Of a stretch of 64,000 nucleotides of DNA, positions 1-64,000 are shown one piece after another (position 1 is the stretch's first letter; every line of letters starts with the position of its first letter). Both the position numbers and the translations under genes were made by a program. Source of the stretch: an uncultured Dehalococcoidia bacterium. Its GTDB lineage: Bacteria > Chloroflexota > Dehalococcoidia > Lucifugimonadales > Lucifugimonadaceae. The stretch lies in assembly GCA_958295935.1 (NCBI GenBank), contig OY282385.1, positions 2,149,545 through 2,213,544 on the forward strand, written 5' to 3'. The notes below the pieces were generated by a model. It was given only the letters and a program-made list of their open reading frames with translations. It did not search any database and was not told where the DNA came from.

Positions 1-19
1 CCGCGAGTCCGCTAAAAAA

Positions 20-1576
20 ATGTCCACCACCCCTGAGTCCGCTAGAAAAACCCCACTGCGCATCATCCTCGCCCTCGAACCATACCTCATCGTATTCATC
101 GCCAGCGCCGTAACACTCATCATCGAAATCGTCGCCGCAAGAATACTCGCCCCGCACATAGGAGTATCCGTATACACCTGGACCAGCGTCATCGGAGTAA
201 TACTCGCAGGAATAAGCATAGGAAACTGGCTCGGAGGAATACTCGCAGACCGAGCAGCATCCAGAACCAACCTCGGAATCATACTACTCGCAGGCGCAGC
301 CGCAACACTACTAATACTGCCGCTCGCACAACTCGCACCCGCATGGGTCAATGCAACGCCCATACTGCTGCGAATAGTCCTACTCTCAACCATACTCTTC
401 ATAACGCCAGCCGCCATAATCGGAATGGTCTCACCCCTCGTCATCAAACTCACACTACGAGACCTCTCAGTAACCGGAAACATAGTAGGACGAATATACG
501 CCGTCTCAACCGCAGGAGCCATACTCGGAGTATTCCTGACCGGATTCATACTCATACAAGCCCTCGGCTCCAGAGAAACCATACTCTACCTAGCCATCGC
601 AACCGGAATCCTGGCCGTCATCGCAGGACGACTATGGGACACACCACTCAAACTCATACTCCCAATGATCATCTTCGTAGCCGTCGCCGCCTTCGCTTCG
701 ACACAACAACCACTCGCATCCATATGCACCGCCGAAAGCAACTACTTCTGCATAAGAGTCTCCGAAAGAACACTCGACGACGAATCCACCGTCCGAGTAC
801 TCATCCTCGACAGACTCGTACATAGCTACGCCAAACCCGAAGAACCCGAATACCTGCACTACGGATACCAAAACGTATACGCAGGCATCGTAGAAATCAT
901 CGCCCAAGAACGACCAGACTTCAACTCGCTCTTCATCGGAGGCGGAGGATACGAACTCCCCAGATACCTCGACGCAGTACACCCCCGAAGCTCCATCGAA
1001 GTCATCGAAATCGACCCCCAAGTCACCACCATCGCACTCGACTACCTAGGACTCGGAAGAACCCAACGCGTCGTCACCCAAAACGCAGACGCACGAATGG
1101 CCCTCCCCGAAAAACCACAACGAAAATACGACCTCGTAGTGGGAGACGCATTCAACGACCTCTCAGTCCCATACCACCTAACCACACTCGAATTCAACCA
1201 ACAGGTCAAACGAGTGCTCAAGCAAGACGGAATATACGCCGTCAACATCGTCGACGCACCAAACCCCGGCACATTCCTCAGAGCATTCGTACACACACTC
1301 CGCCAAACCTTCGAACACGTACAACTCCTGCCCATCGTACCCGACATGAACTTCCAGGACCGAGCCACCTCCATAGTAATCGCCTCCGACCTGCCCATAA
1401 CCCAGCAAGACCTCGACGCCGCTAACCAGAGACTAGGCACAACGGTCCTGCGAGCCCGCATCCTGGACCCCGAAGAACTCCAACAATGGATCGACCTACG
1501 AGAAAAAGTACTCCTCACAGACGACTACGCACCCATAGACAACTACCTCGCCCCCCTATTCATCAAAAGATCCTAA
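20..1576 (+). CDS. Membrane-fused spermidine synthase-like protein
   Basis: The first half (residues about 20-235) is a run of hydrophobic helices and the second half is a spermidine synthase-like Rossmann domain. That domain shows a glycine-rich SAM-type loop (FIGGGGYELPRYL), an acidic strand end (VIEIDPQ) and a VVGDAFNDLSVPYH segment, which is the layout of the fused MFS/spermidine synthase family. Whether it makes polyamines or another aminopropylated or methylated product cannot be told. The start is the ATG right after a GCTAAAAAAA repeat core, and a second core (positions 41-50) is inside the reading frame and encodes the Ser-Ala-Arg-Lys stretch near the N-terminus. No Shine-Dalgarno sequence is visible. 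Codons are strongly A/C-ending, with many ATA, GGA and CTC. Confidence 0.85.
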   Translation: MSTTPESARKTPLRIILALEPYLIVFIASAVTLIIEIVAARILAPHIGVSVYTWTSVIGVILAGISIGNWLGGILADRAASRTNLGIILLAGAAATLLILPLAQLAPAWVNATPILLRIVLLSTILFITPAAIIGMVSPLVIKLTLRDLSVTGNIVGRIYAVSTAGAILGVFLTGFILIQALGSRETILYLAIATGILAVIAGRLWDTPLKLILPMIIFVAVAAFASTQQPLASICTAESNYFCIRVSERTLDDESTVRVLILDRLVHSYAKPEEPEYLHYGYQNVYAGIVEIIAQERPDFNSLFIGGGGYELPRYLDAVHPRSSIEVIEIDPQVTTIALDYLGLGRTQRVVTQNADARMALPEKPQRKYDLVVGDAFNDLSVPYHLTTLEFNQQVKRVLKQDGIYAVNIVDAPNPGTFLRAFVHTLRQTFEHVQLLPIVPDMNFQDRATSIVIASDLPITQQDLDAANQRLGTTVLRARILDPEELQQWIDLREKVLLTDDYAPIDNYLAPLFIKRS

Positions 1577-1808
1577 CCCCCCGTCCGCCCCGCGCCCCTA
1601 CCGCCCCCGTCGCCCGCGACCTGTGAACCCCCTAAAAAAACCAACCTGCCTCATTCCAACCAACCCCCGCCGCCAACAACCCGCGAGTCCGCTAGAAAAA
1701 CATCGTAGGGCCGAATCGCGATCCGCCCCCCTGATTCGCCTCATTCCCCCACCGCTCACCGCCCCACGCCCCTACCGCCCCCCCGTCGCCCGAAACCCCG
1801 CACGCCCG
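1577..1808. repeat. Boundary repeat array, copies of the MMPL gene end
   Basis: No gene. The stretch holds copies of a unit reading CCCCTACCGCCCCCGTCGCC, which is also the 3' end of the MMPL exporter gene. Between them are GCTAGAAAAA or CTAAAAAAA cores at about 1631-1640, 1691-1700 and 1808. Confidence 0.8.
1705..1730 (+). repeat. REP-like palindrome
   Basis: GTAG foot followed by arms GGCCGAATC and GATCCGCCC around a GC loop. It belongs to the same family as the other REP-like elements in the window. Confidence 0.7.
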
Positions 1809-2009
1809 CTAAAAAAACATGATAGCCGCGACCGCACCAAATCCTAGAAGGTGCAAGCCAGCCAGACCTAAAGCCAATGTACGAAGGTCCCTACGCAGAC
1901 CGCCGCGCAGATCGCCGAACGCCTTCTCGAGGTCAGCCTTCGTGACCAAGTGCTCATAAGCGCCTTCTAGGCGGCCAATGCGGACAAGCGCATCCTCTAC
2001 GGTGGCCAT
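1809..2009 (-). CDS. Small coiled-coil membrane-anchored protein
   Basis: A 66-residue protein. Residues 1-40 are charged and heptad-like (VEDALVRIGRLEGAYEHL), and residues 44-66 form one hydrophobic helix rich in Leu, Gly and Ala. This is the layout of many small hypothetical bacterial and phage proteins with a coiled coil and a C-terminal anchor. An AGGAGG ribosome site lies 7 bases before the ATG (plus 2017-2022), which supports a real gene. The stop codon lies in the repeat core CTAAAAAAA, so the last Phe-Phe codons come from the A-run. No function can be assigned. Confidence 0.65.
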   Translation of the reverse strand: MATVEDALVRIGRLEGAYEHLVTKADLEKAFGDLRGGLRRDLRTLALGLAGLHLLGFGAVAAIMFF

Positions 2010-2278
2010 AGCGAACCCTCCTGACTTGAACCTAATGGCCTCCTCGTCAGCTTGTCAAGCGATCTTACGCCTCATCCCCCTTACCCCGCACCCCTACCGC
2101 CCCCGTCGCCCGAAACCCTGTACGGCCGCTAGAAAAACCCGCCTCATTCCAACCAGCCCTCCCCGCCCAGCAACCCGCGAGTCCGCTAGAAAACTAGAAA
2201 AACCCGCCTCATTCCAACCAGCCCTCCCCGCCCAGCAACCCGCGAGTCCGCTAGAAAACTAGAAAAACCCCCGCGCCC
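2010..2278. repeat. Tandem 65-bp boundary repeats
   Basis: Two tandem copies with a 65-bp period (from about 2141) each carry GCGAGTCCGC then CTAGAAAACTAGAAAAA. A further copy of the MMPL gene-end sequence lies at 2086-2137. Nothing coding was found. Confidence 0.8.
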
Positions 2279-4471
2279 CTACCGCCCCCGTCGCCCGAAA
2301 CCCCGCACGCCCGCTGGAAAATACCAGTTGCGTGTGCCAAGCAGCTTCATACTTGCAGGAACCAGAGCCGAACGCACCACAGTAGCATCCAGGAAGATCG
2401 CCGCCGCAAGACCAAACCCAAACTGCTGGAACAACGCCAGATCGCCAGACGCAAAACCCAGAAACACGCACACCATGATCAACGCAGCCCCCGTGATGAT
2501 CCCAGCCGTCGAACGAACCCCAAACTCCACAGAACCCTCATTATCGCCCGTCTCATCGAAACGCTCCCTCACCCGGCTCAAGATGAACACCTCATAATCC
2601 ATCGAAAGACCGAACAACACCGTAAACAGAAACAACGGTATCCACGCCTCGATGAACGGAACCTGAGTGAAACCCAAAACCCCCGCCATGAAACCCTTCT
2701 GGAAAACCAGAACCAGCAACCCATACGCAGCCCCCACCGAAAGCAAATTCAAGATAATCGCCTTCACTGGCGCCACTATCGACCGAAAAACCACCAGCAA
2801 CAACGCAAAACTCAAACCAAGCACCAGACCTATGACGATAGGCGTCCACCTGCTCACGAGACCCAGAAAATCCACGTCCCGCGCAGTAGCCCCCCCAACC
2901 AAAACCCCCGACCCCAAACCCGACCCGGGAACCACCGACTCCCGCAACTCCCGAACCGCCGCCTCAGCCTCCGCCGTTCCACGAGACACCGCCAACCGCA
3001 ACTCCAGCAACCCCACCTCCCCGTCCCCGCTCACCTCATACGGCAACGCCTCCACGAAAGACGCATGACCCGACGCGAAACCCGCCACCGACGCAACACC
3101 CCTCCGAACAACCTCCGACGAAGCACCCCCGTCGACAACCACGTCCACCGATGAAATAACACCCAACGCCTCCGGAAACTCCCGCTGCAGAAACAACAAA
3201 GACTCCTTCGACTGAAACTCATCCGGCAGCGTCTCAGCCCCGTTGAAACCCAAACGCATCCCGAAATACGGAACCGCCACAGCCGCCAGAGCCCCGCCCG
3301 CAACCACCAAATACAACAACGGACGCCGCAAAACCCCCCGAGTAACCCAACCCCAGAAATCGCCCCCCAGCGAAAACGCCGGAAGAGGCAAACGCCAACT
3401 CTCCACACGATCCCCAAGCAAACTCAACAACGCAGGAAGAAGCGTCAGAGAAGCCAGAACCGTCGAAGCCACCACCAAAATAGCCCCAAGACCCATCGAA
3501 AAGAACACCGTCATAGGAACCAGCAACATACCCAACAACGCTATAGCAACCGTCATACCCGAAAAGAACACCATCCGCCCAGCCGTAGCCCCCGACCTGC
3601 CTATCGCCTCATGCTTCCCAAGACCGCCGGCACGCTCCTCCCGATACCGGGCCACGATGAACAAAGCATAATCTATACCCACCGCCAAACCTATCATCGT
3701 AATGAAATTCGTCACGAAAAACGGAATGTCATCGTAAAACTGACCAACCACAGCCATAATACCCGTCGCAAGAGTAATACCCACAGCCGCAAGCGCAATC
3801 GGAATCCACGCAGCCCCAAGAGTACGAAACACAAACGCCAGAATCACCAGAGCCGCAGCAACCCCGATCGACTCCCCCTGCAACAAGTCCCGACGAGAAA
3901 CCTCACGGAAATCCCGGCTCAAAGCCGCAGCCCCCACAACCCCCACCCGGAAGCCATCCGTCGAATTCGACTCCGCCAAAGCCACCAGACCATCCACACT
4001 CGCCACAGACCCCGAAGCCCCACGCGCAAGACCAACCGGCATGAACGTAGCACGACCCGAAGACGAAACCAGATCCACCCCAAAACCCGCAGGCAACCGG
4101 TTTAGATTCGGCACCGACCCCGGATCAGCCGCCACACGCCCAAAACCCTCGATCTCCAGAGCCAAAATCTCGCCATGAACCTTGTCGATCCGAGCCATGA
4201 AAGCCGCATCGCTCACCGTAAGACGATCATGACGAATCAACACCAACTCAGTATCCGCACCCTCCAACCGCAAACCACTCTCACGCAACACACGCTCGGC
4301 AGCCACAGACTCCGGCTCCACGCTGAACTCACCCTGACCCTCCGTCGTCGCCGAATCGATCAAACCCAACCACAACCCAACCGCAACAGCCATCGCCGCA
4401 GCCCACAAGACCAACGTCAAACGAGGACGACTCGCACAAGCCCGCGCCAAAGACTCACTGCTCAAAGCCAT
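2279..4471 (-). CDS. MMPL/RND-family exporter
   Basis: About 730 residues with the RND layout in two halves. Each half has one lone helix, an extracellular loop domain and a block of five helices. The paired GxxxDY motifs that carry the proton relay are visible as GLAVGIDYALF in the first half and LFGLSMDYEVF in the second. MMPL proteins move lipids, hydrophobic drugs or siderophores across the inner membrane. I chose the ATG at 4471 because residues upstream of it are the translation of a tandem duplication and of the boundary repeat. The stop TAG and the last eight codons are part of a sequence repeated four times downstream. The TetR gene upstream, on the same strand, is a likely regulator. 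Confidence 0.85.
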   Translation of the reverse strand: MALSSESLARACASRPRLTLVLWAAAMAVAVGLWLGLIDSATTEGQGEFSVEPESVAAERVLRESGLRLEGADTELVLIRHDRLTVSDAAFMARIDKVHGEILALEIEGFGRVAADPGSVPNLNRLPAGFGVDLVSSSGRATFMPVGLARGASGSVASVDGLVALAESNSTDGFRVGVVGAAALSRDFREVSRRDLLQGESIGVAAALVILAFVFRTLGAAWIPIALAAVGITLATGIMAVVGQFYDDIPFFVTNFITMIGLAVGIDYALFIVARYREERAGGLGKHEAIGRSGATAGRMVFFSGMTVAIALLGMLLVPMTVFFSMGLGAILVVASTVLASLTLLPALLSLLGDRVESWRLPLPAFSLGGDFWGWVTRGVLRRPLLYLVVAGGALAAVAVPYFGMRLGFNGAETLPDEFQSKESLLFLQREFPEALGVISSVDVVVDGGASSEVVRRGVASVAGFASGHASFVEALPYEVSGDGEVGLLELRLAVSRGTAEAEAAVRELRESVVPGSGLGSGVLVGGATARDVDFLGLVSRWTPIVIGLVLGLSFALLLVVFRSIVAPVKAIILNLLSVGAAYGLLVLVFQKGFMAGVLGFTQVPFIEAWIPLFLFTVLFGLSMDYEVFILSRVRERFDETGDNEGSVEFGVRSTAGIITGAALIMVCVFLGFASGDLALFQQFGFGLAAAIFLDATVVRSALVPASMKLLGTRNWYFPAGVRGFGRRGR

Positions 4472-4548
4472 CGACAAAACTCGCACCCTCAAGCCATCGC
4501 CAAAGACTCGCCGCTCAAAGCCATCGACAAAACTCGCACCCTCCCCAC
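4441..4548 (-). repeat. Duplicated MMPL start region
   Basis: The stretch around the start codon (GATGGCTTTGAGC plus flanks, with GGGTGCGAGTTTTGTCGATG) occurs twice in tandem, once at the true start and once upstream. The duplicate keeps an in-frame ATG, so it adds a possible second start. Confidence 0.75.
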
Positions 4549-4969
4549 CCCATCCACCGGCGCAACGGTTGTTCAACAACCCCCGCCGCGAGCTAGAAAA
4601 AACCGGTAACCCCTACATTCTACTTTCTCACAACCCCCACCGGGCCTCCACGAAAAACCCACCCGACGCCCCCCCCAACCACCGCGTCCACCGACGCAAC
4701 GGTCGTTCAACCAACCCCCGCCGCGAGCTAGAAAAACGCGATCCGCCCTCTGCTCCACCGCCCCCATCACCCACCACCGCCCGCATCATCCGGCGCCCCT
4801 ATCGTGACCCACCCGACGCCCCCCCAACCACCCCATTCACCGGCGCAACGGTCGTTTAACCAACCCCCGCCGCGAGCTAGAAAAACACGAAAAACCCACC
4901 CGACGCCCCCTAACCACCCCATTCACCGGCGCAACGGTCGTTCAACAACCCCCGCCGCGAGCTAAAAAG
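4549..4969. repeat. Boundary repeat array with GGTTGTTCAACAACC arms
   Basis: Four copies of CACCGGCGCAACGGTTGTTC, each followed by a C-rich stretch and GCGAGCTAGAAAAA or GCTAAAAAG. Cores lie near 4591, 4727, 4876 and 4961. In the first copy GGTTGTT and AACAACC form a 7-bp inverted repeat around one base. No gene was seen in these 420 bases. Confidence 0.85.
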
Positions 4970-5566
4970 CTACAAAATACGCCTTGCCCCATCCAGCACG
5001 ATACCCACCGCATCACGCGCCAAACCCTCCCTCTTACCGCTGCCCGAAACGTACCGGGCAAACGCGCTCCCCCATAACACGTCGACAACCACATCCAGGT
5101 CCAAACTACCCCGCAACTCGCCGCGACCCTCCGCACGCTCCAAAATCCCCCGAATCCGATCGCGGCGCGGCCTCACCACCTGACGACGAAACGCACTCAA
5201 CAACCCTGGACGACGAGACTCCTCCAGCAGAACCGCCGAAAGCAAGCCCAGCGCCAAACCCTCGAACACGTGCTCCACCATCACCGAAACCATCGATGTC
5301 AAATCCCGCTCCGTATCCCCTGTAATCTCCACACGACGCACCCGCATACCCGACTCAAACGCCTCCAGCAACAGCTCATCCCGACTCTCGTAGCGCGCGT
5401 ATATCGCGTCCCACGAAACGCCCGAGTGCCTACGAATCGCCCGCATCGACGCTCTCTCGTAGCCATACTCCGCAAGCAAACGCAACCCGGAATCCAATAT
5501 CTTCTCGTTGACCATTGAATCCCTGCGAGGCCTCCCACCCCGACCCAAATACCGACTTGACGCCAA
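4970..5566 (-). CDS. TetR-family transcriptional regulator
   Basis: A 198-residue one-component repressor. The N-terminal GRPR segment, then a helix-turn-helix (ASMRAIRRHSGVSWDAIYARY, roughly residues 39-59), is the classic TetR DNA-binding domain. The rest is an all-helical ligand-binding domain of ordinary length. A TTG start at 5566 is chosen because an AGGAGGT site lies 5 bases upstream (plus 5572-5578). It lies upstream of, and in the same direction as, the MMPL exporter, so control of that exporter is likely but inferred. It is divergent from the CinA/NMNAT fusion. The stop codon TAG overlaps a GCTACAAAA variant of the repeat core. Confidence 0.85.
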   Translation of the reverse strand: MASSRYLGRGGRPRRDSMVNEKILDSGLRLLAEYGYERASMRAIRRHSGVSWDAIYARYESRDELLLEAFESGMRVRRVEITGDTERDLTSMVSVMVEHVFEGLALGLLSAVLLEESRRPGLLSAFRRQVVRPRRDRIRGILERAEGRGELRGSLDLDVVVDVLWGSAFARYVSGSGKREGLARDAVGIVLDGARRIL

Positions 5567-5676
5567 AAGACACCTCCTTCAATACAATCATCAACTCAAA
5601 ACCCCAAATCTGTCACCAACCAAATGGCACAACCACCGCTCCACACCCCGCTGCCCACAACCCAACCACCCAGGCC
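5567..5676. promoter_or_regulatory. Divergent intergenic region, tetR and CinA-NMNAT
   Basis: About 110 bases separate the TTG of the regulator from the likely ATG of the fusion gene. It is AT-richer than its surroundings and has a TACAAT hexamer near 5583, but no clear paired promoter. An operator for the TetR protein would be expected here; I see no perfect palindrome. Confidence 0.35.
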
Positions 5677-6948
5677 ATGCTCGAAATACCACAACTCGTC
5701 AAACTCATACACCAAACACCCGCCTCCATATGCCTCGTCACCACCGGAGCCGGAGCCAGAGCCATCGCATGGCTCACAGAACAACCCGGAGCATCCAAGA
5801 CTCTCCTAGAAGCCCGCGTCCCATACGCCGAAAAAGCCCTCGACCAATTCGTTGGACAAACCCACCCGCGACGAACCTCACTGGAACAGGCCCGAAAAAT
5901 GGCCGCAAAAGCCCTCGAAAGAGCCAGATCACTCGCACAACCAAACGCAAACGTCGCCGGCATCGCATGCACGGCAGCCATAATCACCGACCGACCCAGA
6001 AGAGGACAACACCGATGCCACCTCGCATGGGAAACCAACCAACAACAAGCCGCAACCTCACTCATACTCCGCAAAGGACGACGAGACCGAAACGCTGAAG
6101 AAGAAGTCGTAAGCAGACTCATAATCAACGCAATAGCACACGCATGCGGCCTCGAACAACGAGTAAACCCCATGCTGCTCACAGGCGAAACCATCACCCA
6201 CCACACAGACCAACCGCCCGCCCAACCACACACACCGCCGGCCGCCTCTTACGTCACCATCACCCACACGGCCGACCAACCCCCCGCCGGCACACCGCCA
6301 GCCCCCGCCCCCACGGCCCAAAACCCCGACCTCATACAGCGCCTATACCAAAACGAAATCCCCATCGTCGTCGTCGAACCCAACGCCCGCCAACACACCC
6401 GCCCGCCCGCACACGCAAACATACTGCCCGCATCATTCAACCCCCTGCACCGAGGACACACACGCCTGCTGCAAGCCGCCGGCCAAAGCAACGGCAGACG
6501 CGGATACTACGAACTATCCATAGCAAACGTAGAAAAACCGCCTATACCCATACCGGAACTGAAAAACCGCCTCCAACAATTCAGGGAAAACTCAACCGTC
6601 ATACTCACCAACGCACCCACCTTCGTAGAAAAATCCAGACTCATGCCCGGAAACATATTCGTCACCGGAGCAGACACCGCACAAAGACTCTTCCAAAACC
6701 GCTTCTACGACCCAACAGACCCGCACGACCCGCACCCCCAATCCCCCGCCCACTCCGCCCTCGAAGAAATCCAACGCAACCAATGTAGCTTCATCGTCGC
6801 AGGAAGAAAAAACCGGGACGGCTCCTTCATCACACTACAAGACCTTCAAATACCCCCAAAATTCCAAAACATGTTCCAGGACCTACCCGAAACCCACTTC
6901 CGCGAAGACATATCCTCCAGCGAAATCCGCCGTACCGCCGAATCGTGA
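5677..6948 (+). CDS. CinA-C-like / NMN adenylyltransferase-like fusion
   Basis: A 423-residue two-domain protein. Residues about 5-160 resemble the CinA C-terminal (PncC, NMN deamidase) fold, with TTGAGARAIAWL then PGASKTLLEARVPY. The catalytic ESCTGG motif of true PncC is absent, as in the TGGGS-type CinA-like subfamily. A Pro/Thr-rich linker (172-215) leads to a nucleotidyltransferase domain with SFNPLHRGH (253-261) and ISSSEIR (412-418), the two ATP-binding motifs of NadD/NMNAT enzymes. A role in NAD(P) salvage or damage repair is inferred. The ATG at 5677 is chosen over an upstream one at 5515 that would overlap tetR. The stop TGA lies in a degenerate REP-like sequence (GTACCGCCGAATCGTGA). 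Confidence 0.8.
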   Translation: MLEIPQLVKLIHQTPASICLVTTGAGARAIAWLTEQPGASKTLLEARVPYAEKALDQFVGQTHPRRTSLEQARKMAAKALERARSLAQPNANVAGIACTAAIITDRPRRGQHRCHLAWETNQQQAATSLILRKGRRDRNAEEEVVSRLIINAIAHACGLEQRVNPMLLTGETITHHTDQPPAQPHTPPAASYVTITHTADQPPAGTPPAPAPTAQNPDLIQRLYQNEIPIVVVEPNARQHTRPPAHANILPASFNPLHRGHTRLLQAAGQSNGRRGYYELSIANVEKPPIPIPELKNRLQQFRENSTVILTNAPTFVEKSRLMPGNIFVTGADTAQRLFQNRFYDPTDPHDPHPQSPAHSALEEIQRNQCSFIVAGRKNRDGSFITLQDLQIPPKFQNMFQDLPETHFREDISSSEIRRTAES

Positions 6949-7008
6949 CCCGCCGCAACCACCTCCACCCCCACCGTCCCTCGTACGGCCGAATCGCAAT
7001 CCGCCCTC
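6931..7008 (+). repeat. Two degenerate REP-like elements
   Basis: The first (from 6931) overlaps the stop of the fusion gene. The second (6983-7008) has a GTAC foot in place of GTAG and arms GGCCGAATC/AATCCGCCC. Confidence 0.6.
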
Positions 7009-7033
7009 CTGACCCGCCCCGCAATCCGCCAAC

Positions 7034-8668
7034 CTACTGATCCAACAAATCGTGGTAATAGAAATCAGACCCGCCCCCCGCAGTATCGCTCAACGTCAAA
7101 CGATCCGAATACAACGGCGTAGCAAAACTGTCCTCCGTCAGTACCGACCACCGAAGCAAACGCTCGCGAAGACCCGACCGAACCCCCGCGTACTCCCGCC
7201 GACCCGCCAGATTCGTCAACTCCCACGGATCAAACTCCATGTCATACAACTCATCCACCGGATCCATCGGATCGTAAACGTACTTCCAACGATCCGTCCG
7301 AATCATCTTCGGACGCCCCTCGGCATTGCGGGCATGCATCAAACGCAAGTGAACGTTCCCCAAAGGCCCAGCGTAATCCGGGTAACCCCCCAAGTCAGAC
7401 ATCACCACCCGCGGACCGCCCGCCCCATGCTCCGCAAAAACCGCCTCACGACCGCGCGAACCCCCAGCCCCCGGAAGCAACCGACCATACACCGGCCGCT
7501 CCGACTCAACACCCAAAAGGCCCATGACCGTCGGCATAACGTCGATGTTGCTGACCAAATCATCCCGCACCTCACCGCAACCCTCCACCCCCGGACCCGA
7601 AACCACCAGAGGAACGCGCGTCATGCAATCGTAGAAAGTACCCGACTTCAACATCAACCCATGCTCCCCCGCATAATCCCCGTGATCCGCCGTGAACACC
7701 ACCACCGTATCGTCACGCAACCCCAGACCATCCAGAGCATCCAACACCATGCCGATCCCGTCGTCCAGAAAACTCACCATGCCGTAGTACATAGCAACCG
7801 CACGACGAAGATCCTCCTCCGAAGTGCGGTCCAAACCCATCAAGTGACGAAAGACGCGCTGACGCTCCATCTTGTCATCCAGCTCCCCCGGCCGCGTCGG
7901 AGGCATCGCAATATCCTCATACGAATACCGCGAAGCATACGGCTCAGGCGCAGCAAGAGGATGATGAGGATCCGGAAATGACACCCACGCACAGAACGGA
8001 CCGCCACCCGACTCACTGCTCTCACGAAGAAAATCCACCGCTCGACTCGCAACCAGACCCGTCGAACAAGCCCCCGGCCCATAGGGAATCGTCGCACAGT
8101 AAGTCACACTCTCGTTGAACTCCTCCCCGCTCAAAAACTCCGCAACCCCCCGAACCTCACCCTCCCCGGCCGGCCCGCCCCAACCGCCACCGACCGCATC
8201 GTCCATCGTAGGGGCGAATCGCGATCCGCCCCCTGACCCGCGCCGCGACCCGCCGCCGCCAACCCCCGGCCAACCCTCCCCGGGAAACCCGCGCCAACCC
8301 TGATGGCCAACCTCGAAGCGACTGCTAAAAAGATCCCTGTCGCTGCCCTGAAAACAATGATCCTTGCCGATCAACGCCATCCGATACCCGGATTCCGACA
8401 ACCGCCGCGCATAATGCTCACCACCCGCAGGCATCGACACCTGGTTGTGACGAACACCCGTGCAATGCGGATACATACCCGTCCAGAACGCCGTACGAGA
8501 CGGAACGCACATCGGAGCCGTCACGTAATGGCGGCTATACGAAACACCCCGCGAAGCCAGACGAGACATGTTCGGAGTCCCAACGTCAGGATTCCCATGC
8601 AAACCCGTCGCGCCAGCCTTCAACTGATCGCAACTCAGTATCAAAACGTTCAGCCTCTTGTCCGCCAT
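7034..8668 (-). CDS. Type I sulfatase / arylsulfatase family hydrolase
   Basis: 544 residues of the alkaline phosphatase-like sulfatase fold. MCVPSR at residues 53-58 is the CxPSR signature whose Cys54 would be turned into formylglycine by a separate maturase. The N-terminal SCDQLK segment supplies metal ligands, and VVVFTADHGDYAGEHGLM is the usual second metal site. The ATG at 8668 has GGAGGT upstream. No signal peptide is seen, so the enzyme looks cytoplasmic and the substrate is unknown. A glycine/serine/arginine-rich insert at about residues 128-165 includes a whole REP palindrome read in frame (8208-8233). It may be a tolerated loop or may inactivate the enzyme. Confidence 0.85.
   Translation of the reverse strand: MADKRLNVLILSCDQLKAGATGLHGNPDVGTPNMSRLASRGVSYSRHYVTAPMCVPSRTAFWTGMYPHCTGVRHNQVSMPAGGEHYARRLSESGYRMALIGKDHCFQGSDRDLFSSRFEVGHQGWRGFPGEGWPGVGGGGSRRGSGGGSRFAPTMDDAVGGGWGGPAGEGEVRGVAEFLSGEEFNESVTYCATIPYGPGACSTGLVASRAVDFLRESSESGGGPFCAWVSFPDPHHPLAAPEPYASRYSYEDIAMPPTRPGELDDKMERQRVFRHLMGLDRTSEEDLRRAVAMYYGMVSFLDDGIGMVLDALDGLGLRDDTVVVFTADHGDYAGEHGLMLKSGTFYDCMTRVPLVVSGPGVEGCGEVRDDLVSNIDVMPTVMGLLGVESERPVYGRLLPGAGGSRGREAVFAEHGAGGPRVVMSDLGGYPDYAGPLGNVHLRLMHARNAEGRPKMIRTDRWKYVYDPMDPVDELYDMEFDPWELTNLAGRREYAGVRSGLRERLLRWSVLTEDSFATPLYSDRLTLSDTAGGGSDFYYHDLLDQ
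8208..8233 (+). repeat. REP-like palindrome inside the sulfatase gene
   Basis: GTAG foot, arms GGGCGAATC and GATCCGCCC, GC loop. Read on the coding strand it contributes the residues GGSRFAPTMDD. The reading frame stays open through it. Confidence 0.85.
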
Positions 8669-8730
8669 CCTGACCTCCAAACCAACCGCGTCGCCGCATC
8701 GCCGTAAACGCCGCCGCCGTATCATCCATC

Positions 8731-8754
8731 GTAGGGGCGAATCGCAATCCGCCC
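8731..8754 (+). repeat. REP-like palindrome
   Basis: GTAGGGGCGAATCGCAATCC then GCCC, between the sulfatase and amidohydrolase genes. The flank (ATCATCCATC) matches that of the copy inside the sulfatase. Confidence 0.8.
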
Positions 8755-8777
8755 TCCGGTCCGCCCCCCATGCTCCG

Positions 8778-10208
8778 CTACCAACCCGCGTAGAGCTTCG
8801 ACCTCCCAAGATCCATCACCCGGTAGGGCAGACCGCTCGCCCGCGCAGCCCCCTCGCCCGCACCCGTCACCAGCCAGGTACCCCCCTCCCCAACCGCCTC
8901 ACCCCCAATCATGATCGGCTCGCCCCCCACAAGAGACATACTCGCAACACCCGTCGAACGATCCACCAACGTCACGTCGGCATCCGCGCCCTCCGAAAAA
9001 TGACCCTTCTCCAAAAGACCAAGCGCAACTGAAGGCCCGTAACTCAGCTTCTCAGCAGCCTCCAAAGCGCTCAGAGCCCCAAAAGACACCAACGCAAACG
9101 TCCGACGGATTGATACGTTGCGAGGCAGAGAACCACCGTCCGTACTGATAGCGTCGATAGCCCAAGCCCCGTCAGAGAAACGGGCCGTCGTAAGAGAATA
9201 CGCCGTAGAAGGAGGATTTACCGGAAAACTGATAGACGCATTCGTCTGAGCAGACTCCCAGATGCCGATAGCCTCCTCCCCCGTCACCAAAACCACACGG
9301 TCACCAGCAGGCTTCAAAGCCGAACAATAACCGTCCCTCATAGCCTCCCGCAAACCCGCCTCCGTCGCAGCATACCCACCACCCAACAGACAATTCCGGG
9401 ATACGTTGTACACCAGATTGCCGTCCTCGTCGCAAAGCCCATTCGTACCGTTCTGCTGCGCCAGATAAGCCTCCGTAACCACCTGACCCCGCAAACCCTC
9501 CACGATCCCAAGAGCCTCCTCCACCTCCTCCGAAGCCGAATTGATCAAACCCCTGCAATAAGAATTCACGTGCGCAACGTGCAAACGCCCACTCCCCACG
9601 ATCCCGGGCACCTCACGCAAACCCTCTATGTCACTGCCGCTATCCTTCGTGCCAACGTGAAAAGCCGCCCACGCCCCCAAATCATTCGCAGCCCAAACCG
9701 CATCCGCACTCGCCTCCGGCGTGAAAGGATGATAACCCCCAAGCAACTTGATCCCGATAGCCCCGCGCTCCAGAGCCCCCGCAACCGTATCCCGTATCAC
9801 CGGACGACGAGGGTCATCCTCCCTCACCGTCTCATGAGGAATCAACCCAAGCAACGTCGCAACGTTCAGACCAGCCCCATAACGCCTCATACCATCCGAC
9901 ATCCGGCCAGGCTCACCCGCCAGATCCAAAATCGTCGTCGTACCGCTCTCGGCCAACATGCGATGCCCCACCGCACGCTCCAAACCCCGATCCCACGCAC
10001 TCGACACGTGAGCATGAAGATCCACGTGACCCGGCATCACGTAGTTCCCCGACGCATCGATCACCCGCGTCGAAGCGCCCACCTCCAAACCCTCACCCAC
10101 ACGCTCCACCCGCCCAAGACGTATCGACACGTCGAACACCCCGTCAGTACCGTTCTTCGGATCCAGCACGTGCCCGCCCCGAATGATGCAATCCCCGGTC
10201 ATCGCCAT
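8778..10208 (-). CDS. Amidohydrolase (hydantoinase/deacylase-like)
   Basis: 476 residues of the metal-dependent amidohydrolase superfamily. VDLHAHV at residues 63-69 gives the HxH metal pair at the end of the first barrel strand, and further histidines lie in AAFHVGTKD and LHVAHVNSY. The ends form the small beta-sandwich (GGHVLDPKNG at the start; ADADVTLVD near the end). Ring-opening or N-acyl hydrolysis is the family chemistry; the substrate is not known. The ATG at 10208 is preceded by GGAGGG. It may be co-transcribed with the sulfatase downstream (about 110 bases apart, same strand). The start region is duplicated upstream. Confidence 0.85.
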   Translation of the reverse strand: MAMTGDCIIRGGHVLDPKNGTDGVFDVSIRLGRVERVGEGLEVGASTRVIDASGNYVMPGHVDLHAHVSSAWDRGLERAVGHRMLAESGTTTILDLAGEPGRMSDGMRRYGAGLNVATLLGLIPHETVREDDPRRPVIRDTVAGALERGAIGIKLLGGYHPFTPEASADAVWAANDLGAWAAFHVGTKDSGSDIEGLREVPGIVGSGRLHVAHVNSYCRGLINSASEEVEEALGIVEGLRGQVVTEAYLAQQNGTNGLCDEDGNLVYNVSRNCLLGGGYAATEAGLREAMRDGYCSALKPAGDRVVLVTGEEAIGIWESAQTNASISFPVNPPSTAYSLTTARFSDGAWAIDAISTDGGSLPRNVSIRRTFALVSFGALSALEAAEKLSYGPSVALGLLEKGHFSEGADADVTLVDRSTGVASMSLVGGEPIMIGGEAVGEGGTWLVTGAGEGAARASGLPYRVMDLGRSKLYAGW

Positions 10209-10278
10209 ACATACCCTCCAATCAACCAAAACGCACAAACCCCGGTCACCGCCATACGCTCCCTCCAATCGACCTCGA
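10184..10278 (-). repeat. Duplicated amidohydrolase initiation region
   Basis: GATTGGAGGG, a TATGG start and GCGRTGACCGGGG occur twice, about 55 bases apart. The upstream copy has its own ribosome site and ATG in the same frame, so two initiation sites exist. Confidence 0.75.
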
Positions 10279-10410
10279 CGAACCCCCGGTCACACGACCG
10301 CGACCCGGACCACCTACGTCCCGCCGCTATTTTCACCCCCGCGCCCAACCCCCGCAACGCCCCCCTGCTCCGCCCCGTGACCCGCCGCAACCACCACCGC
10401 ATCCTCCGTC

Positions 10411-10434
10411 GTAGGGGCGGACCGTGATCCGCCC
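10411..10434 (+). repeat. REP-like palindrome
   Basis: GTAG then arms GGGCGGACC and GATCCGCCC around GT, 14 bases before the next gene's ATG. One arm mismatch. Confidence 0.8.
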
Positions 10435-10447
10435 TATAATCCCCCAA

Positions 10448-10909
10448 ATGTCCACCTTCACGCCAAAACACCTCGGAAAGTGGGAAAACCTCTACCGAGA
10501 CCTCATCGAAGGCGAAACCCAGCCCCTCACCACAGAGGGAACCTGGATGCTAGGCGAAAAACCCGGCCTACTCGCAATCTTCGACGAAACAGGCCCGGTA
10601 TTCATAACCGCCGCCGCAAACATAGCCAGGGAAACCAGAACATACGCAAAAGGCGGATACACAAGCGAACTCCGAACCCTCATAGCCATACACGACCTCG
10701 GAGCAGCGCCCAGGAACGCCGAAGCAAGAGCAAAATCCGGACCACTCGCCGAACGCATCAACAAGGCCGCCTCGAAAATGCGCTACCGAGTAGCCCCGGC
10801 CCCAGCATCCCTCCTCGAAAACCTCGCAAACGCCTTCACGGTAGTCGCAGACCCAAGACTCAACGGCCCCACCGCAAGGGCAAACCAGGCCATCGACGCA
10901 CTCCCATAA
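10448..10909 (+). CDS. Hypothetical protein, possibly GIY-YIG-like
   Basis: A 153-residue basic protein with no signal peptide or membrane helix. The pattern PGLLAIFDETGPVFITAAAN, a Ser-Glu-Leu-Arg helix, then GPLAERINKAASKMRYRV and ADPRLNG near the end, recalls a GIY-YIG nuclease-like fold. The hallmark GIY and YIG tyrosines are not present, so any nuclease activity would be lost. The ATG at 10448 follows CCCCCAA with no Shine-Dalgarno site, and a REP palindrome lies just upstream. The codons are of the A/C-ending plus-strand type, consistent with a real gene. Function unknown. Confidence 0.6.
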   Translation: MSTFTPKHLGKWENLYRDLIEGETQPLTTEGTWMLGEKPGLLAIFDETGPVFITAAANIARETRTYAKGGYTSELRTLIAIHDLGAAPRNAEARAKSGPLAERINKAASKMRYRVAPAPASLLENLANAFTVVADPRLNGPTARANQAIDALP

Positions 10910-10974
10910 CACACCGCCCGCGCAACCCCCTACGCTGGGAAATGCGACCGCGGCCCCGAGTCACCCCCTAGGCA

Positions 10975-11100
10975 CGCCGCGTAAATTCGCCGAGCCGCCG
11001 AGCCCGCCAAGTAAATTCGGCGAGCCGATAAGCTCGACGAGTCGCCGAGCCCGCTAGGTAAATTCGGCGAGCCGATAAACGCGGCGAGCCGCCGAGCTGC
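10975..11100. repeat. ftsZ downstream direct repeats
   Basis: Three copies of GTAAATTCGGCGAGCCG (one reads GTAAATTCGCC), separated by GCCGAGCCCGCYAR. The last unit runs into GCCTAG, whose CTA is the ftsZ stop read on the minus strand. Confidence 0.8.
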
Positions 11101-12198
11101 CTAGCCTGAGGACTTTCCGCGCAAACGCCGACGAGCCGAAGGATGATGCCGCAGGAACGGAGGAACCGACATCATCTGCTCCTCACGCATAGCCGTCACC
11201 GCCCGCGCAGCCGAATCGCCCTCCCCCTCCTCCTCCAGCGGGAAGCCCGTCGCAATCACCGTTATCTTCACCTCATTCCCCATACGCTGATCCGTAACCG
11301 TACCCAGAATGATATTCGCCTCCGGGTGCACAAGATCGGAAATCACCCCCGCAGAACGATAAACCTCATCGAGAGTCAGATCGCTCCCGCCCGTAACGTT
11401 GAAGATCACACCCGTAGCCCCATCTATCGAAACATCCCCAAGAGGCGAATTCACCGCCTCCTGCGCAGCATCGATAGCACGATTATCGCCAGTACCGCGA
11501 CCGATCCCCATCCACGCAGGCCCGGCATTCTCCATCACCGCACGAACGTCCGCAAAATCTAGGTTTATAACCCCGGGAACCAGAATCAACTCCGCAATCG
11601 ACTGAACACCCTGACGAAGAACCCCGTCCGCCGTACGAAAAGCGTTCTCCATCGTCAACTGCTCGTCCGAAATAGCCAAGAGACGATCATTCGGAATCAC
11701 TATCAAAGTGTCCGTGCACGCGCGCAAAGCCTCTATACCCGCCAACGCCTTCATCCGGCGCTGCCTGCCCTCGAACGAAAAAGGACGCGTCACCACCCCC
11801 ACCGTAAGAGCCCCGATCTCCTGAGCCGCCTGAGCCACGATCGGAGAACCGCCCGTACCCGTACCCCCGCCCATACCGCTAGCTATGAAAACCATGTCCG
11901 CATCCGAAAGAACATCCCGGATCTCAGACAAACTCTCCTCATGGCACGCACGACCCTTCGACGGATCCCCGCCCACGCCCAAGCCTCGAGCTATCGTATC
12001 CCCCACCCGAAGCTTCGTAGGCACCGGAGAAAGATCCAACGCCTGAGCATCCGTGTTGACCGCAATGTACTCAACCTCTGACACAGGCTCGCGATACATC
12101 CGAGACACGGCATTCGACCCCCCACCGCCAACCCCAACCACCTTGATGACAGCCGTACCTACGTGGTCTATCGCTTCCTGTGCGTTCGGCTCCTGCAT
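11101..12198 (-). CDS. ftsZ: Cell division protein FtsZ
   Basis: 365 residues of the tubulin-like GTPase that forms the division ring. The nucleotide-binding GVGGGGSNAV loop is near residue 22, and the tubulin signature GGGTGTGGSP is near residue 111. NDRLL and the T7 loop NLDFADV follow. The linker is short and acidic, and VPPFLRHH near residue 344 is the conserved C-terminal peptide for FtsA/SepF-type partners, followed by an unusual basic tail (SARRRLRGKSSG). AGGAG lies 7 bases before the ATG. No other dcw genes are adjacent, and the flanking genes are catabolic. The stop codon falls in a repeat-bearing GCCTAG. Confidence 0.97.
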   Translation of the reverse strand: MQEPNAQEAIDHVGTAVIKVVGVGGGGSNAVSRMYREPVSEVEYIAVNTDAQALDLSPVPTKLRVGDTIARGLGVGGDPSKGRACHEESLSEIRDVLSDADMVFIASGMGGGTGTGGSPIVAQAAQEIGALTVGVVTRPFSFEGRQRRMKALAGIEALRACTDTLIVIPNDRLLAISDEQLTMENAFRTADGVLRQGVQSIAELILVPGVINLDFADVRAVMENAGPAWMGIGRGTGDNRAIDAAQEAVNSPLGDVSIDGATGVIFNVTGGSDLTLDEVYRSAGVISDLVHPEANIILGTVTDQRMGNEVKITVIATGFPLEEEGEGDSAARAVTAMREEQMMSVPPFLRHHPSARRRLRGKSSG

Positions 12199-12453
12199 GA
12201 TCGTCTCCTAACGAGGCCCAGACGCCGCCGCATAACCCACCGCAACACGCCGGCAGCATGCAAACGACCCCGCTAGCCTCTCACAGAGGCTGCATATCCC
12301 AAGCGAGTTTAACCGCACTACGGCGCTCGACGCTATTCACGTTCCTTGTCAGATTCTACCAACTCCCGCCCAGGAAGCAGGGAAATCCCAACCCGGAACC
12401 ACCGCGCCCGCGCCCCCGTGACCCGCCATGAACACCCCCACCGTATCGTCCCG

Positions 12454-12476
12454 GTAGGGGCGGATCGTGCTCCGCC
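12454..12476 (+). repeat. REP-like palindrome
   Basis: GTAGGGGCGGATCGTGCTCC then GCC; arms GGGCGGATC/GCTCCGCC around GT. Confidence 0.75.
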
Positions 12477-12501
12477 TTCCTAATCATCCCCATCACTAAA
12501 A

Positions 12502-12535
12502 TCACACGAATCACAGTTCAGACCGCTGCCCACAA
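12502..12535 (+). repeat. Long direct repeat, copy 1
   Basis: ATCACACGAATCACAGTTCA followed by GACCGCTGCCCACA. The same 34 bases occur at 13815-13848 on the other side of the CoA-transferase gene, and both copies lie just after a REP-like element. Confidence 0.85.
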
Positions 12536-12551
12536 CCCTGCATCCGCACCC

Positions 12552-13706
12552 CTAAACATCGTAACCCGGCAACTCCCGCAACACCTCATCCGTGTGCTCC
12601 CCAAGACCGGGCCCCGGAGCGCCATCCTCCTCCACCCCCGGAATCCGAATCGGGCAAGACGGATGACGAACCTCGCCGTAAACAGGGTGAAACGTGCTCA
12701 TCAACATACCCATAGCAGCCACCTGAGGATCCCCAAGAGCAGCCCCGACGTCGTTCACCGGCGCGCAAGGCACCTCAGGCGACAGAACGTCCACCCATTC
12801 AACCGTCCTGCGCTCCCTGAACCGCCTCGACAACTCACCAAACAGAGCCTCCCGATTCCTCTCCCGCCCCGCAAAAGTCGCAAAACGCACGTCCTCGCCC
12901 AACTCAGGAGCGCCCATGCGCTCAACCAAAGCCCGCCAAAACTTCTCCTTCGCGCAAAACACCGTCAGCCAGCCGTCCGCCGTCTCGAAATTACCCGAAG
13001 GCATCAACGTCTGGTGACCCGAACCCGCCTGACGCACAGCCCCCCAATCCCCATTCAAACTCCACGTCGCCAAATACGTCAACATCGATATCGCAGTACC
13101 CAACAGGCTAACCTCCACGTTGCACCCAACACCCGTACTACGAGCCCTCAACACACCCGACACAAGACCAAGCCCGGCAGTAAGCCCGCTCGCAAAATCA
13201 ATCACCGAAACACCGCACTTCGCAGGCGGACCGCCAGGCTCGCCCGTAACAGACATGTAACCGGCCAGAGCCTGCACTATCGAATCGTAACCCGGCTCGC
13301 TCGCACGAGGTCCCGACGAACCAAAACCCGACAGCGAACAGCAAACTATCCCAGGATTCAGATGACGCAAACCCTCGAAAGTCAACCCCAGCCGAGCAGG
13401 AAGATCACCGCGCAGATTGTTGTAAACCGCATCCGAAACCCGCACCAGATCGTGAAACGCAGACAGCCCCCCGGCGCTGCGCAAATCCAGCGCAACAGAC
13501 TTCTTCCCGTGATTGAACGACTGGAAATAAAGAGAATCCCCGTCAACCTCGAACGGAGGAACGTAACGAGCCACGTCCCCGCCCGAAGCAGGATCCTCGA
13601 TCTTGATCACCTCAGCCCCAAGACCCGACAAAACAAGAGAACCGTAAGGCCCCGCCCCAAACTGAGACAGAGCCAAGACCCTTACCCCATCCAACGGTCC
13701 GCGCAA
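12552..13706 (-). CDS. Class III CoA-transferase (CaiB/BaiF/Frc)
   Basis: 384 residues of the interlocked-dimer CoA-transferases that move CoA between a CoA ester and a free carboxylic acid. LDGVRVLALSQFGAGP at the start and GADVIK-like GAEVIKIEDP are typical, and the catalytic Asp lies in EPGYDSIVQA. A C-terminal APVNDVGAALGDPQVAA matches the family. The TTG start at 13706 is preferred because AGGAGG lies 6 bases upstream (plus 13713-13718); a longer TTG-started frame would cover that site. It is flanked by long direct repeats. The MaoC hydratase and penicillin acylase upstream on the same strand suggest a catabolic set for an acyl-CoA of unknown identity. Confidence 0.9.
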   Translation of the reverse strand: MRGPLDGVRVLALSQFGAGPYGSLVLSGLGAEVIKIEDPASGGDVARYVPPFEVDGDSLYFQSFNHGKKSVALDLRSAGGLSAFHDLVRVSDAVYNNLRGDLPARLGLTFEGLRHLNPGIVCCSLSGFGSSGPRASEPGYDSIVQALAGYMSVTGEPGGPPAKCGVSVIDFASGLTAGLGLVSGVLRARSTGVGCNVEVSLLGTAISMLTYLATWSLNGDWGAVRQAGSGHQTLMPSGNFETADGWLTVFCAKEKFWRALVERMGAPELGEDVRFATFAGRERNREALFGELSRRFRERRTVEWVDVLSPEVPCAPVNDVGAALGDPQVAAMGMLMSTFHPVYGEVRHPSCPIRIPGVEEDGAPGPGLGEHTDEVLRELPGYDV

Positions 13707-13712
13707 CTCAAA

Positions 13713-13718
13713 CCTCCT
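13713..13718 (-). promoter_or_regulatory. Ribosome-binding site that decides the CoA-transferase start
   Basis: AGGAGG on the minus strand, 6 bases before the TTG at 13706. Under the longer reading it would be coding, so it sets the start. Confidence 0.7.
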
Positions 13719-13788
13719 GCAAAGCCAACCTGACAAAACCCCGCAACCGCGGGACTTCCGTACCTAACCACCGACCGCATCGTCCCCC

Positions 13789-13810
13789 GTAGGGGCGGAT
13801 CGTGACCCCC
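13789..13810 (+). repeat. REP-like palindrome, damaged right arm
   Basis: GTAGGGGCGGATCGTGACCC; the right arm is changed to a C-run, so the hairpin is partial. Confidence 0.65.
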
Positions 13811-13814
13811 CCCA

Positions 13815-13848
13815 TCACACGAATCACAGTTCAGACCGCTGCCCACAC
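13815..13848 (+). repeat. Long direct repeat, copy 2
   Basis: Second copy of the 34-base repeat that also lies at 12502-12535. Together they bracket the CoA-transferase gene. Confidence 0.85.
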
Positions 13849-13857
13849 CCCCGCCCC

Positions 13858-14319
13858 CTATCCTCTGTCCGACGCCGCACGAGGCAACAGAACGTGCCTG
13901 CGGAAACTCAACACACGCTCCCCACGCTGATTCCGCGCCACCGTCTCCACGTACAAAACGCCCCGATCCCCCCGAGACGTCCCCCGAACCTCCAACACCG
14001 TGCTCGACGTATAGATCGAATCGCCATGAAACACCGGCCCCTCGTGCGTCACACGCTCATAATCCAGGTTCGCAACCGCATTCAACGAAATATCCCGAAC
14101 ACTCTGACCAACCGCAATCGCAAACACCAGAGCGCCGTTCACCAACGGCCTGCCGTGAACCCCCTCCCGCGCAGCGTAATGAACGTCTATGTGCAACGGA
14201 TTCTGATTCTGCGTCAGCAGCGAAAACCAGATGTCGTCCGCCTCCGTAATCGTACGGCCAGGCCAGTGGCTGAAAGTCTGCCCAGCCTCGAAATCCCCAA
14301 AATACCTCCCCCGCTCCAT
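13858..14319 (-). CDS. MaoC-like hot-dog dehydratase
   Basis: 153 residues with the hot-dog fold of MaoC/R-specific enoyl-CoA hydratases. The catalytic segment is visible as NPLHIDVHYAAREGVHGRPL, with the Asp and His of the hydratase 2 motif, followed by NGALVFAIAVG. Family chemistry is hydration of 2-enoyl-CoA, or the reverse as in mesaconyl-CoA-type enzymes. The ATG at 14319 follows GGGGGA. It lies between penicillin acylase and the CoA-transferase on the same strand, which fits an operon. A 20-residue frame ends 2 bases before the start, from a duplication of the start region. Confidence 0.85.
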   Translation of the reverse strand: MERGRYFGDFEAGQTFSHWPGRTITEADDIWFSLLTQNQNPLHIDVHYAAREGVHGRPLVNGALVFAIAVGQSVRDISLNAVANLDYERVTHEGPVFHGDSIYTSSTVLEVRGTSRGDRGVLYVETVARNQRGERVLSFRRHVLLPRAASDRG

Positions 14320-14321
14320 AC

Positions 14322-14384
14322 TCAATCCCCCAAACCCTCCGCCGCTCCAAGGAAATTGAACGCCATGACGGTCCCCCGCTCCAT
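14322..14384 (-). CDS. Leader-like 20-residue frame from a duplicated MaoC start
   Basis: The sequence GAGTATGGAGCGGGG, which begins MaoC, occurs a second time 65 bases upstream. The upstream copy opens a frame of 20 codons beginning MERGTVMAF. It starts 2 bases after the acylase TGA and ends with TGA 2 bases before the MaoC ATG, so translation could couple across it. It is more likely a by-product of tandem duplication than a selected gene. Confidence 0.4.
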   Translation of the reverse strand: MERGTVMAFNFLGAAEGLGD

Positions 14385-14386
14385 AC

Positions 14387-16786
14387 TCAACCTCCCGAAC
14401 CCTCTGGACCCTCTGGACCCTCTGGCGCTTCTGGCGCCTCTGGCGCCTCTGGCGCGAAAAAAACCTCCTGACGCGTCTCCGCCGCACGCTCTATGTCCGC
14501 CCAGTCCCACAACTGCGGAACGTAACGAACGCTCGCCCACAAAGGCCCCTGATCAGCGTAGTGAACACTGCCCGGATGCCCCGACGCCCCCAAGGGAACG
14601 ACCCACAGCGAACGACTCCAATCCCCAACGTCGTGAACATAGCGGTTCGACGACGTCGTAGTCACCGTAAACCGCTCCGTCAGAGAATACGCCGCAGCCT
14701 GAGGAGTATCGCCGTCCCCCCCATACTCGAAACCGGGCGGATCCAGCAACCCGCACAACTCCGGAAACTGCTCGCTCAAAGGATGACGAGGAGAAGTCCG
14801 ATGAACGTCCCCCCACCGCCACGACCCCATGTCCGGCCCCAACCGAGCAGTCAACTCCTCCACCCCCGCCCGCAACGCCCCAAGCGCCATCTCCTCCAGA
14901 TCCAGGTCCTCCGGAAACCCCGACCCGCCATCCCCGTCCAGCGCCGCAACCGCACGACTGAATATCTGAGATAGATGCACCGGCGCCCCCCGGCCTCCCC
15001 CGGAAACTTCCTCAGCCAAAGGCCCCAGAAGCCGGCCGGCCAACGCCGATACCCAGTGAGACCGCGCAGCCCCGTATATCGCCGCCGCAGACGAATCCAC
15101 CTCCATACGCCCGTCCCAGCCGCCCAACAGACCCGCCGCACAAGACAACGGCCCGGCAGGAACGCTCAACCGACCCACGAACCTCGCAAAGGCAAGACCC
15201 GGAAGAGAAACCCGATCCCCGTGAATCCCGCGCATCGACTCCGCGTCAGCTCCCCCCGCCGGCAGCGACTCGATCCCCGACACAACACGACGCGCACGAA
15301 AATCCGGCGCATACTCCAAAGCCACGTAATGAGGATAATCGCTCCCAACCACACGCTGATTGCACGTCACCACCCAGCCCCCGGAAGGATTCCGCACCGC
15401 AGGCATCTCCTCGAAAGGTATCTCCCCCCGCCACTCATGCCCCCCGCCAGAACCATCCACCGGACGCCACGCATTCGACAAAGGCCGAAGCGGTATACGC
15501 CCCCGATACCGGTACCCAAACTCCCCCGACCGGTCAGCGTAGACGAAATTGTTCACCGGCTCCGTCCAATCCCGCAAAGATTCCTCAACCTCATCAGCGC
15601 TCCGAGCCCGCAGGAGACCCGTCAACGTATTCGCCCAAGCCGTGCCGCTGTTCGTACCCGGATGCGAAAACGCAACACCCGAACCGGACCGGGGATCGCC
15701 CGAAATTACAGGACCGTGCCGCGTCCGAACCGCCTCCACCTCGCGCCCCGAACCCCCGCGAACCCCTATACGCTCCAACCGACTCTCAGCCGCCCGCCAA
15801 TCCCCGCCCGCCAGATACTCCAGACCGCCCCCGCCGCCCGCCCGAAACCGCTCCACGAACAAATCCTGATAATCCGCATACCCGTGCGTCATACCCCAGG
15901 CCGCAAACTCCGTATGGCTGAAATGAGGAGCCCCAGGCACGCCGGGCAGAGAATAACCGCTCACACGCCAATCAGGACAAGAAAGATGCACCTGGTAATA
16001 AACGTTAGGAGTATCCAACTGACGATGCGAATCCCCCGCAACGATAGGCAGACCCGAAGCCGTCAACGAACCGCCCGCCACCCACGCGTTGCTGCCGCCC
16101 TCCCCAAACTGAGACTCACCCATCACCTCCGCTGCCGCAGCCAGCTCATCCAGACCATCCAGCTCCGGCCCCTCGAACACCCCCCCGGGAGGCGCCGTCA
16201 ACAAACCGCCGGGCTGATAGCCGCGGAACAAACGAGCCGCAGCCTCCGCACCCAAAGACCGCGCAAGACGAGACCGCCAAACCTTCATCTCCCAAACGCC
16301 CATCGGCAGGTTCCTCACCTTGTACACCGCAAGACAATGCCACGCCTCCCACGCAACCGGATCAGCCCCCAGCAGCCCATACTCCACCGGCAGAGACCTC
16401 GTAGTCTCTATAAACGCATTCACCCCCCCGCAATAACCCTCCAACATCTCCCGCGCGCTCGAATTCGCAGCCTCCAGATCCGCCCGCGCAGCCCGCTCTA
16501 TGTCCAGACGACGCCACAACGAATCATGCTCCAACCCGCGCAAACCCGCCCACTCGGACCACCTCCCAAGCGCACGGCGAAGGTCATACTCCATGTGCCA
16601 CAAACGATCCTGAGCAGTAGCAAAACCCTGCGCAAAGAAAGCGTCCCGCTCCGAACACGCCCGCACGTACGGAATACCCCAACCATCCCGAAAGATCGTC
16701 GCAGAAGCCCCAAGACCGCGCAGCGAAAAAGCCGAACTAACGTCCGGCAAACACGCCTCCAGATCCCGCCGAGTCAAACCCGCCAT
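14387..16786 (-). CDS. Penicillin acylase family (S45) N-terminal nucleophile hydrolase
   Basis: About 799 residues of the Ntn-hydrolase family that includes penicillin G acylase and AHL acylases. An alpha chain (GIPYVRACSERDAFFAQGFA) leads to the self-cleavage point at GGSNAWVAGG, where Ser232 would become the N-terminal nucleophile of the beta chain. The beta chain shows GDSHRQLDTPNVYYQVHL and the late NRYVHDVGD segment. No signal peptide is evident, unlike the periplasmic homologues. The ATG at 16786 is chosen over an upstream in-frame GTG/ATG. The C-terminus is a run of APE/GPE triplets made by a 9-bp microsatellite (14400-14455), and looks recently extended. Substrate unknown; amide or lactone hydrolysis is the family role. 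Confidence 0.88.
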   Translation of the reverse strand: MAGLTRRDLEACLPDVSSAFSLRGLGASATIFRDGWGIPYVRACSERDAFFAQGFATAQDRLWHMEYDLRRALGRWSEWAGLRGLEHDSLWRRLDIERAARADLEAANSSAREMLEGYCGGVNAFIETTRSLPVEYGLLGADPVAWEAWHCLAVYKVRNLPMGVWEMKVWRSRLARSLGAEAAARLFRGYQPGGLLTAPPGGVFEGPELDGLDELAAAAEVMGESQFGEGGSNAWVAGGSLTASGLPIVAGDSHRQLDTPNVYYQVHLSCPDWRVSGYSLPGVPGAPHFSHTEFAAWGMTHGYADYQDLFVERFRAGGGGGLEYLAGGDWRAAESRLERIGVRGGSGREVEAVRTRHGPVISGDPRSGSGVAFSHPGTNSGTAWANTLTGLLRARSADEVEESLRDWTEPVNNFVYADRSGEFGYRYRGRIPLRPLSNAWRPVDGSGGGHEWRGEIPFEEMPAVRNPSGGWVVTCNQRVVGSDYPHYVALEYAPDFRARRVVSGIESLPAGGADAESMRGIHGDRVSLPGLAFARFVGRLSVPAGPLSCAAGLLGGWDGRMEVDSSAAAIYGAARSHWVSALAGRLLGPLAEEVSGGGRGAPVHLSQIFSRAVAALDGDGGSGFPEDLDLEEMALGALRAGVEELTARLGPDMGSWRWGDVHRTSPRHPLSEQFPELCGLLDPPGFEYGGDGDTPQAAAYSLTERFTVTTTSSNRYVHDVGDWSRSLWVVPLGASGHPGSVHYADQGPLWASVRYVPQLWDWADIERAAETRQEVFFAPEAPEAPEAPEGPEGPEGSGG
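14400..14455. repeat. 9-bp microsatellite at the acylase 3' end
   Basis: TCTGGACCC and TCTGGCGCC units repeated about six times. In the coding frame it gives EAPEAPEGPEGPEG at the protein end. Confidence 0.85.
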
Positions 16787-17078
16787 TCGTGAACCCCCTC
16801 CATCGTCATGACCAAAACCCCGACCCACCTCCTCCGAACGCCACGTTACCATCCCCCCGGCTATCCTACCCCCTTAAGTTAAGCCGCAACCCGCCGCCCG
16901 CCGCCTGTGTGGGATTTTGGCTTTCGCGAATCTTCCCCTCGTTACACCGCCAGCCTCCGCCGTCCGCCCCCCTCCCCCCGACCTGAACAACCGTCGACCG
17001 CTGAAAAACAACCGTTGACCGCTAAGAAAACCGTCCCCTGAACTGAACAACCGTCCCCCCCAAGCTGAAAAACAACCG
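16787..17078. repeat. Divergent gap with CCGTTGACCGCTGAAAAA repeats
   Basis: The first 190 bases hold no clear feature. From 16983 there are five to six copies of ACAACCGTTGANCGCTGAAA and variants ending in CTAAGAAA or CTGAAAAA. They continue into the first codons of the methyltransferase (to about 17135). No gene was seen. Confidence 0.75.
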
Positions 17079-17891
17079 TTGAGCGCTGAAAAAAACCAAG
17101 CTGAAAAGAAACCGTTGAGAGCTAAAAAGAAATGGGAGGAGTGGTATGACGTCTACTACTCTACCGCTCCGCAGCAGGACGTACGCTTCTACGTAGAACT
17201 CGCCCGAAACTCCGGCGGCCCGGTACTCGAAATCGGAGTCGGCACAGGAAGAATAGCCATACCCACCGCACGAGCCGGCATCGACGTCACAGGAATCGAC
17301 CTCCACGCTCCCATGCTCCAACGAGCCGCCGAAAAGGCTGGGAAAAAACAGCCCGGACACGGAAACCTGAGACTCGTCGAGGCAGACATGCGAAACATGA
17401 ACCTCGGCCAGCGCTACCCCATAGTCACCATACCCGCAAACACACTCCTCCTTGCCGACAACCAGGAAGACCAAATCCGCACACTGCAAACAGCCGCCGC
17501 ACACCTACACCCCGACGGACGACTCGCATTCGACGTCTTCATACCGGACCCCGCCGCCCTCGCACAAAGCCAGCCCGAACCCCTCGTATGGGCAGAGACC
17601 GCGCACCCCGACACCGGCAACCGAGTCGTCATCTCCGCAATCAGCGCCGCCGACGCCGCAACACAGATAAACCGCGAAACCCAGATATTCGAAGAATTCG
17701 ACCACCAAGGACGACTCGCCGGAAGAGCCGAACTCGACGTCACCATCAGATACCTCTTCCCCGCAGAGGTGCACGCACTAGTAGAACAGGCCGGACTCGC
17801 CGTCGAACAGGTATTCGGAGGATTCGACCGCTCAAAGCCGTCTCACCACAGCGAAGAATTTGTCTACCTCTGCCGAACCGCAACCGCCTGA
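17079..17891 (+). CDS. Class I SAM-dependent methyltransferase
   Basis: About 270 residues. VLEIGVGTGRIA (near residue 49) is the SAM-binding motif I, VTGIDLHAPML is motif II with its acidic residue, and NLRLVEADMRNM is the adenine-contact strand. The substrate is unknown. The start is uncertain: the TTG at 17079 and another at 17115 both lie in the repeat array, whose text (ACCGTTGAGCGCTGAAAAA) then codes for a Lys-rich N-terminus. The WYDVYYS segment is the first family-like sequence. The 3' end of the gene is present three times in tandem. Confidence 0.85.
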   Translation: MSAEKNQAEKKPLRAKKKWEEWYDVYYSTAPQQDVRFYVELARNSGGPVLEIGVGTGRIAIPTARAGIDVTGIDLHAPMLQRAAEKAGKKQPGHGNLRLVEADMRNMNLGQRYPIVTIPANTLLLADNQEDQIRTLQTAAAHLHPDGRLAFDVFIPDPAALAQSQPEPLVWAETAHPDTGNRVVISAISAADAATQINRETQIFEEFDHQGRLAGRAELDVTIRYLFPAEVHALVEQAGLAVEQVFGGFDRSKPSHHSEEFVYLCRTATA

Positions 17892-18030
17892 AACGCACTC
17901 ATCGAGTCATTGGCAGTCCAGGTGAAAACCTACCTCTGCCGAACCGCAACCGCCTGAAACACACTCATCGAGTCATTGGCAGTCCAAGTGAAAACCTACC
18001 TCTGCCGAACCGCAACCGCCTGAAGCACGC
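17864..18030 (+). repeat. Triplicated 3' end of the methyltransferase gene
   Basis: The unit beginning CTACCTCTGCCGAACCGCAA lies at 17864, 17930 and 17996, an exact 66-bp period. The first copy encodes the C-terminus and stop; the next two are silent copies with one or two changes. The third copy meets the stop of the convergent dehydrogenase gene. Confidence 0.95.
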
Positions 18031-18990
18031 TCAAAAACCCGCACGCTTGTCGCAAACAGCCTCCAGAGGCTCCCCGGAAAGAAAACGCCGAAGATTGGAA
18101 CGAAACGCCTCACGCCTGCCCTCATACAACTCAGGCGTAAGAGCAGACGCATGAGGACTGATGAACACCTCATCGAGACCCCACAACGGGCTGTCCGAAG
18201 GAAGAGGCTCAACCTCCGTCGCATCCACCCCAGCGCCCGCAAGATGACCCGAAGAAATGGCATCCGCCAAAGCATCCTCATCAACGATGCCCCCCCGAGA
18301 TATCACCACCACGTAAGACCCCTCCCTCATCAGAGCCAACCGACGACCGTCTATCGAATGATGCGTCTCCGCGATGATCGGCGCACACACCACCAGCCAG
18401 TCCGACACCCGGCATAAGTCATCCAGCCTATCCGTGCCCCAACACTCACTCACCGAATCCGGCGCCTCCGACGGCCCCGGATCCACCGCAAAGATGCGCA
18501 TGTCGAAACCCGCAGCACGACGCGCAACCGCACGCCCGATAGCCCCCAAGCCGTAGATCCCCATCGTACCGCCCGAAATCTCACGAAAAGAATGCTCGTA
18601 CTTGTCGGCTCCACCCCAAAAACCCCTGTCCTGATCACGCACCATCTCCTTGAAACGATGCGTCAACGCAACCATCATACCGATCACGTGATCCGCCATC
18701 GGATTCACGTGAGGACCCGGAGCGTTCGTAACCGGAATGTCCGAAGCCACAATCTCAGGAACCACAGTCAACTTGTCTATGCCGGCCCCGGGACAGTGGA
18801 TCCACCTCAGACGACGAGCAGCAAGAAACGCCTCCCGACCAGGCCAACCCAGAAACACGTCCGCATCCGCTATCGCAGCCGGATGCTCAGAATCCTCATA
18901 CGCCGCAACGAAATCCACGCCAGGAAACGCGTCAGACAACTCGCGGATGAAATGCTCGCCGGTGTGAAGAGTGCCGATCACAACCTTCAT
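18031..18990 (-). CDS. D-2-hydroxyacid dehydrogenase
   Basis: 319 residues of the NAD(P)-dependent D-isomer 2-hydroxyacid dehydrogenase family. It reduces 2-keto acids, or oxidises 2-hydroxy acids such as glycerate or glyoxylate derivatives. GIYGLGAIGR (144-153) is the dinucleotide fold, and the catalytic triad residues are Arg232 (VISRGG), Glu261 (ATEVEPLP) and His280 (ISPHAS). The ATG at 18988-18990 follows a GGGGGA site. It converges on the methyltransferase gene. The exact substrate cannot be read from the sequence. Confidence 0.9.
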   Translation of the reverse strand: MKVVIGTLHTGEHFIRELSDAFPGVDFVAAYEDSEHPAAIADADVFLGWPGREAFLAARRLRWIHCPGAGIDKLTVVPEIVASDIPVTNAPGPHVNPMADHVIGMMVALTHRFKEMVRDQDRGFWGGADKYEHSFREISGGTMGIYGLGAIGRAVARRAAGFDMRIFAVDPGPSEAPDSVSECWGTDRLDDLCRVSDWLVVCAPIIAETHHSIDGRRLALMREGSYVVVISRGGIVDEDALADAISSGHLAGAGVDATEVEPLPSDSPLWGLDEVFISPHASALTPELYEGRREAFRSNLRRFLSGEPLEAVCDKRAGF

Positions 18991-19233
18991 GTCGTTCCCC
19001 CATACTTGCCAAAAATGCCCGCCCGCTGCCAACGCCACAGGCGGCCCAAGGTCATATTACCCTGCCCGCGCCGCGAACGCCCTGCCGCCACCCCGTAGAC
19101 GTCGTTCGCGAACGCCCCTTTGTGAACCACATTGCCCTGCCCGCCCGCCAAAGAAAGAAGATATACTTCCGATCCTGCAATACACGGCTAACCGCAGCAG
19201 CGCAAGCGGCAAGCCCCCGGAGGAACTGAAGGC
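18991..19233 (+). promoter_or_regulatory. infC leader and divergent promoter region
   Basis: 240 bases between the dehydrogenase start and infC. A TATACT hexamer at 19162-19167 could be a -10 box for the ribosomal operon; a matching -35 is not obvious. A REP-like element (GTAGACGTCGTTCGCGAACG) sits at 19095-19118. GGAGG at 19219-19223 is the infC ribosome site, 10 bases before the AUA start. Confidence 0.45.
19095..19118 (+). repeat. REP-like palindrome
   Basis: GTAG foot, arms CGTTC/GAACG around GC, with weaker outer pairing. Confidence 0.6.
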
Positions 19234-19806
19234 ATAGCAAAAGATTACCGGGTCAACCGGCGAATACGCGCCCCCATCGTCAGAGTCATAAGGGGCGAAG
19301 AATCCGCCAGCTCGACCGTCATGCCCATACAAGAAGCCCTCAGGCTCGCAGATCAGGAGGGCCTCGATCTGGTAGAGGTGGCGCCCAACCAATCGCCGCC
19401 CGTCTGCAGACTGCTCGACTACGGCCGCTTCAAATTCATACAATCCAAGAAAGCAAAAGAAGCCCGAAGAGCATCCAAAGCAACCAACCAGCAGCGAGAA
19501 GTCAGGATGCGGCCCCGCATCTCCGACAACGACATGCAGTCGAAGATCAGAACCATAAAGGGACTCCTCGCAGAGGGCGCAAAAGTGCGAGTAGCCGTAC
19601 TGCTCAGAGGACGAGAAAACACACACCCGGAAGTCGCCATGAAGGTGCTCAGACGCGTCGCAGAAGGCGTATCGATCGAAGCCAAACTGGAAAGACCACC
19701 CACCAGGGAAGCACGCTCCATAGCCATCATCCTGGCCCCCTCGGGCAACCCGGTCGCCGGAAAGACCCCCGCACCCGCCGCCCAACCAAACCACACAGCG
19801 AGCTAG
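19234..19806 (+). CDS. infC: Translation initiation factor IF-3 with AUA start
   Basis: 190 residues. Family alignment requires the N-terminus at AKDYRVNRRIRAP, which is read from an ATA at 19234; no ATG, GTG or TTG is available in frame before it, and the first in-frame ATG (19321) would remove 29 conserved residues. Non-AUG starts in infC are a known means of autocontrol, because IF-3 itself rejects such codons. The N-domain carries VMPIQEALRLA and DLVEVAPN, the linker is Lys-rich, and the C-domain carries RPRISDNDMQSK and GRENTHPE. An Ala/Pro-rich tail ends in a stop (AGCTAGAAG) that is itself a repeat core. It heads the operon with rpmI and rplT. Confidence 0.93.
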   Translation: MAKDYRVNRRIRAPIVRVIRGEESASSTVMPIQEALRLADQEGLDLVEVAPNQSPPVCRLLDYGRFKFIQSKKAKEARRASKATNQQREVRMRPRISDNDMQSKIRTIKGLLAEGAKVRVAVLLRGRENTHPEVAMKVLRRVAEGVSIEAKLERPPTREARSIAIILAPSGNPVAGKTPAPAAQPNHTAS

Positions 19807-19929
19807 AAGAACATCCACCGTATTCACCGGCTCCAACACCGTTCAACCAACCCCCGCAGCGAGCTAAGAAACACCAACGTATTCACCCAGATCCAACGCC
19901 GATCACCAACCCCCGCAGTGAGCTAAAAA
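19804..19929 (+). repeat. Boundary repeats between infC and rpmI
   Basis: Two units of ATTCACCGGCTCCAACACCG-type text, each ending GCAGCGAGCTAAGAAA or GCAGTGAGCTAAAAAA. The first core carries the infC stop, and the last abuts the rpmI ATG. Confidence 0.85.
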
Positions 19930-20136
19930 ATGCCAAAATTGAAGACACATAGGGGCGCAAAGCGACGTTTCCACCTCAGCGGAGGCGGCAAGCTGCTCCG
20001 AACCAAAGGCCCCAAGAGCCACCTGCGCAGGAACAAGGCCAAGCGAGTGCGCCGTATACTGGCAGGCAAGGTCGGCCTCGACTCCAAGAAGCTGGGCAAG
20101 CGCATCCGTCAGGCCATATCCGGAGCGCGCCGGTAA
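19930..20136 (+). CDS. rpmI: Ribosomal protein bL35
   Basis: 68 residues, the full length of bL35, with KLKTHRGAKRRFHLSGGGK and GPKSHLRRNK. The ATG directly follows GCTAAAAA, with no Shine-Dalgarno site. It is the second gene of the infC-rpmI-rplT operon. A second copy of gene and leader follows 270 bp downstream. Confidence 0.95.
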   Translation: MPKLKTHRGAKRRFHLSGGGKLLRTKGPKSHLRRNKAKRVRRILAGKVGLDSKKLGKRIRQAISGARR

Positions 20137-20208
20137 AAGAACATCCACCACATCCACCGGCTCCAACACCGTTTACCAACCCGGGCAGCGAGCTAAAAAA
20201 CACCAAAA
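20137..20208 (+). repeat. Boundary repeat between the two L35 genes
   Basis: ACATCCACCACATCCACCGG, CTCCAACACCG, then GCAGCGAGCTAAAAAAC. It matches the leader of the first rpmI but the ATG position reads ACA. Confidence 0.85.
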
Positions 20209-20406
20209 TTGAAGACACATAGGGGCGCAAAGCGACGTTTCCACCTCAGCGGAGGCGGCAAGCTCCTACGAACCAAGGGCCCCAAGAGCCACCTGCGCAG
20301 GAACAAGGCCAAGCGAGTGCGCCGTATACTGGCAGGCAAGGTCGGCCTCGACTCCAAGAAGCTGGGCAAGCGCATCCGTCAGGCCATATCCGGAGCGCGC
20401 CGGTAG
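20209..20406 (+). CDS. rpmI: Second copy of bL35, start codon lost
   Basis: The residues from Lys5 to the C-terminus are identical to those of the first copy. DNA differences are few and synonymous (CTGCTC/CTCCTA, AAA/AAG). The original ATG is ACA here (20200-20202), with a stop codon two codons before it, so the first usable start is the TTG at 20209 (codon 4 of the first copy). The product would lack only three residues. It is either a translated second copy from a TTG start or a young pseudogene; synonymous-only change favours gene conversion or selection. Confidence 0.75.
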   Translation: MKTHRGAKRRFHLSGGGKLLRTKGPKSHLRRNKAKRVRRILAGKVGLDSKKLGKRIRQAISGARR

Positions 20407-20554
20407 AAGAAGCGGAAGGCGCCCACCGTCGGACAGGCCGCTAGAAAACAGCGCCAACGCCGTTCAACCAACCCCCGCAGCAAGCTAGAAGAGCATCCAC
20501 CGTGTCCACCGGCTCCAACGCCGATCAACAACCACCGCAGTGAGCTAAAAAACA
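20407..20554 (+). repeat. Boundary repeats before rplT
   Basis: Three cores: GCCGCTAGAAAAC (near 20441), GCAAGCTAGAAGAG (near 20483) and GCAGTGAGCTAAAAAAC (near 20541). The last ends 2 bases before the rplT ATG. Confidence 0.85.
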
Positions 20555-20911
20555 ATGGCAAGGGTTACTAGGGGACCGCACACCAGAAAGCGGCACAAGA
20601 AAATCTTGAAAGCGGTGCGAGGGCACCGAGGCTCCCGCAACAGCCGATACCGTTTGGCGAGGGAATCCCTCCTGCACGCCCTCGCATACTCCACCAGGCA
20701 CCGCAAGCTCAAGAAGAGGCAAAACCGCGCCCTCGCGATACTGCGCATAAACGCCGCAGCCCGTCAGAACGGAACCACCTACAGCGGCCTCATGCACGGC
20801 CTCAAACTCGCCGGAATAGAACTGGACCGAAAATCCCTCTCCGAACTCGCCGTAAGAGAACCCGAAACCTTCGCAGAAGTCGCACAAACCGCCCAAGCCG
20901 CCGCCGCGTAG
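20555..20911 (+). CDS. rplT: Ribosomal protein bL20
   Basis: 118 residues. ARVTRGPHTRKRHKKILK at the start, SRYRLARESLLHALAYS and the RINAAARQNG loop are those of bL20, a primary assembly protein of the large subunit. The ATG follows GCTAAAAAACA with no Shine-Dalgarno site. The stop TAG is the GTAG foot of a REP-like palindrome. It is the last gene of the infC operon; the palindrome behind it could help end or protect the transcript. Confidence 0.96.
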   Translation: MARVTRGPHTRKRHKKILKAVRGHRGSRNSRYRLARESLLHALAYSTRHRKLKKRQNRALAILRINAAARQNGTTYSGLMHGLKLAGIELDRKSLSELAVREPETFAEVAQTAQAAAA

Positions 20912-20932
20912 GGGTCGTTCGTGAACGACCCT
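20908..20932 (+). repeat. Perfect REP-like palindrome at the rplT stop
   Basis: GTAG, GGGTCGTTC, GT, GAACGACCC. The arms are a perfect 9-bp match. The TAG of the foot is the rplT stop. The same 25 bases recur at 52794. Confidence 0.85.
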
Positions 20933-20969
20933 GCCCACCCGCGAACGACCCTGCCGCAGCCCCCCAACC

Positions 20970-21275
20970 CCCGTATCCACCGGCGCAATGGTTGTTGAAC
21001 CAACCCCCTCAGTGAGCTAGAAAAAAGCGCCCGCGCAGCGCGCTAGAAGACCAACCACCGCATCCACCGGCGCAACGGTTGTTGAACCAACCCCCTCAGT
21101 GAGCTAGAAAAAAGCGCCCGCGCAGCGCGCTAGAAGACCACCACCGCATCCACCGGCGCAACGGTTGTTCAACCAACCCCCTCAGTGAGCTAGAAAAAAA
21201 GCGCACCGCCGGGCAGGCCGCCGGAAAAAAGCGCCAACGCCGTTAAACCAACCCCCTCAGTGAGCTAGAAAGAAG
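20970..21275 (+). repeat. Boundary repeat array, about 87-bp period
   Basis: Three to four units: ATCCACCGGCGCAACGGTTG, TTGAACCAACC, CTCAGTGAGCTAGAAAAAAG, then GCGCAGCGCGCTAGAAGACC. Unit starts lie at 20975, 21062 and 21148. It ends in the triple core GAAGCTAGAAAGAAGCTAGG that holds the stop of the hydrolase on the other strand. No gene. Confidence 0.88.
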
Positions 21276-22382
21276 CTAGAAAGAAGCTAGGTGGCGGTCG
21301 AAGAACCCCGCCACCCGATCAACGTACTCCGTGCGCCTCATACGGTAACCCTGCACGTGCCCGGCCCCCGGAACAATCCAAACACCGCTCCGGCCCGTAG
21401 GAGAATCCGGATCCGCCCCCACCGCGCGACCCAATATCCGGGCATGGCGCACCGGCACCATCGTATCATCCTCGCCGTGAACGATCAGCGCCGGAGTGTC
21501 CGACGACGCTATATCGCGGGCAGGCGACACCTCCTTCACGTCGAGACCGAACAGATACCGCGCCGCCAAGAGCATACCGGGCATGAACAGCCCCAGGAAC
21601 CGCCGCCCCCCCGTCATACCCTCACGCATCCTGAAAGACAGATCCGCAAACGAACTGTCCGCCACCACCGCCGCCGCCGTACCCGGATTCGCGCACGCCA
21701 TCAGCGCAACCGCGGCCCCAAGCGAAACGCCGTGAACGCCTATACGCGTCCGATCCACACCCATCGACACCAGAAAATCCAGAGCCCCAAGAAGATCCAG
21801 CCGCTCGAAATAACCCACCGAACTGCGCTCCCCGCCCGACTCGCCGCAAGCCCGCAAATCGAACATCAATATCCCAAAACCCCGGCACGCAAGATCCCTC
21901 ACCAGACCCAGCGCGCTCGCAGCCGGATTCGTCCGATTCGTACCGAAACCATGCACCATCACGATCCAACGAGCCCCCGCAGGAAAGAACCCACCCTGTC
22001 CACCGGCGCCAACCTCGTTCGACCAACCCCCGCCGTCAGCTGGAAAGCGCCCACCCTGTCCACCGGCGCCAACCTCGTTCGACCAACCCTCGCCGTCAGC
22101 TGGAAAGCGCCCACCCTGTCCACCGGCGCCAACCTCGTTCGACCAACCCTCGCCGCCAGTTGGAAAGAAACCACCCGGAGGAATGAGCCAACCCGTAAGA
22201 GACGCCGCCCCATCGCGGCTCATGAAAGCCGCCTCCGAAAAATCCAGACCCACCGAAGAAGGATCATCGCCGCTCCTCACCCGCACCACCCGCGTCAAAC
22301 CCGCGGCCATACCCGCAGAAACCGCCAGGTAAGCCCCGGCCGCAATCCCGCCCGCCAGCGCAACTCTATGCAACCATCCCAT
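21276..22382 (-). CDS. Alpha/beta hydrolase with in-frame repeat insert
   Basis: About 368 residues from the ATG at 22382, which has GGAG 8 bases upstream; an upstream TTG at 22445 is possible. One N-terminal membrane helix leads to a serine hydrolase domain with oxyanion loop VHGFGTN, nucleophile elbow HGVSLG, GEDD acid segment and GAGHV histidine. Between GWLIPP and the first core strand there are three near-identical 20-residue blocks (containing GWSNEVGAGGQGG), read from the same DNA that forms intergenic repeats nearby. Without the insert the domain would be of normal length. It is probably membrane-tethered; the substrate is unknown. The stop codon lies in a GCTAGAAAG core. Confidence 0.82.
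   Translation of the reverse strand: MGWLHRVALAGGIAAGAYLAVSAGMAAGLTRVVRVRSGDDPSSVGLDFSEAAFMSRDGAASLTGWLIPPGGFFPTGGEGWSNEVGAGGQGGRFPADGEGWSNEVGAGGQGGRFPADGGGWSNEVGAGGQGGFFPAGARWIVMVHGFGTNRTNPAASALGLVRDLACRGFGILMFDLRACGESGGERSSVGYFERLDLLGALDFLVSMGVDRTRIGVHGVSLGAAVALMACANPGTAAAVVADSSFADLSFRMREGMTGGRRFLGLFMPGMLLAARYLFGLDVKEVSPARDIASSDTPALIVHGEDDTMVPVRHARILGRAVGADPDSPTGRSGVWIVPGAGHVQGYRMRRTEYVDRVAGFFDRHLASF
21990..22169 (-). repeat. Three 60-bp units inside the hydrolase frame
   Basis: CCACCCTGTCCACCGGCGCC begins units at 21990, 22050 and 22110, an exact 60-bp period that keeps the frame. Each unit ends in GTCAGCTGGAAAG or GCCAGTTGGAAAG, a variant of the repeat core without the TAG. Confidence 0.92.
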
Positions 22383-22439
22383 CGCTTCAACTCCGACTTG
22401 CAGACCTGCGATCAAGCCCAAAGAGCCGATGCTAGCGCC

Positions 22440-22740
22440 AACCAAGCCCCGCTGGGCAAGCTGCTAGAAAAAAGCGCCAACTTCGTTCACCACCCCCGCC
22501 GCGAGCTAGAAAAAAGCGCCAACCAACCCCCGCCGGGCAGGCTGCTAGAAAAAAGCGCCAACTTCGTTCACCACCCCCGCCGCGAGCTAGAAAAAAAGCG
22601 CCAACCAACCCCCGCTGGGCAGGCTGCTAGAAAAAAGCGCCAACCTCGTTCGACCAACCCCCGCCGTCAGCTGGAAAGAAACCACCCTGTCCACCGGCGC
22701 AACGGTTGTTGAACCAACCCCCGCAGCGAGCTAAAAAATT
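22440..22740 (+). repeat. Boundary repeat array
   Basis: Five to six units alternating CCGCTGGGCAGGCTGCTAGA and CACCCCCGCCGCGAGCTAGA, each followed by AAAAAGCGCCAAC. One unit (from about 22641) matches the insert in the hydrolase. It ends GCTAAAAAATTAGAAAG, where the TTA is the cyoE stop. No gene. Confidence 0.88.
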
Positions 22741-23629
22741 AGAAAGACGCGTCCACCATCACCAGCGTGAACAGCAGCGCAAGATACAACAGAGAATAAC
22801 GGTACAGCGACCACGCCGCAGCCCGCGTCCGACTCAACGACAGCCGAACCGCATACCACGTCAAACCGGCCCCCAGAACCGCCGCGCCGCACAGGTAGAT
22901 CAAACCCATAGCGCCGCTCGCAACCGCCAGCAATAGCGAAAGCGTAGACACCAGGATTGAGTACAGCAGTATCGACTGACGAGTCCTTTCCTCACCCTCC
23001 ACGACCGGAAGCATAGGCACCTCCGCACGCGCATAGTCCTCCTTGATCATGATCGCAAGCGCCCAGAAATGGGGCGGAGTCCAGAAGAACACGATCGCAA
23101 ACAAGTACCACGCCGGCAACGACAACCCCCCGGTCACAGCGGCCCACCCAACCAGCGGAGGAACCGCCCCCGCAGCCCCGCCGATCACTATGTTGTGCAC
23201 CGTCGAACGCTTCAGAAGCGCCGTATACAGAACCACGTACAGCAGCGTACCCACCATCGCAAGACCCGCCGCAAGCGTGTTCGCCCCCACCGACAAAACA
23301 GCAAACGCGCCCGCATTCAGCAACAGGCCAAACGCAAGAGCGTTACGCGGATTCATACGCCCCGCAGCCACCGGACGGCGCTTCGTGCGCCCCATGCGCC
23401 GGTCCAGATCATCCTCCAGCCAGTGGTTCAAGGCGCTAGCCCCGCCGGACGCCATAGCCCCCCCGACCAGCAGCGCAGAAGCCACCAACGCATCGGGAAA
23501 CCCGCGAGCCGCCAGAACCGCGCCCGTAAGAGCCGTCAACAGAAGCAAAGACATGATGCGAGGCTTCGTCAGCGCAATATAGTCCGAAGCCAACTCCGCA
23601 AAGCTTTGCCTGTGTTCGCTAGTGGTCAT
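22739..23629 (-). CDS. cyoE: Protoheme IX farnesyltransferase (heme O synthase)
   Basis: 296 residues with about nine membrane helices of the UbiA prenyltransferase family. It adds a farnesyl group to heme B to form heme O. The first Asp-rich motif is visible as NHWLEDDLDRRMGRT, and the second region as YARAEVPMLPV. TKPRIMSLLL at the start is typical. The ATG at 23629 has GGGAGG 8 bases upstream. The start region reads GTCGTCGGATGACC, the same bases that end ctaA, so the two genes once overlapped by ATGA. Confidence 0.93.
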   Translation of the reverse strand: MTTSEHRQSFAELASDYIALTKPRIMSLLLLTALTGAVLAARGFPDALVASALLVGGAMASGGASALNHWLEDDLDRRMGRTKRRPVAAGRMNPRNALAFGLLLNAGAFAVLSVGANTLAAGLAMVGTLLYVVLYTALLKRSTVHNIVIGGAAGAVPPLVGWAAVTGGLSLPAWYLFAIVFFWTPPHFWALAIMIKEDYARAEVPMLPVVEGEERTRQSILLYSILVSTLSLLLAVASGAMGLIYLCGAAVLGAGLTWYAVRLSLSRTRAAAWSLYRYSLLYLALLFTLVMVDASF

Positions 23630-23646
23630 CCGACGACCCTCCCGCC

Positions 23647-23670
23647 GTAGGGGCGAATCGTGATCCGCCC
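23647..23670 (+). repeat. REP-like palindrome
   Basis: GTAGGGGCGAATCGTGATCC then GCCC, in the first junction unit. Confidence 0.8.
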
Positions 23671-23782
23671 CCCATGATCCGCCCCCCAACCACCGCATTC
23701 ACCGGCACAACGGTTGTTGAACAACCCCCGCCGTGAGCTAGAAAAAAGGTCATCCGACGACCCTCCCGCCGTATCGTCCGGC

Positions 23783-23808
23783 GTAGTGGCGAATCGCGAT
23801 TCGGCCCC
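23783..23808 (+). repeat. REP-like palindrome
   Basis: GTAGTGGCGAATCGCGATTC then GGCCCC. The inner arm GAATC/GATTC is perfect. Confidence 0.75.
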
Positions 23809-23892
23809 GGTGATTGCGCCCGCGCCCCCCAACCACCGCATCCACCGGCGCAACGGTTGTTGAACAACCCCCGCCGTGAGCTAGAAAAAAGG

Positions 23893-24840
23893 TCATCCGA
23901 CGACCCTCCCCACAGGCCAGGCCCAGGGCCTCAGCAACAACGCAAGCAACAACACCAGATCCGCCCAAAGAAGAGTCGCAAGACTCAGGTGAAGCGCGCG
24001 AGACCACTCATCGAACCCCGTCCAGGGATTCGCAGCCCCAACGAACATCTGCGCCAGCAAAAGCGCAGCCCCGGCCGCCGCCGCCCACCTCACCGCAGAA
24101 AACGACGCCCCCCCGCGCAAGACGCGCAGCGAAGCCGCAAATATCACCAACCCAACAAGCAAAGACACGATCCGGTGAGACATGTGCATCCACGCCAGAT
24201 TCGACTGCGGTACCACCGAACCACCGCACAGCGGCCAGGAAGGACACACCGCACCCGCGCCCCGCCAAACTATGTCAGAACCCGACAGAATAGCCACCAG
24301 AGCGGCCGCGCACGCCCACGCAACTATCTTCACGTGGTTCGACCCCCACACGAGCCCGCCCGACCCCGAGCCCCCGGGCCACGCAGCCGACGCAAACGCA
24401 AAACCCGTCAGAAACACCACCATCTCCGCAAGAACCAGATGCAACGTACGCAACGCCGGATCCAGATCGCTGAGAACCACCGCACCCCCTATACCCCCAA
24501 CCACCGCTATGAGCAGCAGAGCAGCCGTCGTAAAACCGCGACTCCCCACACCCCTCAGCCACACCCGAACCGCCGCCGCCAGCAACACCAGACCAACCAC
24601 CAAACCCGAAGTCCGGTGAGACCACTCGATCAACGCATGCTTCTCCAGCGGAGGCAGTACCCCCCCGTAACACAGAGGCCAGTCCGGACAGCCGTCCCCG
24701 GAACCCGTCACCCGCACCACGCCACCCAGCGTTATCTGAGCCACCGCGCCAACGAAGCAAACCGCCAGCAGCCACACCAGCAGCCTGTCCACCCCCGCCG
24801 ACCCGACGCCTCCTGACGACGAAACAGTCGAAGCCTTCAA
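23893..24840 (-). CDS. ctaA: Heme A synthase (COX15/CtaA)
   Basis: 315 residues, eight membrane helices in two similar halves. It oxidises heme O to heme A for cytochrome oxidase. Each half has a conserved Cys pair in a loop: GCPDWPLC (Cys51, Cys57) and CPSWPLC. Heme-ligand histidines lie in EWSHRTSG, TLHLVLAE, MSHRIVS and ALHLSLA. This double-Cys form fits a Gram-positive or Chloroflexota-type CtaA. With cyoE downstream it supplies heme A; no oxidase subunit gene is in the window. Confidence 0.93.
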   Translation of the reverse strand: MKASTVSSSGGVGSAGVDRLLVWLLAVCFVGAVAQITLGGVVRVTGSGDGCPDWPLCYGGVLPPLEKHALIEWSHRTSGLVVGLVLLAAAVRVWLRGVGSRGFTTAALLLIAVVGGIGGAVVLSDLDPALRTLHLVLAEMVVFLTGFAFASAAWPGGSGSGGLVWGSNHVKIVAWACAAALVAILSGSDIVWRGAGAVCPSWPLCGGSVVPQSNLAWMHMSHRIVSLLVGLVIFAASLRVLRGGASFSAVRWAAAAGAALLLAQMFVGAANPWTGFDEWSRALHLSLATLLWADLVLLLALLLRPWAWPVGRVVG

Positions 24841-24885
24841 CCCATGGCCCCCGTCAATACTCCACGCCGCGCACGCCCGCGCAAG

Positions 24886-25830
24886 CTAGGAAACCCGCTT
24901 CAACGCTATCAACTCAGCGTGCACCAGGATGCGCCGGTCGTACACGTTCGGAGGCCAACACGTAACCAGCGTGATCCGGGAATCCGCCGCCCGCGTCAGA
25001 TGAAGATCGTCCTCATGCAACAGCTCCGTCGCAACCACACGATACAGATACTCCCCATCCGCCGTCACCAAAGTCACGTCCACCGGATCCTCCATGATCA
25101 GACTCGATATCTCCGGCAAACGATGGAAGACGCTCCCCTCACCCTGAAGAATGCTGCGCAAGTGACCAAAATACCACCCGCGAGACAACTCACCCGGATT
25201 CGCAGAATCCGGAATGTGCCCAACCGTGTTGTCCGGAGTCTCGTAAGCCAGATAATCCCCCAGGTCGATGATCCCAAGGTCCATCACGCCGGAGTCCAGG
25301 CCCACCGCCGGAATGAGGATCCGAAACGCCGCAGAACCCGCCACGCCGGACACCACACCGCCGTCCAGCGACGACACCGGCTCATAACCCTCCGGCAAAC
25401 CGGGACCCCCGAAAGGCAACGAGCCGGCCCAACCGGAATCGTCCCAGTACTTCGGATTCATCAGATTGGCCGGATACACCGACGCAAGATCCAGCGCGTC
25501 CGGAGAAGGCGCCGCCGCGGCGAGCGAGACCGGAGACTCAACCGCGCTGCCGGACGCGCTCCCCCTCGAATCCTCCACCTCCGCCGTCGGCGAGCCAACC
25601 GCCGCCGCCGGCGCCGACCTAAGCGTCAACGCCGCACGCTCCGCCGTAGGAACGCCCACCTCGAAACGCGCCGCGTCCGAACCCGAACGCAAACGCGAAT
25701 AATGCTGATAGGCCACCAGACCCAGCACCACAAGCCCCATCGGGACCAGAACGATGAGCGACCTGACGGCCAAGACCACCAAGGCCCGAGGTACGCGAAC
25801 CGCCCGCAGCCTTCCAACCACGTCAACCAC
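24886..25830 (-). CDS. Sortase-family transpeptidase
   Basis: 314 residues. One membrane helix (about 18-40) is followed by a long low-complexity stalk rich in Ala, Ser and Glu, then a sortase beta-barrel from residue 168. The catalytic set is His223 (YFGHLR), Cys291 (TLVTCWP) and Arg299/300 (VYDRRILVHAE). Sortases anchor LPXTG-type proteins to the wall or cross-link pilins; no substrate gene is adjacent. A GTG start at 25830 is the best available. The stop TAG lies in AAGCTAGGAAA, a repeat core. Its presence supports a single-membrane envelope. Confidence 0.88.
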   Translation of the reverse strand: MVDVVGRLRAVRVPRALVVLAVRSLIVLVPMGLVVLGLVAYQHYSRLRSGSDAARFEVGVPTAERAALTLRSAPAAAVGSPTAEVEDSRGSASGSAVESPVSLAAAAPSPDALDLASVYPANLMNPKYWDDSGWAGSLPFGGPGLPEGYEPVSSLDGGVVSGVAGSAAFRILIPAVGLDSGVMDLGIIDLGDYLAYETPDNTVGHIPDSANPGELSRGWYFGHLRSILQGEGSVFHRLPEISSLIMEDPVDVTLVTADGEYLYRVVATELLHEDDLHLTRAADSRITLVTCWPPNVYDRRILVHAELIALKRVS

Positions 25831-26054
25831 CCGAGCGCTTTCCGCCCCGCGTCTCTGGCGCGTAGGAAAACGGCCGCCAGCGCGCCCCGTACAGCGGAAC
25901 GTGAACCACCCGCGTCTCTGGCGCGTAGGAAAACAGCCTTCCGGCCATATCCCGCGCCGGCAGGAGGTATTTGCTCTCCGCGACTCTACGCGTCATCGGC
26001 GCCGCTCAACCGCGCTCGCACGCCGCACCCGGCAGCCCCGCCAGCCTCCGCCCC
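25831..26054. repeat. Sortase leader duplication
   Basis: CCCGCGTCTCTGGCGCGTAG followed by GAAAAC occurs twice (about 25851 and 25909), next to CAACCACCCG/GAACCACCCG, so the sortase start region is partly doubled. The rest holds nothing recognisable. Confidence 0.7.
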
Positions 26055-26285
26055 CTAGTAGCGGACGTTTGCGCCGCGCCTCGGATTCGGACTCGCCCCC
26101 TCTATTATCGGCTCATTCAGATGAACCTCTCCGTTTCGTATCTTGATATTGAATCCGCAATTCGGATTCACGCACACCCACGCCTTGTAGTGAACAGCCG
26201 CACCCTGACCGCCAAAATCCGAAAGCGGAGCAAGGACACCTTCTCCGCAAGATAGGCACTGCGGAAATCTGCTGGTTTCCAACAT
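26055..26285 (-). CDS. Small zinc-ribbon-like protein
   Basis: 76 residues with two cysteine pairs: Cys10/Cys13 (QCLSC) and Cys38/Cys43 (VCVNPNC), the spacing of a small zinc ribbon. The stretch between is a beta-hairpin-like segment with Tyr and Trp. The ATG at 26285 follows AAAAGGGGTGG. The function is not known; such ribbons occur in nucleic-acid-binding and scaffold proteins. The gene sits between the sortase and a gap of 230 bases with no features. Confidence 0.65.
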   Translation of the reverse strand: MLETSRFPQCLSCGEGVLAPLSDFGGQGAAVHYKAWVCVNPNCGFNIKIRNGEVHLNEPIIEGASPNPRRGANVRY

Positions 26286-26518
26286 CCACCCCTTTTCCCC
26301 AGGTTGATGAGCAGGTCTGACGGGACGCCCGGCGCCCCAGCCCGCCTTAAAACAAACAGTTTACCCCCTAACGCCCCCGAATGGCACACCCCAAAACCGC
26401 CACTTGCAGCCATTGACGCCGCACCACTGCGCCACCGACCCCCGCGCCGCGCCGTAGAATAGCAACTCCACAAGCCGGAAAACCCCGCAGAGCGGCCGAT
26501 TCGGCAATCCCAAAAATC
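26286..26518. other. Gap with no recognised feature
   Basis: I looked for a tRNA or hairpin terminator here and found none. An AT-richer patch (TTAAAACAAACAG near 26346) may hold a promoter for the zinc-ribbon gene on the minus strand. Confidence 0.4.
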
Positions 26519-26958
26519 TTCCCTGCCGAATGACCAACTCAGTAAGCCCAAAAACCTTCCCTGCCGAATCGCCGCCGCCGCAAGATAAAAAATCCCCGCA
26601 GAGCGGACGCCCCGGAGAGCTGGAAAAATCCCCGCAGAGCGGCCGACCAGGCAAGCTAAGAAACCTTCCCTGCCAAATGACCAACTCAGCAAGCCCAAAA
26701 ACCTTCCCTGCCGAATCGCCGCCGCCGCAAGGTAAAAAAACACCGCAGAGCGGACACCCCGGAAAGCTGGAAAAATCCCCGCAGAGCGGCCGACCAGGCA
26801 AGCTAAGAAACCTTCCCTGCCAAATGACCAACTCAGCAAGCCAAAAAACCTTCCCTGCCGAATCGCCGCCGCCGCAAGGTAAAAAAACACCGCAGAGCGG
26901 ACGCCCCGGAGAGCTGGAAAAATCCCCACAGAGCGGCCGACCCGGCAAGCTAAGAAAT
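26519..26958 (+). repeat. Three 147-bp units leading into tsaD
   Basis: ATGACCAACTCAG lies at 26530 and 26677 and 26824, an exact 147-bp (49-codon) period. Each unit has two CCGC-AGA-GCGG mini-hairpins, a GAGCTGGAAAAA core and a GCAAGCTAAGAAA core. The frame is open through all three units and runs into tsaD, and is also open on the minus strand. Confidence 0.93.
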
Positions 26959-28005
26959 ATGATGGGGATAGAGACCTCCTGTGACGAAACGGCGGTCGGC
27001 ATAGTCGACCAGCGAGGCCGCCTGCTCGCAAACGTAGTCGCCTCCCAATCCGACCTACACTCCCGATTCGGCGGCGTCGTACCGGAAGTCGCCTCCAGAC
27101 AACACCTGCTCGAAATACCCGGCGTACTCGACAGAGCCCTCCGGCAGGCCGGCCTCGGCTGGAACCGGATCGACGCAATCGCAGTAGCCAACGGCCCGGG
27201 ACTCGCCGGCGCCCTCATCGTCGGAGTCAACGTCGCAAAAGGACTCGCAGCCGCCCTCGACGTACCCCTCATAGGCGTCAACCACCTCGCAGGACACGTC
27301 TACTCCGCATGGATCGACACAGGAAGCGGAACCGCCGTCCAAGACCCCGAAATCCCCGCTCCAAAGGCAGACGGCCCAACCCGAACCTGCCTCATCGTAT
27401 CCGGAGGACACACCGAACTCATACTCATGCACCCCGACGGACGCTTCCGCATGATCGGACAGACACGCGACGACGCCGCAGGAGAAGCATTCGACAAAGC
27501 CGCAAGAGTCATGGGAATGAGATACCCCGGCGGCCCCGAAATACAGCGAGCAGCCCAAACCGGCGCACCCTCGGCGCCGCTGCCTAGAGCATGGCTCAGA
27601 GGAACCGACGACTTCAGCTTCAGCGGGCTGAAGACCGCAGTCATACGACGCGCCAGGCAGGAAGGCCTATACCCGCCTCCCGGCGGCGGCCCGCCCAAGG
27701 ACAAGGCCGACGCGCTCGCCAGAGCCTTCCAGGAATCCGTCGTAGACGTACTGGTAAACAAGACCGTCGAGGCATCCGAAAGACTGGGATCCGGCGAAAT
27801 AGTGCTCGCAGGCGGCGTCGCAGCAAACTCCGCGCTCAGAGAAGCCCTCGTACAGGCATCCAAAATCCCCGTAGCCGTACCCCCGCCCTGGCTCTGCACC
27901 GACAACGGAGCCATGATCGCCATGGCCGGCCTCGTCGAACTCAATCGAGGCGCCAGATCAGGATGGAACCTGGACGTCCACCCAGGCATGAGACTAGCCA
28001 GCTAG
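26959..28005 (+). CDS. tsaD: tRNA N6-adenosine threonylcarbamoyltransferase
   Basis: 348 residues of the ASKHA-fold enzyme that transfers the threonylcarbamoyl group to A37 of ANN-decoding tRNAs. GIETSCDETA opens the protein. The metal-binding HxxxH is NHLAGH, SGGHTEL is the phosphate loop, and CTDNGAMIA carries the last metal ligand. The ATG-ATG at 26959/26962 follows the core GCTAAGAAAT and matches family starts, so I do not include the repeat-coded 143-residue extension that would start at 26530. The stop reads CCAGCTAGAGA, again a core-like sequence. Confidence 0.94.
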   Translation: MMGIETSCDETAVGIVDQRGRLLANVVASQSDLHSRFGGVVPEVASRQHLLEIPGVLDRALRQAGLGWNRIDAIAVANGPGLAGALIVGVNVAKGLAAALDVPLIGVNHLAGHVYSAWIDTGSGTAVQDPEIPAPKADGPTRTCLIVSGGHTELILMHPDGRFRMIGQTRDDAAGEAFDKAARVMGMRYPGGPEIQRAAQTGAPSAPLPRAWLRGTDDFSFSGLKTAVIRRARQEGLYPPPGGGPPKDKADALARAFQESVVDVLVNKTVEASERLGSGEIVLAGGVAANSALREALVQASKIPVAVPPPWLCTDNGAMIAMAGLVELNRGARSGWNLDVHPGMRLAS

Positions 28006-28032
28006 AGACCACCCTCATACGCCGCGCCCCCG

Positions 28033-28232
28033 CGGACTACACGCGAGTCCAGCAATAACCCCGGTAATGCAGGTTGGAGCTCCCGCGCGCCGCGGACTAC
28101 ACGCGAGTCCAGCAATAACCCCGGCAGTGCAGGGCGGAGCCCGCGCGCCCCACGGACTACACGCGAGTCCGGCAATAACCCCGGTAGTGCAGGACGGAGC
28201 TCCCGCGCGCCGCGGACTACACGCGCGGCCAG
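28033..28232 (-). repeat. 60-bp tandem copies of a gene 3' end
   Basis: CGGACTACACGCG lies at 28033, 28093, 28153 and 28213, an exact 60-bp period. The last copy is the coding end (YYWPRV) of the PH-like gene; the three others are downstream non-coding copies with a few changes. Confidence 0.95.
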
Positions 28233-28777
28233 TAATAGCCCCGGTAGTGCAGCGCCACGGTCTCGCGCCAGGCGCGAAGAGCCATATCCTGCCGCATACT
28301 CTCAACCCTCGCGGCCAGATCCTCAGCCGCATCCGCATCGCCATTGTCCACCTCGCCCTCGACGACCCCGCCCGGCGTCACGAAGCGAAGAACCAACCCC
28401 GGCATCCTGAACAGATAATCAGCCAGCAGAACCAGAGCGATGAACCCAACCACCCCTCCCACCACGGCCCCCACCGTCTCGTTGCGAGTCACCTGCCAAA
28501 CCCCTACCGCGGCCAAAACGCCGATGAACCCCCATATCGCACTCCGCCTGTCCCGCTCCCGCCGATCCAGCTTCACCGCCACTACGTCCGACAACCTCGC
28601 CGCGGCAAACCCCCCACTCGCACCCCCCGCGTACAGTATCCGCTCATTCGTCAGAATGAAACGAGCGCCGCCCGAGCCCGGAGCCGTCAGAACCTCCGAC
28701 TCCCCGGGAAGCATGTCCAGCAGACCCGGCTCCTCGTCCGCCCCGTCCCGCTCCTCGGCGCGCGGCTCGACCGCCAT
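28217..28777 (-). CDS. Membrane protein with PH-like N-terminal domain
   Basis: 186 residues. The segment ARFILTNERILYAGG with the following beta-strands is typical of bacterial PH-like domains that begin membrane proteins of unknown role. Two helices follow (about 83-103 and 105-125), then an acidic loop and a C-terminal helix. GAGGGG lies before the ATG at 28777. It is downstream of the DUF2851 gene on the same strand, probably in one transcript. The 3' end is copied three more times downstream. No function assigned. Confidence 0.72.
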   Translation of the reverse strand: MAVEPRAEERDGADEEPGLLDMLPGESEVLTAPGSGGARFILTNERILYAGGASGGFAAARLSDVVAVKLDRRERDRRSAIWGFIGVLAAVGVWQVTRNETVGAVVGGVVGFIALVLLADYLFRMPGLVLRFVTPGGVVEGEVDNGDADAAEDLAARVESMRQDMALRAWRETVALHYRGYYWPRV

Positions 28778-28868
28778 CAGCCCCTCACCCCCTCATCGCG
28801 CCGCGAGCGCAACCCGCCACCGGCCCTCACCGCCTCATCGCGCCGCGAGCGCAACCCCCAACCGGCCC
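28778..28868 (-). repeat. Duplicated leader of the PH-like gene
   Basis: GCGATGAGGCGGTGAGGGCC then GGTGGCGGGTTGCGCTCGCG occurs twice between the DUF2851 stop and the PH-like ATG. Another near copy (GCGATGAGGGGGTGAGGG) carries the ribosome site. Confidence 0.8.
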
Positions 28869-30116
28869 TCATCTCCGCCCCCTCCCCGCGCCCAACGGCA
28901 ACTGCCTCGTCATGTCCATAGGCAGAGTCAACGCGCGGTACAGATAGATCAACCCCTGCTGCTCACGCGCGCCAAAACCCGGACCGCGGCCAGACGGAAC
29001 GCCCGAAAACAACGCACGAGCCTCACGCGTCACCGCGTTCTCCGGCAGCGCGGGAAACACCCGATACAGCCCCGCCGCCCTGGACTCCAACTCTCCGCGC
29101 CCATACAACCGCGAAGCCGCACACACACCCGGCAGCGCCGCGTTGACCGCTATCTCCGCAGCCCGGGCGCCGCCGATCAGCGCCCGGCCCCCACCAACGC
29201 CCGGAACCTCCAGGCCCCGAACCAGACCCCGCGCCGATTCAGCGCCCATCACCTCCTCGGCAAGCGCCCTGGCGGGCCCGCCCCTCGCCATCCAGCGAGC
29301 CGCAAGCCGAGCCGCGCCCCGCAACCTGCGCTCCGGCGCGTTATCCGGCCTGCCCGCACCCCGCGTCCACGACGGACGAGACCCGCTCAAACAGGGAGCC
29401 CCCGCAGGCTTTGCGCCAAAACCGCCCGACCAAAGCAGAAGAGCCTCCAACCCCGCAGCGCCCCCGCCGCAGCCGGCCAGGACCTCCCAGGGCATCCTCT
29501 CCGCCAACTGCCGGAACTGCCGCTTGTTGCGAGGGTATCCGAGACACTCCATAACCAGAGAATACAGCGCCTGATCCACCCCCCAACGCTGCATCGAAAG
29601 CCTGGCCCCGCTCACACGCGCGGCAAAGCGCTCCTCCCCGGCCGTGGACAGATCCAACGGAAGCGGAACCAAAGCCCCGTCCCGCCCGCGCTCCGCCTCC
29701 GCTTCCCGCTCCGGTCCGGCGCACTCACTCGAAGACCCGGCCCGCCCGCGCCCACCGCGCGACGGCCTCGACAACAAAGCCCCTATGTGCAACTCCCGAA
29801 CGCTCCGCCTGTCCCTCGTCGTCGTGCCGGCCCCTCCACCGCCCTCCAGGAAAGCATGGAAGGTAACACCGTTGTAGCGAGGATCCCGGTCATGCCCATG
29901 CCCGCGCCAGTCCCCGCGACGGACGTGAATCTCCACGTCCCCGTGCACCCGCCGGCCATCGTCCCGAAGCAGCGCCGCATCCAGGAAATCAGGGCCAAAG
30001 GAACCCCCGCTCCGCCCAGCGTAGATGACCCGATAGCGCCGCCCGTCACTCGCACGCAAGTACACCCCGCTCCCCGCCGAACGCCTCCAGGCATCCTGCA
30101 ACGTCTTTTCCAACAC
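28869..30116 (-). CDS. DUF2851 family protein
   Basis: 415 residues. The segments YLRASDGRRYRVI, FGPDFLDA, GDVEIHVRRGDWRGHGHD and DPRYNGVTFHAF form the conserved DUF2851 core, an uncharacterised family found in Bacteroidota and Chloroflexota with a nuclease-like acidic/His pattern. No function is established. The GTG at 30116 is chosen because it lies just after GGCAAGCTAGAAAGACT, the boundary core in its usual place before a start. A longer frame to 30899 exists, but its extra 261 residues are Gly/Arg-rich repeat translation and overlap the aldolase gene. Confidence 0.78.
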   Translation of the reverse strand: MLEKTLQDAWRRSAGSGVYLRASDGRRYRVIYAGRSGGSFGPDFLDAALLRDDGRRVHGDVEIHVRRGDWRGHGHDRDPRYNGVTFHAFLEGGGGAGTTTRDRRSVRELHIGALLSRPSRGGRGRAGSSSECAGPEREAEAERGRDGALVPLPLDLSTAGEERFAARVSGARLSMQRWGVDQALYSLVMECLGYPRNKRQFRQLAERMPWEVLAGCGGGAAGLEALLLWSGGFGAKPAGAPCLSGSRPSWTRGAGRPDNAPERRLRGAARLAARWMARGGPARALAEEVMGAESARGLVRGLEVPGVGGGRALIGGARAAEIAVNAALPGVCAASRLYGRGELESRAAGLYRVFPALPENAVTREARALFSGVPSGRGPGFGAREQQGLIYLYRALTLPMDMTRQLPLGAGRGRR

Positions 30117-30631
30117 AGTCTTTCTAGCTTGCCGCCCCGGCGCGTCCGGCCTCTCTTCAACTACCCGTACAGTCTCGCCCGGCCTCTCTTCAGATACCCG
30201 GGCAGTCTTAACAGTCTCGCCCGGCCTCTCTTCAGATACCCGGGCAGTCTTAGAAACGCGTACCTTCCCCCCGAACCATCCTCCTTCCTCCGCCACGCCA
30301 GCCACCCGCTTTTTTCTAGCTTGCCGTCCCGGCGCGTCCGACCTCTCTTCAGCCGCCCGGCCCGTCGTTTCCGGACGCCCCGCTCCCCCGACTCCCCCCT
30401 TCTCCAGCCAGGTCGTAAGAACGCCCCCTCGCCCCCCCGCTCGACAACGCACACACCCGCCGCCCACCGCCCGCGAGCCAACCCCGATCCTCTCTCCGGC
30501 GGCCTTCCACCCCGGCGGCCTGCGCTCGCTCACAGCCGCGTTCCAGCGTATCCGCCCGTAGCCGTCAGTGCGAAAGCCAACGCGCCCCTGCCCCCCAAGA
30601 GTGTCCCCCTCTCCGACCGGTCCAACCGTCG
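30117..30631 (-). repeat. DUF2851 leader repeats
   Basis: Read on the minus strand: tandem GCCCGGGTATCTGAAGAGAG and GCCGGGCGAGACTGT units at 30160-30250, and GGCAAGCTAGAAA cores at about 30130 and 30318. The frame stays open, giving ARVSEERPGETV blocks, but nothing family-like is encoded. No separate gene was seen. Confidence 0.7.
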
Positions 30632-31381
30632 TCAGCTTGAAGAAGCGTGAAGCCGCTCGGAGTTTACGAACGCCCGCGCACTGCCGAACATCAACTCCGT
30701 TACCCCGAGCGAAACCGAACAATCCGAGGATAGCTTCTTGCCCGCCCCCCGCGTCCGTTGTACCACGTCGCTCCAGGCCGCCGCGCAATCGGGGTGATCC
30801 ACCTCCCCCGGATGGCCCAACGAAGCCGCAAAATCGTTCGGCCCGGCAGCCACCCCCGTCAACCCAGCGACCCTCAGTATGTCGTCGAGGTTCTCCCAAC
30901 CCGCCCGGGACTCGATCTGACCGAACACCAGCATGTTCTCATTCGCCCACTCGGCAAACGCCAGTTTGCCCCCATACCCCTCGATCTTCTCCTCATCGCC
31001 GAACTCCGTACCGCGCCCGCCGCCCCAGGAACGCCAGCCGGCCGGCGGAAACAGACACGCATCCGCCAACATCTGCGCCTGCTCGCCCGATTCCACGTGC
31101 GGACCAACGACCCCCTGCACGCCGCGATCCAAAAACAGGTTTATCGTATCCGAGCGCAAGTTCGGAACCCTGGCCATGACCGACATCCCGTAGCCGTTCG
31201 CAACCCGGCATACGTCGTCCACCGACTCAGGAGTGAAGTGGCCGTGCTCCCCGTCCACGTTCACCGCGTCGAAACCGCACTGCGCAGCCAACTCCACCAG
31301 CTGCGTCGACGGAAACACCAACCCGAACACCACCGCCCTCTGCCCCTCCCGATTCCGCTTCAGTATCGAGTTCTCGATCAT
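30632..31381 (-). CDS. HpcH/HpaI aldolase family protein
   Basis: 249 residues of the (beta/alpha)8 class II aldolases that cleave 4-hydroxy-2-oxo acids to pyruvate and an aldehyde. VNVDGEHG holds the catalytic Asp/His pair, VPNLRSD the substrate Arg, GVVGPHVESGEQA the middle barrel strands, and FGQIESRAGWENLDDI the Mg-binding Glu. The substrate is likely a sugar-acid-derived 2-keto acid. The ATG follows GAAGCTGGAAAAAAAGAA, a repeat core in place of a Shine-Dalgarno site. The DUF2851 gene is downstream on the same strand. Confidence 0.87.
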   Translation of the reverse strand: MIENSILKRNREGQRAVVFGLVFPSTQLVELAAQCGFDAVNVDGEHGHFTPESVDDVCRVANGYGMSVMARVPNLRSDTINLFLDRGVQGVVGPHVESGEQAQMLADACLFPPAGWRSWGGGRGTEFGDEEKIEGYGGKLAFAEWANENMLVFGQIESRAGWENLDDILRVAGLTGVAAGPNDFAASLGHPGEVDHPDCAAAWSDVVQRTRGAGKKLSSDCSVSLGVTELMFGSARAFVNSERLHASSS

Positions 31382-31851
31382 TTCTTTTTTTCCAGCTTCC
31401 CGCCGACTGCATCGGCGACAGCCCGCCTTATTCTCCCAAAAATTCTCGCGCTTTCCAGCTACCGCTCACAGCGGCTCGCCCTGCGCTCCCACGCGAGGCG
31501 CCAGTTGCAGAAACGCGTTTTCTAGCGCCCGCTCATGCGGCTCGCTTCCACGAGCTGAGGTTTTGGGCATATAGGCAAAGTTTCCCTGACCGCTCACGGC
31601 GGCTCGCCATTCCTGCGCCCATTATTGCACGAAGGGCGCAACTGTCCGCGTCTTTTTAACATTGCATACCGACGAACCGACTTCCCCCTCCTTTGTTTGT
31701 GCCAGAGCCAGAACCAGAGCCGGCACAGCGTCCCGCTCCCTCCCCGCCGCGTCCCACAACTCCCCGCCCGGAAACTTGGCTGCCCGCTAGAAAACCGGCA
31801 ATGCCGGCTCGGTTGCCCGCTAGAAAACCCGGCAATGCCGGCTAAGAAAAC
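31382..31851. repeat. Gap with boundary repeats in both orientations
   Basis: To about 31620 the cores run on the minus strand, each after a small stem: CCGC-TGTGA-GCGG then TAGCTGGAAAG, and CCGC-ATGA-GCGG then GCGCTAGAAAA. From 31770 they run on the plus strand: GCCCGCTAGAAAAC, CCGGC-AAT-GCCGG, CTAAGAAAAC. Nothing coding was recognised in the 470 bases. Confidence 0.75.
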
Positions 31852-33741
31852 CTAGTTGTTCGATGAAAACCAATCGGCGATGTTCCACAACTGGCTGTCC
31901 CAGGCGTTGAACCGCACCCCCTGCAGGTCATTCGACACAGCCGAAACTATCCCCCGGTTCACCAGCGGAATCTCGTAGTAGCTCTGCACGTGAACGTCGT
32001 TCAGCCGCTTCACCAGAGCCTCCCGCTCAGCGCCCGCCGGCGTATGCTCCAGCTCCGCAAACAGTTTCTCATACTCCGAGTTGCAGGAACGAGCATTGTT
32101 CCCGCCCCCCCAGTTGTTATCCCGCGTCTGAACGTGGTCGCACAGCCCGGCCGAAAGAGCCCGCTGAGGGTCCACCCCGGAACCCGACGTATACATCTGC
32201 ACGTCCGCGAAGAACCGCCGGTAAGACGCCTCGGCGTCCGCCACGGGATCCCCCCCAAAGAAGACCCCCGCATCATGCCGTACCAGCTCCGTCTCTATAC
32301 CTATCTCGCGCCACCAGCCCCGGATCATCTCCTGCGTATCCTGCCGGATCGAATTCACGGTAGTCTGATAGGAAACGCGCAAAGGCGTCCCCATGTACTC
32401 GCGAACCCCGTCCCCGTCCCCGTCCACCACGCCGTTATCATCCAGCAGCCTCCTCGCCCCGTCGACGTCCTGCGCCAGGCAGCCGTCGTTCGCCGTCGAA
32501 GCGTAATTCGCAGGCGCGGCAATCACGTTGCAAGTCGGCCTCGCGGCGAAGCCATACAGCCGATCCGAAATGGCCGCACGATCGATCGCCATAGACATCG
32601 CCTCCGGGATCGGCCTGAACGTCAGGAACGGATGCGGATTCGCCCCGTCCAGGTACTCCGAACGATCCTCGCCCAGACCCGGATCCGGATTCGTCTGGTT
32701 CACCACCAGACGCTCCACCTGACTCGCAAACGCAGCGGCCACCCGGCCAACCCCGCGGGCCTCCATCCCCTCCAGAAGCTCCGGCGCGACCTGCAGGTTC
32801 CACCCATACTCCGCATCGCCCAGCTCCAGTACGGACCGCGCAGCCCCGGCCGCATCGCCGCCGCCCCGCAGAACCACCTCGTCGAAGTAAGCCGCCTCAC
32901 CCCGGTAGAACGGATTGCGCTCGTAGACCGCGCCCGAATCGGGCGTAAACTCGACGATCCGATAGGCCCCCGTGCCCACGGGCGCAACGTTCTGCGCCTC
33001 GCAGCCCCTCGCGGCAGCCCCCACGCAGTCCGCAAACTGCTCGCGGCTGAGTATCGGCATACTGGCGCCCACGAAAGCCGTATACGGATAGGGCGTAGGA
33101 CCATCGAAGGTTATCCGAACCGTACGATCGTTCGGAGCCTCCACCGAAACGATGCCGTGGAAAACGTCCCGGCTCGTACAGCCCGCAGCCTCATCCAGAC
33201 AGTAGCGCCAGGTGAAGACAACGTCCTCCGCGGTCATCGCGCTGCCGTCCGACCACGTCAAACCCTCTCTCAGCCGCCACGTAACAGTCAGCAGATCCTC
33301 TGAAATCCCCCCGTTCTCCAGCGTCGGAATCTCAGCCGCCAACCTCGGCGCGAGGCCCCCCTCCGGGTCGTAGCTCGCCAGAGGCTCCAGCGTAACCGCC
33401 CCCGCGTCCGCATCCTTATCGCCCCCGGAGAGGTACGGAATAGGCAGAGAAGGCGCCTGCCAGTACACAAGCGTAAGTCTTTCTGGCCGGGGCTCCGGCC
33501 GAACGGTTTCCGGTGCAACGGCAGCCGACGGCGAGGGCTCCGGCCGAACGGTTTCTTGTGCAACGGCAACCGACGGCGAAGGCTCCGGCTGAACGGTTTC
33601 TTGTGCAACGGCAACCGACGGCGAAGGCTCGCCCCCGCGCCCGCACGCGGCGACCACTAGGGCCAGCGCCAACAACGCTCCGACTAGAAGCCGGCTCGCC
33701 GGTAGAACCGGCCGGCGAGCCGGCGGTGAACCGGTGTGCAC
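31852..33741 (-). CDS. ABC transporter substrate-binding lipoprotein (family 5)
   Basis: 629 residues. A signal peptide ends in the lipobox VVAAC (Cys33), so the protein is lipid-anchored. After an 85-residue stalk comes the peptide/nickel-type binding fold (WRLREGLTWSDGSAMTAEDVV, PVGTGAYRIVEF). The stalk holds three 15-residue blocks (EPSPSVAVAQETVRP) from a 45-bp tandem repeat. Family ligands are di- or oligopeptides, or sugars in some lineages. No permease or ATPase gene is nearby, so it is an orphan here. The GTG start at 33741 gives the basic N-region. The stop lies next to GCTAAGAAAAC. Confidence 0.88.
   Translation of the reverse strand: MHTGSPPARRPVLPASRLLVGALLALALVVAACGRGGEPSPSVAVAQETVQPEPSPSVAVAQETVRPEPSPSAAVAPETVRPEPRPERLTLVYWQAPSLPIPYLSGGDKDADAGAVTLEPLASYDPEGGLAPRLAAEIPTLENGGISEDLLTVTWRLREGLTWSDGSAMTAEDVVFTWRYCLDEAAGCTSRDVFHGIVSVEAPNDRTVRITFDGPTPYPYTAFVGASMPILSREQFADCVGAAARGCEAQNVAPVGTGAYRIVEFTPDSGAVYERNPFYRGEAAYFDEVVLRGGGDAAGAARSVLELGDAEYGWNLQVAPELLEGMEARGVGRVAAAFASQVERLVVNQTNPDPGLGEDRSEYLDGANPHPFLTFRPIPEAMSMAIDRAAISDRLYGFAARPTCNVIAAPANYASTANDGCLAQDVDGARRLLDDNGVVDGDGDGVREYMGTPLRVSYQTTVNSIRQDTQEMIRGWWREIGIETELVRHDAGVFFGGDPVADAEASYRRFFADVQMYTSGSGVDPQRALSAGLCDHVQTRDNNWGGGNNARSCNSEYEKLFAELEHTPAGAEREALVKRLNDVHVQSYYEIPLVNRGIVSAVSNDLQGVRFNAWDSQLWNIADWFSSNN
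33483..33632 (-). repeat. 45-bp in-frame repeats in the lipoprotein stalk
   Basis: Three units of GGCTCCGGCYGAACGGTTTC, then TTGTGCAACGGCAACCGACG, 45 bp each, just after the lipobox. The frame is kept. Confidence 0.92.
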
Positions 33742-33974
33742 AGCTCTGCAGAACCTTTCTCCAACAACGACCCGCCGGCTCGCCGGTCTTACTGACCGCG
33801 CCGGCGGCCGGCGGCCAGACCCTTCAAGAGTATGACAGAATACAATCCCCCAGCGGCCAGTAAACCCGGTGAAACCGGCCAGTTGAGACTGGCGAGCCAG
33901 CCGGCCAGTAAACCCGGCCCGCCGGTAAACCCGGTGAAACCGGTGAAACCGGCGAGCCGGCAGGAAAGAAGAAC
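33742..33974 (+). repeat. CCGGCGAGCCGG hairpin repeats
   Basis: About ten variants of AACCGGCGAGCCGGC and CCAGTAAACCCGGTGAAACC. CCGGC-GA-GCCGG is a 5-bp stem with a 2-base loop. The same family returns at 35095-35350. No gene. Confidence 0.8.
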
Positions 33975-35072
33975 TTGAAAATCACAGACGTTCGGACCGA
34001 AGTATTCCGCTGGCCGCGGGCAGTGCCCATCACCAACGGCCTATACACCTACACCCACAGCGGCATCAACGCCATCCACGTAGACACCGACGAAGGACTG
34101 AGCGGCCTGGGCATCGGAGCATCCATGCAGGACGCCCCGGAAGTCGGAGCCGCCATGACGAACCACCTCAAGCAGGTACTCATTGGCAAGGACCCGCTCG
34201 ACACCGAGCGCCACTGGCACGAAATGTGGCGCCCCAAGCTCGTCGGCAGGCGCGGAATATCCACACGCGTAATATCGGGCATAGACATAGCGCTCTGGGA
34301 CCTCAAGGCCAAGATCGCCGGAATGCCCCTATACAAGATGCTCGGAGGATTCTCCAACAAGATAGACACCTACGTCGCGGGCGGATACTACGAGGAAGGA
34401 AAAGGGCTAAGGGAACTGGCCGCCGAGATGGAAACCAACGTCGATCTCGGCGCAACGGCCGTCAAGATGAAGATCGGCGCGGTACCCATAAACGAAGACG
34501 TCGAGCGCGTCCGGGTGGTGCGGGAAACCGTCGGCCCCAACGTCAAGGTCATGGTCGACGCCAACAACGCATACCGGCACTACCAGGCCATCGAATTCGC
34601 ACGAAAAGCCGAACAATACGACCTCTTCTGGTTCGAGGAACCGGTCGAACCCGACGACTACGCAGGACAGCGTGAAATCACCAGAGCCACCTCCGTACCC
34701 GTCGCAGCCGGCGAGAACGAATACACCCGATACGGCTTCCGAGACATGATCGAACACCGAGCGGTCGACATACTCCAGCCCGACGCACTCATAATGGGCG
34801 GCGTCACGGAATTCATGAAAGTCGCGGCCCTCGCACAGGCCAACGACCTCGACATAGCCCCCCACGGCGCGCAGGAAGTGCACGTGCACCTCGTCACCGC
34901 CATATCCAACGGACTCATACTCGAATACTACCGGGACTCCGTGGACCACATGCACGGACAGATATACAAGGACACCCTGCAGATCGAGGATGGCCGCGTA
35001 TACGCCCCCAACCGCCCCGGACTCGGCATCGAACTCAACTACGAGGCCCTCGAACCCCACCGAATCGCCTGA
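33975..35072 (+). CDS. Mandelate racemase/enolase-superfamily enzyme (MR type)
   Basis: 365 residues with the capping domain and TIM-like barrel of the enolase superfamily. The KxK motif is VKMKIG (Lys164, Lys166). Metal ligands are Asp195 (VDANN), Glu221 (FEEPV) and Glu247 (AGENE), and the general acid/base is His297 (APHGAQ). Members abstract the proton next to a carboxylate, usually to dehydrate or epimerise a sugar acid. The specific acid is not known. A TTG start at 33975 follows AGGAAAGAAGAAC. Such enzymes are expanded in SAR202-like Chloroflexota, which fits the rest of the window. Confidence 0.92.
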   Translation: MKITDVRTEVFRWPRAVPITNGLYTYTHSGINAIHVDTDEGLSGLGIGASMQDAPEVGAAMTNHLKQVLIGKDPLDTERHWHEMWRPKLVGRRGISTRVISGIDIALWDLKAKIAGMPLYKMLGGFSNKIDTYVAGGYYEEGKGLRELAAEMETNVDLGATAVKMKIGAVPINEDVERVRVVRETVGPNVKVMVDANNAYRHYQAIEFARKAEQYDLFWFEEPVEPDDYAGQREITRATSVPVAAGENEYTRYGFRDMIEHRAVDILQPDALIMGGVTEFMKVAALAQANDLDIAPHGAQEVHVHLVTAISNGLILEYYRDSVDHMHGQIYKDTLQIEDGRVYAPNRPGLGIELNYEALEPHRIA

Positions 35073-35359
35073 CCGCGTCCCCGCCCTCCTCCTAGCCGCC
35101 GAGAAAAACCGGCGAGCCGGCGGTGAACCGGCGGCGAGCCGGCCGGCAACAACGCGCGCCTTCCTACGCGGCCGCCCAGTAAAACCGGCGAGCCGGCCAG
35201 TAAAACCGGCGAACCGGCGGTGAGCCGGCGGTGAGCCGGCGGTGAACCGGGCTGTGCTATTCTGAAATGAACGCTCAGAGAACCCCACCGCATCGCTGAC
35301 CGCCCGGAAAAACCGGTGAACCGGCGGCGAGCCGGCCGGCGGCTAGGACGTACAAACCC
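35073..35359 (+). repeat. CCGGCGAGCCGG hairpin repeats before xdhC
   Basis: Two clusters of AACCGGCGAGCCGGCGGTGA units with a 60-base break. The break (near 35255-35290) holds TATTCTGAAATGAACG and may contain the xdhC promoter. The last unit ends GGCGGCTAGGAC, 17 bases from the xdhC ATG. Confidence 0.75.
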
Positions 35360-36526
35360 ATGGAACCCGTATTTCTGGCAGCGGTCCAGGAACTGGAACA
35401 ACGCAAACCCGTAGCCGTCGCCACGGTCGTCAGAACCTCCGGCTCCACCCCGCAGAAACCCGGCGCAAAGCTGCTCGTCAGAGCGGACGGCTCGGGAGTG
35501 GGCACCCTCGGAGGCGGATGCGTAGAGGGAGACATATGGTTCGCCGCCCAGCAACTCATGAAGCGCGGCGGCGCAGCCCAGATGAGAGACTACCAACTCA
35601 ACGAAGACCTCGCCGCACAGGATGGACTCGTCTGCGGAGGAACCATGTACTTCCTCATAGACCCCATCCGACAACAAGAGGCCGCAGGCTACCTTGAATT
35701 CTCCAAAGAGGTCGTCGAAGCATACCGAGGCGGAAAACCCGTCGCCATCGCAAACCTCATGGCAGCGCCCCCCGACTCCGGCCTGCAGGTCGGAGCAAAG
35801 ATGCTCGTAAGAGAAAACGGCTCCCTGAGCGGCACACTCGGAGACCAGAGGCTCGACGCCCAGGCCGCAACACGAGCCCGAAGCCTCATGGCCCTCGGCA
35901 AAAACGAATACCTCACCCGCGACGACGGCGCAGAGTGCTTCATAGAGGCCTTCACCACGCCGCCGACCCTCCTCGCCGTCGGAGGCGGACACGTCAGCAA
36001 AGCCCTCGCCGCCGTAGCCCTCAGCGCAGGATTCAGACTCTTCGTCATCGACGACCGACCCGAATTCGCCAACCCGCAACGCTTCCCCGAAGCAGATGTA
36101 GTAAAGGCCGGAGAGTACGAGACCACGCTCAAGAGCCTGCCCATCAACGCAAATACCTTCATCGTAATCGCCACAAGGGGACACCGATACGACGACGCAG
36201 CCCTCGCAGCCGCCATGGACACCCCGGCAAGCTACGTCGGACTGCTCGGAAGCCAGCGAAAGACCATACTCATATACGAGGAACTGCTACAGAAAGGCTG
36301 GCCCATGGAACGAGTGCGGGCCGTCAACGCACCCATCGGCCTCAACCTGGGAGCGCGCACCCCGGAGGAAATAGCCATCAGCATAATGGCCGAAATCCTC
36401 GCCTTCCGACTAGGCGGAGACGGAAGGCCCATGAAGCTTCGGGAAGAACTCCTGCAGCGCATCAGCCAAAACATGCGCCGAAGAGCCGACAGGCAAAAGC
36501 GCCAACCCGCCGCGCTGCACAACTGA
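35360..36526 (+). CDS. XdhC/CoxF-family molybdoenzyme maturation factor
   Basis: 388 residues. An N-terminal XdhC domain (ATVVRTSGSTPQKPGAKLLV; GTLGGGCVEGDIW; GLVCGGTMYFLIDP) is followed by a Rossmann domain (LLAVGGGHVSKALAAVAL, VIDDRPEF) and a C-terminal VGLLGSQRKT segment. XdhC proteins bind the molybdenum cofactor, help its sulfuration and insert it into xanthine dehydrogenase or CO dehydrogenase-type enzymes. The target is probably the CoxSLM complex 5 kb away. The MobA-like gene starts 5 bases after the stop, so they form one operon. Confidence 0.9.
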   Translation: MEPVFLAAVQELEQRKPVAVATVVRTSGSTPQKPGAKLLVRADGSGVGTLGGGCVEGDIWFAAQQLMKRGGAAQMRDYQLNEDLAAQDGLVCGGTMYFLIDPIRQQEAAGYLEFSKEVVEAYRGGKPVAIANLMAAPPDSGLQVGAKMLVRENGSLSGTLGDQRLDAQAATRARSLMALGKNEYLTRDDGAECFIEAFTTPPTLLAVGGGHVSKALAAVALSAGFRLFVIDDRPEFANPQRFPEADVVKAGEYETTLKSLPINANTFIVIATRGHRYDDAALAAAMDTPASYVGLLGSQRKTILIYEELLQKGWPMERVRAVNAPIGLNLGARTPEEIAISIMAEILAFRLGGDGRPMKLREELLQRISQNMRRRADRQKRQPAALHN

Positions 36527-36531
36527 GTTTC

Positions 36532-37224
36532 ATGCGCGCCGGAAAGCCCGCAGCGCGCGCCAACACCCGGGCCCGCAGCAACCCCGCGATGCAAGCCAGA
36601 AAACCAACGCCGCAAGCTAAAAAAACTGTACTGCTTGCGGCCGGAGAATCCGCGCGGATGGGCCGGCCAAAGCCCCTGCTACCCTGGCAGGGCAGGACAC
36701 TCATCCAGTACCAGATAGAGTCACTCATCGAAGGCGGCGTACACGACGTCTACGTCGTCACCGGCGCCAACGACGAGCAGGTCTCCCGCCTGCTGACCGG
36801 CCGCAACGTGCACCGGGTGCACAACCCCCTGTACAAGACCGGCAAGACCTCCTCCATCCGGGCCGGCGTCCGCGCACTACCCGACGACGCCGATACGATA
36901 CTGCTGCTCGCCGTGGACCAACCCCGACCCCCCTGGGCCATCAAGCGCCTCATAGACTCCCACCTCTCGGCCAACGCCGCCGTCACCTCGCCCCGCGTGC
37001 GCACGCGCGGCGGCCACCCCCTCATCTTCAGCGCCTCGCTGCGCGGCGAACTCATGGAGATCACGGAAGAAGCGGAAGGCGTCAGGGAAATCATGCGCCG
37101 ACACGAGCACGGCATGAACCACGTCGAATTCGACTCAGAAATCATGCGCCTGGACCTCAACACGCCCGACTCATACCTCGCCGCTCTGGCGTCATACCCG
37201 AAACTCTCCGCACCCCCCGGCTAG
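36532..37224 (+). CDS. MobA/MocA-like molybdopterin nucleotidyltransferase
   Basis: 230 residues. LLAAGESARMGRPKPLLPW is the NTP-transferase signature, and VDQPRPPWAIKRLI follows at the metal site. Relatives (MocA, MobA) add CMP or GMP to molybdopterin; the GRPK form is typical of MocA, whose MCD cofactor serves CO dehydrogenase and xanthine dehydrogenase. That fits its place behind xdhC. The start could be the ATG at 36532 or one at 36589. The first 35 residues are Arg/Ala-rich and read from repeat text, with CGCAAGCTAAAAAAACTG just before the family-like part. Confidence 0.85.
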   Translation: MRAGKPAARANTRARSNPAMQARKPTPQAKKTVLLAAGESARMGRPKPLLPWQGRTLIQYQIESLIEGGVHDVYVVTGANDEQVSRLLTGRNVHRVHNPLYKTGKTSSIRAGVRALPDDADTILLLAVDQPRPPWAIKRLIDSHLSANAAVTSPRVRTRGGHPLIFSASLRGELMEITEEAEGVREIMRRHEHGMNHVEFDSEIMRLDLNTPDSYLAALASYPKLSAPPG

Positions 37225-37545
37225 GCTCACCGCCCCCGCGCAGCGCAGGCGCCGCGCCCGCAACAACCCCGCGACGCAAGCTGTAAAACCAGCGATGCAA
37301 GCTAGAAAAACGCCCCCGCGCAGCGCAGGCCCTCACGCATACCCGGAACCCTCCACTCGCCACGAGGCTCACCGCCCTCGCCGTGCGCTAGAAAAACGCG
37401 CCATACCCCGCGATGCGAGCTGTAAAACCAGCGATGCAAGCTAGAAAATAGAAAAACGCCCCCGCCCGCCTCGTGCAGGTAAACTCCCACCACCACACCG
37501 CCGCGCCCACCGCGCAGACGCCCAAAACCACGGAGACCGTCCTCT
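37225..37545 (+). repeat. Boundary repeats between mobA-like and ThDP genes
   Basis: Units of CCCCGCGATGCRAGCT then GTAAAACC or AGAAAAACGC, and CGCGCAGCGCAGGC blocks. Cores lie near 37310, 37390 and 37440. From 37470 the text is unique and ends with GGAG before the next ATG. No gene. Confidence 0.8.
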
Positions 37546-39282
37546 ATGCCTGTGCCAACTCGATCATTCACCGGAAACCCATCGCAGATCATCGTCGAAC
37601 AACTCGCAGCATCCGGAATAAACCACCTCTTCTACAACTCCGGATCACGAGAAGCCCGCTTCTTCGACGCCCTGTACGAAAACCCGCAAGTGCACGGAAT
37701 CCTCGCCCTGCACGAAGGCTCCGTCACCGCCATGGCCGGCGGATACGCACAGGTCGAAGGAAAACCCGCCGTCATGTCCGTACACCTCGGCGCAGGCCTC
37801 GCACAATGCCTCGGACAACTCATCAACGTCGCAGAAGGCGCGCTGCCGGTAGTCGCCATCACCTTCCACGGAGACACCGGCAGCTTCTCAGACCGCATCA
37901 CGCTAGACATACCACACAACGCAGGGCCAACCTCCATATCCGCCCCCTTCACCAAAGCCAACTGGACCGTCATCGAGCCGCAAGGACTGCCATGGGCCAT
38001 CGAGCGCGCAATCATGGTAGCCGCAACGCCCCCCATGGGGCCGGTACACCTCGCAATCTACGACCGACTGCTCGGCCCAGAAGAACTCGACGTAGACATC
38101 ATCGAAACAGGAGGCCGAAACCTCCGGGCAGGATATCCGTCAGACCAGGACCTCGAAGAACTGGCGCGCTGCCTGCACGAGGCCAAGCGCCCCCTCATCT
38201 ACGTCGGAGACGGCGTATGGAAGAGCGGCGCACAGAACGCCGTAACCCAACTCGCCGAATACTTTGGCGCAAACGTCGCCTCGACGTGGAACGACCTGCG
38301 AAGCGTACCCGCAGCCCACCCCCTCCACGCCGGATACCTGCGCGCACTAACCCCAGACCCCGAACCCGACCACGTCATCTGCCTCGGCGTCCGGCACGAC
38401 GGAAGCGGAAGCCCCCAGGACTTCGCACGCTTCCGGACCGCAAAGCGAATCGCCGCCGTCGGGTCAGACCCGGCAGTCTTCAAGAACATACCCGGCCTGG
38501 ACATCGCAATCTACGCAGACGAACGACGCACCATCGAAAGACTCAACGAAATGGTCCGCAGCGAACACCCGCCGGCAGCGTACGCCGCACGAAGGGAACA
38601 AGCCCGCACCCGGGCCGCAGACCTCAGAGCCAGGCGAAGAGCGCAACTAAACGCCGTATCACGCCAAACCGGATACGTCCGACCCATCGCCCTGCTCGAC
38701 GCCATCGACTCCGCACTACAGGAAAGAGGCGGCGGCATAATCACCACCGAACAGTTCGCAGTCCCCCTCGAATGCGTAACCGCCGCAGAAGGCGGAGGCG
38801 CCGTAACCTACGTCCGACCCGCCGGAGGCTCCGAAGGATACGGAATGGGAGCCCCGCTCGGCGCAAAACTCGCCGCACCACGAAAACCCGTCGTAGGACT
38901 CGTGGGAGACGGCTCCGTATACTACGCAGACTCCGCATTCTGGTCCGCCGCACACCACCAAATCCCCGCCCTGTACGTCATAGCCAACAACGGCTCATAC
39001 GGCATCGTCGCAAACGCATTCGATAGGGCAGAGGGATCCATGAACCGGGACCGACGATACGCAGGCGTCGAACTCGCAGGCATAGACGTCGTAAACCTCG
39101 CCCAATCCTTCGGAGTCGAAGCCATACCCGTCGACAGCGAATCCAGCGTCAAACAACAGGTGGCGCAGGCCATCGAAACCGTCGAAGAAGAAGGACGACC
39201 GCTCGCCCTCGACGTCAAACTCCCCCTTGGCCTGCCCGCAGGCGGACAGGCCGCCCCCCAATTCCGCCTCGCCTCCCCCTAA
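37546..39282 (+). CDS. Thiamine-diphosphate enzyme, acetolactate synthase/benzoylformate decarboxylase-like
   Basis: 578 residues in three domains. The Pyr domain holds the catalytic Glu57 (ALHEGSV); a central Rossmann-like domain follows (about 185-330). The PP domain carries the ThDP motif GDGSVYYADSAF ending in VIANN. LGAGLAQCLGQLINVAEG is typical of the family. It acts on a 2-keto acid, by decarboxylation or carboligation; the substrate is not fixed by motifs. The QAPP C-terminus is ordinary. The ATG at 37546 lies 10 bases after GGAG. It is the only gene between repeat arrays and is followed by two small hairpins. Confidence 0.9.
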   Translation: MPVPTRSFTGNPSQIIVEQLAASGINHLFYNSGSREARFFDALYENPQVHGILALHEGSVTAMAGGYAQVEGKPAVMSVHLGAGLAQCLGQLINVAEGALPVVAITFHGDTGSFSDRITLDIPHNAGPTSISAPFTKANWTVIEPQGLPWAIERAIMVAATPPMGPVHLAIYDRLLGPEELDVDIIETGGRNLRAGYPSDQDLEELARCLHEAKRPLIYVGDGVWKSGAQNAVTQLAEYFGANVASTWNDLRSVPAAHPLHAGYLRALTPDPEPDHVICLGVRHDGSGSPQDFARFRTAKRIAAVGSDPAVFKNIPGLDIAIYADERRTIERLNEMVRSEHPPAAYAARREQARTRAADLRARRRAQLNAVSRQTGYVRPIALLDAIDSALQERGGGIITTEQFAVPLECVTAAEGGGAVTYVRPAGGSEGYGMGAPLGAKLAAPRKPVVGLVGDGSVYYADSAFWSAAHHQIPALYVIANNGSYGIVANAFDRAEGSMNRDRRYAGVELAGIDVVNLAQSFGVEAIPVDSESSVKQQVAQAIETVEEEGRPLALDVKLPLGLPAGGQAAPQFRLASP

Positions 39283-39332
39283 CCTCCGGCCCCGCACCGG
39301 ACGGCGAGGGTCGGCAAGAAAACAGCGTCACA

Positions 39333-39375
39333 GGTAAACGCCGTGATACGGCCGAGTAAACGCCGCAATGCGGCC
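39333..39375 (+). other. Two small hairpins with a compensatory change
   Basis: GTAAAC then GCCGT-GAT-ACGGC (39340-39352), and GTAAAC then GCCGC-AAT-GCGGC (39362-39374). They are tandem copies. The closing T-A pair of one is C-G in the other, so base pairing is kept while sequence changes. They lie between two convergent genes; no U-run follows. Confidence 0.75.
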
Positions 39376-39390
39376 AATGCGACCTGCGGC

Positions 39391-39777
39391 TCAAGACTCC
39401 GGCAAAAGCCTGACGCGCTGATCGAGCCAGTCGCAAAGTTCGGCGAAGCGAAACGAGTTGGCCTCGAACAACTTCACGAAATCATCGTGCGCCTCTTCCC
39501 CCTCGCAGTCGATGAAGCCGCCGTTGAGACGCACGAAAGCATCGGTTACGGCAAAGGCGACGCGCTTGTTGCCGTCCACGAAGGGATGATTGTTGGCTAG
39601 GCTCTCCATCAGCGCCGCAGCCTCCTCGACAAGGCCGTCGTAGTACCCCAGCCGAGGCCGCACCAACGCCGACTCCAACGCCCCCATGTCACGCACACCC
39701 AAAGATCCGCCAAACAGACCGATTAGATCAGCATGGATTGCGACAACCTCTTCGACTGTAGGGAAATTACTGCTCAC
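39391..39777 (-). CDS. doc: Death-on-curing (Doc/Fic) toxin
   Basis: 128 residues. HPFVDGNKR (64-72) is the Fic motif, as in Doc, which phosphorylates EF-Tu, whereas most Fic proteins AMPylate. The start LGVRDMGALESALVRP is also Doc-like. The GTG at 39777 overlaps the antitoxin TGA by four bases (GTGA), the usual antitoxin-first order. It may be chromosomal debris or a stability module; the motif is intact, so the toxin is probably active. Confidence 0.93.
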   Translation of the reverse strand: MSSNFPTVEEVVAIHADLIGLFGGSLGVRDMGALESALVRPRLGYYDGLVEEAAALMESLANNHPFVDGNKRVAFAVTDAFVRLNGGFIDCEGEEAHDDFVKLFEANSFRFAELCDWLDQRVRLLPES

Positions 39778-40001
39778 TGCGCCAGCAGTTCATACAGCTT
39801 TCGGTTCTTCTCCACGCTAGCCCTGTAGTGAGCCATCACCTCGGGACGCACCCGCTGCCGCTCCCTGCTCTCCAGGTAGCTGACCATCGCGTCTTCCAGC
39901 ACGGCCTGAAAGTGGCGCCCGTCCCTACGCGCAGCCTCCCGCATCGCCGACAGCAACGCCGGCGCAGCTTGGCTGGAAAACTTTTCTCGCTGTTCACTCA
40001 T
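39774..40001 (-). CDS. Antitoxin of the Doc module
   Basis: 75 residues. A short beta-like stretch (EKFSSQAAPALLSAMREAA) then a helix with RDGRHFQAVLEDAMVSYLE is like ribbon-helix-helix antitoxins. The C-terminal RPEVMAHYRASVEKNRKLY would wrap the toxin. The ATG at 40001 has AGAAGG upstream. A longer frame exists but would start inside the promoter. It should bind the operator upstream of the pair and repress it; that is inferred from family behaviour. Confidence 0.82.
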   Translation of the reverse strand: MSEQREKFSSQAAPALLSAMREAARRDGRHFQAVLEDAMVSYLESRERQRVRPEVMAHYRASVEKNRKLYELLAQ

Positions 40002-40102
40002 CACGCCTTCTCCCACCTGGTGCGGTGTGGACGGACCGGCTCTGAGCCGGACGCCCTTGACCATCGCACACTTCTGATCCGCGCTGCCGATACTATGCTT
40101 CA

Positions 40103-40130
40103 ATTATATGACAATATCCTGACATTTCAA
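40103..40130 (-). promoter_or_regulatory. Promoter of the toxin-antitoxin pair
   Basis: On the minus strand, TTGAAA (plus 40125-40130) and a perfect TATAAT (plus 40103-40108) with a 16-base spacer. AT-rich in a GC-rich setting. The transcript would begin about 95 bases before the antitoxin ATG. Confidence 0.75.
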
Positions 40131-40142
40131 GAAGTATCTTGA
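40127..40142. promoter_or_regulatory. Inverted repeat overlapping the -35 box
   Basis: TCAAGA-AGTA-TCTTGA, a perfect 6-bp inverted repeat on a 4-base spacer that covers the -35 box. It is a good candidate operator for the antitoxin. Confidence 0.6.
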
Positions 40143-40198
40143 CACTGACCCGGGCGCAGGATACCAACTCCACACTCAGCCCCTCCGGAACCCAGCCC

Positions 40199-40400
40199 TA
40201 GCCCCGCGTCCCGACCTCGTGGTCCGCTAAAAACATCTCCGCCATCCCGACCTCGCGGTCCGCTAAAAACATCTCCGCCATCCCGACCTCGCGGTCCGCT
40301 AAAAACATCTCCGCCATCCCGACCTCGCGGTCCGCTAAAAAAACACCTCCGCCGTCTCTCCCCAGTGGTCCGCTAGAAAAAAAGCTGGCCCAGCGCCCCT
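40199..40400 (+). repeat. 36-bp tandem boundary repeats
   Basis: CGACCTCGCGGTCCGCTAAA begins near 40212, 40248, 40284 and 40320, an exact 36-bp period. A fifth variant reads CCCCAGTGGTCCGCTAGAAA. GACC-TCGC-GGTC forms a 4-bp stem before each core. This is the last large array in the window. Confidence 0.92.
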
Positions 40401-40487
40401 GACTCCCCCCAACGACCTCCGTCGTTCTAACCCCCAGTGATCCGTTATAAAACCGCGTGGGCGCTATAACTTTTCATTACCGTGGCG

Positions 40488-40517
40488 CCCCGCGCGAAAA
40501 GGGGCTATCGCGCGGGG
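40488..40517 (+). other. Strong stem-loop
   Basis: CCCCGCGCGA, a 10-base loop AAAGGGGCTA, TCGCGCGGGG. The arms are perfect. It differs in build from the REP-like family and is not followed by a T-run. Confidence 0.7.
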
Positions 40518-40678
40518 CTGTGCACTGCCTTTTCGCACCATGTACACACCGACCGGAACACCCCCGCAAGTGCACCGACTCAAACATCCCGCCAGGGTCC
40601 AGCCGCGCCGCAAGCCCCCCCCCGCCAATCACGACAGACGCCGCAGGGCGCAAAGGCCGCACGAAACCGGAAAGTCAC

Positions 40679-40706
40679 AAAAAAGGGCCGCCCCTGAGAG
40701 CGGCCC
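40679..40706 (-). terminator. Intrinsic terminator of coxSLM
   Basis: On the minus strand GGGCCGC, loop TCTCAGGG, GCGGCCC, then six T (plus 40679-40684). The 7-bp stem lies 38 bases after the coxM stop. Confidence 0.85.
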
Positions 40707-40743
40707 CCAAGCGGGCGTGAGGCTCAGAACCCTCGACCCGGCC

Positions 40744-41625
40744 TCAACCCATCGCTCGCTCGAACGCCGCGGCAAGAGCCCGACCCGTGAACACCCGGGC
40801 CATGTCCTCACGGTACTCCGCCGAAGCGTGAACGTCCTCGTTGAACTGACCCGCCAACTCAACACCGCCCCGCTGCGCAGCAGCGCGTATCGAAGACTCG
40901 CCAGGCGCCTTGCCCACCAGAATGCGCTCAGCCCTGCGAGACCTCACCGCATGAGGACCCGCTCCGGTGATGCCGATGCGAGCCGAAGTGCAAACCCCGT
41001 CCTCGACTCTCACCGCCGCCGCAACCCCCACCACAGCGTAGTGAGAAGCCTTGTTGGCCAGCTTCGCATACGCTGAGCCGGAGCTAGCCCCCTGACCGGG
41101 AACCCGGATCTCAGTCAGAACCTCATTGCCCCGAAGCGCAGTCGTCATGAAATCGCGGAAGAACCGATCCGCAGGGATCGAGCGCGAAGCCCGCGCCGAA
41201 CGCGCTACCAACTCCGCATCCAGCGCCAACACCACAGCAGGCAGATCCCCCGCCGGGTCTGCGTGAGCCAGACTACCCCCTATCGTGCCCGCGTTTCGCA
41301 CCGGCGTGTCCGCCACCTCCCCCGCAGCCTCCGCAAGAGCCGGCGCCGCCGCGGCCGCCAACTCCGAACGCACGATCTCCGCATACGTCGTCATCGCCCC
41401 GATAGCCAACCCGCCGTCATCCTCCCGAATGTAAGACAGACCCCCGATGCGGCCCAGGTCGATCAACGCCTCAGGAGACGCCAACCTCAACTTCATCAGC
41501 GGTAGGAGACTGTGCCCACCCGCCAGAAGGCGGGCCCCGCCCCCGTAACGACTCAGCAGACGGGAAGCCTCCTCCACCGTCTCCGGAGAGTGGTACTCGA
41601 ATGGAGATGCAATACTCGTCGTCAA
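40744..41625 (-). CDS. coxM: CO dehydrogenase-type medium (FAD) subunit, CoxM-like
   Basis: 293 residues of the FAD-binding subunit of xanthine oxidase-family hydroxylases. RLLAGGHSLLPLMKLRL is the first FAD loop, and TPVRNAGTIGGSLAHADPAGD is the second. It passes electrons from the iron-sulfur subunit to the acceptor. A TTG start overlaps the coxL stop (TTGA), so translation is coupled. It is the last gene of coxS-coxL-coxM. Confidence 0.92.
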   Translation of the reverse strand: MTTSIASPFEYHSPETVEEASRLLSRYGGGARLLAGGHSLLPLMKLRLASPEALIDLGRIGGLSYIREDDGGLAIGAMTTYAEIVRSELAAAAAPALAEAAGEVADTPVRNAGTIGGSLAHADPAGDLPAVVLALDAELVARSARASRSIPADRFFRDFMTTALRGNEVLTEIRVPGQGASSGSAYAKLANKASHYAVVGVAAAVRVEDGVCTSARIGITGAGPHAVRSRRAERILVGKAPGESSIRAAAQRGGVELAGQFNEDVHASAEYREDMARVFTGRALAAAFERAMG

Positions 41626-44018
41626 TTGCTAGCCCTCCCGGCGATAGCTCGCTCACGGCGAACCGCTCGCAGCGCCGCCTTGGCATCGCGAACGCTTCGC
41701 CACATCTTCTCCGACGTAAGCGGCATGTCCAGATGCTTCACACCCAGATGCGAGAGAGCGTCCACAGCCGCATTCACCACTGCCGGACTGCAAGCGATCG
41801 TACCCGTCTCGCCAGCGCCCTTGACCCCCAACGGGTTCACCCGCGTTGGAGTCACCGTCCTGTCCGTCTCGTAGCTCGGAATGTCCTCAGCCGTCGGAAC
41901 CGCATAATCCATCATCGAGCCGCTCAGCAACTGACCGTTCTCGCTGTACACCGCCTGCTCCTGCAAGGCCTGACCGATACCCTGAGCAACCCCGCCGTGC
42001 ACCATCCCGTCCACGATCATCGGATTGATCACGTTCCCAACGTCGTCAACCGCTATGTACCGCAAAACCTTCGTCTCGCCCGTGTCAGGGTCCACCTCCA
42101 CGACCGCAATGTGAGTCCCGAAAGGCCACGTGAAGTTCTCCGGATCGAAGAACGTCACGGCCTCCAGACCCGGCTCCATCTGCGGAGGAAGGTTCTTGGC
42201 AGCGTAGGCCTCGCCAACCACGTCCCCCCAACTCATCTGCCTCTCCTGGATGTCCTCCACGTAGAAAACCCCGTTCTCGAACGTCACCTGACGGTGAGGA
42301 ACATCCATCTGATGAGCTGCGATCCGCTTCGCCTTCTCCACCACCTTCTGAAGGCTCATGTACAACGCCGTACCGCCAACCGCCACGCTGCGGCTGCCGA
42401 ACGTGCCCGTACCCATCTGCTGCTTGTCAGTATCACCGTGGAATACCTCCACGTCCTCCAGAGGAACACCCAACTCCGACGAAGCGATCTGAGTGAAACT
42501 CGTCTGATGACCCTGCCCGTGAGGCGAAGTGCCCGTGTACACCGCCACCTTGCCCGTTGGATGCACCCGAACCGTGCTCGACTCCCACAAACCCGCACCC
42601 GCGCCCAGAGACGCAGCCACCGCAGACGGCGCAATCCCGCAGATCTCAACGTAACTCGACAGCCCAACACCCAGCAGCCGGCCCTCGCGACGAGCCGCTC
42701 GCTGCTCCTCCCGGAACCCGCGGTAATCCAGAATCTCCAACGCCCGATCGAGAGCCGGACCGTAATTCCCCGAATCGTACGTCACGCCCGTCGAAACCTC
42801 ATGGCCGTTGCTGAAGCGGGGAATGAAGTTCTTGCGCCGAACCGCAACCGGATCGCGCCCCACCTCCTGAGAAAACATGTCCACCAAACGCTCGATGACG
42901 TACGTGCACTCCGGCCTGCCGGCGCCCCGGTACGCATCCACCGGAGTCGTGTTCGTAAACACCCCGTAAACCTTGCAAGACACGTTCGGCATACGGTAAG
43001 GCCCGCCAAGAGTGAACCCGAAGAGAACCGTCGGAATGCCAGGCGCAAAGGTGGAAAGGTATGCCCCCAAATTCGCATAGACCGTCGTCTTTATGCCCGT
43101 GATCGTACCGTCACGGTTCCCGCACATCTCAACGTCGGCAATGTGGTCCCGCCCGTGAGTCGTCGCAAGGTAACCCTCCTGACGGCCAGAAATCCACTTG
43201 ATCGGCCGAGCAAGAATCTTCGCAACGACACCGCAAATCACCTCCTCCGCATAGATGTACAGCTTGCAACCAAATCCACCGCCCACCTCAGGCGCAACCA
43301 CCCGCACCTGATGCTCAGGATGACCCGTTACCGCCGAGAAGAGAAGCCGCACCAGGTGCGGAATCTGGGTCGAGGTCCAAAGAGTGATCTGGTTCGTCCC
43401 ACGGTTGTAGTCCGCCACCACCCCCCTCTCCTCGATCGGATTCGGAATCAAACGCTGGTTGATCAAACGCTGCCTCACCACCACCTCCGCATCCGCAGAA
43501 GCCGCCTCGTAGTCTCCGCCTCCGACCTCCCACTCGAAATCCACGTTGCCCGGCGCATCATCGTGCAACTGCGGAGCCCCCTCTTGCGTCGCCTCCTCCG
43601 CATTCACCACCGCGGGAAGATCCTCGTAATCCACGTCAACCAGACCCACAGCGTCCGCCGCCGCCTGAGGCGTCTCCGCAACCACCACGGCCACCGCGTC
43701 GCCAACGTAACGAACCCGCTCGAACGCAATCGGAGGGTGATTCGGCATCTTCATGTCCGGCAAAACCCACCCGGCAGGCAGCGAGCCGAGCTGCTCCTGT
43801 ATGTCGGCCCCCGTAAAAACCGCCGCCACACCCGGCGCATTCGCTGCACGCGTCACGTCAACGTTCAGAATGTTCGCATGAGCATGAGGACTCCGCACAA
43901 TCGCCATGTGCGCCATACCCAACAACTTTATGTCATCGACGTACGTCGCATTGCCCGTGATCAGACGAGCATCCTCACGCCGAATTACCGACGTACCGAT
44001 CGTCGTTCCAGTAGTCAT
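41622..44018 (-). CDS. coxL: Molybdenum hydroxylase large subunit, form II CoxL-like
   Basis: 798 residues, the molybdopterin-binding subunit. GGGFGCKLY is a cofactor loop, and the active-site loop is AYRGAGRPE (about 362-370). AYRGAGR marks form II; true aerobic CO dehydrogenases (form I) have AYXCSFR. The Mo-ligand region with the catalytic Glu is near GVKGAGETGT at the C-terminus. Form II enzymes oxidise unknown, probably N-heterocyclic or aldehyde, substrates, and CO oxidation by them is doubtful. The ATG at 44018 has GAGGAGG upstream and lies 11 bases after the coxS stop. Confidence 0.93.
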   Translation of the reverse strand: MTTGTTIGTSVIRREDARLITGNATYVDDIKLLGMAHMAIVRSPHAHANILNVDVTRAANAPGVAAVFTGADIQEQLGSLPAGWVLPDMKMPNHPPIAFERVRYVGDAVAVVVAETPQAAADAVGLVDVDYEDLPAVVNAEEATQEGAPQLHDDAPGNVDFEWEVGGGDYEAASADAEVVVRQRLINQRLIPNPIEERGVVADYNRGTNQITLWTSTQIPHLVRLLFSAVTGHPEHQVRVVAPEVGGGFGCKLYIYAEEVICGVVAKILARPIKWISGRQEGYLATTHGRDHIADVEMCGNRDGTITGIKTTVYANLGAYLSTFAPGIPTVLFGFTLGGPYRMPNVSCKVYGVFTNTTPVDAYRGAGRPECTYVIERLVDMFSQEVGRDPVAVRRKNFIPRFSNGHEVSTGVTYDSGNYGPALDRALEILDYRGFREEQRAARREGRLLGVGLSSYVEICGIAPSAVAASLGAGAGLWESSTVRVHPTGKVAVYTGTSPHGQGHQTSFTQIASSELGVPLEDVEVFHGDTDKQQMGTGTFGSRSVAVGGTALYMSLQKVVEKAKRIAAHQMDVPHRQVTFENGVFYVEDIQERQMSWGDVVGEAYAAKNLPPQMEPGLEAVTFFDPENFTWPFGTHIAVVEVDPDTGETKVLRYIAVDDVGNVINPMIVDGMVHGGVAQGIGQALQEQAVYSENGQLLSGSMMDYAVPTAEDIPSYETDRTVTPTRVNPLGVKGAGETGTIACSPAVVNAAVDALSHLGVKHLDMPLTSEKMWRSVRDAKAALRAVRRERAIAGRASN

Positions 44019-44029
44019 TCCCGCCTCCT

Positions 44030-44500
44030 CTAGCTCGCAAGCTCCGCAGCGGCCGACTGAACCGCCTTGACGATGTTGTGGTAGCCCGTACAGCGGCAAA
44101 GATTGCCGCGCAAACCAGTCCGGATCTCAGACTCGGTGGGCTGCGGATTGTTGCTAAGAATGTCCACCGCAGTGATCATCATCCCAGGAGTGCAGAATCC
44201 GCACTGCAACCCATGCTCGTCCCGGAAAGCCCGCTGGATCGGGTGATACTCGCCCCCGCTCGCAAGACCCTCCACCGTCGTCACCTCCGAGCCGTCCGCC
44301 ATCACCGCAAGCACGTTGCAAGACTTGACCGCACGACCATTCAAAAGCACTGAACAAGCGCCGCAACTGGTGGTATCGCAACCCACGTGCGTTCCTGTAA
44401 GGTTCAGTTCGTCGCGGAGATACTGGGAAAGCAGCAAGCGCGGTTCAACCGAACCGGCGTAAATCTTCCCGTTCACCGTCACGGTGATTTCATGTCCCAT
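44030..44500 (-). CDS. coxS: Molybdenum hydroxylase iron-sulfur subunit, CoxS-like
   Basis: 156 residues carrying two [2Fe-2S] clusters. The plant-type cluster uses Cys41, 46, 49 and 61 ([10 protein letters not shown]), and the second uses Cys100, 103, 135 and 137 (QCGFC, CRCTG). It passes electrons from the Mo centre to FAD. The ATG at 44500 gives the normal family length; an upstream in-frame start adds a basic stretch with no family match. It heads the cox operon. Confidence 0.94.
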
Positions 44501-44609
44501 CAGCCATGCCTCCGGTCTCTCTCTCCGCAGGGCCCTCCCCGCAGAGGCTGATAGCGCTTGAGCGGCGCTGCCGCAACGCCTAGGACTTGCCCAGGCCACA
44601 GAATACTAC
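44501..44609. promoter_or_regulatory. Divergent promoter region coxS/coxG
   Basis: 109 bases between divergent starts, so both promoters must lie here or overlap the leaders. GAATACTAC just before coxG is a possible -10 for the plus strand. Confidence 0.4.
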
Positions 44610-45056
44610 ATGAAAGTAAACGGAAACTTTCAACTCAACATGAACCCGGCGCAAGCCTGGAAAGCCCTGACCGACGCCGAGACGCTGCGAAAGGCCATCC
44701 CGGGCGTGGACTCGATCCGCCAAACCGGCCCAAATGAGTACCGGGCCGTGATGAACGTCGGCGTCGGCATCGTGAGAGGACGCTTTTCAGGCACAGTCAA
44801 GTTGACCGATATGGACGAGCCGCGCTTCTACAGAATGTCCGTCAGCGGAAACGGCCCAGGAGGATGGATCAAGGGCGAAAGCGAAGTCACCCTCAGGGAA
44901 GAAAAACCCGGAACCACCACCATCGACGTCCAGGGCGAAACCCAGATCGGGGGACTGCTTGCAAGAGTAGGGCAGCGCATGATGGGCAACGCCTCCAAAT
45001 CACTCATGAAGCAGTTCTTCGACGGCATCGAAAAAGCCGCCAAATCCAGCAACTGA
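44610..45056 (+). CDS. coxG: CoxG-like SRPBCC-domain protein
   Basis: 148 residues with the START/Bet v1 fold. NMNPAQAWKALTDAETLRKA and AIPGVDSI are the conserved start, and GRVGQRM-like RVGQRMMGNASKSLMKQFF is the C-terminal helix. CoxG helps to hold CO dehydrogenase-type enzymes at the membrane, or binds a cofactor, in known cox clusters. The ATG is close to the window of the divergent cox promoter. It supports a working molybdenum hydroxylase locus. Confidence 0.88.
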   Translation: MKVNGNFQLNMNPAQAWKALTDAETLRKAIPGVDSIRQTGPNEYRAVMNVGVGIVRGRFSGTVKLTDMDEPRFYRMSVSGNGPGGWIKGESEVTLREEKPGTTTIDVQGETQIGGLLARVGQRMMGNASKSLMKQFFDGIEKAAKSSN

Positions 45057-45242
45057 CGGCGCACCGAACCACTCGATCATAGCCGCCCGCGCAGCCGGCC
45101 CATTCATGCGGCTACCGCGCAAGACGCCGCCCCAACGCCGGCATACGTCCCGGCAACGCTAATAGAGACCCGTGCCTCCCAAGACCGCTGCCCCCGCTCA
45201 GTTCGCCGTCCTAAACCGGAACCAACGCCCGATCGGCAGCCC

Positions 45243-45917
45243 TTAACTTTTCGGCACCTTCGGAAGCAGCCAGTCCAGAAAAGCGCCCTCGCTGCGAGTC
45301 TGCATGTAGAACTTGCCAGGACCCTCCAACTTGCACACCAAGCCCTCACCGCTCATCAAAGTCGTCTTCCAGCCGCCGGCGCGACCAACGCTGTAGCTCA
45401 CCGACTCGTCGAACGCCACCATGTGCCCCGTATCCACCGTGTACTTCTCCCCATACCCCAACTCTCTCAGGTGAACCGCACCGTAAGACGAAACGAACAG
45501 CGTACCGCGACCGGAGCACTTCAGCAGAAACAGACCCTCCCCGGAAAAGAACGTCCGGCCGCCGCCCCATTGCGTATCGACCTCGATGCTAGGCGTCGCC
45601 GCCAGAAACGAACCCGACTGCACCAGCAGCGTCCCCCCCTCCATCTCGATCGCCTCGATGTCTCCCGGCAGAGAAGGCGCAATCGTCACCTCACCGTAAT
45701 TCTCCGCAGTAAACGTGTTGATGAAGAAACTCTCACCACCCAAAACTTTGCGCTTCAGACCGCCCATCAACCCTCCGCGTACCCCGGTATCCATCTTGAT
45801 GCTGTCAGACATGCTGACCATCGCACCAGCCTCCGCCTGGATCTTCTCCCCTATAGACAAACGTATCTGGCCAAGCGCATAGGACGGCTTGTGCAGGATC
45901 TCATACTCCACGATCAT
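45243..45917 (-). CDS. AIM24/TIGR00266 family protein
   Basis: 224 residues forming a beta-rich barrel with internal pseudo-symmetry. YEILHKPSYALGQIRLSIG at the start, AEAGAMVSMS, GGESFFINTF and GEGLVCKLEGPGKFYMQTR are the conserved blocks. The family is widespread and related to mitochondrial AIM24; its role is not known. The ATG at 45917 has GGAAG upstream. No operon partner is close: the VOC gene lies 90 bases away on the same strand. Confidence 0.88.
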   Translation of the reverse strand: MIVEYEILHKPSYALGQIRLSIGEKIQAEAGAMVSMSDSIKMDTGVRGGLMGGLKRKVLGGESFFINTFTAENYGEVTIAPSLPGDIEAIEMEGGTLLVQSGSFLAATPSIEVDTQWGGGRTFFSGEGLFLLKCSGRGTLFVSSYGAVHLRELGYGEKYTVDTGHMVAFDESVSYSVGRAGGWKTTLMSGEGLVCKLEGPGKFYMQTRSEGAFLDWLLPKVPKS

Positions 45918-46007
45918 CTTCCTTCCCAGAGCGTATGCGAATGACCTTGCCTCAAGCGTAGGAAGGGCACGGCTCTGCCTGTATCTAGAATACAGTACCC
46001 CACAAGA

Positions 46008-46424
46008 TTAAACCCCCCGCGTATAGCCCCACTCGTCCGCAATCCTGTCGCGCGGCGCCTCACCGCCCGCAGTCACGAACTCCACACGGTTCCCGTCAGG
46101 ATCCAGAACGAAGAAGTAACGTTGACCATCGTGCCGCTCCCCAGGCCCCTCGATCTCATATCCGGCCCGTCGCAACTCCCCCAGAGCAACGTCGAAATCC
46201 TCCACCTCATACGCACAATGAGGATGAGCCATACGCACCCCCGGAGGCTCCACCACGTGCACCATCGTCCCGTCCGAAGCGCGCAGCCACGCGATGTTCT
46301 CAGCATCCACCATGCTCGGTATCACCTCCAGACCCAACAGATCGCGGTAGAACGCAAACGCCCTCTTCCGATCCGTCACCGGCACGCCAACGTGATTCAC
46401 CGTCCTTATACGAATCCCGGACAT
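46008..46424 (-). CDS. Glyoxalase/VOC family protein
   Basis: 138 residues, one VOC domain of two beta-alpha-beta-beta-beta units. NHVGVPVTDRKRAFAFYRDL begins it, HCAYEVEDFD carries the middle His, and DPDGNRVEFV holds the metal-binding Glu. It may act as a dioxygenase, lyase or isomerase on a small metabolite. The RidA-like gene lies upstream on the same strand (52-base gap), so they could be co-transcribed. Confidence 0.88.
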   Translation of the reverse strand: MSGIRIRTVNHVGVPVTDRKRAFAFYRDLLGLEVIPSMVDAENIAWLRASDGTMVHVVEPPGVRMAHPHCAYEVEDFDVALGELRRAGYEIEGPGERHDGQRYFFVLDPDGNRVEFVTAGGEAPRDRIADEWGYTRGV

Positions 46425-46476
46425 CGCAAACTCGCCTCCAGGCTTTGAAACACCCTCTCGACGCTACGCAAGAAAA

Positions 46477-46935
46477 TTATTCCACCTCCACGATCATCTC
46501 GATCTCAACCGCTATCCCCATGGGCAAGCTCCCCATACCCACCGCCGACCTCGCATGCCTCCCGCGTTCCCCGAACACGTCCACCAGCAGGTCCGAAGCC
46601 CCGTTGATAACTCGCGGTTGATCCCCAAAATCAGGAGTCGAATTCACCATCCCCAGCAGCTTCACCACGCGCTTTACCCGGTCCAGAGAGCCTAGTTCCG
46701 CCCGCAGAGACGACAACAAACCCACGGCTACCAGACCAGCCGCCTCATAACCTTCCTCCACCGAAAGGTCCAGGCCCACCTTCCCGCAAACCATGCCCCC
46801 TTCAGGGCGGCGAGGCCCCTGACCGGACAGGAATACAAGATTGCCCGTCCTCACGGCCGGAACGTAATTCGCCACCGGCGACGGCGCCGACGACAGATCC
46901 AGCCCCAACTCTTTCATCCGCTCCTCTGCGCTCAT
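46477..46935 (-). CDS. RidA/YjgF family protein
   Basis: 152 residues. YVPAVRTGNLVFLSGQGPR, then LLGMVNSTPDF, and GRHARSAVGMGSLPMGIAVE are typical; the Arg of RHARSAVG binds the carboxylate of imine intermediates. Such proteins hydrolyse reactive enamines or imines from PLP enzymes. The ATG has a GAGAGAG site upstream. The GSLPMG segment is the usual longer-form RidA pattern. Confidence 0.9.
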   Translation of the reverse strand: MSAEERMKELGLDLSSAPSPVANYVPAVRTGNLVFLSGQGPRRPEGGMVCGKVGLDLSVEEGYEAAGLVAVGLLSSLRAELGSLDRVKRVVKLLGMVNSTPDFGDQPRVINGASDLLVDVFGERGRHARSAVGMGSLPMGIAVEIEMIVEVE

Positions 46936-47114
46936 TGCATCTCTCTCCTTACTGAACTGATTCAGGCCTCTTCAGCGTAACCTGAAATCTCCGCCAACGC
47001 CGCCGTCCCGTCAAGATGGATAGCGCCCCCGCGCCATTCCACGTACGTCCTTTCCAACACCTACCGCGCTCACCCCGTCGCCCGAGCCGCGCACGACCCC
47101 TTTCCCGCCGCGCC

Positions 47115-48731
47115 TCAGTACACGCTCCTCATCTGCCACGCGTCCAGAGACCGCAACTTGGCCGCGCTCCCCTGAGCGCGCAGCGACACCCCCGCGCTGT
47201 CCTCCCGGCCAGGATAGACGCGCACCGCAACACATTGTTTCCCGTTCGCAAACACCTCCACAACGCTGCGGTCGATAAAGACCCGCAACTGCAGCGGCTC
47301 CCCGGCCTCCAACAAGAACGGCGCCGTCTCAGGAGGCCGGGAAAGAGCATCGGGCAGCGTCGAAGAGTACGACGAATCCAGCGTCAGAACGCTCTCCCGC
47401 ACCTGCTCCGGCCGCGGCCGACCGAACCTGGCGGCCGACGTCTGCCCCCCGTGAAGCACAGCCCCCAGCCCTGCAGGGCGCTCAACTCTGAAACCGCGGT
47501 CCTTGAAAAACGCAATTCGCGTGTACTCCTCTCTGCCGGGAGAGCGAAGCACGTTCAACTCAACCATAGGCGCGCCCATCGGATCGATCTCCACGCCAAG
47601 CTCCATGGACCTGCCCGAGATACCCTCGACCACCACCTCCTCGTTGGCAGGCAGCGCCGTCTCCCCAATACTTCTGTGACCGTATCGCAGAGACTCTATC
47701 CCGCCGAACGGCTCCACCCTCAACTCATCGTCCCCCGCAAGCGTAAGGCGCCTAGGCAAAGACATGATCTGGTTCCAGCCCTGCGTCGGAAAACCTGGAT
47801 TCATGTTGAAGATCACGATCACGCCTCCCTCCCCGTCGGGCGTCGCCGAAGGCGCGTGCATCCCTGAAGGAGTCGCTGCGCCAAAATTGAACAGACCATG
47901 CGACGTCACCACCAGCTTGTCCCGCTCTTCGTCATAGTCCCCAAGCAGGTATTGACTCCCGCTCATGTGACTGAAGAAAAGCAGAATGTGGCGCTCCCCA
48001 ATCGGCCAGAAATAAGGACATGCCCCGTCATCTCCCACCAGCGTGAAGAGATCATCCTCAGTGAATGGATGCAGATACTCCCAACTCTCCAGATCCTCTG
48101 AGCGAAACAGAAAATCCGCCGCAACCTGCTTCCCCCCAGGGCCGGAGCACAAAGTCCCTGCCGACAGGGAGTAATACGCGCCGCCCTTCTTCCAGATGCA
48201 CGGATCGAACACCGTGTAAGCCTGAGGAGACCCGTCCTGATCGGGAATCGGAATAACCGGCCGGCCCGTAACCTTCTCCCAGTTCAACAAGAGAGGGTCG
48301 CTCGACACCGCAACCATGTTGCCAACCTGAGTCCCGTGATACATCGCTATCACCCGATCTTCCTCCACCAGCGCAGCCCCCGAAAAGCAACACTCCTCAG
48401 GGTCCGGGTGGATCGCATAGGGAAGATCGCGCCAGTGGATCAGATCGTCGCTGACCGCGTGGCCCCAATGCGGACGAGGATCCTCAGGAGGATAACCCTG
48501 GTAGAAGAGATGCCACCGGCCCCTCCAGAAACAGAGACCGTTGGGATCGTTCAACCTGCTCTCCGGGCTAACGAAATGGTAGACGGGACGATGAGGATCA
48601 CCCTCCTTTTCCTTGCGGGATGCCGCCATCCGCTCCAACAAGGCATTGCCGCGCAACTGTGATTCTTGCTCCGCCAGAGTCGACCCAAACGTATAGCGGG
48701 GAACCGGAGACGCGTAGCTTGGCATGTTCAT
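47115..48731 (-). CDS. Glycoside hydrolase family 32-like protein
   Basis: 538 residues. A five-bladed propeller (about 50-380) is followed by a beta-sandwich with FIDRSVVEVFANGKQCV. The nucleophile motif is kept as SRLNDPNG, and GHAVSDDLIHW is the next block. The transition-state motif RDP reads FDP (YTVFDPCIW), and the acid/base motif EC reads DDGACPYFW, with Ala where Glu is expected. The family cleaves fructans or sucrose; these changes suggest an altered substrate or mechanism. No signal peptide, so it is cytoplasmic. An AGGAGG site lies before the ATG at 48731; another ATG is six bases on. Confidence 0.85.
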   Translation of the reverse strand: MNMPSYASPVPRYTFGSTLAEQESQLRGNALLERMAASRKEKEGDPHRPVYHFVSPESRLNDPNGLCFWRGRWHLFYQGYPPEDPRPHWGHAVSDDLIHWRDLPYAIHPDPEECCFSGAALVEEDRVIAMYHGTQVGNMVAVSSDPLLLNWEKVTGRPVIPIPDQDGSPQAYTVFDPCIWKKGGAYYSLSAGTLCSGPGGKQVAADFLFRSEDLESWEYLHPFTEDDLFTLVGDDGACPYFWPIGERHILLFFSHMSGSQYLLGDYDEERDKLVVTSHGLFNFGAATPSGMHAPSATPDGEGGVIVIFNMNPGFPTQGWNQIMSLPRRLTLAGDDELRVEPFGGIESLRYGHRSIGETALPANEEVVVEGISGRSMELGVEIDPMGAPMVELNVLRSPGREEYTRIAFFKDRGFRVERPAGLGAVLHGGQTSAARFGRPRPEQVRESVLTLDSSYSSTLPDALSRPPETAPFLLEAGEPLQLRVFIDRSVVEVFANGKQCVAVRVYPGREDSAGVSLRAQGSAAKLRSLDAWQMRSVY

Positions 48732-49105
48732 AACTCCTCCTTGCAAAAGATCTTCGCACAAACCGCACGTACCCGACCCGTCCACCTCCAGGGCCGCCGG
48801 CGCGTCCCTCCTACGCCCAGGAAGATTGAACCCCCTACTGCGTAGGCAACAGGATGGAGATGAGCAGGGCGGTGGGAAGAGCTCCCGTCAGGCAAACGCC
48901 CATGACAGAGAGAAATGATCTTGAACGCCCCTGTACTCTACAAGAACGCGCCTCGCAGGTCGTCCCCCCGTCCGGCGCATCGCAACAGCCCCGTCACTCA
49001 CCTGCGCGCCGCGAAGACCGCCCAATGCAAGACCGGTTGTTTCACGACCTACCCGTCACTCACCTGCGCGCCGCGAAGACCCTGCCCCGGAGACCCAGCC
49101 TTGCC
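48732..49105. repeat. Gap with a 62-bp duplication
   Basis: CCGTCACTCACCTGCGCGCC then GCGAAGACC occurs at about 48990 and 49052. The rest of the 370 bases shows no gene, tRNA or terminator that I can support. Confidence 0.7.
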
Positions 49106-50521
49106 CTAGCCGCCGGCTGAAACGTCCGCGCCCGGCTCTGTCATCGCAACCGGATCCAGAATGCGGTCCAGTTCATCCGACGAAAGGCCCGTCTCGCGTA
49201 GCGCCGCCGCCTTGATCGTCTCCCCGGATTCAGCCGCCGAGTGGGCAATCGATGCAGCCGCGTCATAACCGATTATCGGCGCAAGAGCAGTGCAGATCGC
49301 CAGACCCTGCTCCACCATCGCAGGACCGCGACCCGTCGCACGGATACCCGAAACGCACTGACGGGAAAGGTTCCGACAAGACGCAGCCAGAAGGTCGATC
49401 GACTCCAGAAGGTTATACGCCGCAACCGGCATCATCACGTTCAACTCGAAATTCCCGGACTGACCCGCAACGTTTATCGTCACGTCGTTGCCAATCGCCT
49501 GCGCACACGCCATCGCAGCAGACTCCGCAATGACAGGATTCACCTTCCCCGGCATGATCGAACTGCCGGGTTGAACCTCCGGCAGCTCCACCTCCCCAAG
49601 ACCAGCGCGAGGACCGGAACCCAGCCAGCGAAGATCGTTGCAAATCTTCAACAGACTAACCGCCGTGCTCTTCAGAGAACCCGAAGCCGACACCACCCCG
49701 TCCAACGTGCTCTGAGCCTGAAAATGATTGCCTGACTCGCTCAGATCCAGGCCCGTCAAAATACCCAGACGTCCGATCACCCGCTCCGCAAAATCAGGGT
49801 GCATACCCACACCCGTACCTACAGCCGTGCCCCCCAGGGCCAGAACGCTCAACTCCGAAAGCGCACCCTCCACACGAACTCGACCGTAAGACATCTGACC
49901 CGCATAGCCCAGAAACTCCTGACCAAGTCTGATAGGCGTCGCGTCCTGAAGATGCGTGCGGCCAGTTTTGATCACGTCCCAAAACTCTACCGACTTGCTG
50001 TTTAGAGAAGCCTCAAGCTCACTCATCGCTGGCAGAAGGTCATCCTTGATAGCCCCCGCAGCCGCTAGGTGAATCGAGGTCGGTATCACGTCGTTTGATG
50101 ACTGACCCTTGTTGACGTGATCATTCGGATGCACAGGCGACTTTGAACCCAACGCGCTCCCAAGAGACTCGTTCGCAAGGTTCGCGATCACCTCATTCGC
50201 ATTCATGTTGGTCGACGTCCCAGACCCGGTCTGAAAGACGTCAACCACGAAATGATCGTCGTAGTGACCGTCGATCACCCTCTGCGAAGCTGCGATGATC
50301 GCAGTCGACAAACCCTCGTCCAAAATCCCAAGATCCCGGTTTACCGCAGCCGCCGATTGCTTCACCAAGCCAATCGCACGTATGAATGAGCGGCCAAACC
50401 GAAGGCCGCTCACCGGAAAGTTCAGGACTGCCCGCTGCGTGCTGGCCCCGTAGTAAACGCTCGCGGGCACATCGAGCGCGCCCATGGAGTCGCGCTCGAT
50501 GCGTATCGCAGCCTCACCCAT
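49106..50521 (-). CDS. fumC: Fumarate hydratase class II
   Basis: 471 residues of the iron-free fumarase of the TCA cycle. The family signature GSSIMPGKVNP is present, along with TGSGTSTNMNANEV, HPNDHVNKGQSSND and KTGRTHLQDATP, the three regions that build the active site. It catalyses fumarate to L-malate and back in the cytoplasm. The start at 50521 gives IRIERDSMG, the usual opening. It is separated from the transporter genes by 63 bases. Codon use is more balanced than in the left half of the window. Confidence 0.96.
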   Translation of the reverse strand: MGEAAIRIERDSMGALDVPASVYYGASTQRAVLNFPVSGLRFGRSFIRAIGLVKQSAAAVNRDLGILDEGLSTAIIAASQRVIDGHYDDHFVVDVFQTGSGTSTNMNANEVIANLANESLGSALGSKSPVHPNDHVNKGQSSNDVIPTSIHLAAAGAIKDDLLPAMSELEASLNSKSVEFWDVIKTGRTHLQDATPIRLGQEFLGYAGQMSYGRVRVEGALSELSVLALGGTAVGTGVGMHPDFAERVIGRLGILTGLDLSESGNHFQAQSTLDGVVSASGSLKSTAVSLLKICNDLRWLGSGPRAGLGEVELPEVQPGSSIMPGKVNPVIAESAAMACAQAIGNDVTINVAGQSGNFELNVMMPVAAYNLLESIDLLAASCRNLSRQCVSGIRATGRGPAMVEQGLAICTALAPIIGYDAAASIAHSAAESGETIKAAALRETGLSSDELDRILDPVAMTEPGADVSAGG

Positions 50522-50584
50522 CTAGGTCTCCACAGTAACGAGTGAAGCTTGAGAATAGCAGGGGGGGAATGAACCCCGACCTCG

Positions 50585-51610
50585 CTATCCCTCTTCTGGC
50601 CAGCCGTCAGCGGTCTCGTCGTTCTCGAGGGCTGCCAAAATAGCCTCACCGGCCTCGGCAGTGACCCAACCGGTCCAGGCGCCAGCATTGTTGTTCAACC
50701 ACCACAACGCAGTGTCTGCCGTAGTCGCCTCTGGATTATCCAGCTGCCAGGCTGCCACTTCCTTGTAGATGGCGATGTTGAAATCCCACTTGCGCAGCAT
50801 CTCAACCACGTCAGGCGCCGCTGCCGGCAGATCCTTGTGAACGCCGATCAGCACTGTGGCGTCCTCATACGCGCACGCCTTCGTCGTGAACCAGCACTCG
50901 TCGCTATAGGCCGGCTCTTCCAGACGCACCAGATCGAGCACCAGCGCAGGTTCGTTCGTGCCCCACTGGTAACCCAGCCAGGGATCCCTCTTTTCGTAAG
51001 CCCCGTACAGGTCGGCATTCAAAGCCGATCCGTCACCAGGGTTCACGACGTGCACGTCATCTTCCAGACCGTAGCCCGTGATCTGCGCCGCGTTCACCTC
51101 TTCGCAAGACCACCCGATGACGCAGGACACCAAACGAGCCTTACCGCCCGTCTCCGCACTCGCAAACAGATCCTTGAACTTATCGTCCCTGAGGTCGTCG
51201 ATGCTGTCCAGGTCGGGGTATTCCTCCTGCAGATAGGCCGGAATTACGAAAGCAGACTGCCAGTCGTTGCCCAGACTCTGACCCACCGAAAGCACCGAAC
51301 CATCCAGCTGAGCGCTCTCCCAAACCTCGTCCTGGTTAGGCAGCCACACCTCCATAGTTACGTCCGTATCGCCACGCGTCAGACCCTGCATTAAAGGCAG
51401 CGTAGCCCCGAGCTTCACGTCAGTCGGGTAGCCGTAACCCTTCTCCACGATGAACTGCGCGATGCGGTTCTGCACCTGGGCGCTGGTCCAATTCAGGTCG
51501 CCGAAGACAACCAGACTCTTTGGCTCTTCAGACTCCCCTGATGAACAGGCCACAGCCACGATGCCTGCCATGAACAGCCCGAAGAACAGTACTCTTATCC
51601 GCTTGATCAA
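50585..51610 (-). CDS. Glycine betaine-type substrate-binding lipoprotein, copy 1
   Basis: 341 residues. A short signal peptide ends in the lipobox VAVAC (Cys22). The OpuAC/ProX-like domain has FGDLNWTSAQVQNRIAQFIV, VTMEVWLPNQ and NPGDGSALNADLY; aromatic residues of the betaine box are plausible in the Trp-rich EVWLPNQ and LGYQWGTNEP segments. It would feed the ProVW-type transporter whose genes lie upstream. It is a tandem paralogue of the next gene. A TTG start at 51610 gives the basic N-region. Ligand (betaine, choline or proline) is inferred. Confidence 0.9.
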   Translation of the reverse strand: MIKRIRVLFFGLFMAGIVAVACSSGESEEPKSLVVFGDLNWTSAQVQNRIAQFIVEKGYGYPTDVKLGATLPLMQGLTRGDTDVTMEVWLPNQDEVWESAQLDGSVLSVGQSLGNDWQSAFVIPAYLQEEYPDLDSIDDLRDDKFKDLFASAETGGKARLVSCVIGWSCEEVNAAQITGYGLEDDVHVVNPGDGSALNADLYGAYEKRDPWLGYQWGTNEPALVLDLVRLEEPAYSDECWFTTKACAYEDATVLIGVHKDLPAAAPDVVEMLRKWDFNIAIYKEVAAWQLDNPEATTADTALWWLNNNAGAWTGWVTAEAGEAILAALENDETADGWPEEG

Positions 51611-51795
51611 ATCATGCCTCTCTTCCTGTAACTAGAGGGGAAAGCATAGATGACATCGAACTCTTATGCAAATCTCATACTGAAATACTTCATACGCATG
51701 CATGCATGCTCTGGATAAACGGCGGGTCAAGACTGGTCGCATACACCTTGCTACAGACCGCGATCGCGTCCGACTGCTGAACACAACCGACGCTA
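51611..51795. promoter_or_regulatory. Upstream region of binding protein 1
   Basis: A segment CTCTTATGCAAATCTCATAC, then GAAATACTTCAT (51658-51690), is like one upstream of copy 2 (52917-52947). It looks like a duplicated promoter. ATGCATGCATGC lies at about 51697-51710. Confidence 0.45.
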
Positions 51796-52947
51796 CTATT
51801 CCGGCCAGCCGTCTGCGGTCTCGCCGTTATCGAGAGCTTCCAGAATAGACCCGCGAGCATCCTCCGTCACCCAGCTCCCCCAGATATCTCTGTTGCTGCT
51901 CAGCCACCACAACGCCGTGTCCTCGATACTCGCATCAGGGTTATCCAGCTGCCACAGTATAGCCTCCTCGTAGAGGGCGAGATTGAAATCCCACTCGCGC
52001 AGCATCTCAACCACCTCCGGCGCGGCTGCAGGCATACCCGGATGCACCGCAATCAGGATCGTCGTGTCCTCATACGCGCAAGCCTTGGTCGTAGCCCAGC
52101 ACTCCTCGCTATGAGCCGGCTCTTCCAGACGCACCAGGTCAAGCTCTATCGTCGGTTCGTTGACGCCCCACTGGTAACCCAGCCAAGCCTCCCTTTTTTC
52201 ATAAGCCCCGTACAGGTCGGCATTCAAAGCCGCCTCGTCACCCGGGTTCACAACGTGCACGTCATCATCCAACCCGTAGCCCCTGATCTGCGCAGCGTTC
52301 ACCTCCTCGCAAACCCATCCGATGGGACAGGACACCAAACGAGCCTTCCCCCCAGTCTCCGCGCTCGCAAACAGCGCCTTGAACCGGTCTTCCTTGAGGT
52401 CTTCCACCCTGTCCAGATCCGGGTAATCCTCCTGCAGATAGGCCGGAATCACGAAAGCAGACTGCCAGTCCTTGCCCAGACTCTGACCCACCGAAAACAC
52501 ACTGCCAGCGGACTGAGCCTCCGCCCAAGCCTCCTCCTGGTTAGGCAGCCAAACCTCCATGATTACGTCCACGTCGCCTCGAGTCATACCCTGGAACAAC
52601 GGAATCGTCGCACCAAACTTCACCTCGGTAGGGTAACCGTAGCCCTTCTCCACGATGTACTGCGCGACACGGTTCTGAACCTGAGCGCTGGTCCAGTTCA
52701 GGTCCCCGAACACAATCGGACCCTTCGGCTCTTCCGACGCCCCGGAAGAACAAGCGACCGCGACAACCCCTGCCAGGCACAGCAAGAAGAACAGTAGGGG
52801 TCGTTCGTGAACGACCCTCGTGAACGCCCCTGCCCGCCGTCGCCGCGTAGGGATCGTTCGTGAATGCCCCTCGGCTGCTATCTTGCGGCTGGGCCGCGAA
52901 GATATACGTGCCGCCGGACTCTTATGCAAAATGCGAAGATACTTCAC
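51796..52947 (-). CDS. Glycine betaine-type substrate-binding lipoprotein, copy 2
   Basis: A paralogue of the neighbouring protein, with the same lipobox VAVAC and the same FGDLNWTSAQVQNR opening. The part before the hydrophobic core is odd: the bases that encode VVHERPL are the arm of a REP-like palindrome, and a second REP copy lies further upstream. The given GTG start (52947) would add 65 residues before the lipobox and lies in what is promoter in copy 1. The true start is unknown. It lies between copy 1 and the permease gene on the same strand. Confidence 0.82.
   Translation of the reverse strand: MKYLRILHKSPAARISSRPSRKIAAEGHSRTIPTRRRRAGAFTRVVHERPLLFFLLCLAGVVAVACSSGASEEPKGPIVFGDLNWTSAQVQNRVAQYIVEKGYGYPTEVKFGATIPLFQGMTRGDVDVIMEVWLPNQEEAWAEAQSAGSVFSVGQSLGKDWQSAFVIPAYLQEDYPDLDRVEDLKEDRFKALFASAETGGKARLVSCPIGWVCEEVNAAQIRGYGLDDDVHVVNPGDEAALNADLYGAYEKREAWLGYQWGVNEPTIELDLVRLEEPAHSEECWATTKACAYEDTTILIAVHPGMPAAAPEVVEMLREWDFNLALYEEAILWQLDNPDASIEDTALWWLSSNRDIWGSWVTEDARGSILEALDNGETADGWPE
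52794..52872 (+). repeat. Two REP-like palindromes in the signal-peptide region
   Basis: At 52794-52819, GTAGGGGTCGTTCGTGAACG then ACCC is a 25-base match to the copy behind rplT. At 52847-52872 a poorer copy reads GTAGGGATCGTTCGTGAATG. Confidence 0.85.
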
Positions 52948-53050
52948 GCTCGATCACGCCCAGGATAACGCGACCTTGCCCGCCGTCGCGACTACAACCG
53001 AATCACTCACCCAATCGCTCGCGTGAAATCTCGCGTTCTATAACGATCTA

Positions 53051-54121
53051 TTACCCCACGCTCCTCGTTCTGCTCTGTTGGCTTTGTACTACCGATTGTG
53101 TCAGGCGGTCTATCACGATCGCAAGAAACACGATCGCAAGACCCGCTATCACACCTTCCCCAGGCTGGTTCTTTTGCAGCGCACGCAGCACGTTGTCGCC
53201 AAGACCGCCGGCAGCCACCATGCTCGCAATCGTAACCATCGAAAGTGCCAGCATCGTCGTCTGGTTGATGCCTGCCATGATCGTCGGAAGAGCCATCGGA
53301 ACCTGCACCTTTGACAACACCTGCATCGGAGTCGCTCCGAACGAACGAGCCGCCTCTACAGCCTCCGGAGACACCTGACGTATGCCTAGGCTCGTAAGAC
53401 GTATCACAGGAGGTATCGCGTAGATGATCGTCGCAAAGATGCCCGCAGGTTTGCCAAGACCGAAGAACAGGATCCCCGGTAGAAGATACACGAAGCTCGG
53501 CATAGTCTGCATACCGTCCAAAATAGGACGCAAGATCCCGTCCGCCAGACGGTTACGGGCTGCAAGAACCCCCAGCGGAAGACCCAAACCTACCGCAATC
53601 GCCACCGAAACCACCATCAGAGCAACAGTGTCTATAGTGCTCTTCCAAAGACCCATGAAGCCAACGAACAACAGCGCCGCAGCCGTAAACGCCAACAGCC
53701 GCCACCCACCCACGGCAAGAGACAACAGAGCCAGACCCAGGATCATTGCAGGCCAGGGAACCCAACCCAGACCGTCCTCGATATACACCAGCGCGCGGGT
53801 GATCACCGTGCTCAGACCATCGAACAGCCAACTACCCGACCTCGTTACCCAGTTAACGGCGTCGTCTATGAACTCCGCCGTGTTCGAACGTATCGTCCTT
53901 TCAAGTGTCACAGTCCCGTCGCTCGAGACAGAAGTGGACACCGTCGTGGGAAACTCCATTTGGAAACCCCACACGACTAGGCTTATCACGAGAACCGCCA
54001 AAACCAGTACGAAACCAGCCAGGACCAGGCGATAACGAATATAAAGCTCCGACAACCCGTTACCCCGCGGCGAGCCCCTTGGGTCGCCCTTAACCTCTTG
54101 ACCTTGCTCCATGAGACTCAC
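53051..54121 (-). CDS. ProW/OpuAB-type ABC transporter permease
   Basis: 356 residues. A long N-terminal part has one helix and a soluble stretch. The permease domain of five to six helices follows, with the ATPase-contact loop EAARSFGATPMQVLSKVQVP. MAGINQTTMLALSMVTIASM is typical of betaine/choline permeases. A GTG directly after the ATPase TAG, or an ATG nine bases on, starts it, so the two are coupled. It forms the membrane pore of the quaternary amine transporter. Confidence 0.9.
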   Translation of the reverse strand: MSLMEQGQEVKGDPRGSPRGNGLSELYIRYRLVLAGFVLVLAVLVISLVVWGFQMEFPTTVSTSVSSDGTVTLERTIRSNTAEFIDDAVNWVTRSGSWLFDGLSTVITRALVYIEDGLGWVPWPAMILGLALLSLAVGGWRLLAFTAAALLFVGFMGLWKSTIDTVALMVVSVAIAVGLGLPLGVLAARNRLADGILRPILDGMQTMPSFVYLLPGILFFGLGKPAGIFATIIYAIPPVIRLTSLGIRQVSPEAVEAARSFGATPMQVLSKVQVPMALPTIMAGINQTTMLALSMVTIASMVAAGGLGDNVLRALQKNQPGEGVIAGLAIVFLAIVIDRLTQSVVQSQQSRTRSVG

Positions 54122-55555
54122 CTAGTCGATACCGGACATGCCCGTAAGCAAGACTCCCCGGCGAATCTCCCCCAGCAGGCTCTTGTTCCGACCAACCACA
54201 GCGACCGGATGCTCGCTCTGGGCCGATAGTGGAATGATCTCCTCGATGAAAACGTCCGGGTCCACTGTCACCGCAGGAGTAACCTCCGCTCCCTCAAGGT
54301 TTTTCCTCCCCTCCGACACCATAGCCGCAGCCTGCTCCTGAGTCAGCACACCCCGAAGAGTGAAATCCCGCGCTATCAGAAACGCAGCGTTGAGATCCTT
54401 GCTGCGCATTATGTGCGTCGCAGCCCGAGGACCTTGACGCTCGTAAACCACCGCCATCGGCTCCCGCATGATCGCCTTCGCCTGAATCACCTTCGACTTG
54501 GAAACGTCCTGCACGAACGACGTCACGTAGTCGTCAGCAGGAAGCGTAACGATCTCCTCTGGCGAACCCTCTTGGACCACCTCACCGTCTCGCATGATCG
54601 CGATACGGTCGCCGATCTTCAGAGCCTCATCCAGATCGTGAGTGATGAACACGATGGTCTTTTGAAGCTTCGTCTGAAGAGCAATCAGCTCGTCCTGCAT
54701 CTCTCTACGGATAAGAGGATCCAGACCGCTGAAAGGCTCGTCCATCAACAACACGTCCGAGTTCACCGCCAGCGCACGCGCAAGCCCCACGCGCTGCTGC
54801 ATACCGCCGCTCATCTCCCGCGCATAATAGTCCTCCCAGCCCTTCAAACCCACAGTCTCGATCGCCTTGGACGCCTCCGCGTAGCGCGCCTCCTTCTCCA
54901 TCCCGCGGATCTCGAGGCCGTAAGCCACGTTGTCCAAAACCCGCCGGTGCGGCAACAGCCCGTAATGCTGAAAGACCATCGCCAGCTTTTGACGCCGAAA
55001 TTGGATCAACTCCTCTGGCGCATACGCCAGAATGTCCTCACCGTCAAAGCAAATCTCCCCGCGAGTCGCCTCTATCAGCCTGATCAAACACCGAACCAGA
55101 GTCGATTTGCCGCTCCCCGACAAGCCCATCACCACGAATATCTGCCCCGTATCCACACTGAAGGACACGTCCCGCAAGCCCACCACCGCGCCAAGAGAAT
55201 CCTGTATCTCAGAACGGCTCAGAGAGGCGTACTCCGGCTCGAACACGCGCTCAGCCCTGGCCCCAAACACCTTCCACAGCCCCTTCACCTCTATCTTTGG
55301 CGCGGTCCTGCGTTCCTCGCTCAAGCGCCGCTTTTCCCAAGGCGGAACTAGAACAGTCTCCTCTGGAGCTTCCTGACTCAATGTCGACTCCCGGTCGGAT
55401 ATAGAAGGCTTACGTACACGGCGCCCGTAAGTTTCCTGCAAAGGCGCAATCGTTTTCAAAGACAGCGGCGCAACGGGATTCTGCCATAGGGAGAACGCTT
55501 TGTACAGACGCGCCCGCCTCAGAGCCGAGCGGGTAGGGCGCCGCGATCTGGCCAA
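54122..55555 (-). CDS. ProV/OpuAA-type ABC transporter ATPase
   Basis: 477 residues. Walker A is GLSGSGKST, the signature is MSGGMQQRV, Walker B is LLMDEPFSGLD and the switch His is in THDLDEA. A C-terminal pair of CBS domains (from about residue 370), as in OpuAA/ProV, senses ionic strength or cyclic-di-AMP in relatives. The first 85 residues are basic and not conserved; with a TTG start at 55555 they may not all be translated. It heads the set ATPase, permease, binding protein 2, binding protein 1. Confidence 0.92.
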   Translation of the reverse strand: MARSRRPTRSALRRARLYKAFSLWQNPVAPLSLKTIAPLQETYGRRVRKPSISDRESTLSQEAPEETVLVPPWEKRRLSEERRTAPKIEVKGLWKVFGARAERVFEPEYASLSRSEIQDSLGAVVGLRDVSFSVDTGQIFVVMGLSGSGKSTLVRCLIRLIEATRGEICFDGEDILAYAPEELIQFRRQKLAMVFQHYGLLPHRRVLDNVAYGLEIRGMEKEARYAEASKAIETVGLKGWEDYYAREMSGGMQQRVGLARALAVNSDVLLMDEPFSGLDPLIRREMQDELIALQTKLQKTIVFITHDLDEALKIGDRIAIMRDGEVVQEGSPEEIVTLPADDYVTSFVQDVSKSKVIQAKAIMREPMAVVYERQGPRAATHIMRSKDLNAAFLIARDFTLRGVLTQEQAAAMVSEGRKNLEGAEVTPAVTVDPDVFIEEIIPLSAQSEHPVAVVGRNKSLLGEIRRGVLLTGMSGID

Positions 55556-55767
55556 GCCAAGATGACGCGTCAGCCCCGACGCCGCCGGCCTTCAACCACA
55601 AGACCGATGATTTCTCTGCCAGCCCAGCCCCCTCGACGTAAAGGCGTGAACCTCCCAAAGACCCCGTCGCGCAATGAACGCCTGGCCATCCTTGGTCGCC
55701 AGCCCCTGCTAAGGAACCCTCTACTCCGTCGCGCAAGGGACCGGCAAGCACGACCTCCCTCTAACGC
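55556..55767. other. Gap between the ATPase and dehydratase genes
   Basis: No gene or clear regulatory site in these 210 bases. The promoter for the transporter genes should be here, as they read away from it. Confidence 0.4.
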
Positions 55768-56943
55768 CTAGCGCCCGTGCATCCGCTCCCAGTCAGGATC
55801 GGGATGAGACCCGATGAAGTCGTGGTCCAGCTCATACCCCAGCCCGGGCCGGTCAGGCAGGTGTATGTGCCCGTCGCGTATGTCCAAAGGCTCCGTCAGC
55901 ACCGAATTGTAGGCCGGAACAGTATTGTCGTTCATCTCCAGCCGGTAGAAATTCGGCACGGTTATCATCACCTGCGCTCCGGCGATCACGTTGAACGCAC
56001 CGCTCGCGTCATGCGGTGAAATCGGTATGTAGAAAGACTCCGCAAGAATCGCCATCTTCTTCATCTCGGATATCCCCCCGCTCCAGCAGATGTCCGGCAT
56101 GATGAAATTCACCAAACCCTCCGTCAGTATCGGAACGAAATCCCAGCGGCTGAACTTGCGCTCCCCAACGCACAAAGGCATGTCCGTGTTCGACTTCAAC
56201 TGACGCAGCGCCGAAATCCCCTCCGGCTGAAGTGGCTCCTCGAACCACGTGATGTCATACGCCATCATCTTGTTGCAAAGATCCGTCGCAGTCGCCACGT
56301 CGAAATTGCCGTGAGCGTCTATCAAAAGCTCGATCTCAGGCCCCACCGCTTCACGAAGCGCAGACATCACCTCCAAAGAGTAAGACCGACCGGAACCCGA
56401 TATCTTCCCGTCGAGGTAGCGGCGGTGTCTCGAACCCATCTCAGCGGCAAACGGATCCGTCTTCAGAGCCTTGTACCCCGCAGCCACCTGACGCTTCGCA
56501 TCCGCAACGCAGGCCTCCAGGTCCACGGGACTCGCAGGGTGGCTGTAGAGACGGACGCTATCCCGCACCGGCCCGCCCAGCAGATCGTACACCGGACGGC
56601 CAAGAGCCTTGCCTTTGATGTCCCACAAGGCCATGTCGAGACCCGCACACAACGTCGTAGCAAAGCCGGGGCTGCCCAGAGTGCCGAAACGACGATAGAC
56701 CTTGTGCCAGATACGCTCGATGTGATTCGGATCCTCACCCAACACGCCGTCCCCAAAGTCCGCGTAATTCAGATCCTCCCGCAAAAGCTCATACCCGCGA
56801 CCCACTATGTGCGCACCGCCCCCGCCCGAATTGGTCGACTCCCCGACACCCGTAATCCCCTCGTCCGTGTCAACCTCCACGAACACCCAAGTCCTGTTCT
56901 CAATCGCTCTCGTCAGGTATACGCGCAAGTCAGTGATCTTCAT
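55768..56943 (-). CDS. Galactonate dehydratase-like enolase-superfamily enzyme
   Basis: 391 residues. The pattern is that of the D-galactonate/mannonate dehydratase branch: YKALKTDPF (Lys158/161), Asp209 and His211 (IDAHGNFD), Glu235 (FEEPL), Glu261 (GERKF) and His311 (SPHDASG). The long insert near 165-188 (GSRHRRYLDGKISGSG) is usual in this branch. It would dehydrate an aldonic acid to a 2-keto-3-deoxy acid. A sugar isomerase-like gene and two MFS carriers follow, so a sugar-acid pathway is likely. Confidence 0.92.
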   Translation of the reverse strand: MKITDLRVYLTRAIENRTWVFVEVDTDEGITGVGESTNSGGGGAHIVGRGYELLREDLNYADFGDGVLGEDPNHIERIWHKVYRRFGTLGSPGFATTLCAGLDMALWDIKGKALGRPVYDLLGGPVRDSVRLYSHPASPVDLEACVADAKRQVAAGYKALKTDPFAAEMGSRHRRYLDGKISGSGRSYSLEVMSALREAVGPEIELLIDAHGNFDVATATDLCNKMMAYDITWFEEPLQPEGISALRQLKSNTDMPLCVGERKFSRWDFVPILTEGLVNFIMPDICWSGGISEMKKMAILAESFYIPISPHDASGAFNVIAGAQVMITVPNFYRLEMNDNTVPAYNSVLTEPLDIRDGHIHLPDRPGLGYELDHDFIGSHPDPDWERMHGR

Positions 56944-57172
56944 GCCTCGATCCCTCGGCTCCTATGCTGCGGGCCAATACAACACACCCGGCGATGTTAC
57001 ACCCACTGGTCAGACCGCGCCCCGGTGCTGCTAAACTCACCGACGCGAGACGATCCCGGAATGAATCAAGCCCCGCCGGGGCAGGAACAGTTGGGATTCT
57101 AAGCATCTCGAATCGACCCTCCACCCTTGGAACAGGCTATAGCCCCCTCCTGAAAAAACCGGAAAACAGAAG
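56944..57172. other. Divergent gap upstream of dehydratase and isomerase
   Basis: 230 bases between divergent starts. The last part reads CCTGAAAAAACCGGAAAACA before the isomerase ATG, an A-rich start like the boundary cores but without CTAG. No palindromic operator seen. Confidence 0.4.
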
Positions 57173-58090
57173 ATGAGATACTGCTACGCACACCGAAGAT
57201 TCACCCTCTACCCGCAAAGCCTGGACACGTGGAACCTCTCCGCAGACGCCTACACCGACGAATTCTTGAACAAGGTGCGGGAAATGGGCTTCGACGCACT
57301 GGAAGTGGGCGCAGACGTCATCAACGGCCTCGGCACAACCGGACAGGCCCTCGCAGACTTTGGCAAGCGACTCGCAGACGCAGGCGTCCCCGTAGGAGCC
57401 ATACGGAGCGGAGGCTCCCTCACCAACGCACGATACGCCAAAGACAACCGCGAACGGCTCTTCAACATGATCCGAGCAGCAAACGTCGTCGGCGCTGAGG
57501 TCGTCAACAGCGCGCTAAGCACACCAAACCGATACCCAACCTCGACCACCATGGCCAACACCGGACAAAGACGCTCCCAGGACGGCTCCAGGGACGGCGA
57601 AATGAAGGACTACGAAACACTCTCACAGACGCTGCAGGCCGCATCCGACAGAGCCGCAGAACACGGCGTGAACGTCACCGTAGAAGTCCACCAGAACTCG
57701 CTCGTAGACAACTCATGGTCCGCCCTCCTGACCCACCGGATGGTCGACAGGCCAAACTTTGGAATCAACCCCGACCTCGGAAACGTCTACTGGTGCTACG
57801 ACGAACCCGAAGAAACCATGGAAGACGCCATAACCGCCCTCGCACCCGTATCCATGTACTGGCACTGCAAGAACATGTACAGGGTGCATCACCCCGAGAA
57901 CCACCGCGCTGTATACGTCCGCACCAACATACCCACCGGAGAAATCGACTACCGATTTGCAATCTCCGCTATGGCCAAAGAAGGATACTCCGGATACATG
58001 GCCATCGAAGGCGTACAGATGGGAGACCAGTTCCTGCACGATGGACAGAGCGTAGACTACGCCAAATCCATCTGGGCGCAGTTTGAATAG
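57173..58090 (+). CDS. Xylose isomerase-like TIM-barrel sugar isomerase/epimerase
   Basis: 305 residues of the AP endonuclease 2/xylose isomerase-like barrel family. Metal-ligand positions are visible in VTVEVHQNSLVDNS (Glu), NFGINPDLGN (Asp) and MYWHCKNM (His), with a final Glu in YMAIEG. It may isomerise or epimerise a keto sugar or sugar acid. It is divergent from the galactonate dehydratase-like gene. The ATG at 57173 follows GAAAACAGAAG with no Shine-Dalgarno site. The codon bias is of the A/C plus-strand type. Confidence 0.88.
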   Translation: MRYCYAHRRFTLYPQSLDTWNLSADAYTDEFLNKVREMGFDALEVGADVINGLGTTGQALADFGKRLADAGVPVGAIRSGGSLTNARYAKDNRERLFNMIRAANVVGAEVVNSALSTPNRYPTSTTMANTGQRRSQDGSRDGEMKDYETLSQTLQAASDRAAEHGVNVTVEVHQNSLVDNSWSALLTHRMVDRPNFGINPDLGNVYWCYDEPEETMEDAITALAPVSMYWHCKNMYRVHHPENHRAVYVRTNIPTGEIDYRFAISAMAKEGYSGYMAIEGVQMGDQFLHDGQSVDYAKSIWAQFE

Positions 58091-58104
58091 ACCGCCCCGC
58101 ACCA

Positions 58105-58233
58105 AACGACGAGCAACCGTTCACGTCGAGCCGGATCCGCAGCGCGGGAAGTCCGGTCACCGAGCCGACTGGCGTTCCCCCAAAGAGCCGGATCCGCTGG
58201 CGCGTGGAGTTCCCTCAGCCCCGCCTTGGAAAG
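58105..58233. repeat. Intergenic GAGCCGGATCCG repeats
   Basis: GAGCCGGATCCGCAGCGCGG and GAGCCGGATCCGCTGGCGCG lie 62 bases apart, and a third form lies at 59623. The block from ACGACGAGCAACCGTTCACG is shared with 59594 and marks the left end of the MFS duplication. Confidence 0.75.
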
Positions 58234-59472
58234 CTATTCATAGCGGCGTTTCGACAACAGAAGCGCCGCTATGCCCAGTGCGAATACCCCGGAAATAATC
58301 CCGAACGGAACCTGATAGCTCCCCGTAGCGTCGAACAACGCCCCCGCCATGAGCGGCCCCGCAGTCATCGATGTAGCCATGGACAGATTCACCATACCCA
58401 TGATCGCCCCGAACGCGCGCTGACCAAAGGACTCGCTCACCAACAGCGCTATCAGCGCCCCCAGACCGCCAAATCCCATCCCAAACACGAAAACCCCTGC
58501 CCACGTCGCGGCAGCCCCGCCAGGCATGATCATCAAAACCACCCCCAGCGTCTGGAGAGCTATGGAAATGACCGTAGCATCGCGCGCCCCGATAGACTCG
58601 CTCAGCCGCCCAAATCCTAGCTTCGACACCATACCCATCCCGGCCACCATCGTAAGCGCCCCCGCAGCAACGGCCGTGCTGAACCCCTCGTTCTCCAGGT
58701 GAGGCACGATCTGCGTCAGGATGCCCGAATACGTGAAACTCGCCGCAGTAAGGCCAACGGTGATCAGATAGAAATTCTTCGACCTTAGAGCCTGACTCAG
58801 CGTCACCCCCGACCTCGACACCGCCCGCCCCGCGCTCGAAAGCAGTTCAACCCGCCCCGCACGGCGCGCCTCCGCCTCCACCTCCTCCGGTCTGTCGCGC
58901 ACGATCAACAACGCCGCAACACACACCAGAGCCATGATTATCCCGAAAACCAGGTAAGTCCACTCCCAACCCGATCCCACTATCAGAAGCGCCGCAAGAG
59001 GCGCCATCGTCAGACCGCCGAAATTATTGCCGGACGTAATCACACCCATCATCCGACCACGCGTCGTGGGAAACCACAAGCCCACCACCTTACCGCTTGC
59101 AAGCACCGTCGCACCTGGAAAACCCGCGAATACCAGCGCGTTCGACAGATACCAGTGCCACAGTTCGCTGATGAGAGGCCGCATGGCAAACCCAGCCGAA
59201 ATCAACACCAGCGAAAACACGAGCACAGGGCGCACCCCAAACCGGTCCATGAGACGCCCCGCAAGAGGAGCCAGCAGACCGGAAATGAACCCGAAAGACA
59301 GAGCAGCGTTGAACTCCGTTCTGTTCCAGCCAAAACGAGACTCCATCGGCTCAGCAAACAGACCAAAGGAGTACTGCGTCATGCCTATCGACAGGCCGCC
59401 GGAAAGAAACACCACCCAGGCTATGTGCCAACCTAGGTAAATCCGGTTCGGCCCAACAACGCGGGGTACCAT
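58234..59472 (-). CDS. MFS transporter, copy 1
   Basis: About 412 residues with twelve helices. The cytoplasmic motif between helices 2 and 3 reads GRLMDRFGVRPV. GRMMGVITSGNNFGG and the N-terminal YFAP-like VFLSGGLSIGMTQYSFG resemble the monocarboxylate/oxalate:formate branch. It probably carries an organic anion in or out. The ATG at 59472 is chosen over a TTG at 59499. Together with copy 2 it arises from a tandem duplication of about 1.5 kb. Confidence 0.88.
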   Translation of the reverse strand: MVPRVVGPNRIYLGWHIAWVVFLSGGLSIGMTQYSFGLFAEPMESRFGWNRTEFNAALSFGFISGLLAPLAGRLMDRFGVRPVLVFSLVLISAGFAMRPLISELWHWYLSNALVFAGFPGATVLASGKVVGLWFPTTRGRMMGVITSGNNFGGLTMAPLAALLIVGSGWEWTYLVFGIIMALVCVAALLIVRDRPEEVEAEARRAGRVELLSSAGRAVSRSGVTLSQALRSKNFYLITVGLTAASFTYSGILTQIVPHLENEGFSTAVAAGALTMVAGMGMVSKLGFGRLSESIGARDATVISIALQTLGVVLMIMPGGAAATWAGVFVFGMGFGGLGALIALLVSESFGQRAFGAIMGMVNLSMATSMTAGPLMAGALFDATGSYQVPFGIISGVFALGIAALLLSKRRYE

Positions 59473-59503
59473 CCGCCCTATGGAAAAAGGTGCAGACAAC
59501 GGA

Positions 59504-59583
59504 TCAGACGCAGTTCAGCGGCACAAACTTGATCTCCATCAGAGGGCTTTCCGAAACCCGCGCCTCCAACTCATCAGCCCTCG
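59504..59583 (-). pseudogene. Copied 3' fragment of the F420-type nitroreductase gene
   Basis: About 80 bases match the last 26 codons and stop of the gene at 60944 (ADELEARVSESPLMEIKF here). The rest of that gene is missing. It was carried along in the MFS duplication. Confidence 0.9.
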
Positions 59584-59610
59584 CAGCCCCAAAGATCGAC
59601 GAGCAACCGT

Positions 59611-60912
59611 TCACGCCGAGCCGGATTCGCCGGCGCGGGGAGTTCCCTCAGCCCCGCCTTCCAACCGTTCAGAGCGGCGTTTCGACAACAGAAGCGCCGC
59701 TATGCCCAGCGCGAATGCCCCGGAAATAATCCCGAACGGAACCTGATAACCCCCCGTAACGTCGAACAACGCCCCCACTATCAGCGGCCCCGAAGTCAGC
59801 GAAATAACCATGGACATGTTCACCATACCCATGATCGACCCGAACTCGCGCAGACCAAAGGACTCGCTCACTAGAAGTACTATCAGAGCCCCCAGACCGC
59901 CAAATCCCAGCCCATACACGAAATGCGCTGCCCACACCATGCCAGGAGCATCCCCCCCGGGCATGACCATCATAACCACCCCCACCATCTGAAGACCTAC
60001 CGAAATGGCCGTTGCATTGCGCGCACCGATAGACTCGCTCAGACGCCCAAATACCAGCTTGGACCCAACAGCCATAGCAGCCACCATCGTCAGAGCGCCC
60101 ACGGCAACCGCCTTGCTGTACCCCTCGTGCTCCAGATGAGACGGAATCTGCGTCAGAATGCCCGAATACGTGAAATTCGCCGCAGTAAGCCCAAAAGCGA
60201 TCAGATAGAAATCCTTCGACCGTAGAGCCTCCCGCAGCGTCAGGCCCGACTCCAACACCGCCTCACCCCCGCTCGAAAGCAGTTCAACCCGCCCGGAACG
60301 ACGCGCCTCCGCCTCCATCTCATCCGGTCCGTCGCGGACGACCACCAACGCCGCAACACACACCACGGCCATGATTATCCCGAAAGCCAGGAAGGCCCAC
60401 TCCCAACCCGCTCCCGCTATCAGAAGCGTCGCAAGAGACACCGTCGCCAAACCGCCGAAATTGTTGCCGGATATAACCACGCCCATCATCCGGCCCTGGG
60501 TCTTGGGAAACCACAACCCCACCATCTTCCCCGCCGGCAGCACCGTTACCCCGGGAAGACCCGCGAATGCAAGCGCGTTGAACAGGTACCAGTGCCACAG
60601 GTCGCTGACGAGAGGCCGCATGGCAAACCCCGCCGAAATCAGCACGAGCGAAAATACCATCACAGGACGCACGCCATACCGATCCATGAGCCGCCCAGCA
60701 ACAGGAGTCATCAGACCAGAGGAAATGAACCCGAAAGACAGAGCAGCGTTGAACTCCGTTCTGTTCCAGCCAAAACGAGACTCCATCGGCTCAGCAAACA
60801 GACCAAAGGAATACTGCGTCATCCCTACCGTCATCCCGCCGGAGAGAAACATCACCCAAGCTATGTGCCAGCCCAGGTAAATCCGGTTCGGCCCAACAAC
60901 GCGAGGTAACAT
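59611..60912 (-). CDS. MFS transporter, copy 2
   Basis: About 433 residues, highly similar to copy 1 through helices and loops; stretches such as MESRFGWNRTEFNAALSFGF are identical. Differences are spread evenly, and it has a longer C-terminal tail (SERLEGGAEGTPRAGESGSA). It may carry a related substrate. The ATG at 60912 follows AGGGCGG; a TTG at 60939 is the alternative. The nitroreductase-fold gene lies 32 bases upstream, so the two may be co-transcribed, as copy 1 was before its upstream gene was cut. Confidence 0.88.
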   Translation of the reverse strand: MLPRVVGPNRIYLGWHIAWVMFLSGGMTVGMTQYSFGLFAEPMESRFGWNRTEFNAALSFGFISSGLMTPVAGRLMDRYGVRPVMVFSLVLISAGFAMRPLVSDLWHWYLFNALAFAGLPGVTVLPAGKMVGLWFPKTQGRMMGVVISGNNFGGLATVSLATLLIAGAGWEWAFLAFGIIMAVVCVAALVVVRDGPDEMEAEARRSGRVELLSSGGEAVLESGLTLREALRSKDFYLIAFGLTAANFTYSGILTQIPSHLEHEGYSKAVAVGALTMVAAMAVGSKLVFGRLSESIGARNATAISVGLQMVGVVMMVMPGGDAPGMVWAAHFVYGLGFGGLGALIVLLVSESFGLREFGSIMGMVNMSMVISLTSGPLIVGALFDVTGGYQVPFGIISGAFALGIAALLLSKRRSERLEGGAEGTPRAGESGSA

Positions 60913-60943
60913 CCGCCCTATGGAAAACGGTGCAAACAACGGA

Positions 60944-61324
60944 TCAAACGCAGTTCATCAACACAAACTTGATCTCTATCAGCGGACTTTCCGAAACCCA
61001 CGCCTCCAACTCATCAGCCCTCGCCCCCTCGGCGAAACGGTCGAAACCTGAAATCACCGCACGCCTCTCATCCACGTCACGGATGAGAACGCCCACCGCT
61101 TCCAGGTCCGCCTCCACAGATTCCTTCAGATGGAACACTAGGCGAGGATTGGCCATGATGTTCGCCTGCCAATCCCGCTTGCCAGGCGAGCCGCTCAGAA
61201 AATATCTGCCGCCGGACCGGTAGAACCAGGTCTCGAATCGCCTGACAAGGCCGGACCTGCGCCCGGTCGTCGTTACATCGATAGTTCTGTCCCGATCAAG
61301 CGCCAACTGCACTCGCCGATCCAT
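60944..61324 (-). CDS. Nitroreductase-fold (DDN-like, F420-binding) protein
   Basis: 126 residues. TTTGRRSGLVRRFETWFYR and ANPRLVFHLKES are the pattern of the deazaflavin-dependent nitroreductase/F420H2-quinone reductase family, a split barrel. GGRYFLSGSPGKRDWQANI is also typical. If so it uses F420, which fits Chloroflexota and Actinomycetota. The ATG at 61324 has GGGAG 8 bases before it. It precedes the MFS copy on the same strand. Confidence 0.82.
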   Translation of the reverse strand: MDRRVQLALDRDRTIDVTTTGRRSGLVRRFETWFYRSGGRYFLSGSPGKRDWQANIMANPRLVFHLKESVEADLEAVGVLIRDVDERRAVISGFDRFAEGARADELEAWVSESPLIEIKFVLMNCV

Positions 61325-61438
61325 CAACGTCACTCCCTCAGGGCCGTGTATACTCGCCGCTCTCTTATATCCAGCACATTAGCACGATCACCGGCCCGTC
61401 TTGCCGCACGAGACAAGCCCTTCAGACTGGAGTCACAC

Positions 61439-62404
61439 GTGACCGACTCACCTGCCGCCGTATCCTCCGAAACCGGATTCGAACCCGTCCCCTATTGGGC
61501 GAAGATCCCCATGGGCGTCACCTTTAGGGGAGACGCCACCTCCGTCGCTACGGATTCCCAAGACAACGTATACGTCTTCAACCGGGGAACCCACCCAGTC
61601 GCAGTGTTCGACAGTAATGGAAACTTCCTGGAAGGATGGGGACAGGGAGAATTCGACAGGCCCCACGGCATAGCCATCGATGAACACGATGACCTCTACT
61701 TCGTCGACGACGGAGGGCACTTCGTACAGAAGCGCACCCGCGAAGGGAACGTACTCTTCACCATCGGAGATCGGGGAAACCCGGCCCCATGGCAGGGCGG
61801 AGGCATGTTCAACCGACCCACCGGCGTATGCATCGATCCAACCAACGGAGACTTCTTCGTCTCAGACGGCTACGGCAACTCACGGGTCCACAAATTCGAT
61901 GCCGACGGAAAACACCTGAAATCATGGGGCGAACCCGGAAGCGAACCCGGACAGTTCAGCCTCCCCCACAACATTTCCATGTCAGGCACGGATCGAGTCG
62001 TAGTATGCGACCGAGAAAACTTCCGCGTACAAGTATTCACCACAGACGGAGAATTCATAGAACAGTGGCACGTACACCATCCCATGTCCGTATGCCAGGG
62101 CAGGGCAGAAGACAACAACCTGTACGTCGGAGAAATGGGCCCGCCCCCCGTGCAGGACGGCGTACCGGGACTTGGACTAAGAGTCTCCATATGGAACCCC
62201 GAAGGCCGGATGATCAACCAATTCGGACGCGGCACCATGGGCGAAGAACACGACCAGTTCATCGCACCCCACGGCATAGCCACCGACTCCCAGGGCAACG
62301 TCTATGTCGCTGAGGTCTCCTGGACGGCCCACTACTCGAAAGGCAAGACCCCCCCGGCAGGAGAGGTCGTCAGCCTGCGCAAGTGGCGGCGAACCGCCGG
62401 GTAG
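61439..62404 (+). CDS. NHL-repeat beta-propeller protein
   Basis: 321 residues in about six NHL blades. Repeated segments have the form DSQDNVYVFNRGTHPVAVFD, FDRPHGIAIDEHDDLYFVDD and FNRPTGVCIDPTNGDFFVSD. The match is to peptidyl-alpha-hydroxyglycine amidating lyase-like propellers of bacteria, whose substrates are unknown. No signal peptide. The GTG at 61439 has GGAG 6 bases upstream; a longer GTG-started frame exists. The split-barrel gene begins 12 bases after the stop, so they form one transcript. Confidence 0.85.
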   Translation: MTDSPAAVSSETGFEPVPYWAKIPMGVTFRGDATSVATDSQDNVYVFNRGTHPVAVFDSNGNFLEGWGQGEFDRPHGIAIDEHDDLYFVDDGGHFVQKRTREGNVLFTIGDRGNPAPWQGGGMFNRPTGVCIDPTNGDFFVSDGYGNSRVHKFDADGKHLKSWGEPGSEPGQFSLPHNISMSGTDRVVVCDRENFRVQVFTTDGEFIEQWHVHHPMSVCQGRAEDNNLYVGEMGPPPVQDGVPGLGLRVSIWNPEGRMINQFGRGTMGEEHDQFIAPHGIATDSQGNVYVAEVSWTAHYSKGKTPPAGEVVSLRKWRRTAG

Positions 62405-62415
62405 GCTGCACGCAA

Positions 62416-62883
62416 ATGGCAGCATCACGAGGACTGACTGCAAAAGAAATCGACGCTCTCCTCGCAAAGCCCATCGTAGCCCGCCTCGCCACCGTCAGCC
62501 CAGACGGCTCCCCGTACGTCGTCCCCGTATGGCAACAGTGGGACGGCAAGGCCATGTGGATCATCCCCAGAGAACGTTCCGCCTTCGTGGAGCACGTCCG
62601 ACTCGAACCCAGAGTCTGCGTATCATGCGCCGACGACGGGCCGGGTCACTCTAGGGTGACCATACAAGGCGAGGCGCAGATCGTCGAAGGCCCTGTCGGA
62701 ATGTCCGGCAAAATGCTCGAAATCGCCAACGAAATGGCCCGCAGGCACCTCGGCCCGGACGGCCCCGCCTATCTAGCACACACCGCCGACAGGCCGCGCT
62801 ACCTGCTAAAGATCAACCCCGAACGCATAACCTCATGGCGCGGCGGAGAATGGCACCCCCGCTACTTCTCCCCCAAACCCTGA
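62416..62883 (+). CDS. Pyridoxamine 5'-phosphate oxidase-like split-barrel protein
   Basis: 155 residues. IVARLATVSPDGSPYVVPVW is the flavin-binding opening of PNPOx-like proteins, and GPGHSRVTIQGEAQIVEG and DRPRYLLKINPERITSWRGG complete the fold. Members bind FMN, F420 or heme and reduce small molecules. The ATG at 62416 gives the normal length. It is downstream of the NHL propeller and meets the DinB-like gene tail to tail, with a 22-base overlap. Confidence 0.86.
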   Translation: MAASRGLTAKEIDALLAKPIVARLATVSPDGSPYVVPVWQQWDGKAMWIIPRERSAFVEHVRLEPRVCVSCADDGPGHSRVTIQGEAQIVEGPVGMSGKMLEIANEMARRHLGPDGPAYLAHTADRPRYLLKINPERITSWRGGEWHPRYFSPKP

Positions 62884-63377
62884 CTCAACCGTATCCCCGG
62901 CTTCTCAGCTGCACGGACCCGCCGCCCCTTGAGCCAGGCGCGAATATGCGTACCGTGCTCCTGGTAATGCAACACCGTCCCCTCGTCAATGCGGCGTCGA
63001 ATCTCCGAGCCGTAATCGAACAGATGCCCAGGAGCCGAAACCAGAGCCTTCTTCAAGGCATGGTGCGTCTGCTCGAAATCCGCCATCACCTCGCGCACCG
63101 CCTTCTCAACTTCAACCTGATCCTCACCCTCGGCAGCCGCACGAGCGCGGCCCGACGTGACCTCGCACAGCAGCGACGCATCGCGCAACGTGACGTGACT
63201 GATGACGTCCTTCACTGACAACTCTCCAAGAACACCCGGAGTGTCCATCTCACGACCCGTAAGCAAAGAAAGCGTACCTTGCAGATCGCGCCACGAATCC
63301 TCGACCGCGGCCAGAACCAGCGTCTGTACGTCGGGCGGCGTCCTTCTCTTCTGCAAGCTCTCTCCCGGCAGGCGCAA
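62862..63377 (-). CDS. DinB/maleylpyruvate isomerase-like four-helix protein
   Basis: 171 residues, all helix. LAAVEDSWRDLQGTLSLLTG, GVLGELSVKDVISHVTLRD and THHALKKALVSAPGHLFD resemble the DinB/MDMPI family, in which three histidines bind a metal; His candidates lie at SHVT, THHA and THIR. Many members are thiol-dependent S-transferases, but the role here is unknown. A TTG start at 63377 has no good ribosome site. The 3' end overlaps the split-barrel gene on the other strand. Confidence 0.72.
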   Translation of the reverse strand: MRLPGESLQKRRTPPDVQTLVLAAVEDSWRDLQGTLSLLTGREMDTPGVLGELSVKDVISHVTLRDASLLCEVTSGRARAAAEGEDQVEVEKAVREVMADFEQTHHALKKALVSAPGHLFDYGSEIRRRIDEGTVLHYQEHGTHIRAWLKGRRVRAAEKPGIRLSQGLGEK

Positions 63378-63478
63378 CAGCGCCGTTTGACACAGATCAA
63401 CGGATCGGTAAGTCTAGCCTCTCTCTACCAGCCCTGAGAACCCGCCAGAGACAACCCGGCGAGCCAAACATCGGCAAG

Positions 63479-64000
63479 ATGCACGATCAAGATAGATTCC
63501 GCCTGAAGTGCCTCGAATGCTGCCTTCCCCGCGAGCCAACCGTTCGCCTGCTGCGCTGCCCCGTATGCCGCGGCCTGTTCGATATCCACTACCAACACCC
63601 GCCCGACGGTCTAACCCCGAGACTGCCTCTGCGCAATCCCGCAAAGCAACTCTCCCTAGGCGAAGGCTCCACGCCGCTCATCCGGCTTGAACGAACCGCA
63701 CGCAAACTGAACTTGGCGAGCCTATACGCCAAACTGGAATTCGTATCGCCCACCGGCTCGTTCAAGGACAGAGGAAGCTCCCTACTCATTTCGGCAGCCC
63801 GCGAAGAGGCCGTCGATGAGTTTGTCGAAGACTCCTCCGGCAACGCCGGAGCATCCATGTCCGCATACGCCGCGGCAGCAGGAATCGCAGCCCGCGTATT
63901 CGCCCCCGCCGCAGCCGCAAAGGGCAAGCTCGACCAGATAGCCTTCTTCGGGTCGAGCCTCCACGCCATCGAAGGCCCGCGCCAGGCCGCCGCCGATGCC
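63479..64000 (+). CDS. thrC: Threonine synthase (partial, cut by window end)
   Basis: 174 residues are present; the frame is open to the end. An N-terminal zinc-ribbon-like part has CLECC and CPVC. LSLGEGSTPLIRLERTA is the usual threonine synthase opening, and the PLP Lys lies in SPTGSFKDRG. VEDSSGNAGASMSAYAAAAG is the phosphate-binding loop. It converts O-phosphohomoserine to threonine. The Cys-bearing start is typical of the longer type in Chloroflexota and archaea. The ATG at 63479 follows CGGCAAG. Confidence 0.88.
   Translation, partial: MHDQDRFRLKCLECCLPREPTVRLLRCPVCRGLFDIHYQHPPDGLTPRLPLRNPAKQLSLGEGSTPLIRLERTARKLNLASLYAKLEFVSPTGSFKDRGSSLLISAAREEAVDEFVEDSSGNAGASMSAYAAAAGIAARVFAPAAAAKGKLDQIAFFGSSLHAIEGPRQAAADA

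What the first reader, a model, noticed from the sequence alone, without database searches (positions are those of the whole stretch)
21990..22169. Intergenic repeat units inserted in frame in an alpha/beta hydrolase
Three 60-bp units, nearly the same as those in the flanking intergenic array (22440-22740), sit between two core strands of the hydrolase and code for three 20-residue Gly-rich blocks. The core CTAG has become CTGG, which removes the stop codon. This is a direct case of a non-coding repeat becoming protein without breaking the gene.
Basis: seen in the sequence. Interest (0 to 1): 0.76.

Follow-up and report, generated by a model that had tools for sequence, protein, structure and literature searches.

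The report
Intergenic repeat captured inside an enzyme
In one Chloroflexota bacterium, a short non-coding DNA repeat that litters the spaces between neighbouring genes also sits, three times over and in frame, in a variable loop of a membrane-anchored hydrolase, a modest and apparently tolerated new case of junk DNA becoming protein.

Summary
The insert is real. Window 21990-22169 holds three 60-bp units (94-95% alike between neighbours), homologous to the spacer array 500 bp upstream (85% over 96 bp, E 1.9e-25). They encode three 20-residue Gly-rich blocks in an intact, syntenic alpha/beta hydrolase. Nine syntenic orthologues carry 12-19 residues between two invariant tryptophans; this protein carries 73, or 13 once exactly 180 bp are left out. 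The repeat family is found only in this genome, lies on one strand (32:0 in the pattern search) whatever the direction of the genes, is clustered, and shows no inverted repeats, so it is not a MITE or a Rickettsia palindromic element.

CTAG to CTGG did not remove a stop: in the gene's frame the core reads TTT-CTA-GCT (F-L-A), eight intergenic copies are open in that frame, and an intergenic sibling already has CTGG.

Most likely a spacer unit was copied into the loop, amplified by tandem duplication, and kept because 60 is a multiple of 3, the frame is open and the loop is variable. The direction of the last transfer and any function are unproven. It is a new variant of a known kind (RPE, ERIC/RU in-frame insertions).

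The parts
21276..22382 (-). Alpha/beta hydrolase CDS, 368 aa, N-terminal hydrophobic helix; S220 (21723-21725), D306 (21465-21467), H342 (21357-21359). An in-frame TTG extends the ORF to 22445.
21990..22169 (-). In-frame insert of three 60-bp units (60 residues)
22110..22169 (-). Unit 1 (first in the protein): FFPTGGEGWSNEVGAGGQGG
22050..22109 (-). Unit 2: RFPADGEGWSNEVGAGGQGG
21990..22049 (-). Unit 3: RFPADGGGWSNEVGAGGQGG, core closest to the intergenic sibling
22162..22176 (+). GGAAAGAAACCACCC at the right edge of the array; elsewhere in the window exact only in the intergenic sibling (22673-22687); a 1-mismatch copy is at the left edge (21982-21996)
22434..22738 (+). Intergenic repeat array between the hydrolase start and the ctaB stop
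22637..22697 (+). Intergenic sibling of the in-gene unit, with the same CAGCTGG core
20964..21290 (+). Units of the same family between rplT and the hydrolase 3' end
23690..23912 (+). Two units of the family between ctaA and ctaB
19783..20550 (+). Units of the family around infC, the duplicated rpmI, and rplT
4538..4968 (+). Four units of the family in and near a spacer 17 kb away

Best explanation
A 60-bp unit of a strand-fixed, non-palindromic minisatellite that has expanded the spacers of this roughly 45-kb neighbourhood was copied into the gene for a membrane-anchored alpha/beta hydrolase, at the variable turn between two core strands just before the HG motif. Copying most likely went by replication slippage or template switching from the array 500 bp upstream, through the shared tract GGAAAGAAACCACCC. 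The unit then duplicated in tandem to three copies. It survived because the unit length is a multiple of 3, its minus-strand frame is open, and the loop is expected to lie away from the active site. Shown: homology, in-frame position, absence in orthologues, intact core and catalytic residues, single orientation. Inferred: the copying mechanism, the direction of transfer, translation, membrane anchoring, and neutrality.
For: Unit homology E 1.9e-25. The in-gene unit equals one whole period of the intergenic segment 22637-22697, with 42 identical bases in a row. Orthologues match at residues 1-70 and 135-366 only, with synteny IF3-L35-L20/hydrolase/CtaB/CtaA conserved. They have 12-19 residues between W65 and W139 against 73 here and 13 without the 180 bp. 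Spacers are enlarged only in this genome: L20-hydrolase -15 to 28 bp in relatives (leaving out L008, whose contig has a run of N) against 364, hydrolase-CtaB -40 to 111 against 356. The family is absent from relatives above chance, in one orientation 32:0 regardless of gene direction, with no inverted repeats. The same neighbourhood shows other local tandem duplications: rpmI 270 bp, and the 3' end of gene 28217-28777.
Against: No population or raw-read data; one genome of the genus. No expression data. The sibling spacer copy could have come from the gene. The 15-bp tract may be part of the insert rather than a pre-existing homology. Single-sequence structure predictions failed, so the loop's place in the fold rests on sequence motifs and general knowledge of the fold.
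Confidence: 0.7

Rival explanations
1. Reverse flow: the CTGG variant arose or was amplified inside the gene, and the intergenic sibling at 22637-22697 was copied from the gene.
For: The CAGCTGG core is confined to the in-gene units and that one spacer copy among the family units aligned. A coding-to-spacer tandem duplication does exist nearby: the last 60 bp of gene 28217-28777 repeated downstream.
Against: Both halves of the in-gene unit are found across about 20 other spacer copies, including spacers 17 kb away; no orthologous gene carries the sequence.
Confidence: 0.15
2. The unit is a small mobile element (MITE, or Rickettsia palindromic element type) moved by a transposase in trans.
For: Dispersed copies in several spacers; the in-frame effect is as in RPE and ERIC/RU.
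Against: No inverted repeats, one orientation only (32:0), clustering in a small part of the chromosome, tandem arrays of varying period.
Confidence: 0.07
3. The insert has been exapted: the Gly-rich blocks do something useful (binding, oligomerisation, surface spacing).
For: Three in-gene copies remain alike and the frame is intact.
Against: Similarity is as well explained by recent duplication; no near relatives for a selection test; four-fold sites of the insert do not follow the host gene's strong G/T bias, though there are few independent sites.
Confidence: 0.1
4. Assembly artefact.
For: Repeat arrays are a known source of assembly error; the genome is a single contig of 95% completeness from an unnamed source.
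Against: The in-gene copies differ from each other and from spacer copies; the reading frame is preserved on both sides; divergent arrays recur in many spacers.
Confidence: 0.04

Closest known systems
Rickettsia palindromic elements (RPE; Ogata 2000, 2002, as reviewed in PMC10969869)
   Same: A repeat also found outside genes is inserted in frame in ordinary enzymes and tolerated.
   Different: RPEs are palindromic, about 150 bp (as the review states), dispersed in many genes and shared between species; here the unit is 60 bp, non-palindromic, strand-fixed, local, tandem, in one gene of one genome.
ERIC/RU-1, RU-2, RU-3 intragenic fusions of enterobacteria (PMC2759123)
   Same: Intergenic repeat units whose open frames become fused to genes.
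   Different: RUs are 103-168 bp, described as MITE-like, and in the passages read mostly extend gene ends; here three tandem units sit inside a domain.
Coding minisatellites (in-frame tandem repeats)
   Same: Tandem in-frame units whose length is a multiple of 3.
   Different: Here the same unit family is demonstrably intergenic in the neighbourhood, so a likely source can be named.

Membership tests
Rickettsia palindromic element / MITE | Terminal inverted repeats or palindrome | tested here: not met
   0 inverted pairs in 19700-24100
Rickettsia palindromic element / MITE | Insertions in both orientations, dispersed over the genome | tested here: not met
   32 forward, 0 reverse, mostly 2.14-2.19 Mb; short core 34:2
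Rickettsia palindromic element / MITE | In-frame insertion in a gene whose orthologues lack it | tested here: met
Coding minisatellite | Head-to-tail units, period a multiple of 3, open frame | tested here: met
   period 60, three copies, no stop
Alpha/beta hydrolase | Fold-family profile match | tested here: met
   Pfam Abhydrolase_1 1e-11, Peptidase_S9, Hydrolase_4 above cut-off; solved relatives, best E 3.8e-27 with the orthologue profile
Alpha/beta hydrolase | Nucleophile elbow GxSxG, acid, His | tested here: met
   G-V-S220-L-G, D306, H342; D306 and H342 invariant in the alignment. One orthologue (L002) has Ala in place of the Ser
Alpha/beta hydrolase | Enzymatic activity | not testable with these tools
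   needs expression and assay

The most novel reading that the evidence does not exclude
A replication-strand-linked copying process, acting in a chromosomal domain with extreme strand asymmetry (four-fold-site GC skew down to about -0.77 in genes of both orientations), seeds non-palindromic minisatellite units into spacers and genes alike, always on the same strand; the hydrolase insert is one product that selection let through.
Probability: 0.2. Interest if true: 0.65.

Novelty: new variant of a known kind. Interest (0 to 1): 0.42.

Why it matters
It is a clear case of a non-coding repeat becoming protein: likely source array, target gene, empty-site length and orthologues can all be seen. 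It shows that such capture does not need a palindromic mobile element. It also marks a chromosomal domain where local duplication turns spacer into coding sequence and coding sequence into spacer, which could be used to measure how often such events happen.

Tried and rejected
Stop-removal by CTAG to CTGG: rejected by frame analysis. MITE/RPE-like mobility: rejected by orientation and lack of inverted repeats. A native long loop: rejected by orthologues. AlphaFold on the whole protein and on the loop region, both single sequence: pLDDT 35 and 36, unusable, so no fold search was run. Relatives in viral contigs by protein profile and by unit DNA: none. Genome contigs with the hydrolase: none; with L20 only distant named hits, one of which groups the genome with a Chloroflexi MAG. 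The Genome Research RPE paper is not held.

Full report
Observation. The window lies at 2149545-2213544 of a single 2.75-Mb contig. The hydrolase CDS is 21276-22382 on the minus strand. Tandem Repeats Finder reports a 60-bp x 3.1 array at 21982-22167. In the gene's frame it reads FFPTGGEGWSNEVGAGGQGG / RFPADGEGWSNEVGAGGQGG / RFPADGGGWSNEVGAGGQGG with no stop. Searching the insert against the own genome finds the spacer array just upstream of the gene (E 1.9e-25, 85% over 96 bp) and weaker copies in neighbouring spacers. A direct alignment shows 42 identical bases in a row with the intergenic copy at 22637 onward. This is not chance.

The stop-codon claim is wrong. The core CCAGCT sits at codon offset 0, so an ancestral CTAG would read TTT-CTA-GCT, Phe-Leu-Ala. 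Of the intergenic units aligned, eight with CTAG (or CTAA) cores (4713, 4862, 19849, 22491, 22572, 22716, 23723, 23866) are fully open in the homologous frame; where a stop does occur there it comes from CAC-TGA or from other parts of the unit, not from CTAG. The spacer sibling at 22637-22697 already has CTGG. No stop had to be removed by that change.

The insert is specific to this genome among those compared. Relatives of the same family align to residues 1-70 and 135-366 only. Orthology is secured by synteny: IF3-L35-L20 on one side and CtaB, mostly with CtaA, on the other in ten relatives. Between the invariant W65 and W139, nine relatives have 12-19 residues; this protein has 73, and 13 if exactly the 180 bp are left out, giving LIPPGGFFPAGARW. 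The tenth, in G020, is frameshifted in the same loop. The core matches Pfam alpha/beta hydrolase families and solved esterases and hydrolases; S220, D306 and H342 are present. By general knowledge of the fold, the turn before the strand that leads to the HG motif lies at the end of the sheet away from the catalytic residues; this could not be checked by modelling.

The repeat family. The consensus is roughly CCACCGCATCCACCGGCGCAACGGTTGTTCAACCAACCCCCGCCGCGAGCTAGAAAAA (read by eye). A 22-base core pattern with up to 3 mismatches has 32 forward and 0 reverse hits in the genome (control 1), mostly in 2.14-2.19 Mb; the short core GCTARAAAAA has 34 and 2. Relatives have none above chance (the second has no positive control). 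Units keep the same strand next to plus-strand genes (infC, rpmI, rplT) and minus-strand genes (hydrolase, ctaB, ctaA). There are no inverted repeats. Spacers in this segment are several times longer than in relatives. So I infer that the family spread locally by copying on one strand, not by transposition.

How the unit got in. One period of the spacer segment 22637-22697 is the in-gene unit. The tract GGAAAGAAACCACCC occurs exactly only at the right edge of the in-gene array and in that spacer copy, with a one-mismatch copy at the left edge. I infer template switching or slippage through this tract, followed by tandem duplication; whether the tract was native to the gene or came with the insert is open. 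The reverse flow is possible: the last 60 bp of gene 28217-28777 have been repeated three times into the spacer, so coding sequence does become spacer here.

Wider context. Concatenated IF3-L35-L20 groups the genome and its relatives with a Chloroflexi MAG (support 0.985). Four-fold sites show that the plus strand is C- and A-rich in genes of both orientations, most strongly around 2.13-2.18 Mb, where the repeats are dense. This suggests a replication-type asymmetry and may explain the single orientation, but the link is untested.

Comparison with the known. In-frame capture of repeats is established for Rickettsia palindromic elements (reviewed in PMC10969869) and for enterobacterial RU/ERIC units (PMC2759123). 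The present case works like them in outcome, but fails two defining features of palindromic/MITE elements (inverted repeats, both orientations). It is best called a coding minisatellite seeded by an intergenic minisatellite: a new variant of a known kind. Translation, direction and function remain unproven.

Noticed in passing
28036-28276 (-): The last 60 bp (20 codons with the stop) of gene 28217-28777 are repeated three times downstream, each still ending in RV-stop: coding sequence turned into a spacer array.
   Followed up: partly
19870-20409 (+): rpmI (ribosomal protein L35) is tandemly duplicated with its spacer (270 bp, 248 identical). The proteins are identical except that the second copy has ACA in place of ATG; the CDS has 6 differences in 207, the rest of the unit about 16 in 63.
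   Followed up: partly
G000 2.07-2.27 Mb, peak in window 1-36000: Extreme strand asymmetry at four-fold sites in genes of both orientations (plus-strand GC skew about -0.5 to -0.77, AT skew up to 0.94), coinciding with dense tandem repeats; the sign changes several times at sampled points elsewhere on the chromosome.
   Followed up: partly
L003 (G020:C5:130695-130759): The orthologous hydrolase in G020 is frameshifted in the same loop where this genome has its insert.
   Followed up: partly
L002 (G011 hydrolase): The nucleophile motif reads GFALG, with Ala in place of the catalytic Ser.
   Followed up: no
33491-33630 (-): A 45-bp x 3 in-frame repeat in the linker after the N-terminal signal-like region of a peptide-binding-like protein (EPSPSVAVAQETVQP).
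   Followed up: no
L050:35-628 (G000:C1:2129579-2130172): A gene for an N-terminally hydrophobic protein followed by many acidic DDDIDTPTPT repeats.
   Followed up: no
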